A program made the translations under genes and the position numbers. The notes beneath the pieces are model-generated. The model ran no database searches, had not been told where the DNA came from, and saw nothing but the letters and a program-made list of their open reading frames with translations. Of a stretch of 29,372 nt of DNA, positions 1 through 29,372 are shown piece by piece. Source of the DNA: a virus; the IMG/VR virus record IMGVR_UViG_3300027771_000068, positions 1 through 29,372 of that record; one strand, written 5' to 3'. Position 1 is the first letter of the stretch; each line of letters opens with the position of its first letter.

Positions 1-46
1 CTCCGTGAGTATTCTCATTGTGGAGATGTGTTATGTAAGGATTCGG

Positions 47-277
47 TTAGGAGTTAGCCTTACGCTCTTGTGCTAACTTCTGCGCTCTGTTCTTCTCCCA
101 CTTGCGGGTGGCTGCTGGTGAGTCACCATTAAGAGGGCATAACTTGATGCGCGGAGCTGTTAGTACTTTCTTAGACAGTTTGCCACATACTAAACATGGC
201 ATGTCTAAAGTATCAGTAGAAACGAAGCGTTCGGTCATATGATCGTCTTCGCATCTAAAGTCAAACAAGAGAGCCAC
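47..277 (-). CDS. Small zinc-ribbon protein (FmdB-like)
   Basis: A 76-residue protein of unknown role. Near the N-terminus it has Cys9 and His13 in CEDDH, followed by CLVCG (Cys28, Cys31), a spacing that fits a single zinc ribbon of the FmdB-like type found in many tailed phages. The C-terminal third is Lys/Arg-rich and probably helical. The GTG start at 275-277 shares one base with the stop of the upstream gene (TAGTG), so it is probably translated by coupling. It is one of the small genes that follow the portal gene. The zinc-binding fold is a motif-based inference; a link to nucleic-acid or protein binding would be a guess. Confidence 0.72.
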   Translation of the reverse strand: MALLFDFRCEDDHMTERFVSTDTLDMPCLVCGKLSKKVLTAPRIKLCPLNGDSPAATRKWEKNRAQKLAQERKANS

Positions 278-516
278 TAGTGTACACTCTCCTGTTCTTC
301 TTCTGCTGAGTAGATTTGCTCTTCAAGATTCAAGCAGTTGGCTATAACTGATAGCTGCCCTTTTCTTAAATAAAGCTCTTCTAGAGTCTTTGTATGCTCT
401 ATAGAATCTACTGTTTCAGAACTATCTCTCAGGTCTTCTAGAAAGAGTTTCCACCCTTCAGACCTAAACATAGCTTTTAAATGGAAATAGTAATGCTCTA
501 GTTCTTGGTCTATCAT
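277..516 (-). CDS. Conserved small phage protein, function unknown
   Basis: A 79-residue, acidic, mostly helical protein with no catalytic motif that I can see. The segments FRSEGWK and LYLRKGQLSVIANCLNLEEQ look like a small conserved protein found near the capsid genes of many T7-like marine phages. That is recognition from memory and no function is known to me. The ATG at 514-516 is well supported, because GAAGGAG lies about seven bases upstream. It is the first gene after the consensus promoter at 564-592, so it may head a sub-operon with the zinc-ribbon gene that follows it (TAGTG junction). Confidence 0.75.
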   Translation of the reverse strand: MIDQELEHYYFHLKAMFRSEGWKLFLEDLRDSSETVDSIEHTKTLEELYLRKGQLSVIANCLNLEEQIYSAEEEQESVH

Positions 517-563
517 ACTGTTTCTCCTTCAAAGGACAGCGGTTATTATTGCTATAAGCATCT

Positions 564-592
564 ATTATACCACAGTTTTACTCAAATGTCAA
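564..592 (-). promoter_or_regulatory. Consensus sigma70-type promoter, leftward
   Basis: On the minus strand, TTGACA (592-587) and TATAAT (569-564) are separated by exactly 17 bp. Both boxes match the bacterial consensus perfectly. Transcription would start near 557, about 40 bases before the ATG at 516. It lies in the only gap of this small-gene cluster, right after the stop at 594. It would boost expression of the genes from 516 leftward toward the expected capsid region. Activity is inferred from sequence only. Confidence 0.75.
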
Positions 593-593
593 G

Positions 594-719
594 TTATTTC
601 TTCTTTTTGCTTGACTTCTTTGCTGGTTTGCTGTATATAGCGTCCCAGTTGCTTGAGAACTTAGCAGCGTCAGTATTTCTAGTAGTGCTACCTTTACCAC
701 CATGTGTCTGACCTTTCAC
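594..719 (-). CDS. Tiny basic phage protein, function unknown
   Basis: A 41-residue reading frame starting with GTG at 717-719 and ending TAA at 594-596. The start overlaps the stop of the preceding 100-residue gene as GTGA, a classic coupling arrangement. The sequence has GQTHGGKGSTTR, then FSSNWDAIY, and a lysine tail ending KKSSKKKK. The pattern GKGS-x2-R ... F-x2-NWD-x-I recurs, as far as I recall, in small conserved proteins of T7-like and marine phages, which argues that this is a real gene despite its size. No function is known to me. The charge suggests nucleic-acid or acidic-protein binding (inference). Confidence 0.6.
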   Translation of the reverse strand: MKGQTHGGKGSTTRNTDAAKFSSNWDAIYSKPAKKSSKKKK

Positions 720-1018
720 TTACGCATTGCTCTAGCAGCGCGCTGGCCTCGCTTAGGCAGGGGCTTTTTTCGTTCAATAGGAGCTTTCTTTGTAGTCTCT
801 TTTTTTAAAGGCTCAAACACTACTCTATTCTTTTTTGCAACTTCTTCCTTCTTAACAGACGGTCTCTTAATAGGTACTTTCTTAACAGGTCTTTTAGACA
901 ATGGATTCTTTTTTGTTGAGCCTCCACTGCCATCACCGTCACTACCTCCTGCAATTGTTTTATTTCCTTTCTTTGCTTTAGGTTTCTTAGCTAAGCTTGC
1001 TTTATTATATGTTGGCAT
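716..1018 (-). CDS. Lysine/proline-rich basic protein
   Basis: A 100-residue protein that is strongly basic from end to end and low in complexity. It has recurring KK-P and K-x-P stretches such as SKRPVKKVPIKRPS and ERKKPLPKRGQ, with a short Gly/Ser linker around residues 24-34. In composition it resembles the disordered tail of a linker histone, although I see no specific homology. The ATG at 1018 follows AGAGGAAG at a suitable distance. It sits two bases after the 87-residue basic gene and overlaps the next basic gene by GTGA. A DNA- or scaffold-binding virion accessory role is inference from charge and position only. Confidence 0.65.
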   Translation of the reverse strand: MPTYNKASLAKKPKAKKGNKTIAGGSDGDGSGGSTKKNPLSKRPVKKVPIKRPSVKKEEVAKKNRVVFEPLKKETTKKAPIERKKPLPKRGQRAARAMRK

Positions 1019-1020
1019 TA

Positions 1021-1284
1021 CTACTTCCTCTTTGATTTAGCGCCTGAGCATTTCCATCTCTTGCGCGATAGGTTATTAGGTGTGTTAGGATCGTTCTGCT
1101 GTTTCTTAGATAAACCTTTCTTAATACCTAGACTTCTGGCACAGTAGCTGTCACCTTTAGAAGTCCCCGCTCTTACACGAGGGCCTCCGTCTTTAGCGTT
1201 ACCTTCTTGTCCGAAGCTTACCTTCTTGCCACTAGCGGTTACTTTGACTTTGGCTTTACCTTGCCTTGGCTTTGGCTTTGGCAT
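1021..1284 (-). CDS. Conserved basic protein with SYCARS motif
   Basis: An 87-residue basic protein of unknown function. The N-terminal 40 residues are Lys/Gly-rich. The C-terminal half carries an ordered-looking block with SYCARSLGIKKG and LSRKRWKCSG, including two cysteines. From memory this block is a recurring phage protein family rather than random low complexity, but I know no assigned function. The ATG at 1284 is preceded by GAGGAG within the overlapping 47-residue gene, so the two are probably translated together. It lies between the portal gene and the expected scaffold and capsid genes, where a virion-assembly accessory role would fit (inference). Confidence 0.72.
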   Translation of the reverse strand: MPKPKPRQGKAKVKVTASGKKVSFGQEGNAKDGGPRVRAGTSKGDSYCARSLGIKKGLSKKQQNDPNTPNNLSRKRWKCSGAKSKRK

Positions 1285-1382
1285 TTTAGCTCCTCCTCTA
1301 GTTTAGTTATCTTCTTCTGAAGCGTCTCAAACTGAACATTTACCTGTGCTACAACGTGCTCTAAATCTCTAGTAGTGACCAT
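1239..1382 (-). CDS. 47-residue coiled-coil mini-protein
   Basis: A short frame from the ATG at 1380-1382 to TAA at 1239-1241. The first 33 residues have the regular hydrophobic spacing of one coiled-coil helix (VAQVNVQFETLQKKITKLEE); the rest is Gln/Lys-rich. AAGGGA about nine bases upstream, inside the end of the portal gene, gives a good ribosome site, and the start follows the portal stop by one base. Its last 46 bases overlap the next gene out of phase. Without it a 99-base gap with no function would be left between portal and the basic gene. Probably real, but unrecognised. Confidence 0.55.
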   Translation of the reverse strand: MVTTRDLEHVVAQVNVQFETLQKKITKLEEELKCQSQSQGKVKPKSK

Positions 1383-1383
1383 G

Positions 1384-3426
1384 TTATACAATCCCTTGTG
1401 GTGGTTGAGGTGTTAATGGAGGCATTGGAGCTGCTGGAGCTGCTGGAGCCATAGGAGCAGGTGCTGGCGCAGGGACTGCTCTGTTCTCTTGTACCGCTAT
1501 GCCACGTTCTTTGAGAAGCTGCTCAGAGACTCTAATACGTCTCTCAAACTCTTTGTCGTCTGCATCTCCCACTTGTAAGTTAGTGGTTACTGCCTTAATA
1601 CGATCAATCTCTAACTCTTGTGGTATAGCCTGTGCTTCCATAGAAAGCTTACCAGCTCTAGCATCAGACTCTTTAGCCTGTCCGTTGAGTGCAGCCGTCT
1701 GTGACGCTTGGAAGGCCATTTGAGCTTGTTGTGCTTGCTGCTGTGCCTGCTGTGCTGCTTGCTCTTGCTCTGGGTTAGGCGTGTTAGCCTGCTGTAGTGT
1801 AGCAATCAACTCTTCACGGTTAGACAAGTTCATGTTATCAATGATGGACATAACTAGCTGTGGGTACATAGGCGTGTCTGGAGACATAGTTTGTAGCAAC
1901 TGTACAAGCTGTGTAACCTCGTACTCACGGGCGATAATACCCAAGGAGCTAGAAGTATGGAACTTGTAGTCAGCTACTGGATACATCTCAGGCTCAAACT
2001 GCATGTAACGCCAAGCTGCCTTCTCTACAAAAGGAATGATAAAAGCTTCTTGGAAGTTAATCAGAGTGCGTTTATGACGTTTGATGATTGCACCAAGCGA
2101 CATAGAAACACCAGCAGCAGTAGCGTCTCCGTTAACAGAACCAGCAATACCAGCACTATCAATAGCGCCCGTTGCCGTCTGAACCATAGTTTGTAGAGCT
2201 TGTGCTTGAGCAAAGGTGACCTGACTTACTTGACCGAAGTTAAAAGGTTGTAGGATTTCAGCAGGGTTTCCGTTAGTGAGAATAACTTTTCCTGGCCGAA
2301 TCTCTGGTTTAGCGCCACGAGGCATACGACTAGCGTCCATTGCCATCATAGGGTGTATAGTAAGTGCTAGAGCGTCAATACGTGCGCGTAGCTCAGTGTC
2401 TAACGCCTTCTGTGAGTTATAACCCTTCTCACACACACCACGACCCCAGAAGCGGCTAGGGACTACATCCCATGGGAATGCCACGATAGGACGGTCTTGC
2501 ATCATGTAAGGATTCTTAGTTGCTTTGAGCAGGACACCCCTGTTAGCAATAACAACAACTGCTTCTACATAGTAAGAGTCGTCTTCCTCTTCGTCAAACT
2601 CAACAAACTCTTCGTCTTCTGAGTTCTCTTCTGCCATAGCAACTTCTAACAAGTGACGAGGCACTAGACCGTAGTACTTAGTTAGTCTAACCTTGTCCTC
2701 ACCAAAGGAACTGAGGTCTGAGTCTGGTTCAATCTCAAAGTCAGTAGCAGCTTCGGAAATGTCTTCGTCACGATATACACCACTTTCCTGCAACTCTTGT
2801 ACTTTAAAGTGTGCTACAAACTCGTCTACAGCACACCCTAGTGCGTCGTCTACAGACGTAGCTACAGGGTCTATAAGGAAGTTCTGAGGCATTACAGGGC
2901 GTAGTTTAACGCATGTACGGTCTTTAATCGTAACACCTACTGCTTGTAGCTCACCACCCATAACAGGCTGTGTTGCTGGAGCCATCTCTTTTTCTGACTC
3001 TAGTACTACTTCAGCAATACCAGTGCCAAACACAGCAGCGTTAATCAAACACTCTGCCACACTCTTGCGTATCTTGTTCTTTTTAAAATCATCGTCTAAG
3101 TGGTTACGAAGCATAACAATGTCTTGCTGGTCTTGATCGTGGATGTCGTCTTTAATATCAAACCACTTACCACGGCCAAAGGTAGCTTCCTCTAGCTCCG
3201 CTACAGACGACTCTACTGCCTGTTGGAGTGCAGGAGAAATAATCTTAGATCGTTCTGTTAAACGTCCTTGATCTTCAGCAGACCATTGTCCACGCCATAG
3301 ACGGTAGTATTCATCAAACCTCTGTGAGTAGTTATCCTCGTAGTGGTCTCGCCAGTTGTCACACTTAGCCATAACCCAGTCTTCAAGAGTTTGTTCAATG
3401 TTAAATTCGTCTTCTGTATCTAGCAT
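1384..3426 (-). CDS. Portal (head-tail connector) protein
   Basis: 680 residues, longer than T7 gp8 (about 536). It forms the dodecameric ring at one capsid vertex through which DNA is packaged and leaves. The N-terminal part has the T7-type portal layout: aromatic-rich helices (RDHYEDNYSQRFDEYYRLW), then SKIISPALQQAVESSVAE and FGRGKWFDI. The middle contains PFNFGQVSQVTF, as in podovirus connectors. Two additions stand out: a very acidic stretch around residues 270-285 and a C-terminal tail of Gln/Ala repeats followed by Pro/Ala/Met repeats. It lies immediately downstream of the large terminase, the usual order. The call is confident from sequence pattern and synteny; tail functions are unknown. 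Confidence 0.9.
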   Translation of the reverse strand: MLDTEDEFNIEQTLEDWVMAKCDNWRDHYEDNYSQRFDEYYRLWRGQWSAEDQGRLTERSKIISPALQQAVESSVAELEEATFGRGKWFDIKDDIHDQDQQDIVMLRNHLDDDFKKNKIRKSVAECLINAAVFGTGIAEVVLESEKEMAPATQPVMGGELQAVGVTIKDRTCVKLRPVMPQNFLIDPVATSVDDALGCAVDEFVAHFKVQELQESGVYRDEDISEAATDFEIEPDSDLSSFGEDKVRLTKYYGLVPRHLLEVAMAEENSEDEEFVEFDEEEDDSYYVEAVVVIANRGVLLKATKNPYMMQDRPIVAFPWDVVPSRFWGRGVCEKGYNSQKALDTELRARIDALALTIHPMMAMDASRMPRGAKPEIRPGKVILTNGNPAEILQPFNFGQVSQVTFAQAQALQTMVQTATGAIDSAGIAGSVNGDATAAGVSMSLGAIIKRHKRTLINFQEAFIIPFVEKAAWRYMQFEPEMYPVADYKFHTSSSLGIIAREYEVTQLVQLLQTMSPDTPMYPQLVMSIIDNMNLSNREELIATLQQANTPNPEQEQAAQQAQQQAQQAQMAFQASQTAALNGQAKESDARAGKLSMEAQAIPQELEIDRIKAVTTNLQVGDADDKEFERRIRVSEQLLKERGIAVQENRAVPAPAPAPMAPAAPAAPMPPLTPQPPQGIV

Positions 3427-3428
3427 AG

Positions 3429-4682
3429 TTAATACCCTGCGTATTTGTCTAGGAATTCGTAGTCTTCTTCTTCATAGTCCATAGCGTAAGCAACCTTAGC
3501 TAACTGGTCAATGTACGCTAATGCATCTATCAAGTCGTCGTGGACTAGTACGTTAGGGAACTGAAACAACTCATCTAAGAACTTGCTGTTCCACTCACCC
3601 TTGTTAAGCGTTATGTTACCATGCTCGAAGCGTCCTTGTAACGCCCAAACAACTCTATCAATCTTTCTCTTATTGCCGTGTGTAAGCTCTTCCACTCTAA
3701 AGAAGCGTTGGTTCTTCTTCATAATGTCGTTGAGGTACGGATGGACAGCGTTCTTTAACGCTCCTTTCTCGATGCCGACTGAGATTGGTTTATAGTCTCT
3801 AACTGCCTCAAAGATTCTTCGAGCGGTCTCTTCAACGCCCCAGCGGCCATGTATGATATTAGCAACCCACCAGCCCTCAGTGTTCGCTTTAACAACCGCA
3901 ATAGCTGTTGAGTCAAGTCTGCTAGTCTTGGTGGTATTCTTACCCGCCTCAGAAAAGCCTGCCAAGTCAACAGCAATGTAATACTCACCATCAGTAGGCT
4001 CCTCTTCGCTAAACTTAACATATTCTTCTTTGAATAACTCACCGCCCATTGCCTCAAAAGATGCCATGAACTCCTGACGAAAGGAGAACGAAGACATAGA
4101 CTTCTTAGCAGCTTCTATCTCGTCAGCGTCCAATAGCGGGTTGTCGTAGCTCGTGAAGTGAAAACCATTAAAGGTTTCGTCGTCACCAACACTAGCGTAT
4201 GTGTATAACTCGTAGAAGTGGTTACGACCCATTGGCGTACCAATGAACATAGCTCCACCCTTCTGATCCGCAAGCGCAGGACGCAGGATTTGCTCCCAGA
4301 CCTCTGGCTTCATGTCAGCGTACTCATCCATAACCAAGTACTTGAGGCTAACACCACGCATCGTTTCTGGTCTGTCTGCACCCTTTAGAGCTAAGACAGC
4401 ACCATTTATAAACTTTATCTGTAGGTTGTTAATGTGGCTAGAGGCTATAACACTGTGTCCAATCTCTAGCAACGCTTGCCACATAATGTCCCTAGCCTGA
4501 CCCTGTGTAGGGGCAACATAGAACACCTGACCTTTAGTGGAGCTTAACGCCTCTACAATGAGCTTGTAAGCAGCTAGACGAGACTTACCTGTACGTCTGC
4601 CAGCAGCTATAACCTTAAATCTAGCGGGGTCGTCCCAGACTTCCTGCTGCCACGGCAACAAGGATATATTTAAGTCAGCCAA
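3429..4682 (-). CDS. terL: Terminase large subunit (packaging ATPase/nuclease)
   Basis: 417 residues. The packaging motor that drives DNA into the prohead and cuts concatemers. The N-terminal ATPase shows Walker A as AAGRRTGKS (Lys33), a downstream motif around YVAPTQGQARD, and Walker B as LVMDEYADM (Asp119, Glu120). The C-terminal RNase H-like nuclease starts at YIAVDLAGF (around residue 235) and carries a second acidic cluster at VHDDLIDALAY near residue 385. Length and motif order fit the large-terminase family. It lies between the 124-residue unknown gene (1-base spacing) and portal, in the late leftward operon. Headful versus direct-repeat packaging cannot be decided from this window. 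Confidence 0.94.
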   Translation of the reverse strand: MADLNISLLPWQQEVWDDPARFKVIAAGRRTGKSRLAAYKLIVEALSSTKGQVFYVAPTQGQARDIMWQALLEIGHSVIASSHINNLQIKFINGAVLALKGADRPETMRGVSLKYLVMDEYADMKPEVWEQILRPALADQKGGAMFIGTPMGRNHFYELYTYASVGDDETFNGFHFTSYDNPLLDADEIEAAKKSMSSFSFRQEFMASFEAMGGELFKEEYVKFSEEEPTDGEYYIAVDLAGFSEAGKNTTKTSRLDSTAIAVVKANTEGWWVANIIHGRWGVEETARRIFEAVRDYKPISVGIEKGALKNAVHPYLNDIMKKNQRFFRVEELTHGNKRKIDRVVWALQGRFEHGNITLNKGEWNSKFLDELFQFPNVLVHDDLIDALAYIDQLAKVAYAMDYEEEDYEFLDKYAGY

Positions 4683-5057
4683 CTAGAGAGCTTCCTTAAA
4701 CGTCTTAGCTGCTTTAGCTTGCTCTTCTTTCATGTCTCTGGCTAAATTGCTACTAGAAGCACCACCTGCTTTAGAACGCTTTTGTGCAAAAGTATCTGCT
4801 TCTTTGTATGCTTTAGGTGCAAAACGAGGAAACTGTTTGCTGGTCGTTTTTTCATACTGTTGAGCTAACAACACGGCTTCTTCTTGGTCTTCTATTAACC
4901 TAGGTTTTCCATCACCGTCCCACCAAATAGAAGGTATAACCATAACACCTCCTTCTGGAGAGTCTACAGTAATTAAATACTCTGTAGATGGGCCTCCTAA
5001 GCCTACGTCTTGAGGTTTGTGCTTCTTGTAATCAAAAGGCTCTAAGGTCATAGGCAT
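4683..5057 (-). CDS. Conserved phage protein of the packaging module, unknown
   Basis: A 124-residue protein of unknown function. The first 60 residues look like a compact alpha/beta domain, with VMVIPSIWWDGDGKPRLI followed by a helix EEAVLLAQQYEKTT. The C-terminal 50 residues are Lys/Ala-rich and probably helical or disordered. There is no signal peptide, membrane segment or metal motif. It sits between the endolysin and the large terminase with one base on either side, so it is co-translated with packaging genes. In other marine podoviruses proteins of this look occur beside internal virion or terminase genes (recollection), so a virion or packaging accessory role is plausible but unproven. 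Confidence 0.75.
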   Translation of the reverse strand: MPMTLEPFDYKKHKPQDVGLGGPSTEYLITVDSPEGGVMVIPSIWWDGDGKPRLIEDQEEAVLLAQQYEKTTSKQFPRFAPKAYKEADTFAQKRSKAGGASSSNLARDMKEEQAKAAKTFKEAL

Positions 5058-5058
5058 A

Positions 5059-5439
5059 TTAGTAAGTCCACATTACAGGAGACTCATTACCGTCAAGGTC
5101 GCGGATGTCAACATGCACAAAGCTACCAGCAATTCCAATTCCCGTAAAGCCCATCTTAATGGCTTCTTCAACAATCTTATAACGCTGTGTACCATCTGTA
5201 ACTTTAATATCTGCGGCAATACCTTGGGCATGTGTTCCTGCTTTCTCCTGTTTTTTCTTTGCTTCAATGGGGTGGTCTTTTGATCTATAACCACTCGTAA
5301 TAACGAAAGGGAATCCACACTTACCTCTTAACAAGTCAACAGCTAACAAGAGGTCATCGCTCATCTCGTTCTCACCTGAGTACTGGCAATCAAACTCTTC
5401 TTTAGTAAAATAGTCTAAATCGTTGTTAATGTTAAACAT
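5059..5439 (-). CDS. Endolysin-like M15 peptidase
   Basis: 126 residues, a single-domain zinc peptidase of the M15 family (D-alanyl-D-alanine carboxypeptidase or L-Ala-D-Glu endopeptidase type) that cuts peptidoglycan cross-links at lysis. The zinc and catalytic signature is clear: SGYRS at 49-53, HAQGIAADIKV (His70, Asp77) and SFVHVDIR (His109, Asp111). No signal peptide is visible, so it would need a holin to leave the cytoplasm; two candidates lie at 27324-27899. I chose the ATG at 5439 rather than the upstream in-frame ATG at 5475 because GAAGGGGAA precedes it at the right distance and it overlaps the previous gene by only eight bases. The exact bond cut is not determinable. Confidence 0.88.
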   Translation of the reverse strand: MFNINNDLDYFTKEEFDCQYSGENEMSDDLLLAVDLLRGKCGFPFVITSGYRSKDHPIEAKKKQEKAGTHAQGIAADIKVTDGTQRYKIVEEAIKMGFTGIGIAGSFVHVDIRDLDGNESPVMWTY

Positions 5440-5806
5440 CAGTGTATTCCCCTTCAATGGGTGTATCTGGTCCACTTATAACAGTGGTTTCGCCACCAAC
5501 ACCTGTAATAGAGATGTTAATGCTGTTCTGTCCACCGTTAACCTTGTCCTTCTCGAAGTAGCTAACAGGTAACAATCTATCCATACATAGTTTCCACGCT
5601 GCTGCTTGATTCTTGTGATCATCGTCTAACGCTGCATTAAGAATACTGTCTAACACCTTCCTAGACTTAGGCGATGCTAACATCCTTGCTTTGTAGTCGT
5701 TGATTATAGAAGCGTCACCTTTAGGTCTACCAACAGCATTACGTTTACCTTTAGTAACACTATCTACTTTAGCTTTCTTGGGTCTACCTAATTTCTTAGT
5801 GGTCAC
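5432..5806 (-). CDS. Putative terminase small subunit with AT-hook-like motifs
   Basis: 124 residues. Two GRPK motifs (GRPKK near residue 8, GRPKG near residue 27) resemble AT-hooks that bind the minor groove of AT-rich DNA. A helical region follows (RKVLDSILNAALDDDHKNQAAAWKLCMDRLLP) and then a beta-rich tail. It is the first gene of the leftward packaging operon, upstream of endolysin, large terminase and portal, the usual place for the subunit that recognises the packaging site. The start is GTG at 5804-5806 with GAGAGG upstream. No clear helix-turn-helix is visible, so the assignment rests mainly on position and DNA-binding character. A small regulatory DNA-binding protein is the main alternative. 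Confidence 0.6.
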   Translation of the reverse strand: MTTKKLGRPKKAKVDSVTKGKRNAVGRPKGDASIINDYKARMLASPKSRKVLDSILNAALDDDHKNQAAAWKLCMDRLLPVSYFEKDKVNGGQNSINISITGVGGETTVISGPDTPIEGEYTDV

Positions 5807-5839
5807 TGAGTTGCCTCTCTCTAGAGATTCGTTAGCGAT

Positions 5840-5959
5840 GCAAGAAATGCTAGAGCTTTAGAGTGCTAGAGTTCGCTGTAAGGACGAAGTGTGATTATTA
5901 GTTGTACTCTTCTTCAGTGTTAGCGAACTCTAGAACTCTAAAGCTTTAGCATCTCTTGC
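5840..5959. other. Long inverted repeat / 120-nt hairpin in the late leader
   Basis: The 38-base arm at 5840-5877 pairs with 5922-5959 at 35 of 38 positions by hand alignment. A second inner pairing (5883-5892 with 5906-5915, 8 of 10) closes toward a loop at about 5893-5905. It lies between the leftward promoter (5981-6009) and the first late gene, so it would form in the mRNA leader about 15 bases from the transcript 5' end. Each arm also carries internal repeats (TGCTAGAG twice at 5848-5870). No T-run follows, so it is not a simple terminator. Candidate roles are RNase III processing, leader control, packaging signal or origin. Confidence 0.8.
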
Positions 5960-5980
5960 GTTGTTTGTTCTATATAGTCT

Positions 5981-6009
5981 ATTATAGCATATTTTTTAAC
6001 AAAAGTCAA
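5981..6009 (-). promoter_or_regulatory. Strong sigma70-type promoter of the late leftward operon
   Basis: On the minus strand, TTGACT (6009-6004) and TATAAT (5986-5981) are separated by 17 bp, with an A-rich spacer. Start of transcription is predicted near 5974, giving a leader of about 170 bases before the GTG at 5806 that contains the 120-nt hairpin. It is the only promoter-like sequence found upstream of the small-terminase, endolysin, large-terminase and portal genes. Confidence 0.75.
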
Positions 6010-6549
6010 GCATTATTTACTGTTATTGTTAATTTAAGTGGATTCGTCTAAGATTCTTGTGTTTGTTAGCATATTCCACTGCTTGTTAACACCTACCCTG
6101 TCCCTTCTCTGGCGGATTTCAGTAGGTATTAGCGTCTCCGCAGTCGCTTTTTTAGTTCTTTACAATCAACTACTTAGACTATATAGTTATAACCTATTAG
6201 AGCCTTGACTTAATAGTCTAAATTGACCCTTTTTAGTATCTCTGCGGGTACAGTAACAACTCCAGCGATCCCAGCCCCTCCCCCGTCCCTCTATAGCACA
6301 CAGCTGACAGTAAAGCCAGTGCAGTCTGTGACCAGCAGAGACGATCGAGTCACCAATGATTCTGTACAGGTCATGAGAGAGTGTGCTAGTGGGTACTACT
6401 GTGACCAATAAAGCCTAACCAGTCACCTCAATATATTGACAATTATATAGCTGTGTAGTATTCGCACGCGGGCGCGCATAATAGATAGTAGGCATTCACC
6501 AGATCAATAGAGGTCAACATCATTATAAGTTAAATAAATGGCTATAAGT
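6010..6549. other. Non-coding part of the divergent control region
   Basis: About 540 bases without a convincing gene. Short open frames exist on both strands around 6187-6411, but they lack ribosome sites and mirror each other. The stretch holds an AT-rich part (6010-6060), a C-rich tract (6261-6291), a 9-base direct repeat CTGTGACCA (6326-6334 and 6399-6407) and the 11-mer GCCTAACCAGT (6413-6423) that recurs before the next operon at 8057-8067. A lone TTGACA at 6436-6441 has no good -10 box at a normal distance. The mix of AT-rich DNA, repeats and divergent promoters would suit a replication origin, but no specific origin signature was recognised. Confidence 0.5.
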
Positions 6550-6577
6550 TTGACACAGAATGACAACGCTCTATAAT
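6550..6577 (+). promoter_or_regulatory. Consensus sigma70-type early promoter
   Basis: TTGACA (6550-6555) and TATAAT (6572-6577) with a 16-bp spacer; both boxes are perfect. Predicted start near 6584, about 30 bases before the first ATG at 6613. This should make the 6613-7970 mini-operon one of the first things transcribed by host polymerase on DNA entry. Confidence 0.82.
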
Positions 6578-6612
6578 AGACCCATCAAGCAAACAAACAC
6601 AGAGGCAGTACA

Positions 6613-6786
6613 ATGGATAATCTAATTAGCAAGTTAAGCAAAGCAGACCAGCGCGGTGTCAATATGGCCTTAATGAATATCAACCACGGTAATAAAGAGG
6701 CCGCTAACCGTCTTTTAGACAGCATGCTTAGAGCGGCCAATAGTCGGTCACACTCAATTCTATTAGCAATAAAGGAACTAGTATAA
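6613..6786 (+). CDS. Early small protein, unknown
   Basis: 57 residues, first gene after the consensus promoter. Mostly helical, with a basic C-terminal half (SKADQRGVNMALMNINHG, LLDSMLRAANSRSH). No membrane segment, cysteines or enzyme motif. AGAGG precedes the ATG by eight bases. The TAA stop shares a base with the next ATG (TAATG), as in the rest of this cluster. First-transcribed tiny genes of T7-like phages often bind and redirect host proteins; that is general knowledge, and nothing here identifies the target. Confidence 0.65.
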   Translation: MDNLISKLSKADQRGVNMALMNINHGNKEAANRLLDSMLRAANSRSHSILLAIKELV

Positions 6787-6980
6787 TGAACAAGCAAACT
6801 GAACAGCAATTAAGAGACGCAGAGATCGAAGTAGCATACCAGTATCTACAACAGAAAGATTGGGAGCGGATGAACAAGCAGCGCGAACTGATGAGCTGGG
6901 TAGGTTTAACATTTATGATGGTAGGGTTAGCAGGTTTGGCACTTGGTGGCATCAACTTAATATTATTCGGAGGGTTATAA
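6786..6980 (+). CDS. Early small single-pass membrane protein
   Basis: 64 residues. The first 35 residues are polar and helical (RDAEIEVAYQYLQQKDWERM). Residues 38-62 form one hydrophobic segment rich in Gly/Leu (VGLTFMMVGLAGLALGGINL) that should span the inner membrane, leaving the charged part in the cytoplasm by the positive-inside rule. Start by TAATG coupling to the previous gene. It begins MNKQ, like the two duplicated genes downstream. Its early timing argues against a holin; a membrane-anchored host-modifying or superinfection factor is a guess. Confidence 0.7.
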   Translation: MNKQTEQQLRDAEIEVAYQYLQQKDWERMNKQRELMSWVGLTFMMVGLAGLALGGINLILFGGL

Positions 6981-6981
6981 C

Positions 6982-7182
6982 ATGAAACATTGGGAAATAG
7001 AGCACAACGGCGACCATATACGCATAGAATGGAACGAAGGCGGCACGTTTAACCTGCAAACGCCAATAGGCGGCGAATGGATAGACTATCATTGTTTCAC
7101 CTGCTATGGTATTGAAACAGACCACGAGGCGCTAGAGTGCGCTATGGATTTATTAAACAATGCAACTGAGGAGTTAATCTAG
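6982..7182 (+). CDS. Early small acidic protein, unknown
   Basis: 66 residues, acidic, apparently a small beta-sheet followed by a helix: the N-terminal two-thirds alternates strands (HIRIEWNEGGTFNLQTPIGG), and the C-terminus is a helix (DHEALECAMDLLNNATEEL). Three cysteines do not form a metal pattern I recognise. GGAGG lies at a good distance before the ATG, inside the preceding gene. The stop overlaps the next start as TAGTG. Not recognised. Its size, acidity and early position would fit a protein that mimics DNA or blocks a host enzyme, but no direct evidence supports that. Confidence 0.68.
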   Translation: MKHWEIEHNGDHIRIEWNEGGTFNLQTPIGGEWIDYHCFTCYGIETDHEALECAMDLLNNATEELI

Positions 7183-7367
7183 TGAATAGCGTTCAAGTCA
7201 TTTTTGACGATCCCGAATATAATTACAGAACATCACACAGCGCGAAGGCATCACAGCTAGACGCTGAGAGCTACTTCATAGGTCAGACATTCAATGTAGG
7301 TGCTTACCCGCATAATGACTTCCAGACCTGTGTAGCTATTAAATACACGCAGGAGGCGGTGAAGTAA
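7182..7367 (+). CDS. Early small protein, unknown
   Basis: 61 residues starting with GTG at 7182, which shares its G with the preceding TAG. It has an N-terminal strand (VQVIFDDPEYNYRT) and a polar, aromatic-rich remainder (YFIGQTFNVGAYPHNDFQ). No membrane segment or known motif. The TAA stop overlaps the next ATG. The lack of its own strong ribosome site suggests dependence on translational coupling. Function unknown. Confidence 0.6.
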   Translation: MNSVQVIFDDPEYNYRTSHSAKASQLDAESYFIGQTFNVGAYPHNDFQTCVAIKYTQEAVK

Positions 7368-7525
7368 TGAATAAGCAAATACGAGAGTTCTACTTGGACT
7401 GGGTCAATAATTACCTGACAGTGGAAGTAATGGCAGAGCATCACGGGCTAGACGTGGTACATGCACGGGTGCTGATAGGCATAGGCAGGGATGCGCATCA
7501 ACAATATATAGATGAGGTGGCATAA
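7367..7525 (+). CDS. Duplicated early mini-protein, copy 1
   Basis: 52 residues; not recognised by name. It has REFYLDWVNNYLTVE followed by MAEHHGLDVVHARVLIG, which reads as a small helical domain resembling the 'NNYLT-E-x-A-E-x-x-G-L' mini-proteins common in tailed phages; the second part could be a degenerate helix-turn-helix. AGGAGG sits upstream of the ATG. Copy 2 lies at 7812-7970; 35 of 52 residues are identical by hand count, and 27 consecutive bases (7429-7455 and 7874-7900) are identical. Stop and next start overlap as TAATG. DNA or protein binding is possible but unproven. Confidence 0.72.
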   Translation: MNKQIREFYLDWVNNYLTVEVMAEHHGLDVVHARVLIGIGRDAHQQYIDEVA

Positions 7526-7644
7526 TGTACAGGGTATACTACTACATGTTTGATTATAGCAAATACTATACAACAATGGCTGGAGCGCATGCAGCGGGTC
7601 GCGCTTCAGGCTTTAAAGAATACACTATTACGAGGGTTAAATAA
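7525..7644 (+). CDS. 39-residue tyrosine-rich mini-protein
   Basis: Starts at the ATG overlapping the previous TAA and ends TAA at 7642-7644. Only 39 residues, with a striking aromatic N-terminus (YRVYYYMFDYSKYYTT) and a basic C-terminus (FKEYTITRVK). It looks like the small 'Y-x-V-Y ... T-x-A-G-A-x-A-x-G' phage proteins that may form a compact beta-alpha-beta unit, but I cannot name a family. AGGTGG within the 12-bp repeat is a plausible ribosome site. The overlap pattern on both sides supports a real gene. Confidence 0.55.
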   Translation: MYRVYYYMFDYSKYYTTMAGAHAAGRASGFKEYTITRVK

Positions 7645-7799
7645 TGGAACTAGGATATAACCAAGATTGGCAAACACAGGCGCGAGGTTCTAATGATTCG
7701 GAGTATCAGATTTACCTTTCCTTTGCTGACGATGGTGCTGGTATTGACTTTACCACTGGAAAGCCCTTAAAAACTTATGATGAATGGCTAAATACATAA
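7644..7799 (+). CDS. 51-residue acidic mini-protein
   Basis: Starts at an ATG overlapping the previous TAA (TAATG) and ends TAA at 7797-7799. Acidic and aromatic, with SEYQIYLSFADDGAGIDF, PLKTYDEWLN near the end. No membrane segment, cysteine or recognised motif. It lies between the duplicated genes. Coupled starts on both sides and a clean frame support it as coding. Function unknown. Confidence 0.55.
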   Translation: MELGYNQDWQTQARGSNDSEYQIYLSFADDGAGIDFTTGKPLKTYDEWLNT

Positions 7800-7811
7800 T
7801 GAGGTGGCATG

Positions 7812-7970
7812 ATGAATAAGCAACTGAGAGAATTCTATTTAGACTGGTTCAATAATTACCTGACTATAGAAAAAATGGCAGAGCATCACGGGCTAGACGT
7901 AGACGATGCTAAAACACTGATTAGCATGGGGCGCTATATGCACCATAGACATATAGAGCAGGTAGCATAG
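7812..7970 (+). CDS. Duplicated early mini-protein, copy 2
   Basis: 52 residues, the same length as copy 1 at 7367-7525, with the near-identical core REFYLDWFNNYLTIEKMAEH. Divergence is concentrated in the C-terminal 20 residues, where charge changes (DDAKTLISMGRYMHHRH). AGGTGG of the 12-bp repeat lies at a good distance from the ATG at 7812. It is the last gene before the terminator at 7990. Retention of both copies with different C-termini suggests they bind different partners or form a heteromer (inference). Confidence 0.72.
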   Translation: MNKQLREFYLDWFNNYLTIEKMAEHHGLDVDDAKTLISMGRYMHHRHIEQVA

Positions 7971-7989
7971 GAGCCATTACGGACTATTT

Positions 7990-8017
7990 AGCCTAGTATA
8001 GAAGCTAGGCTTTTTTT
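7990..8017 (+). terminator. Intrinsic terminator of the first early operon
   Basis: AGCCTAG (7990-7996) pairs with CTAGGCT (8005-8011) across an eight-base loop, followed by an uninterrupted run of seven T (8011-8017). It lies 20 bases after the last stop of the mini-gene operon and before the next promoter, so it separates the two rightward units. Confidence 0.85.
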
Positions 8018-8172
8018 ATGCCTATCAGTTAACAATGGCGATTTAAGACCATAAACGCCTAACCAGTACCCTAGCACCTAGAATGCTATAAACGCCGTTA
8101 GAACGCAATACAGAGCCTTTAAACCTGTTTCCCGTAATAGAGGGACTATAAAGAAGATAACGAAATAAACAT

Positions 8173-8202
8173 TTGACGTAGGGCGCTAGAATTAGGTAAA
8201 GT
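8173..8202 (+). promoter_or_regulatory. Probable sigma70-type promoter of the replication operon
   Basis: TTGACG (8173-8178) and TAAAGT (8197-8202) are separated by 18 bp; five and four of six bases match consensus. Start predicted near 8209, about 25 bases before the ATG at 8236. Weaker than the promoter at 6550. The upstream 8018-8172 stretch is non-coding and carries the shared 11-mer GCCTAACCAGT (8057-8067) and two ATAAACGCC copies (8051-8059, 8088-8096). Confidence 0.55.
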
Positions 8203-8235
8203 CACGTTTTAAACCAACATAGAGAGAGAGAACCA

Positions 8236-8559
8236 ATGAGAAAATTAATAGATCAAGAACAATATCAACGTAGAGTAGACGACGAAGCTGTCCAAATAGC
8301 CTTCTATACTATGCCGCAAGCGTTGATCGACGACGACAACATATTAAACGAAGCAACTGGAGTTGATAGCGTCTCTGGCGATGGAAGCGCCTATTTAGAA
8401 ACAGTAAGAAGCTACATTTTAAAAGAAGAGGATGAGAAACTAGGACGATTTGTAAGAGAGAATGCAATAGACTATCTTTTGCGACTCGCAGAAACTAAAG
8501 CAGAAGATGCTGTCTTAGATCAGTTATTGTTGGAGGGGTTCTCGCTTGAGGAACGCTAG
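8236..8559 (+). CDS. Acidic early protein heading the replication operon
   Basis: 107 residues, strongly acidic and almost wholly helical (YQRRVDDEAVQIAFYTMP, KAEDAVLDQLLLEGFSLEER). No cysteines, membrane segment or enzyme motif. The ATG is preceded by a run of AGAGAG. As first gene after the promoter at 8173 it should be made before the replication enzymes. Acidic helical early proteins in lytic phages include DNA mimics and host-enzyme inhibitors; nothing in this sequence proves such a role. Confidence 0.7.
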   Translation: MRKLIDQEQYQRRVDDEAVQIAFYTMPQALIDDDNILNEATGVDSVSGDGSAYLETVRSYILKEEDEKLGRFVRENAIDYLLRLAETKAEDAVLDQLLLEGFSLEER

Positions 8560-8640
8560 CGGTTGCTTGTAAGCGTTTGTGATACTGTGAAGGTTTTTAG
8601 GGTATCAGAAAAAACAATAAAATTAAAGGTGAAATAGAAA

Positions 8641-8892
8641 ATGATTAGAAACCAGAAAATAGTAGAGAATAGAACCAAACACCCGCGCATGTTGGAAAAT
8701 GTTAGGTATACATTGAGCCAAATAGCGACAATAACAGGCACTAACATTAGCACCCTGCACCGTCGAGTAGGTAGAAGAGACTTTTTAATCGAGGACGATA
8801 TAAAGGTCAAAGAGCGCTCTATAATATGGCCTAGGCTAGAGAGCAAACTAGACCATAAGAGTCAAGAATGGCTAACAAGGAGAATAGTGTAA
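8641..8892 (+). CDS. Putative helix-turn-helix DNA-binding protein
   Basis: 83 residues, basic. Residues 24-44 read as a helix-turn-helix: TLSQIATITGTNISTLHRRV, where the second helix carries the polar and basic residues expected for DNA contact. The preceding 81-base gap is the only real gap in this part of the operon, and AAAGGTG lies before the ATG. It probably regulates phage or host transcription, for instance by shutting off early promoters (inference). The next gene has a similar but weaker helical pattern. Confidence in the fold is moderate because no profile search was possible. Confidence 0.65.
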   Translation: MIRNQKIVENRTKHPRMLENVRYTLSQIATITGTNISTLHRRVGRRDFLIEDDIKVKERSIIWPRLESKLDHKSQEWLTRRIV

Positions 8893-9089
8893 TGTTTAAG
8901 CGGTACATGACGGAGGGAACACTAGACCCAGAAGTTCAGGCAGTGTTTAAAGCATCAGAAGACATTGCTAACGGAGTAATGAGCTTGCAAGATGCTGCAA
9001 AGTTCTATAGAGTGTCGAGTGAAGAGATTGTTCAATTCATAGCAGAGTCGTCAGAATATGACTTTGTGTTCAACAGAGAGAGAGAATAA
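8892..9089 (+). CDS. Small acidic protein, possible degenerate helix-turn-helix
   Basis: 65 residues from the ATG at 8892. I prefer this start over the in-frame ATG at 8868 because AAGGAG lies eight bases before it and it forms a TAATG junction with the previous gene. The segment MSLQDAAKFYRVSSEEIVQF has the helix-turn-helix spacing typical of small phage regulators, with 'D-A-A-x-x-Y-x-V' as recognition frame. The protein is acidic overall, which is unusual for DNA binding. It may pair with the basic protein encoded just upstream (inference). Confidence 0.62.
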   Translation: MFKRYMTEGTLDPEVQAVFKASEDIANGVMSLQDAAKFYRVSSEEIVQFIAESSEYDFVFNRERE

Positions 9090-9090
9090 A

Positions 9091-9288
9091 ATGATTATTT
9101 TTGGTAGACATTTGTCAATAGAGTATAGGCTGGGCGTAGGTATAGACCTAGAGTTCTCAGAGAGCAGGCCAGTAGTTTGTTGGGATACTGAAACCGACGA
9201 GCTGGAGTCTATGTTGTTTCAAGGGACGATCTTACACTTGCCGTTGTGTCTGGTTAGTTATGGTCGTGTTTATGTGGAGGTGCTCTGA
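9091..9288 (+). CDS. Small beta-rich protein, unknown
   Basis: 65 residues from the ATG at 9091, one base after the previous stop; GAGAGAGA precedes it. Predicted mostly as beta strands (IEYRLGVGIDLEFSESRP, FQGTILHLPLCLVSYGRVYV). No motif recognised and no clear transmembrane helix. The stop overlaps the helicase ATG as TGATG, so it may help set helicase translation. An upstream in-frame ATG at 9058 would overlap the previous gene by 32 bases and is less likely. Confidence 0.6.
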   Translation: MIIFGRHLSIEYRLGVGIDLEFSESRPVVCWDTETDELESMLFQGTILHLPLCLVSYGRVYVEVL

Positions 9289-10916
9289 TGGGTTACCATG
9301 ACGCGCATTTGCCTTGCGACGATTGCGGTTCAAGCGATGCATTGCAGAAGAACGAGAACGGGAGCAGTTATTGCCATAGCTGCGGTGTTTATAGTAAACC
9401 TACTAATGGTGAATTTGTGATAGAAGTACCTTACAACGCAGAAGCAGAAGCAGCACCTATGGAGCATGACAGAGAGCTGGCGTTACTTGATAAGCTTTTA
9501 ACTAACGGACGTTATAACGCCATCCCTTCCAGAGGCTTGACCACCAAGACGGTGCAAACCTACGGCATTCTTGACACTCCAGAGAAAACCTATTTCTCTT
9601 ATTACAGCGCAGAGAACCCTAACACGCCTATAGCAGCAAAGGTGCGACAGGCAGACAAGCGGTTCACGACTATGGGCGACTGGAAGGATGCAGGGCTATT
9701 TGGTCAAAACCTGTTCAACGGTGGCGGCAAGTACATCACTATTTGTGAGGGCGAGTACGACGCAGCAGCAGCCTACCAGATGCAAGGCAGCAAGTACCCT
9801 TGTGTCAGCATCAGGAACGGAGCACAGAGCGCCCTGAAGGACTGTAAGGCGGCTTACGAGTACCTAGATAGCTTCAACGCCATTATTGTATGCTTCGACA
9901 GCGACGAGGCAGGCTTAAAAGCCTCTAGAGAGGTTGCAGAGTTATTTGGCGGTAAATCAGCGGTAATGAAACACCCAGTGCAATACAAAGATGCTAACGA
10001 TTACCTGATGGATGACAATGTTAAAGAGTTTACAGCGGCATTCTGGGCAGCAGAGAGATTCGTACCTGATGGTATCATTAACGGTGCTACGCTCTGGGAA
10101 GAGGTTAACAAGCCTCTAGAGAAGGCAGCAGCTATGTACCCTTGGGAGTGCTTAAACAAGCTAACCTACGGCATAAGAGAGGCTGAACTGGTGACAATCA
10201 CCGCTGGCTCTGGACTAGGTAAGTCTCAGTTTGTTAGAGAGGTAGTCTGGGAGATACTCAAGAGCACAGATAAGAACATTGGCCTGTTATTTCTAGAAGA
10301 GAACGCAAGAAAGACAGCGTTGTCTATGATGTCATTAGCAGCCAACAAACCTTTACACCTGCCAGACGTAGAGAGCACAGAAGAAGAACGCTACGAGGCT
10401 TTTGAGGCCACTATGGGGACGCAGAGGATGTTCCTGTTTGACCACTTCGGCAGCACCAGCGTCGATAACATCATTGCCCGCTGTCGTTACATGGCAAAGG
10501 CGTTAGATACAAAGTATATCTTCTTGGATCACGTCAGTATTGTAGTCAGTGCTCAGAGCAACGGAGACGAGAGAAAAGCCTTAGACGAGATATGCACCAA
10601 GCTCAGGATGTTAGTACAAGAGACTGGCATCACGTTGTTTATGGTTAGCCACCTCAAGAGACCTGATGGCAAAGGCCACGAAGAAGGCGCTGTAAGCTCA
10701 TTGTCACAGCTCAGAGGTTCTGCAAGCATTGCACAGCTCTCAGACATGGTGATAGGACTAGAGCGCAACGGACAGGCTGATGACCCTATAGAGAGGAACA
10801 CAACGCACGTCAGAGTGCTCAAGAACCGCTTTTGTGGTACTACAGGCAGAGCTGGTGGGTTGCTATTCGATCAGAAGACAGGTAGAATGAACGAAATTAG
10901 AGAGGAAGCCCTATAA
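9288..10916 (+). CDS. DNA primase-helicase (T7 gp4-like)
   Basis: 542 residues, close to T7 gp4 (566). It unwinds DNA at the fork and makes primers for lagging-strand synthesis. Order of domains: zinc-binding domain with Cys10, Cys13, Cys29 and Cys32 (CDDC, CHSC); TOPRIM primase core with CEGEYDAAAAYQ near residue 150 and VCFDSDEAGLKA near 205; RecA-like helicase with Walker A GSGLGKS (Lys312), LLFLEENARK, Walker B FLDHVSIVV, and SQLRGSASIAQLSDMVIGLERN with the DnaB-family helicase motif. All catalytic features appear intact. It is coupled to the preceding small gene (TGATG) and to the zinc protein that follows (TAATG). Confidence 0.95.
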   Translation: MGYHDAHLPCDDCGSSDALQKNENGSSYCHSCGVYSKPTNGEFVIEVPYNAEAEAAPMEHDRELALLDKLLTNGRYNAIPSRGLTTKTVQTYGILDTPEKTYFSYYSAENPNTPIAAKVRQADKRFTTMGDWKDAGLFGQNLFNGGGKYITICEGEYDAAAAYQMQGSKYPCVSIRNGAQSALKDCKAAYEYLDSFNAIIVCFDSDEAGLKASREVAELFGGKSAVMKHPVQYKDANDYLMDDNVKEFTAAFWAAERFVPDGIINGATLWEEVNKPLEKAAAMYPWECLNKLTYGIREAELVTITAGSGLGKSQFVREVVWEILKSTDKNIGLLFLEENARKTALSMMSLAANKPLHLPDVESTEEERYEAFEATMGTQRMFLFDHFGSTSVDNIIARCRYMAKALDTKYIFLDHVSIVVSAQSNGDERKALDEICTKLRMLVQETGITLFMVSHLKRPDGKGHEEGAVSSLSQLRGSASIAQLSDMVIGLERNGQADDPIERNTTHVRVLKNRFCGTTGRAGGLLFDQKTGRMNEIREEAL

Positions 10917-11110
10917 TGAGATGTCTAGCGTGTAATAAGAACCTAACGGATTTTGAATCAACTCGTAGATCAGCACAGAATGGTGATTACTTGGATTTAT
11001 GCAATGATTGCGCCTTTTACACTGCTGAAGATGTTGATACTATTGACAGAGAAGACCTTAAAAGCGAAGCAGACTGTATTCTGGAGGCAGACAATGAGCA
11101 AGATGAGTAA
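10916..11110 (+). CDS. Small zinc-finger-like protein
   Basis: 64 residues. Two CxxC knuckles, CLAC (Cys3, Cys6) and CNDC (Cys29, Cys32), fit one zinc-binding treble-clef or ribbon; the C-terminal half is acidic and helical. The N-terminal pattern MRCLACNKNLTDFE is like a small conserved protein found next to replication genes in T7-like phages (recollection). The ATG shares a base with the helicase stop. Between helicase and polymerase it could be a replisome accessory or a polymerase-loading factor; this is positional inference. Confidence 0.72.
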   Translation: MRCLACNKNLTDFESTRRSAQNGDYLDLCNDCAFYTAEDVDTIDREDLKSEADCILEADNEQDE

Positions 11111-11285
11111 CTGGGTACTGGAGAGGCAAGAGGCCAAGCAAGAAGCTAAGCAGGGCAATCCTTTTGACAGGTACAGCAACAAGAAGACTACGGCAGGGCA
11201 GTATTATGATTACATTGGACATAGAAACGAATCTAAGCCACGACACCATCTGGGTAGTAGTGACTCAGGACGTGGAAACAGGTAA
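11094..11285 (+). CDS. Small basic protein overlapping the polymerase start
   Basis: 63 residues from the ATG at 11094, which has GGAGG six bases upstream. Hydrophilic: LERQEAKQEAKQGNPFDRYS, then KTTAGQYYDYIGHR and a Ser/Arg/Gly-rich end. The first 17 bases overlap the preceding gene and the last 80 overlap the DNA polymerase frame, out of phase. The strong ribosome site and the otherwise 95-base gap before the polymerase ATG support it. If real, its C-terminal 26 residues are encoded on the polymerase exonuclease-motif DNA. Function unknown; it may serve to couple polymerase translation. Confidence 0.5.
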   Translation: MSKMSNWVLERQEAKQEAKQGNPFDRYSNKKTTAGQYYDYIGHRNESKPRHHLGSSDSGRGNR

Positions 11286-12846
11286 TCTGATGACTCACAC
11301 CGCTCCCGACACACTAGAACCTGTATTACGTGACTCAAAAGCCGTTATTGGTCACAATATCATAGGTTTTGACGCTCCAGTGCTGGAGAAAGTGTGGAAT
11401 TTAGTGATACCTGCTAACAAACTCAAGGATACGCTGGCAATGAGTAGGCTCTGGAACCCTTCATTGGAAGGTGGACACAGTTTAGATGCTTGGGGCAAGC
11501 GTTTTGGGGATCATAAGATAGAATTTAGTGATTATGACGGTGGTTTAACACCTGAGATGATAGATTACTGCAAGCAGGACGTAGTATTGACCACTAGACT
11601 CTACAAACACCTTACAACAACACTAGAGCAGGAGGGATTTAGCCAGCAATGCGTAGATTTAGAAGAGAAGGTGTACATCATTACGGCACAGCAGGAGCGG
11701 AACGGCTTTATGCTAGACGTAGAGCAGGCAACTATGTTATGGCAGAGCGTGACGCACCGAATGAGACAGATAACGGAGATGCTACAGGAAGTATTCCCGC
11801 CAATAGTGGAGGAGAGGTGGTCAGAAAAGACGGGGAAGCGCCTGAAGGACAAAGTAACTGAGTTCAATGTTGGATCACGCAAGCAAATTGCAGAGAGATT
11901 GCAGAGTGTTGGCGTTAAGTTCAAGAAGAAGACAGACAAAGGCGCTATTATCGTTAATGAGAAGGTGTTAGAAGGCATTGACATCCACGAAGCCAAGGTC
12001 ATACACGAATACCTGATGTTGCAGAAGAGAGCAGCACAGATAGACTCTTGGTTGTCCTTTGAGAAGGAAGGTAGGGTTCACGGCAGGGTTATCACTAACG
12101 GAGCTGTGACAGGCCGTATGACGCACCACAGCCCTAACATGGCGCAGGTTCCGTCAGTGACAGCACCGTATGGCAAAGAGTGTAGGTCTTTCTGGTGTGT
12201 ACCAGAGAATCACAAGCTAGTCGGTATAGACGCTAGTGGTTTAGAGTTAAGAATGCTGGCGCACTACATGCAAGACCCAGCGTACACTGAGCAGATTCTT
12301 AGTGGTGATATCCACACTTACAACATGAAAGCTGCTGGTCTCACTAACAGAAACCAGTCGAAGACTTTTATCTACGCTTTTCTTTATGGCGCTGGAGCGG
12401 CTAAGATAGGTCAGATTGTAGGCGGTGGCTATAAAGAAGGTGAAGTGCTCATAGAATCTTTCCTACGCAACACTCCCGCACTAGACAAGCTCAGGAAGCG
12501 TGTAGCTTACTTCTCAGAAGGCGGCACATTGCCAGCACTAGACGGCAGACGCTTGCGAGTCAGGAGCGAACACGCAGCTTTAAACACTCTCTTGCAAGGC
12601 GCAGGAGCTATTGTAATGAAGCAAGCGTTGGTCTTACTGGCAGAGTCGCTAGAGAAATACAAGATACCTTACAAGCTAGTAGCGAACGTACACGATGAAT
12701 TTCAAATAGAAGTACCAGAAAACTTTGCGGTAACAGTAGGCAAAGCAGCAGTAAGAGCCATTAGGAACGCTGGAGAAGTACTAGAGATGCGCTGCCCTCT
12801 TGATGGTGAATACAAGATAGGTAACAACTGGGCAGAAACACATTGA
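11206..12846 (+). CDS. DNA polymerase, family A (T7 gp5-like)
   Basis: 546 residues from the ATG at 11206, shorter than T7 gp5 (704). N-terminal 3'-5' proofreading exonuclease: LDIETN (Asp5, Glu7), GHNIIGFDAP, YCKQDVVLTTRLY. Polymerase palm and fingers: motif A GIDASGLELRM (Asp342), motif B with Arg382, Lys386, Tyr390 in KTFIYAFLYG, motif C NVHDEFQIE (His496, Asp497, Glu498). All catalytic acids are present. Tyr390 is the equivalent of E. coli Pol I position 762. The ATG at 11206 puts the exonuclease motif at the protein end as in relatives; an in-frame ATG at 11164 would add 14 unlikely residues. A thioredoxin-binding loop was not obvious. Confidence 0.95.
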   Translation: MITLDIETNLSHDTIWVVVTQDVETGNLMTHTAPDTLEPVLRDSKAVIGHNIIGFDAPVLEKVWNLVIPANKLKDTLAMSRLWNPSLEGGHSLDAWGKRFGDHKIEFSDYDGGLTPEMIDYCKQDVVLTTRLYKHLTTTLEQEGFSQQCVDLEEKVYIITAQQERNGFMLDVEQATMLWQSVTHRMRQITEMLQEVFPPIVEERWSEKTGKRLKDKVTEFNVGSRKQIAERLQSVGVKFKKKTDKGAIIVNEKVLEGIDIHEAKVIHEYLMLQKRAAQIDSWLSFEKEGRVHGRVITNGAVTGRMTHHSPNMAQVPSVTAPYGKECRSFWCVPENHKLVGIDASGLELRMLAHYMQDPAYTEQILSGDIHTYNMKAAGLTNRNQSKTFIYAFLYGAGAAKIGQIVGGGYKEGEVLIESFLRNTPALDKLRKRVAYFSEGGTLPALDGRRLRVRSEHAALNTLLQGAGAIVMKQALVLLAESLEKYKIPYKLVANVHDEFQIEVPENFAVTVGKAAVRAIRNAGEVLEMRCPLDGEYKIGNNWAETH

Positions 12847-12893
12847 TGTGTAGTAATAAGTGTGATATAATATAGGCTGATCAATTGTGATCA
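12843..12893 (+). promoter_or_regulatory. Internal promoter with palindromic operator-like site
   Basis: TTGATG (12843-12848), 17 bp, TATAAT (12866-12871), overlapping the end of the polymerase gene. The expected start lies near 12878, exactly where TGATCA appears, and TGATCA occurs again at 12888-12893 with ATTG between. This is the only intergenic gap (78 bp) in the core of the operon. It would allow extra expression of the ssDNA-binding-like protein, which is needed in large amounts, and the paired palindromes could bind a dimeric regulator. Both points are inferred. Confidence 0.5.
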
Positions 12894-12924
12894 AAACAAT
12901 AGTAAATTACTTAAAGGTGATATA

Positions 12925-13338
12925 ATGAGTGAAGCAAAACCAGTAACAATCAAGTGCGGCATTATGTGGGCAAATCTTCAAGAGAAGAATAAGATGTCTG
13001 GTAAGTATCAAGTAGACCTAACAGAGCTGTCTGCTGATGGAAAAGAAGCACTAGAGATGATGGGCTTGTCTGTACGCAGCAAGGAAGGCCACAACGACTT
13101 CGTAACCGCTAAGTCTGTAAACCCCATCCGCATCTACGACACTGACGGTAACGAGATCAGAGGCAAGCTACTAGCCAATGGCTCTAAGGCAACCGCTGTC
13201 CTAGGCTATTACGACTGGACAAACCCTTCTGGCAAGGCAGGTCGAAGCCCTAGCATTATGAAGCTAGTAATCACTGACTTCATTGAGTACATGGGCAACA
13301 CTGATGCTGTAGACGTTTCTCTGGAAGAAGCCTTGTGA
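12925..13338 (+). CDS. Putative single-stranded DNA-binding protein
   Basis: 137 residues. Predicted mainly beta, compatible with one OB fold (VTIKCGIMWANLQEKNKMSG, KYQVDLTELSADG, ATAVLGYYDWTNPSGKAG), and with an acidic C-terminus (VDVSLEEAL) like the tails through which T7 gp2.5 and bacterial SSB contact polymerase and helicase. It is shorter than T7 gp2.5 (232). It lies between DNA polymerase and the exonuclease, the syntenic place of ssDNA-binding or annealing proteins, and has its own promoter candidate. AAAGGTG precedes the ATG. The OB fold is inferred from pattern, not from a profile match. Confidence 0.65.
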   Translation: MSEAKPVTIKCGIMWANLQEKNKMSGKYQVDLTELSADGKEALEMMGLSVRSKEGHNDFVTAKSVNPIRIYDTDGNEIRGKLLANGSKATAVLGYYDWTNPSGKAGRSPSIMKLVITDFIEYMGNTDAVDVSLEEAL

Positions 13339-14030
13339 TTTTAATAGATGCAGACATCTTGGTCTACCGTGTAGGTTGGTCTTGTAATGACGCTAGTGAG
13401 AAGCAAGCTATCCTAAAGATAGACGACTACGTTGTTAGTCTCATAGAGAACCCTAAGTACCCAGCTACTGAGGAACTACGAGATTATGCTCTGTATCTAA
13501 CTGGCAAGGGCAACTTCAGAAATGAGTACGCTGTCACTGCTGATTATAAGGCTAACCGTAAAGGTAAGGAGAAACCAAAGCATATTCAGGCTTTAAGAAA
13601 TCACCTTATCGAGAAGTGGGACGCTATAGTTACTGAGGGAGAAGAGGCAGACGATGCCATAGCTATAGCGGCCACAACTCACGGAGACGCAGCCATCATG
13701 GTCACCTTGGACAAAGACTTCGACCAGATAGCAGGGTGGCACTTTAACTTTGTCAAGAATGATAAGTACTACGTTACGCCAGAGGAAGGCATGTTGTTCT
13801 TCTATCGTCAAATACTAATGGGTGACCGCGTTGATAACATAATAGGTATCCACGGCATAGGCGAGAAGAAGTCAGCAAAGCTGTTAGAAGACTGCAAGAC
13901 AGAGCAGGAGTACTACGACAAATGTGTAGAGATGTATGACGGAGACGCAGACAGAGTGCTAGAGAACGGCAGGCTGTTGTGGCTTAGACGTTATGAAGGT
14001 GAGATATGGAGCTTTAAAGGTGAGGAATAA
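13335..14030 (+). CDS. 5'-3' exonuclease, FEN/RNase H-like (T7 gp6-like)
   Basis: 231 residues; a structure-specific nuclease that removes primers and degrades host DNA to nucleotides. Metal-binding acids are in place: LIDADILVYR (Asp5, Asp7), EGEEADDAIA (Glu103, Asp106, Asp107), TLDKDFDQI (Asp126, Asp128), GDRVDNIIG (Asp164, Asp167), followed by a helix-hairpin-helix-type GIHGIGEKKSA at 171-181. The lysine/arginine stretch YKANRKGKEKPKH fits the helical arch. It starts with GTG at 13335, overlapping the previous TGA as GTGA. Intact and of normal length for the phage subfamily. Confidence 0.9.
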   Translation: MILIDADILVYRVGWSCNDASEKQAILKIDDYVVSLIENPKYPATEELRDYALYLTGKGNFRNEYAVTADYKANRKGKEKPKHIQALRNHLIEKWDAIVTEGEEADDAIAIAATTHGDAAIMVTLDKDFDQIAGWHFNFVKNDKYYVTPEEGMLFFYRQILMGDRVDNIIGIHGIGEKKSAKLLEDCKTEQEYYDKCVEMYDGDADRVLENGRLLWLRRYEGEIWSFKGEE

Positions 14031-14391
14031 TGGACGTTGGACAGAAGCACGTTTCCGTTCTTTTATAATATCAGCATTGCGAGGCGCTCACGGTAAATGG
14101 GGCGTTAAGCATGATGTTAAGAAGTCAGCGTGGGTAAGTAGAGGTGTCTACAGGTGTGAAGCTTGTAAGAAAGAAGGCTCCTCTACTCTACCACCGTTAG
14201 AAGGACGCAAGCGCAAACGTAACAACGCAGCAGTAGATCATATTGATCCAGTGGTAGAACCAGAAGTAGGCTTCGTAGATTGGAACACCTACATTAATAG
14301 AATGTTCCTAGAAGCGTCAGGCTACCAAGTGCTGTGTTATAAATGTCATGCTGGAAAGACAGCAGAAGAACGCAAGCGGAGAAAGAGATGA
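14020..14391 (+). CDS. HNH-type nuclease with zinc knuckles
   Basis: 123 residues from GTG at 14020; an in-frame ATG at 13993 would give 132. I prefer GTG because GGAG lies nine bases before it. CEAC (Cys46, Cys49), VDHIDPV (Asp73, His74, Asp76), DWNTYINRMF and LCYKCHAGKT (Cys106, Cys109, His110) make a treble-clef HNH fold with a structural zinc. This type is common in phage replication operons next to the exonuclease and may act in recombination, concatemer processing or host DNA breakdown. Its housekeeping-like position and coupled ends argue against its being a homing element. The substrate is unknown. Confidence 0.78.
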   Translation: MRNNGRWTEARFRSFIISALRGAHGKWGVKHDVKKSAWVSRGVYRCEACKKEGSSTLPPLEGRKRKRNNAAVDHIDPVVEPEVGFVDWNTYINRMFLEASGYQVLCYKCHAGKTAEERKRRKR

Positions 14392-14885
14392 GAGATTTAA
14401 CTGTAGATTTATTGAAGGAAACTTTTGAGTATAATAAAGAAACTGGAGACTTGATTTGGAAAATAAGAAAGCAAAAAGTAGTTAAAGGAGCTATTGCAGG
14501 ATCAATCGTACCAGAGGGTTATAGAGTAATACAATTGAATGCAAAATTTTATAAAGCACACAGGCTTGTTTACTTAATGCATAAAGGCTATTTGCCTAAA
14601 ACACTAGATCATATCAACGGAGACCGCGCCGACAACCGCATTGAAAATTTAAGAGCTGTATCAGCAGGACAGAATCAGCACAACAGAAAACTCAACAGTA
14701 ATAACACAAGCGGATATAAAGGCGTAGCGTGGGATAAGGAAAATAAAAACTGGACTACCTATATTAATTTAGAAGGTAGGCGTATATTTTTAGGTTACTA
14801 TAGCACACCAGAAGAAGCTGACAAAGTTGTACGTAAAGCCAGAGAAGAGCTACACGGTGCTTACGCCAATCACGGAGACAAGTAA
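14388..14885 (+). CDS. Free-standing HNH homing endonuclease with AP2 domain
   Basis: 165 residues from the ATG at 14388, which forms an ATGA overlap with the previous stop. The N-terminal half is HNH_3-like: HRLVYLMHKGYLPKTLDHIN, NRIENLRAVSAGQNQHNR. The C-terminal half is an AP2-like DNA-binding domain: SGYKGVAWDKENKNWTTYI and GYYSTPEEADKVVRKAREEL. This pairing is typical of mobile HNH endonucleases that cut intron-less or neighbouring sites and spread by gene conversion. The gene is visibly richer in A and T than its neighbours, which supports later acquisition. It ends TAATG with the phosphoesterase gene, so the insertion kept operon coupling intact. Confidence 0.9.
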   Translation: MRDLTVDLLKETFEYNKETGDLIWKIRKQKVVKGAIAGSIVPEGYRVIQLNAKFYKAHRLVYLMHKGYLPKTLDHINGDRADNRIENLRAVSAGQNQHNRKLNSNNTSGYKGVAWDKENKNWTTYINLEGRRIFLGYYSTPEEADKVVRKAREELHGAYANHGDK

Positions 14886-15649
14886 TGAAACATTTAGTTA
14901 TACCAGACACACAGGTTAAACCTAATAATCCTACTAATCATCTGAGATGGGCTGGTCAGTACGCAGCAGACAAGAAGCCAGAGGTTATTGTTTTCATAGG
15001 AGACCATTGGGACATGAGCAGCCTGAGCAGCTTTGATGTTGGCTGTAAGAGCTACGAAGGCAGACGCTACGTTAACGACATTAACGCTGGCATAGACGCT
15101 ATGCGTAAGTTCTTAGAGCCTATACACAGTGAGCAGGAAAGACTCAAGCGTAACAAATGGAAGCAGTGGAATCCTAGACTGGTGTTTACTCTTGGTAATC
15201 ACGAGAACCGCATAACAAGAGCCATTGAGTCAGACCCTAAGCTAGACGGTCTCATAGGCTTTAAAGACTTTATGCTAGAGGAGATGGGCTTTGAAGTTGT
15301 ACCGTTTTTGGAACCTGTTGTCATTGATGACATCGCCTACTGCCACTACTTTACTTCAGGTGTTATGGGCAGGCCAGTTAGTTCTGCTAAGTTAATGTTG
15401 CAGAAGAAGTATATGAGCTGTATTATGGGGCATGTTCAAGACCGCGACATAGCTTATGCGCGTAAGGCAGACGGAACTAACCTACTGGGACTGTTCTCAG
15501 GCATCTTCTACCAGCACGACGAAGACTACCTAACACCTCAGACCAACGGTAGCTGGTCAGGCATTTGGATGCTTAACGAAGTTGCTAATGGTGGTTGCGA
15601 CGAGCTGCCAGTTAGTATAAACTACTTGAGAGATAAGTACGGAGACTAA
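14885..15649 (+). CDS. Calcineurin-like metallophosphoesterase
   Basis: 254 residues. The binuclear metal site is visible in order: PDTQ (Asp8), GDHWD (Asp40, His41), GNHEN (Asn105, His106), YCHYF (His154) and MGHVQD (His183). GDHWD replaces the usual GDxxD-His pattern without loss of ligands. Such enzymes in marine T7-like phages are carried beside nucleotide-metabolism genes; substrates could be nucleotides, cyclic nucleotides, nucleic-acid ends or phosphoproteins, and the sequence does not decide. Cytoplasmic, no signal peptide. GGAG precedes the ATG at the TAATG junction. Confidence 0.88.
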   Translation: MKHLVIPDTQVKPNNPTNHLRWAGQYAADKKPEVIVFIGDHWDMSSLSSFDVGCKSYEGRRYVNDINAGIDAMRKFLEPIHSEQERLKRNKWKQWNPRLVFTLGNHENRITRAIESDPKLDGLIGFKDFMLEEMGFEVVPFLEPVVIDDIAYCHYFTSGVMGRPVSSAKLMLQKKYMSCIMGHVQDRDIAYARKADGTNLLGLFSGIFYQHDEDYLTPQTNGSWSGIWMLNEVANGGCDELPVSINYLRDKYGD

Positions 15650-15650
15650 G

Positions 15651-15818
15651 ATGGCTCTCACTTACTACGATTTACTAGAGAAGCTCAAGCTATTAGACGA
15701 ACTAACAATCATAGAGATATTAGACATTACCTCAGAAGAGTTAGTAGATGCTTTTAGCGAGAAGGCTAACGACAGACTAGAACAATTACAAGAGGAATTT
15801 AGACATGAGCATCAATGA
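15651..15818 (+). CDS. Small acidic helical protein upstream of DUF3310 gene
   Basis: 55 residues, start ATG at 15651 with GGAG before it, stop TGA at 15816-15818. Helical and acidic: YDLLEKLKLLDELTIIEILD then SEELVDAFSEKANDRLEQLQ. The core 'LTIIEILDITSEELVDAFSE' pattern resembles a small conserved phage protein often found in this place next to DUF3310 or MazG-like genes (recollection). It overlaps the next gene by 14 bases. No catalytic feature is seen; a partner or regulatory protein of nucleotide metabolism is possible. Confidence 0.68.
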   Translation: MALTYYDLLEKLKLLDELTIIEILDITSEELVDAFSEKANDRLEQLQEEFRHEHQ

Positions 15819-16116
15819 CGCATCAAGATTTGATTGGGATAGAGTAACCAACAAGACAGGACTAGAGCCTTGGGCTACGTTAGCTGAAGAAGAAGACATG
15901 GTAGGCGCACCAAGTCATTACAACACAGGCAGCATAGAGTGTATTGAAGCTATTGAAGAGTCTATGTCTAGTGTTGCATTCAAGGGCTACCTCAAAGGCA
16001 ACTGCATGAAGTACCTGTGGCGCTATGACTACAAAGGCAAGCAGGTAGAGGACTTACAGAAGGCTGGTTGGTACTTACGTAGATTAACAGATATGGTAAC
16101 AGAGGAAAATAGCTAA
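15805..16116 (+). CDS. DUF3310 (nucleotide kinase-like) protein
   Basis: 103 residues. From residue 35 it matches the DUF3310 pattern well: PSHYNTGSIECIEAIEE, FKGYLKGNCMKYLWRY, KGKQVEDLQKAGWYLRRL. The family is widespread in phages and is usually annotated as a nucleotide-kinase-like or SaV-like protein; its biochemical activity is not settled as far as I know. The first 34 residues are a variable acidic extension. AGAGGA precedes the ATG. It is coupled by TAATG to the ribonucleotide reductase gene, in keeping with a nucleotide-metabolism role. Confidence 0.85.
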   Translation: MSINDASRFDWDRVTNKTGLEPWATLAEEEDMVGAPSHYNTGSIECIEAIEESMSSVAFKGYLKGNCMKYLWRYDYKGKQVEDLQKAGWYLRRLTDMVTEENS

Positions 16117-17996
16117 TGGATCAGTATCAACAGTTTATACACAAGAGCAGATACGCACGATGGATACCTGAGCTAAACAGGCGTGAGACGTGGGCAGAGA
16201 CAGTGCAGCGTTACGTTGGCTTCTGGGAAGATCGTGGACAGATAGATGACAAGGTGTCTAAGAAGCTCTATAAGGCTATACATGACATGGACGTTATGCC
16301 TTCTATGCGCTGCATGATGACAGCAGGAGTAGCGTTAGACAAGGACAACGTAGCAGGATTCAACTGTAGCTACCTAGCCATTGACTCACCGCGTAGCTTT
16401 GACGAGCTAATGTATGTCCTGATGTGTGGTACAGGTGTAGGCTTCAGTGTTGAGCGTAACTTTATCACTAAGCTTCCAGTAGTGGCTGAGACCTTCCACA
16501 AGACAGACAGCGTCATTGTAGTGTCTGACAGCAAGATTGGCTGGGCTTCTGCGTTCCGTGAGCTTATTGCTATGCTGTTTGCAGGTAAGATACCTCAGTA
16601 TGACGTTAGCAAGGTAAGAGGCGCAGGAGAGCGTTTAAAGACCTTTGGTGGTCGTGCGTCAGGTCCAGAGCCTTTAGAAGACCTGTTCCACTTCTGCATT
16701 GCTGTGTTCCAGAAAGCAGCAGGACGTAAGCTCAACAGCCTAGAGTGTCACGACATTGTGTGTAAGATTGCAGACATTGTTGTTGTAGGCGGTGTTAGAC
16801 GTTCAGCACTCATCAGCCTCTCTAACCTATCAGACCCACGAATGGCTAAAGCTAAGAATGGTAACTGGTGGGAGAACGAAGGGCAGCGTAGACTTGCTAA
16901 CAACTCTGTGGCGTACACTGAGAAGCCAGACTTTGAGGCTTTCTTAGGCGAGATGCAGAACATGTACGAGTCTAAGGCAGGTGAGCGTGGTATCTTCAGT
17001 CGTGTAGCAGCACAGAAGATAGCAGCACGTAACGGACGTAGAGACCCTGATCAGGACTTTGGTACTAACCCTTGCTCTGAGATCATCTTACGCAGTAATC
17101 AGTTCTGTAACCTGTCAGAGATCGTTGTACGCGCAGACGATACGCTAAAGACGCTAAAGGCTAAGGCTGAGATTGCTTCTATCATTGGTACGCTGCAAGC
17201 AACGCTAACAGACTTTAGATACCTGCGTAGTGCTTGGAAGAGAAACACTGAGGAAGAGGCTCTGCTGGGCGTTAGCATGACAGGTATTATGGACCACTAC
17301 CTATTGAGCAAAGGCGAGTCAAAGGACTTGAGCAAGTGGCTAGAGGAAGTTAGAGATGTATGCGTGGACACTAACAAGGAATGGGCTGCGAAACTTGGCA
17401 TTAACCAGTCTGCGGCTATTACATGCGTTAAGCCTAGCGGTACTGTATCTCAGCTTGTCGATAGTGCTTCTGGCATCCATCCTCGCTTCTCTAAGCATTA
17501 CATTCGCAGAGTTCGTAGCGATAAGAAAGACCCGCTTGCAGAGTTTATGTCAAACAGAGGATTCCCTGTAGAGCAAGACCTGATGAGTCCTTCGTCTGCT
17601 GTCTTTAGCTTCCCTATTAAAGCTCCTGACACAAGCGTCACAGTGTCTCAGGTGGGTGCTATGCAGCAGCTAGAACTTTGGAAAGCATATCAGAACCACT
17701 GGTGCGAACACAAACCAAGCATCACTGTTTATTATACTGATAGCGAGTTCTTGCAGATAGCTCAGTGGATATGGGATAACTTCGAACTGTGTAGTGGTAT
17801 TAGTCTGTTGCCATTTAGTGATCATGTATATCAACAAGCTCCGTATGAGGACATTACTGCTGAGAAGTACGATGAGTTGGTAGCAGCTATGCCGAAAGGT
17901 GTGGATTGGATAGAGTTAGAACAGTATGAACAGGAGGATAATACGACAGGGAGTCAGGAGTTAGCGTGTGTAGGTGGAGCGTGTGAGATAGTGTAA
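16116..17996 (+). CDS. Ribonucleotide reductase, class II (adenosylcobalamin-dependent)
   Basis: 626 residues; makes deoxyribonucleotides from ribonucleotides, probably the triphosphates (monomeric RTPR-like type). Key residues match the Lactobacillus leichmannii enzyme: radical cysteine and glutamate in NPCSEIIL (Cys320, Glu322), the redox pair Cys84 (GFNCSY) and Cys331 (QFCNL, 11 residues after Cys320 as in that enzyme), and a C-terminal shuttle pair CVGGACEIV (Cys618, Cys623). VKPSGTVSQLVDSASGIHPR is the typical phosphate-binding loop. No second subunit is needed, only vitamin B12 coenzyme from the host and a thioredoxin-type reductant. It is the last gene before the shared terminator. Confidence 0.94.
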   Translation: MDQYQQFIHKSRYARWIPELNRRETWAETVQRYVGFWEDRGQIDDKVSKKLYKAIHDMDVMPSMRCMMTAGVALDKDNVAGFNCSYLAIDSPRSFDELMYVLMCGTGVGFSVERNFITKLPVVAETFHKTDSVIVVSDSKIGWASAFRELIAMLFAGKIPQYDVSKVRGAGERLKTFGGRASGPEPLEDLFHFCIAVFQKAAGRKLNSLECHDIVCKIADIVVVGGVRRSALISLSNLSDPRMAKAKNGNWWENEGQRRLANNSVAYTEKPDFEAFLGEMQNMYESKAGERGIFSRVAAQKIAARNGRRDPDQDFGTNPCSEIILRSNQFCNLSEIVVRADDTLKTLKAKAEIASIIGTLQATLTDFRYLRSAWKRNTEEEALLGVSMTGIMDHYLLSKGESKDLSKWLEEVRDVCVDTNKEWAAKLGINQSAAITCVKPSGTVSQLVDSASGIHPRFSKHYIRRVRSDKKDPLAEFMSNRGFPVEQDLMSPSSAVFSFPIKAPDTSVTVSQVGAMQQLELWKAYQNHWCEHKPSITVYYTDSEFLQIAQWIWDNFELCSGISLLPFSDHVYQQAPYEDITAEKYDELVAAMPKGVDWIELEQYEQEDNTTGSQELACVGGACEIV

Positions 17997-18009
17997 AACC
18001 TAGAGGTAC

Positions 18010-18047
18010 AAAAAAGCCCTGTGTAGTTATCTACGCAGGGCTTTTTT
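18010..18047. terminator. Bidirectional terminator between converging operons
   Basis: A 17-base arm (18010-18026) pairs with 18031-18047 across a TTAT loop; one position is a G-U wobble. The arms begin with six A and end with six T, so the same structure gives a T-run after a GC-rich stem on either strand. It fills the 53 bases between the reductase stop (17996) and the stop of the leftward ejection-protein gene (18050), ending both transcription units. Confidence 0.93.
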
Positions 18048-18049
18048 GT

Positions 18050-19945
18050 TTACTGTGCTTGTGGTTCTGCTTCTTGAAACCCTAGTTTTTCTTCAGCAGC
18101 GTCAGAAATACTAACTACTCTACTTAAATAATTACTTAACGCAGTTAAAGTAGCCTCTGGTGTTTTGCCTTTTAGTTTAGCGATGTCATACTGCCATTCA
18201 GGATTCGTTATTAAATTTATTACGCCTCTGTCGTTAGCAAAATAACCCTTAACTCTTGAATACACGGTTGACGATATTGTATTATTAGGATCACTGTCTC
18301 CTATTTTCTTAGAAAGATTAGCATCACTCAATATGTGAGAAAGAACAGTAGCTAAATCATTTACTTTCTTCTGTGCGCCTTTGTCTGTAGATAACTGCTG
18401 AAGAAGTGCCACACGCGCCTTTTTATCTTTTAGCAAAGTATTATAAAAGTTTTTTATATTAACTCCTTGAGGGGCTGTCGAGTCTAAAGCATTTTGTAAA
18501 GTTCTCACCGCTAACGCTCTTTGCTCTCTAGCTTTTAAATCAGAGTATCCTGAAACTTTGTCTTTTAACTTTTGAGAGACTGCTTCCCTTTGTTTAGCTA
18601 TTAATCTTTCGTCAGCTTTTGCAGCGCCTGTTTTACCTAAACCACTAGGCAACAACTTATCAAATCTTTTTAGCATTAAGTCCATAAAACCAACATTTTC
18701 TATGGGGAAACCTGCCGGCAAGTTTAATTCTTTTTTTAGATCGTTTATGGCATCTAAAGCAACAGCTTGCTCGGCTGTTCTTTTATCTGGTTTAGCTTTT
18801 AAAGCTGCTCTGTAATCAACTACTATTTTTCTTAGACTAGGACTAGCTGATATCATCTCGTTAAAATCTTTAATGTCTAATGTTTGTTTGTAAACTTGTT
18901 GTCTTGTCTGTTTAAAGGCTTTTTCATCACTGCTTAAAACAAAAGGAGCTTTCGTACTTCCATTAGTAGAAGGTGTAAAGGTAGCTCCATTAAGATTGCC
19001 GCCTATTCCTATATCACGATCAGCTATTCTTTGCAGAGATAGCATACCTTCTGTTAAATCGTCATTACGCTGCATAATAAAAGAAGCTATTTCTTCTCTG
19101 GTTGCAGTGTTTATGCTTAACTGGTTTTGTCCACTAATTAGCAAGAAATCTCCAGTAGCTTCGGCAGGAGTTACTACAATTCCTAATTCTTCAGCAGACT
19201 TTATAACATTAGAAACTTCTTTCTTACTGAGTCTTTCTTTAAGGTCTATTTTATCTGTTTGAACTAGGTCGTCGAGTTTCGCTTTTATAAGCCTGCTACC
19301 TGCTCTGACAACAGGAGTTAATATTTTAAAAGCTGAATCCATTGCCGCTGAAATAGCGGAAGCAAAAAGAGTATTATTCGCCCTCTCTTTTTCACCACCT
19401 TCTGTAAACTCCATATAACCAGCGACACCGCCAGTAGCAGCACTTTGTAACAGACTTTTAACAACACCTGCACCTTTGCTTGGGCCAAGAGCAAGAGTAG
19501 GTAGAGCCTCTCCAGCTATTAAAGCAAGCGCGTTAGGTCTATCTCCTGTCATTTCTTGACGTACTCTTGCGTATACTTGTTGTTTTGTTATTTGCGGGTC
19601 TGTGATTACCTGCTCCCGTAGTTGAGCAGCTTCTTCTGCGCTATACTCTTCTCCAACAAGCCAGTTAAAAGTTTCAGTTGCTTTATCTACGGCCTGTGAG
19701 ATGCCTTGGTTAAGTCCTGCTCTACCTGTAGAAATGCCCATAGCTATGTCAGCAGTTAGAGCCGCAGGTGGGTTAGCAGCGTAGTATTGCCCAAAACCTT
19801 CTACAGCTCTCTGTGCTGGTGAACGTGGGTCAGCTACTTCTTGCTGCTTTAGTTCTTGTGCAATAGCTTCTGGTTGAGCTTTAAGAGCATCTTTAGCAGC
19901 TTGTTGCTCGTCTAGAATCTGTAAATCTTCTGCGTTGAATTTCAT
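18050..19945 (-). CDS. Putative internal virion (DNA ejection) protein
   Basis: 631 residues, last gene of the leftward structural unit. Highly helical, Ala/Lys/Gln-rich, with a coiled-coil-like N-terminus (EDLQILDEQQAAKDALKAQ), a Gly/Ala stretch around residues 140-175 (SLLQSAATGGVAGYMEF) that may insert in membranes, and a C-terminal acidic tail. There is no lysozyme-type motif that I can find, unlike T7 gp16. Position after tail tube B and two other helical proteins matches podovirus ejection proteins, which leave the virion and form a channel across the cell envelope. Start ATG overlaps the upstream stop as ATGA. Function is inferred from composition and gene order. Confidence 0.65.
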   Translation of the reverse strand: MKFNAEDLQILDEQQAAKDALKAQPEAIAQELKQQEVADPRSPAQRAVEGFGQYYAANPPAALTADIAMGISTGRAGLNQGISQAVDKATETFNWLVGEEYSAEEAAQLREQVITDPQITKQQVYARVRQEMTGDRPNALALIAGEALPTLALGPSKGAGVVKSLLQSAATGGVAGYMEFTEGGEKERANNTLFASAISAAMDSAFKILTPVVRAGSRLIKAKLDDLVQTDKIDLKERLSKKEVSNVIKSAEELGIVVTPAEATGDFLLISGQNQLSINTATREEIASFIMQRNDDLTEGMLSLQRIADRDIGIGGNLNGATFTPSTNGSTKAPFVLSSDEKAFKQTRQQVYKQTLDIKDFNEMISASPSLRKIVVDYRAALKAKPDKRTAEQAVALDAINDLKKELNLPAGFPIENVGFMDLMLKRFDKLLPSGLGKTGAAKADERLIAKQREAVSQKLKDKVSGYSDLKAREQRALAVRTLQNALDSTAPQGVNIKNFYNTLLKDKKARVALLQQLSTDKGAQKKVNDLATVLSHILSDANLSKKIGDSDPNNTISSTVYSRVKGYFANDRGVINLITNPEWQYDIAKLKGKTPEATLTALSNYLSRVVSISDAAEEKLGFQEAEPQAQ

Positions 19946-21477
19946 TTAGAAACCCTCCATCCACCTGTGTCTAGCTTTCTAATAATAGCGGCTCCTATGT
20001 TTTTACGAGCAAACCTCTTTGAATCTGCTATCATAATTTCGGTAGGTTTTGTTGCGCTTTGCGCTGTCATTAAAGCATCTAATTTTGATTTCTCTAAGCT
20101 ATTTCTAACTTCCTCTAGAGAGGTTTGTTTTTCTCCGTCCGTAAACACAGGAGAACCGCTAGTTTTCTTCCCAAGGTACAAACGATCAAATAAACGCATA
20201 TTATCTTCGACCATCTCAAAATTATCTACAAGCTTCTTTTCAGTCTTTCCATTAACAGTTACATTTCTAAGAGTAGCTCCAGCAGTTCTTGGAAAATCTT
20301 CAGCGTATCGCGACCAAGCTGCGTTAAAGCCTACAGTAGTGTTGTATTTTTCAAACCATTGCTCCTCTGCGTTTACTTTGTTCATTGCCGATTGCAGCGT
20401 TGCTTTATCCATGTTAATTTTGCCCATACGAACCGCTTTAGGCATGTTAACAGATGTGGTATATTTATTATGCTCTGCGTTTTCTCTGTCAGAAATAGCA
20501 CCTTTAGTCATTTCTGTCATCTTAGCTTTTAATAACTTAGCTTGCGTTTCATATAGCGCCTGTCCAGAAGCCCCTGCTGGGACTTTATAACTAGGGTCTA
20601 AAATCTGTAAAGCAGTTGTTATATAATTAGTAGCGCTTGCAAAAAACTCTGTTCCTGCTCCTCCTTCACCAACAACACCAGACTGCTCTAGTTCTTCTAG
20701 TTTTTGATAAACAGGCATAAACTTGTCATAAGATTCTTTAGTTAGTGCTCCTCTTTCTATCAAATCCTTAGACATGTCTTTAAATTTTTCTAATGTCATA
20801 GCAGATTCTAACTCTGCTCTTACTGCTGCTTCACTAGGAGCCGTACTAACAAGAGACGAGGCAGGTTTAAGAAAAGTATCAGCTATTACAAGGCCTTTAT
20901 CTGTAACGTCAGCGGTTAAATCAATTCTTTCATTTTTAGAATTATATAAGTGAGCACCTCTCTGATAAACATTTCCTAGGGTTTTCTGTGTTACTGGGTC
21001 AACTAGATATTTTACTTTTAAATCTGTAGTTTTAGGAAGAGCACCTATAATATCTATACCTTTCTGCAAAGCTCCCGAAACATTTGCCATAATAGCGTCT
21101 TTTAACGCAGAATATTCAGCAGGGAGGTTGTCTGCTACTGCTTTAGCTTGTGGTTCTAAGTTTTCCAAATCTAAGGCTTGCTTATTCAGAGCATTAGCAC
21201 CCTCTATATCACCCTGAATCTGCTTAACCTTCGCCATAGTGCGTAGACCGTCAGAACTTTTTAAGTCTATGCCACTAATAGCACTAGCTATGTTCTGCTG
21301 TGGAGAAGGCTTACCACCACGAGCTAGGTTCTGTATACCGCCAGACAACTTAGCCGCCTGTTGTGCTCCAAACATCCCTGCAAAGTTCTTAGAACCAGCG
21401 ACAGGGGTAGGTTGTACAGGCTGCTGTGTGTCAGAAATGCCTGTTAGTAGTCTTACTAAATCTTGTTGAGTAGCCAT
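19942..21477 (-). CDS. Putative internal virion protein
   Basis: 511 residues, mostly helical, no membrane segment or enzymatic motif. The N-terminal 60 residues are Gln/Gly/Ser-rich and probably disordered. The C-terminus is compact and basic (FARKNIGAAIIRKLDTGGW). It is coupled on both sides (ATGA, TAATG) to two other probable ejection proteins, so stoichiometric production is likely. In T7 the matching place is taken by gp15; no sequence similarity could be asserted by eye. A virion-structural role is the best inference. Confidence 0.62.
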   Translation of the reverse strand: MATQQDLVRLLTGISDTQQPVQPTPVAGSKNFAGMFGAQQAAKLSGGIQNLARGGKPSPQQNIASAISGIDLKSSDGLRTMAKVKQIQGDIEGANALNKQALDLENLEPQAKAVADNLPAEYSALKDAIMANVSGALQKGIDIIGALPKTTDLKVKYLVDPVTQKTLGNVYQRGAHLYNSKNERIDLTADVTDKGLVIADTFLKPASSLVSTAPSEAAVRAELESAMTLEKFKDMSKDLIERGALTKESYDKFMPVYQKLEELEQSGVVGEGGAGTEFFASATNYITTALQILDPSYKVPAGASGQALYETQAKLLKAKMTEMTKGAISDRENAEHNKYTTSVNMPKAVRMGKINMDKATLQSAMNKVNAEEQWFEKYNTTVGFNAAWSRYAEDFPRTAGATLRNVTVNGKTEKKLVDNFEMVEDNMRLFDRLYLGKKTSGSPVFTDGEKQTSLEEVRNSLEKSKLDALMTAQSATKPTEIMIADSKRFARKNIGAAIIRKLDTGGWRVSK

Positions 21478-22391
21478 TATTCATCACCTCCAAGGTATTT
21501 AAAGATAGCTGCCATCATGCCACCACCGCCGTCTGTGCCTTGCTTTAAAGCAGCCGCTAACAGCTTATCTCTAGTAGACATCTCTGACCCAACAACGCCT
21601 TCTAACAGAGCTGATTGCTGTCCTAGTCTTAGCTGATTAGCCATTTGCTCTGCATTCAAGCGTCCTTCTATGCCTCCTAAGTCTAGCTGCGAACCTAGTT
21701 CAGTACCAGTCCTACGACCAATATCAGCAAAGCCAGCAGCAGGTGTAGCGCCACTCAGTAGATTAAGAGCTTGCTGTTGTGGCTGATAACCAGCAGTCAT
21801 TAGACCTTGAGCACCTGCTAGAGACTGTTGCTGCTCTGCTAGTGCTTGATTTCTAGCGCCTAAGTTAGCACGACCCATAGCTTCTTGACGAGCTGTTTCT
21901 TGCGCTAGAAGTTCAGGAGAAGCACCGCCATAAGCACTAGAAGAAATACCTAGTCTGCCTTGAGACAACATGCGTTCTTCTGTAGCTAGACGGTTACGTT
22001 CTTCTTCAGGACGCTGTGTGGCTCTTATTTGCTCAAATATAGACGCTTGCTGCGCTGCTGGGTCTTGACCTACCTGTCCAAACAAACCCTGTGCTTGTCC
22101 CATTAGCTGCTGTTGCATAGCAGCCTGTTCAGGAGATAAGTTAACATCAAAGCCGCCTTGAGCGTTGGTAGCTACGTTAGCTAAGTCACTAGTAACAGCG
22201 TAAGGCTGAAAAGCTGTACCTGCTCTTGCTTGTTCAGAGAGCAGTCCTGTAGCGTCTTGTAGTTCTCTACCTGTGTCTTGTACATTTTTAATGTTCTCTT
22301 GACCAAGATAGTAGCTACCGCCTGTTCTACCAATATTAGTTAAAAAACCCTGCCAATCAAAACCAGCTTCTGTTCCAGTTTCTACACTCAT
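21477..22391 (-). CDS. Putative Ala/Gln-rich DNA-ejection protein
   Basis: 304 residues, very rich in Gln, Ala, Gly and Leu. It opens with WQGFLTNIGRTGGSYYLGQ and has long helical repeats around QQQLMGQAQGLFGQVG, EERMLSQGRLGISSSAYGG and ALAEQQQSLAGAQGLMTAG; it ends MAAIFKYLGGDE. Composition and position after tail tube B resemble podovirus ejection proteins of the T7 gp14 or P22 gp7 kind, which are the first to reach the host envelope. No signal peptide. Likely virion internal, by inference. Confidence 0.65.
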   Translation of the reverse strand: MSVETGTEAGFDWQGFLTNIGRTGGSYYLGQENIKNVQDTGRELQDATGLLSEQARAGTAFQPYAVTSDLANVATNAQGGFDVNLSPEQAAMQQQLMGQAQGLFGQVGQDPAAQQASIFEQIRATQRPEEERNRLATEERMLSQGRLGISSSAYGGASPELLAQETARQEAMGRANLGARNQALAEQQQSLAGAQGLMTAGYQPQQQALNLLSGATPAAGFADIGRRTGTELGSQLDLGGIEGRLNAEQMANQLRLGQQSALLEGVVGSEMSTRDKLLAAALKQGTDGGGGMMAAIFKYLGGDE

Positions 22392-22624
22392 TAGAATGCA
22401 CCTCCAGTTATAGTTCCTGCTGTGACAACGCCTGAGACATTGAGTGTCGTCGCAGCGACAGTTCCTGTGAATGTAGGACTAGCAGTGTTAGATTTACTGT
22501 TAACAGCAACAGCAATGTTAGTGTATTCAGCGTCAATTTCTGTCCCTCGTACTATTTTATTTGCATTTCCAGAAGCTAGTGCATCTTTAGCAGCAAAGTT
22601 AGTTGTTTTTGTATAATTGGACAT
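22391..22624 (-). CDS. Short fibre-like protein (tail-fibre domain fragment)
   Basis: 77 residues. The sequence reads as the N-terminal portion of a trimeric phage fibre: TNFAAKDALASGNANKIVRG, TEIDAEYTNIAVAVNSK, then SPTFTGTVAATTLNVSG and a Gly-rich end. In many phages this pattern continues into a long fibre; here it stops after one repeat. Starts at ATG 22624 with a 1-base overlap to the tail tube B stop and ends overlapping the next start. It may be a remnant of a longer fibre, or a small trimeric spike or adaptor at the tail. Confidence 0.72.
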   Translation of the reverse strand: MSNYTKTTNFAAKDALASGNANKIVRGTEIDAEYTNIAVAVNSKSNTASPTFTGTVAATTLNVSGVVTAGTITGGAF

Positions 22625-24165
22625 TAAATAAGTCTCCCCATTAGAGCATGTATATCAATTTTTTGAATAGAAAAAGGAACATTGGCTATCTGCGCTTCAA
22701 TACCAATAGTAAGAATACTACCGCTGCCGTTAGCGTTTACACTAGCTCTGTTAATCAAAGCGTCAACACCTCCTGAGTACTCTGAAATAGCGTATTGAGC
22801 AACACCGTATTCAGAAACAGCGTTACTAGCACTAAATGTAAAAGCTTGTTTATTAAAAGCTTCTGTGTAGTCGTAGCCCCAGTTTAGTGTAATGTCTGTG
22901 CCGTGAGCACCTACAATAGTTAAATTAAACTTTTTTAGGAACTTTAAATTAGAAGCGTTACCAAAGTCTGTAGGATTGCTAAAATATCGTAACTGATACT
23001 CAGAAGTGTTGTCTAAGTATCCGTGATATTTAACAATACCTGTAGACTTTCCTATGTAAATTGTTCCGTCTTCTGCTAAGTTTAAAGCTAGAGGGTCAAT
23101 AACTGACCATGTAGTAACACGATGTGCTCCAGATTCGTTTAACGGACCTCTCATATCAAAGCAGTATACCTCACCAGTAGAGGGTAAGGTGAGCAAGTAA
23201 AAAGCTTCGTCTGGGCTATACAGAGATTTTATAGGTAACTGCTGCTTTTCAACAAGAGACATCAAGTCGTTACGAACATTCTTGCTAATGTCTCTCATAG
23301 GCAGAGATTTTTCTTGAATTACTCTACCAAAGCTGCGTACACCAGAGTCAGATAAGAATATTAGATCGTTGCCTGTCTGTTGTACTGAGTCACGAGCAAT
23401 ACAACCTACACCGTCAATAGTATCTGCAAGAACCATATTAGCAGGTGACGAAGCGCCTGAATACACAACAATAGAACGCTTACCAAAGATAACTAAGAAG
23501 TCATTGTGTGCAGCTAAAGACACAACCTCGTCAAAGCCAGAAGGCCAGACTAAAGTTAAATCTAAGCTGCCTGAAGCGCCTCCTGTCCAAGCTGCTCCGT
23601 TAAGAGTGTCACTCCAGTAAACAATGTATTTGCTTCCTACAACACCTGCTACCCACATCTTACCAAAAGCAGCCAAAGCTTCGTTTCCTTGAGGCATTGT
23701 ACCTGCGGAGTGTGCATGACTAGATATTTTCTCTAGTACAAAAGAACCTGACTCGTCTGTTCCAATAAGAGGCTCGTGACCGCTTTGTACCATCTGTATA
23801 TGATTATTAAAGTTAACACACTTCCAATTGTTAGCAGAAGGCGTGTAATTAGCAGGGGTAATGTCAACAAGAGTTGTAGTACCTTTAAATATTTTATTGT
23901 TGCCAGCAGAGATAACAATCTTATCACCGCTTCTGTCTACAAACTCAAAGATAGTTTCAATACCACGGCTAGAGCCTAACACGGCTGCTCCGTTACCGCT
24001 GACGTTTAAGTAGCCTTTACGTGCGCCTATGCGTCCTAGCTTGTCAATGACACAGTTATCAGCAATGGCAGCAAAGGAAGGGTCTACACCAATAGGTGAA
24101 TCTTGTGTGTTAAGCCCAGCAAAGCCGGGACTTGCTATGGTAATGTTCTGTAGTTGTTGGGCCAT
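22624..24165 (-). CDS. Tail tubular protein B (T7 gp12-like)
   Basis: 513 residues; forms the distal nozzle of the short tail. Beta-rich throughout, with the family-typical opening TIASPGFAGLNTQDSPIGVD, then NCVIDKLGRIGARKGY, and blade-like repeats such as FVDRSGDKIVISAGNNKIF, GKMWVAGVVGSKYIVYWSD and HNDFLVIFGKRSIVVYSG that fit the beta-propeller of gp12 proteins. Shorter than T7 gp12 (about 794). It directly follows tail tubular A with a 1-base overlap, the standard pair. It probably touches the fibre or the outer membrane receptor. Confidence 0.85.
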   Translation of the reverse strand: MAQQLQNITIASPGFAGLNTQDSPIGVDPSFAAIADNCVIDKLGRIGARKGYLNVSGNGAAVLGSSRGIETIFEFVDRSGDKIVISAGNNKIFKGTTTLVDITPANYTPSANNWKCVNFNNHIQMVQSGHEPLIGTDESGSFVLEKISSHAHSAGTMPQGNEALAAFGKMWVAGVVGSKYIVYWSDTLNGAAWTGGASGSLDLTLVWPSGFDEVVSLAAHNDFLVIFGKRSIVVYSGASSPANMVLADTIDGVGCIARDSVQQTGNDLIFLSDSGVRSFGRVIQEKSLPMRDISKNVRNDLMSLVEKQQLPIKSLYSPDEAFYLLTLPSTGEVYCFDMRGPLNESGAHRVTTWSVIDPLALNLAEDGTIYIGKSTGIVKYHGYLDNTSEYQLRYFSNPTDFGNASNLKFLKKFNLTIVGAHGTDITLNWGYDYTEAFNKQAFTFSASNAVSEYGVAQYAISEYSGGVDALINRASVNANGSGSILTIGIEAQIANVPFSIQKIDIHALMGRLI

Positions 24166-24797
24166 TATGAGTACCAGATAGTTTCTTCAGGATGTAAAGC
24201 AGCGTCCATAGCTATGGCATCTGCCAATGAAGAGTCAGCAAGTCCGAACAACTCTGCTGCGCTTGTGCCTCCAGTTTCTCCTCTTTCTCTAGCAGCTAAG
24301 GCTAATGCTAGTCTAACAACAGGGTTAAAAGGTACATCCAATCTGTCAGCGTCATTAACAAAGTCTGAAGTCCTTAGAACCACGTTAAAGCGCAGTGTGT
24401 ACGCTTTGTCAGGAATAGGATATAAGTCAACACCGTTAATACCGTTAAAGCTGTAGAAGGTTGTAGTGCCTTTAGGAACGCTTGTGAAGTCTAAGAAGGC
24501 GCTATCAAACCAACGTGAAGTCTTGTAACTCAAGAAAGAGTTTAGACTATCGTTAGTAGCGTCTAGAATTTTAATGGTGTTGTCTGCGTCTGTAAGAACA
24601 TAGTTAAAAACATCAGCTTGTGTGTCTACTGTTAGCGTGTTACGTAGTCCTGTCCAGTCCCATGCGTTCTCTACTGCTCTCTTAGCGTCACTAACGTAAG
24701 CGCCTATGAGCTTAGAGTATGCGTTCTCGTTAACAGTAGCAACTTCATTCTCACGAAGTCTTACTAATACTTTATTGACTAGTTCTAGATAAGTCAT
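24165..24797 (-). CDS. Tail tubular protein A (T7 gp11-like)
   Basis: 210 residues, close to T7 gp11 (196). Twelve copies form the ring linking portal to the nozzle. Recognisable helical start YLELVNKVLVRLRENEV, then DAKRAVENAWDWTGLRNTLT, and beta region YVLTDADNTIKILDATND. The C-terminal helix ALALAARERGETGG is typical of the family. Upstream overlap with the glycine-rich gene is ATGA-like (four bases). The assignment rests on these patterns and on the neighbouring gp12-like gene. Confidence 0.88.
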   Translation of the reverse strand: MTYLELVNKVLVRLRENEVATVNENAYSKLIGAYVSDAKRAVENAWDWTGLRNTLTVDTQADVFNYVLTDADNTIKILDATNDSLNSFLSYKTSRWFDSAFLDFTSVPKGTTTFYSFNGINGVDLYPIPDKAYTLRFNVVLRTSDFVNDADRLDVPFNPVVRLALALAARERGETGGTSAAELFGLADSSLADAIAMDAALHPEETIWYS

Positions 24798-27322
24798 CTT
24801 CTATTCCTTTGTAAGTTTGCTAACATTCCAGCATTGGGATTAGCTTGTATAAATTCAAGTAAAATGTCGTTACGTACGTTAGATGACATCATGCCTTGCT
24901 CTGGAGCTTGTTGTGCATATTGCAAGAGTTCTTGCGTATCTTGTGGCTTCTGTAGCTTTAAGAAGTCTGCAAAAAGAGACTCAGTTTGTGACCTTCCTCC
25001 GTAACCTATACCAGAACCGCCTCCGCTGCCTCCTCCTGAGCCGCCTCCTGAGCCGCTCCCAGTGCCAGAGCCTGTGCCAGAACCAGAGCCTGTGCCGTCA
25101 CCGCCACTATCGCCTCCGCCTGTACCGCCATCTCCTCCGTCACCAAGGTCTCCATCACCACCGCCAGTGCCAGTATCACCGCTACCACCACCACTTGTAT
25201 CTCCACCGCCACCAGTACCAGAGGTATCTCCACCACCGCCAGTGCCAGAAGTGTCGCCTCCGCCACCAGTTCCAGTATCTCCACCACCTCCTGTGTCAGT
25301 ATCACCTCCGCCACCAGTGCCTGTATCGCTTCCACCTCCAGTGGTATCAGTGTCTCCTCCACCTCCAGTGGTATCAGTGTCTCCTCCACCTCCCGTGGTA
25401 TCAGTGTCTCCTCCACCTCCAGTGGTATCAGTGTCTCCTCCACCTCCCGTGGTGTCAGTGTCTATGCCACCGCCTCCGTCAGTAGTATTGATAAGAATGT
25501 CAATTACTTGTTTGTCGTCGTCGTCCTCGTCTCCGTCTCCAGAGTCTGTATCATCACCAGTACCAGTTTCTGAGGGAGTAGAGCCAGAATCAGTAGACAT
25601 CTGATCTGCTATTTCTTGGTCAGTTAAATAGAAATCTTCAGGAACATCAGAGCTATATGTACCGTTCTTCCAATCTATATCATAAATTAGATCACCAATA
25701 CGTACTTGCCAAGTACCACTTTTGCCCCACTCAGCATCGTCTGAACTAGTAATAACTAGAGTGTCTTCTAGTATCTCTCTATCTTCCCACCTTGTTCGGT
25801 TGCCGTCTGCATCAACAAGAATAACGCCTTTGTAAGTACCACCACCTGTTTGATTACCAGCAGCGTCTACGTTACCATCACCTGCTACTGGGTCAAACTG
25901 ACTACCACCAGCAATATCGCCAGAGCTGCCAACAGCATCAGCACCGCCACCAGTATCTCCGCCACCAACATCTCCGCCACCAACATCTCCAGCACCACCA
26001 GCACCGCCAGTGTCTCCGCCAGTATCACCACTACCCCCGCCACCGTTATTAGATGTGTCTGTTGTTTCAGGCGTTTCAATTACTTCTGGTAGCGTAGGAG
26101 GCTTTATATTAGGATTAGGCTCAAACTCGTTTATGATTGGTTCTTTGTCTAAGTCTCCAGTAATAGCGTCTACTACAGTTTCAGGATTATCTGGAGTAAC
26201 ACCTGTAGCGTTTAAGTAACCAGACTCTCTTGTAGCAAGGTCTGCTGCATCTGCTGCGTTTGCTTCTAGATTAGAAATACGAACTTCATCAGCATAGTTA
26301 GCAAGTGTTACTAACTGACCTATGCTGCTTACTCCACCATCTACTGCATCTTGCATGAGATTAACTAAAACCCCTTCAGGTACTGTATTTTTTGCAGCAT
26401 CTACAGCGGGTGCTAAAACAGAAGAACCCATTAAATCATCTATTGAGGTGTCTCCAGTTGCTAGTCCTAAAATATCATTTATAGGCGTTCCTAAGATTTC
26501 TGGAGCTATTTGTAAATTAGCCAGTGTAGCTTCTCGTAATGCGTTAGCTTGATCTACAGTAGTTACTGTTCCTGCCGCAATAGCGTCTTCAACAGTGTTG
26601 TCTGCTATTGTGCCAGCAGCAGCGGCGGTTTCTCCAGAAAAAACACCTGATATTTTTAAACCGCCAGCCACTAATGTAACTACTTCCATAGGAGAAAGAG
26701 ACTCTCCTCCTGCTGCTTTAATAGCAAGCAAAGCTAACTTTCCTCCAGGAATTGCAGCAGCCATTACGTTAATAATAGGATTGTTTACAAACTCTTGAAA
26801 ACTAGAAGGGTCTTCAACCCATTGAGCAGAATAAGAACCTACAGGGCCATAAGCTTCGTAGTGACCGCCATTTACATGGTCGTCTCCAGCTACGCTTGTA
26901 ATAGAGTTTTGTGTTCCAGTATTTAAAAAGTATTTAACACCGTCTATTTCTTTATATGAAGGTATGTCATTATCATTAACATAGGAAACAACATTAGTGT
27001 CTACTTCTTTTTTATAATAATCTTTAGTTGTTTTTCGGGGGTTTTGACGTAGCTTATTAATATCTACATTAGACAAACCACTAAAATCACCAGCTTCCGC
27101 AGAAGCTAAAGCTAGGGCGCGGCCTTGTCCTTGTTGTTGTTTAACAAAGCTTCCTAAACCTGATAACGCTGTGTCAGCATCCTCAAAAGAACCTGCCTCT
27201 GCTAAAGTAAGCCCAGTTGGTCTAGCAGAGCCTTCAACAGCAAAACTGTCTTGCGCTAGGCTAAGAGAAGTGTCGTCAAAGACATCTGTTTCATCAAAAT
27301 CACTTGCAAAAGCATCAGCCAT
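24794..27322 (-). CDS. Large virion-associated protein with Gly-rich repeat linker
   Basis: 842 residues from the ATG at 27322, chosen because it is one base after the holin stop; an in-frame upstream ATG (27358) would overlap the holin. Residues 1-100 are acidic and helical; about 190-330 is Ala-rich with hydrophobic helices (NVMAAAIPGGKLALLAIKAA). Around 490-560 a beta region has ILVDADGNRTRWEDREIL. From about 590 to 760 it is a Gly/Asp/Thr/Ser linker (GGGGDTDTT units, then GSGSGTGSG), and the final 70 residues are folded-looking and polar (ESLFADFLKLQKPQDTQELL). Probably a structural or ejection protein of the tail; family not recognised. Confidence 0.72.
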   Translation of the reverse strand: MADAFASDFDETDVFDDTSLSLAQDSFAVEGSARPTGLTLAEAGSFEDADTALSGLGSFVKQQQGQGRALALASAEAGDFSGLSNVDINKLRQNPRKTTKDYYKKEVDTNVVSYVNDNDIPSYKEIDGVKYFLNTGTQNSITSVAGDDHVNGGHYEAYGPVGSYSAQWVEDPSSFQEFVNNPIINVMAAAIPGGKLALLAIKAAGGESLSPMEVVTLVAGGLKISGVFSGETAAAAGTIADNTVEDAIAAGTVTTVDQANALREATLANLQIAPEILGTPINDILGLATGDTSIDDLMGSSVLAPAVDAAKNTVPEGVLVNLMQDAVDGGVSSIGQLVTLANYADEVRISNLEANAADAADLATRESGYLNATGVTPDNPETVVDAITGDLDKEPIINEFEPNPNIKPPTLPEVIETPETTDTSNNGGGGSGDTGGDTGGAGGAGDVGGGDVGGGDTGGGADAVGSSGDIAGGSQFDPVAGDGNVDAAGNQTGGGTYKGVILVDADGNRTRWEDREILEDTLVITSSDDAEWGKSGTWQVRIGDLIYDIDWKNGTYSSDVPEDFYLTDQEIADQMSTDSGSTPSETGTGDDTDSGDGDEDDDDKQVIDILINTTDGGGGIDTDTTGGGGDTDTTGGGGDTDTTGGGGDTDTTGGGGDTDTTGGGSDTGTGGGGDTDTGGGGDTGTGGGGDTSGTGGGGDTSGTGGGGDTSGGGSGDTGTGGGDGDLGDGGDGGTGGGDSGGDGTGSGSGTGSGTGSGSGGGSGGGSGGGSGIGYGGRSQTESLFADFLKLQKPQDTQELLQYAQQAPEQGMMSSNVRNDILLEFIQANPNAGMLANLQRNRR
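25332..25466. repeat. 27-bp tandem repeat array inside the Gly-rich gene
   Basis: Five consecutive 27-bp units starting at 25332, 25359, 25386, 25413 and 25440, nearly identical; units 3 and 5 share a C where 1, 2 and 4 have A, and unit 5 has one further change. Each encodes nine residues (TTGGGGDTD in register). More degenerate Gly/Asp/Thr repeats extend to about 25015. Because the unit is a multiple of three, gain or loss of copies keeps the frame open. Confidence 0.9.
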
Positions 27323-27323
27323 A

Positions 27324-27707
27324 TTATTTCTCTCTTTGAACGCCTTTAGACTTCTCAACTGTACGCATAGCGCCTAAGCCTAACATACCCATTAAGACGG
27401 TAGTTAACAAAGAGCTATCAACAGGAGGAACAGTAAACCAGATACTTAGAATAGGAGATAGGATAGTAGAGTACACAAGAGCGAAGCAGCATGACCATCC
27501 AACAGCAGGTCTCCATCCAGCTACAAACAGATTCTTGTGTGCCGCTTCTACCTTGTTGACCTCTAGCTGCCCCTTAGCAAGTTCTTGAGCGTGTGACTCC
27601 GCTAGAGTCGCTAGTTTAAAGGCTATTGCGTTCTTTTCGTCTTTGTCCTCAATGACTTTATCTAGTAGCTGTGTCACGGGAGCTATCAAACTCGCTAAAA
27701 TACTCAT
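27324..27707 (-). CDS. Holin, 3TM family-like
   Basis: 127 residues. The first 60 are helical and charged (DKVIEDKDEKNAIAFKLATL); the motif KNLFVAGWRPAVGWSC is the signature of the 'holin of 3TMs' family. It is followed by hydrophobic segments (FALVYSTILSPILSIWF, LLTTVLMGMLGLGAM). It would open the inner membrane to release the endolysin encoded at 5059. The ATG at 27707 has no Shine-Dalgarno sequence and lies two bases after a perfect -10 box, so either the real start is internal (a GTG at residue 11 is possible) or the promoter is not used. Assignment to the family is confident; start is not. Confidence 0.82.
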   Translation of the reverse strand: MSILASLIAPVTQLLDKVIEDKDEKNAIAFKLATLAESHAQELAKGQLEVNKVEAAHKNLFVAGWRPAVGWSCCFALVYSTILSPILSIWFTVPPVDSSLLTTVLMGMLGLGAMRTVEKSKGVQREK

Positions 27708-27709
27708 AT

Positions 27710-27738
27710 ATTATACACTATTTTTGGTTAAAAGTCAA
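27710..27738 (-). promoter_or_regulatory. Near-consensus promoter overlapping the holin start
   Basis: On the minus strand, TTGACT (27738-27733) and TATAAT (27715-27710) with a 17-bp spacer. The spacer begins TTT and is A-rich like that of the 5981-6009 promoter. The -35 box overlaps the stop codon of the preceding 54-residue gene. Transcription would start near 27703, after the annotated ATG at 27707. Confidence 0.65.
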
Positions 27739-27899
27739 GACCTGTGGAATAGTTTTTTTACAGTGTCAGTTTCCCATATACGGATACCTAGCCACACTAT
27801 AGTAAATATAGAGGCCGTAGGTGGAAGCCAAGCTGCTAAAGCAAGAACACCTGTAGAGGCAGCAGCTAAGTCAATAACATCCTTACCTGTATCAAGCAT
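27735..27899 (-). CDS. Small membrane protein, possible class II holin
   Basis: 54 residues, ATG at 27897-27899, stop TGA at 27735-27737. Two hydrophobic helices (VIDLAAASTGVLALAAWLPP and ASIFTIVWLGIRIW) are split by a proline turn, and the C-terminus ETDTVKKLFHRS is charged. The pattern 'WLPP ... I-x-T-I-x-W-x-x-I-R-I-x-E-T-D-T-V' is, from memory, a common small protein of T7-like marine phages placed right after the fibre gene, where T7 has holin 17.5. It overlaps the preceding gene by eight bases and is followed by the second holin candidate. Confidence 0.72.
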   Translation of the reverse strand: MLDTGKDVIDLAAASTGVLALAAWLPPTASIFTIVWLGIRIWETDTVKKLFHRS

Positions 27900-28116
27900 A
27901 GTTAAGTCCTGCTGTGATTGCAGCGTTAAGAGGTGTCATGTCCTCTGTAGTCCAGAAGTCTTTGGCTATCATAATCTGTAGATGTTGTACGTTACGGTCT
28001 ACAGCAGCGGCAGGCTCGTAGTGACTAGAGTCATCAGCAACAATAGCATTGATAAGGTCTACACTGGATAAGCACCAGAGATACTGCTGTGCTGGGGTTG
28101 CGTCTTGATGGCTCAT
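27892..28116 (-). CDS. Small conserved phage protein after the fibre gene
   Basis: 74 residues, acidic, helical, soluble. SSVDLINAIVADDS then AAAVDRNVQHLQIMIAKDFW and TPLNAAITAGLNY. Patterns of this kind (A-V-D-R-N-V-x-H-L-x-I-M) are frequent in small proteins encoded next to phage tail fibres (recollection); function not known to me. It shares one base with the end of the fibre gene, and its stop lies within the start of the holin-like gene. A fibre accessory or assembly role is only positional inference. Confidence 0.75.
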   Translation of the reverse strand: MSHQDATPAQQYLWCLSSVDLINAIVADDSSHYEPAAAVDRNVQHLQIMIAKDFWTTEDMTPLNAAITAGLNYA

Positions 28117-29135
28117 TAGTTATTCTCCAGTTCTGTTACACGCGCTGAAAGCTCTTGTATGGCCTTCACAAGGATAGGAATAAGATTACCTGCCGTAGCC
28201 TCTAGCTTCTCAGGGTTAGACTCATAGACTAAGTTAAGCTTGTTCTTGTCTGCTCCAGCAGCCTCTAGCAACTCTTGTGCAATAAAGCCTTGCTCTACCT
28301 TACCGTCCTTAGAACTACCATCACGAGTAGCCCATGTAAACTGACGTGGCTGTAGCGTGTTAAGAAAGTCTACACCGTAAGATGTGTCAACAATGTTAGT
28401 CTTATCTCTAGCATCTGACAACGAAGAGATGCTTGTTACGTTACAGCGTAGAGCAGTCATGCTACTACCGCCTAAAGTAATTTCATGACTTACAGTAGGA
28501 GAAGAAGCAAAGGAAGATAGACCAATACAGATGTTAGTTGATCCTGTAGTGAGGTTATTGCCTGCTGAATCACCCAGTAAAGTATTACTAAAAGCTGATG
28601 TTAAAGCGTTACCAGCAAAGTTACCAATGGCTGTGTTGTAGTTACCAGTAACTTTGTTCATGGCGCTTGTGCCTATTGCGGTGTTTCCTGTGCCTACAAT
28701 ATTAGTTAGAAGTGCTTGATGTCCTACAGCAGTGTTGGCAGTAGGAGTAGTAATTGCTTTACCAGCCTCATTACCAATTAAAGTAGCTTGAGAAGCAGTG
28801 GTTAAAGCAGCACCAGCACTAGCACCTAGTGTCACGTTAAACGTGCTTGTAGGGTTGTTAATAGCAAAGTTAACAGTAGATACAATATCAACAGGAGCAG
28901 AGCCGTTAAAGTTAACTGTGCCTGTAACACCGCCACTTAAAGAGATAGCCCTAGCAGTTGTTAACGCATCAGCCGTAGCAACCGTAGTAGGCGCTAACTC
29001 AACAACAACACCGCTAGAGTTCTTAGTGTATAGCTTCTTGTCTGTGACGTTGACAGCCAGTTCACCTTGAGTTAAAACTCCAGCAGTAGGTACAGCACCA
29101 CCAGTGCTTGAGTTCTTTGTAATAATTGTAGTCAT
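28116..29135 (-). CDS. Tail fibre/spike with S74 intramolecular chaperone
   Basis: 339 residues. N-terminal attachment region (GGAVPTAGVLTQGELAVNVT, KKLYTKNSSG) of a kind seen in many phage fibres. Residues ~130-215 contain YadA-head-like repeats (NTAVGHQALL, NTAIGTSAMN, NTAIGNFAGN, NTLLGDSAGN) that form a trimeric left-handed beta-roll. From Ser240 follows a peptidase S74 chaperone (SDARDKTNI at the expected self-cleavage point, QGFIAQEL, LIPILVKAIQELSARV coiled coil). The chaperone promotes trimer folding and then cleaves itself off. Short for a fibre, so it may be a spike or distal tip. Likely the receptor-binding protein. Confidence 0.88.
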   Translation of the reverse strand: MTTIITKNSSTGGAVPTAGVLTQGELAVNVTDKKLYTKNSSGVVVELAPTTVATADALTTARAISLSGGVTGTVNFNGSAPVDIVSTVNFAINNPTSTFNVTLGASAGAALTTASQATLIGNEAGKAITTPTANTAVGHQALLTNIVGTGNTAIGTSAMNKVTGNYNTAIGNFAGNALTSAFSNTLLGDSAGNNLTTGSTNICIGLSSFASSPTVSHEITLGGSSMTALRCNVTSISSLSDARDKTNIVDTSYGVDFLNTLQPRQFTWATRDGSSKDGKVEQGFIAQELLEAAGADKNKLNLVYESNPEKLEATAGNLIPILVKAIQELSARVTELENN

Positions 29136-29136
29136 T

Positions 29137-29372
29137 TTACTGACCTCCAGTAATTAAGATATATAGTCCAATTCCTACAATGATTAGTAAGACTGTTCCT
29201 AAGATTGTTTTAACTGCTTCTGTTGCTTTAGTCTGCTTGCGTAACTTAGCTAGTCGTTGTTTCTCTAGCTTGTGCTTGTGTTCCATTAGAGACTTATGTT
29301 GTATGTGTAACATGTCACGCCACACTTCTCTAGGGGTTATCTTCTTTAGTTCCTTCTCACGCTCTCTAATGG
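29137..29372 (-). CDS. Partial membrane-anchored coiled-coil protein
   Basis: The 3' part of a gene whose frame stays open to the right edge, so its start is outside the window. At least 78 residues are encoded; a GTG at 29325 could also begin a 62-residue form. The visible part is highly charged and helical (KHKLEKQRLAKLRKQTKATE), then one transmembrane helix near the C-terminus (LGTVLLIIVGIGLYILITG). A coiled coil with C-terminal membrane anchor could be a spanin-like, tail-associated or small lysis protein; no lipobox is seen. It is separated from the fibre ATG by one base. Confidence 0.6.
   Translation of the reverse strand, partial: IREREKELKKITPREVWRDMLHIQHKSLMEHKHKLEKQRLAKLRKQTKATEAVKTILGTVLLIIVGIGLYILITGGQ

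Follow-up and report, generated by a model that had tools for sequence, protein, structure and literature searches.

Structured RNA directly downstream of the sigma-70 phage promoter of a long operon occurs at the HK022 put sites and in the lambda PR' leader, and put RNAs act through their specific sequence. Long double-stranded RNA also lies ahead of genes of lambda, T7 and T3, the RNAs of which are substrates of RNase III, an enzyme that needs about 22 nt of double strand (PMC5371410). In phages SPP1 and SF6, the packaging (pac) region is located between a promoter and the start of the small terminase gene; the promoter and ribosome site are common to both regions, the boxA repeats differ, and the DNA-binding domain of the SF6 small terminase binds pac DNA without sequence preference (PMC4737164). 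In the packaging RNA of phi29, which lies near packaging genes, structure outlives sequence (PMC12670572).

Here we describe a fixed repeat element, renewed from clade to clade, that marks the head of the late operon in a large group of uncultured marine podoviruses; searches of the open-access literature found no description of such a leader. Like the SPP1 and SF6 pac regions, it sits between a promoter and the start of a (here putative) small terminase gene, and promoter and ribosome site are kept while the repeats differ between relatives. Unlike them, it is dominated by an inverted repeat in the clade of the virus studied, shows no curvature in a wedge model and precedes a gene for a protein with AT-hooks and no recognised helix-turn-helix. 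With the RNase III-processed leaders it shares a long double-stranded RNA, but the stems of most relatives fall below the minimum substrate and cleavage is only predicted. It follows a sigma-70 promoter of a long operon as put and the PR' leader do, yet shows no terminator, conserved arm sequence or known antiterminator gene. As in the phi29 packaging RNA, structure is kept over sequence near packaging genes; the late leader, in contrast, is a single long hairpin within an mRNA leader, its minimum-energy fold comprising this hairpin and an inner stem, with no three-way junction.

Genomic setting

The element was identified in a 29.4-kb linear virus record (IMGVR_UViG_3300027771_000068), analysed over its whole 29,372 nucleotides and hereafter called the window. 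Its source virus is a member of the podovirus group mentioned above and has no close cultured phage, the terminase, portal and polymerase having distant cultured relatives only (21-27 percent identity to cultured phages for the portal, 50 percent to Pelagibacter phage HTVC103P for the DNA polymerase). The first late gene matched no cultured relative among 50,697 phage records. The DNA of Pseudoalteromonas phage Slicky01 matched over 40 nt, which covered the promoter stretch only, and this stretch, when used alone as a query, returned scattered promoter-like matches.

Rightward genes (6.6-18 kb) include a helicase-primase, a DNA polymerase and a class II ribonucleotide reductase; leftward genes include the portal, the large terminase, an M15 endolysin and structural genes. 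One circular order fits the maps of ten relatives and joins the two leftward blocks, so that the late block spans about 24 kb by these maps, its first gene being the one that follows the hairpin. Contig breaks of the relatives are scattered over the map, and judging a physical genome end from contig ends was therefore rejected. For the replication-origin cruciform envisaged in the first-pass annotation, we found nothing beyond a minimum of the GC skew near 6 kb, which the direction of transcription explains as well. The features of the late leader and of the genes downstream are the following:

5981-6009, minus strand: late promoter, sigma-70-type, TTGACT-17-TATAAT with extended TG at 5989-5988; spacer wording shared by relatives
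5970-5977, no strand assigned: palindrome CTATATAG across the expected transcription start
5922-5959, minus strand: hairpin 5' arm (transcript sense)
5878-5921, minus strand: hairpin loop with an inner 8-bp stem; in related clades, the surroundings of CAACUAAUAAU are better preserved than the arms
5840-5877, minus strand: hairpin 3' arm, with two TGCTAGAG octamers 16 bp apart (plus-strand reading)
5814-5830, minus strand: small hairpin whose 3' side contains the Shine-Dalgarno sequence; related clades keep the CUC...GAGG pairing, with a variable loop
5432-5806, minus strand: first late gene, encoding an AT-hook protein; small terminase by position only
5059-5475, minus strand: M15-type peptidase (endolysin)
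3429-4682, minus strand: large terminase
1384-3426, minus strand: portal protein

Elsewhere in the window, two adjacent small genes (7368-7526 and 7813-7971; MNKQIREFYLDW... and MNKQLREFYLDW...) appear by eye to be tandem paralogues, and a 29-nt direct repeat (76 percent; 6326-6354 and 6399-6427, 73 bp apart) lies in the divergent intergenic region.

Structure of the late leader

The strong leftward promoter reported in the first-pass annotation was recovered as a near-consensus sigma-70 promoter (6009-5981), and the hairpin is placed between it and the first late gene (start at 5806), as it is in the relatives. By the rule of about seven bases past the promoter, transcription would start in the palindrome CTATATAG; in the relatives, palindromic CTATAG-like words are found again at this position and also at other late promoters. 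About 15 bases separate the predicted start from the hairpin, and 33 bases separate the hairpin from the GTG start codon; a -10-like word stands just past the promoter.

The inverted repeat at 5840-5959 combines two 38-nt arms (5840-5877 and 5922-5959), complementary at 35 of 38 positions, with a 44-nt loop that contains an 8-bp inner stem (5883-5915) around a 13-nt loop; both the near-perfect 120-nt hairpin and the second stem that had been described from the letters were thus borne out. With a score of 31.4, it is the top inverted repeat of the record in a genome-wide scan, the runner-up (18008-18049, near convergent gene ends) scoring 16.8. The minus-strand RNA folds at -73.3 kcal/mol against an average of -39.2 (sd 4.1) for 200 dinucleotide shuffles, none of which was as good (z = -8.3). 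According to this folding model, a 36-pair double-stranded leader will form in the window if the region is transcribed. Internal repeats had been noted in the arms; the two copies of TGCTAGAG (5848-5855 and 5864-5871) are real, though confined to one arm.

An intrinsic terminator was rejected, as had been anticipated, given that no T-run follows the hairpin and that the terminator scan was silent. No Rfam family reached its gathering score for the leader, where only chance microRNA matches below score were returned. Intrinsically bent DNA was rejected as well: the curvature of the leader was mostly at or below that of its own shuffles in a wedge model of which the parameters were checked on A-tract controls only. 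Predicted accessibility of the Shine-Dalgarno sequence was the same without the 5' half of the leader (medians of 0.32 vs 0.35), and the idea that the long hairpin directly sequesters the ribosome site was consequently rejected.

Recurrence among relatives

From 134 loci matching the first late gene, 90 leaders with a recognisable promoter were retained, of which 41 were distinct, that of the window included. The inverted repeat outscored all 60 shuffles in 33 of these 41 promoter-to-gene stretches and was not significant in the other 8, counts that are not statistically independent given shared descent and a clade division made after the sequences had been viewed. Control stretches of equal length rarely did so, whether taken upstream (3/39 and 4/32) or within the gene (1/41); the repeat is thus a feature of the promoter-to-gene stretch only. 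It was absent from the leaders before ssb and before the second late gene group of the same phages (0/20 and 0/11); the element therefore belongs to the late leader alone, and a general leader hairpin or mRNA protector shared with other late or middle promoters was rejected.

The form of the repeat varies. RNA folding gave z < -2 in 27 of 42 leaders and fell short of it in 15 (L031, L153 and L030 being examples of leaders with no significant fold), and a near-continuous stem of at least 20 bp exists in 6/41 only. Most leaders exceed their shuffles for inverted and direct repeats alike, at equal strength in some clades; inverted similarity is clearly the greater in 15/41, among them the window (31.4 vs 14.0), and direct similarity in 5/41.

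Sequence turnover within and between clades

Arm sequences are replaced between clades, whereas the promoter, the Shine-Dalgarno region and a portion of the loop can still be aligned; length for length, their alignments between the window and related clades are better than those of the arms. The arms consist of short words centred on A/T and often palindromic, among them CTTTAAAG, CTTAAG and CTCTAAAG; in one clade, CTTAAG pairs 10 bp apart occur twice per leader. Length differences are mostly multiples of 8 nt and often affect a single arm.

Comparison of the arms for compensatory changes, proposed in the first-pass annotation together with loss of the repeat in relatives as a refutation, gave a divided answer, with the repeat present in most leaders and most stem changes uncompensated. 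Within clades, 21 changes led to G-U and 10 to A-C (transcript strand), 37 produced other mismatches and 1 was double; compensation is nearly absent, with this single double change against 47 that break pairs. Paired columns vary slightly less (87/1106) than unpaired ones (147/1453) within clades. As judged from these alignments, constraint on the leader is weak, unlike classical covariation. Strand bias of the mismatches over all leaders was rejected: G-T and A-C mismatches are balanced when pooled (47 to 44), and clades lean in opposite ways, not significantly by clade type.

The product of the first late gene

The first late gene encodes 124 residues with an AT-hook match (PF02178) and a second GRPKG motif, in agreement with the two AT-hook-like motifs noticed earlier; both GRP motifs are invariant across 28 aligned members. 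Its annotation as a small terminase was not confirmed: no match to one was obtained in Pfam, PHROGs or PDB sequences, no helix-turn-helix was recognised, and fold comparison, from a poor AlphaFold model (pLDDT 63), gave no credible small-terminase match. The label is by position only, a few genes upstream of the large terminase. AT-hook motifs in general bind A/T tracts with low specificity. Sequence-specific recognition of the arm words by this protein seems unlikely, because it is nearly invariant between clades with unrelated arms; such near-invariance would be compatible with low-specificity binding of the leader.

Distant relatives of the protein were detected at loci L299-L303 in bacterial assemblies (Halieaceae/Luminiphilus and other MAGs), perhaps in prophages or carried-over phage contigs.

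Candidate functions of the late leader

The element is probably a functional leader or a packaging site, and a precise interval is now defined where packaging initiation or late-message processing could occur. The best single explanation, which we favour tentatively, is that the main late mRNA begins with a structured 5' leader, which RNase III may cut in the clade of the window; we infer that the leader is transcribed and processed and that it affects expression. The host's RNA polymerase, carrying the housekeeping sigma factor, would initiate just ahead of the hairpin, and the nascent RNA would fold into the 36-pair stem, the leader staying self-folded in front of the first late gene's ribosome site. 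Within the clade of the window, the stem would exceed the minimum size for RNase III and the message would probably be processed to a short, defined 5' end; the shorter stems of other clades would only shield the 5' end. A double strand of about 22 bp is indeed reached by the window, which has 36 pairs broken by single mismatches, and by its CTTTAAAG relatives. The fold at z < -2 in 27 of 42 leaders, the excess of G-U over A-C among stem changes, the slightly lower variation of paired columns and the retention of loop and promoter beside differing arms count for this reading; the scarcity of long stems, the leaders below the z threshold, the near-absence of compensation and the unchanged Shine-Dalgarno access count against it. 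The earlier suggestion of an RNase III-processed or translation-controlling leader thus holds for the long duplex of the window, if transcribed, and not for most relatives or for ribosome access. We place the RNA leader slightly ahead of a pac site on two grounds: the repeat does not occur outside the stretch predicted to be transcribed, and inverted similarity far exceeds direct similarity in the window.

A pac region of a headful phage, the RNA hairpin being a by-product, is the main rival and a close one, though itself less likely than not. The small-terminase protein would load, with little specificity, on A/T-centred words repeated between the promoter and the start codon of its own gene, and the large terminase would cut nearby. 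Restriction of the repeat to the vicinity of the terminase genes and its absence from the ssb and second late leaders agree with this, as do the direct repeats accompanying the inverted ones, the invariant AT-hooks and the permuted genome suggested by scattered contig breaks, although ordinary assembly gaps also scatter contig ends. Location and repeat turnover parallel SPP1 and SF6 (PMC4737164), so this much of the pac site proposed in the first-pass annotation stands, specific binding of the arm words being the part that does not; moreover, bent DNA is the presumed target of the SF6 small terminase, whereas the late leader is not curved in the wedge model, the near-perfect 36-pair stem exceeds what binding sites need, and the terminase identity is positional. 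An unlikely origin is mutation with little selection, palindromic octamers expanding in tandem and template switching during replication copying one arm: the 8-nt steps in single arms, the lack of compensation and the self-complementarity of arrays of palindromic words all fit, but a mutational process specific to the site would have to be invoked to explain why the repeat recurs at one place in 33/41 leaders and not in the noncoding DNA nearby. Hardly more unlikely is an operator array on which a phage or host regulator, bound to the palindromic words and the start-site palindrome, would time the late promoter. The spaced CTTAAG pairs and the CTATAG-like words behind many late promoters of relatives, missing at the early promoter at 6550, speak for such an array, against which the words differ between clades and no regulator candidate was found. 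Antitermination of the long late operon, by a put-like RNA modifying RNA polymerase or a PR'-like leader, is improbable: a strong, constitutive-looking promoter followed by a -10-like word does head the late block, but no terminator was found directly past the leader, further promoters lie inside the late region, and the arms are replaced, whereas put RNAs are sequence-specific. Most improbable of all would be a leader released as a discrete packaging or assembly RNA outside the phi29 group, or serving as both pac DNA and leader RNA, with structure kept while the letters are replaced clade by clade.

Other promoters and leaders

The early promoter (6550-6577, plus strand) is a full consensus (12/12) and has neither start-site palindrome nor leader hairpin. 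At 592-490 on the minus strand, a small hairpin, CTGTCC-N-GGAG-AA-ACAG, is kept downstream of a second late promoter (TTGACA-17-TATAAT) and includes the Shine-Dalgarno sequence; the search yielded 20 distinct leaders of this type. In the ssb leaders of relatives (loci L176-L255), a short hairpin surrounds a CTTAAG word, with both sides of the stem changed (GATAC/GTATC, GGGTAC/GTACCC, GCTAC/GTAGC). Finally, a strong sigma-70-like promoter (27738-27707, minus strand) has its -10 box only a few bases upstream of the ATG of gene 27324-27707, and promoters are placed alike before this type of gene in relatives G003, G007, G008 and G009, pointing to either a leaderless message or a misplaced gene start.
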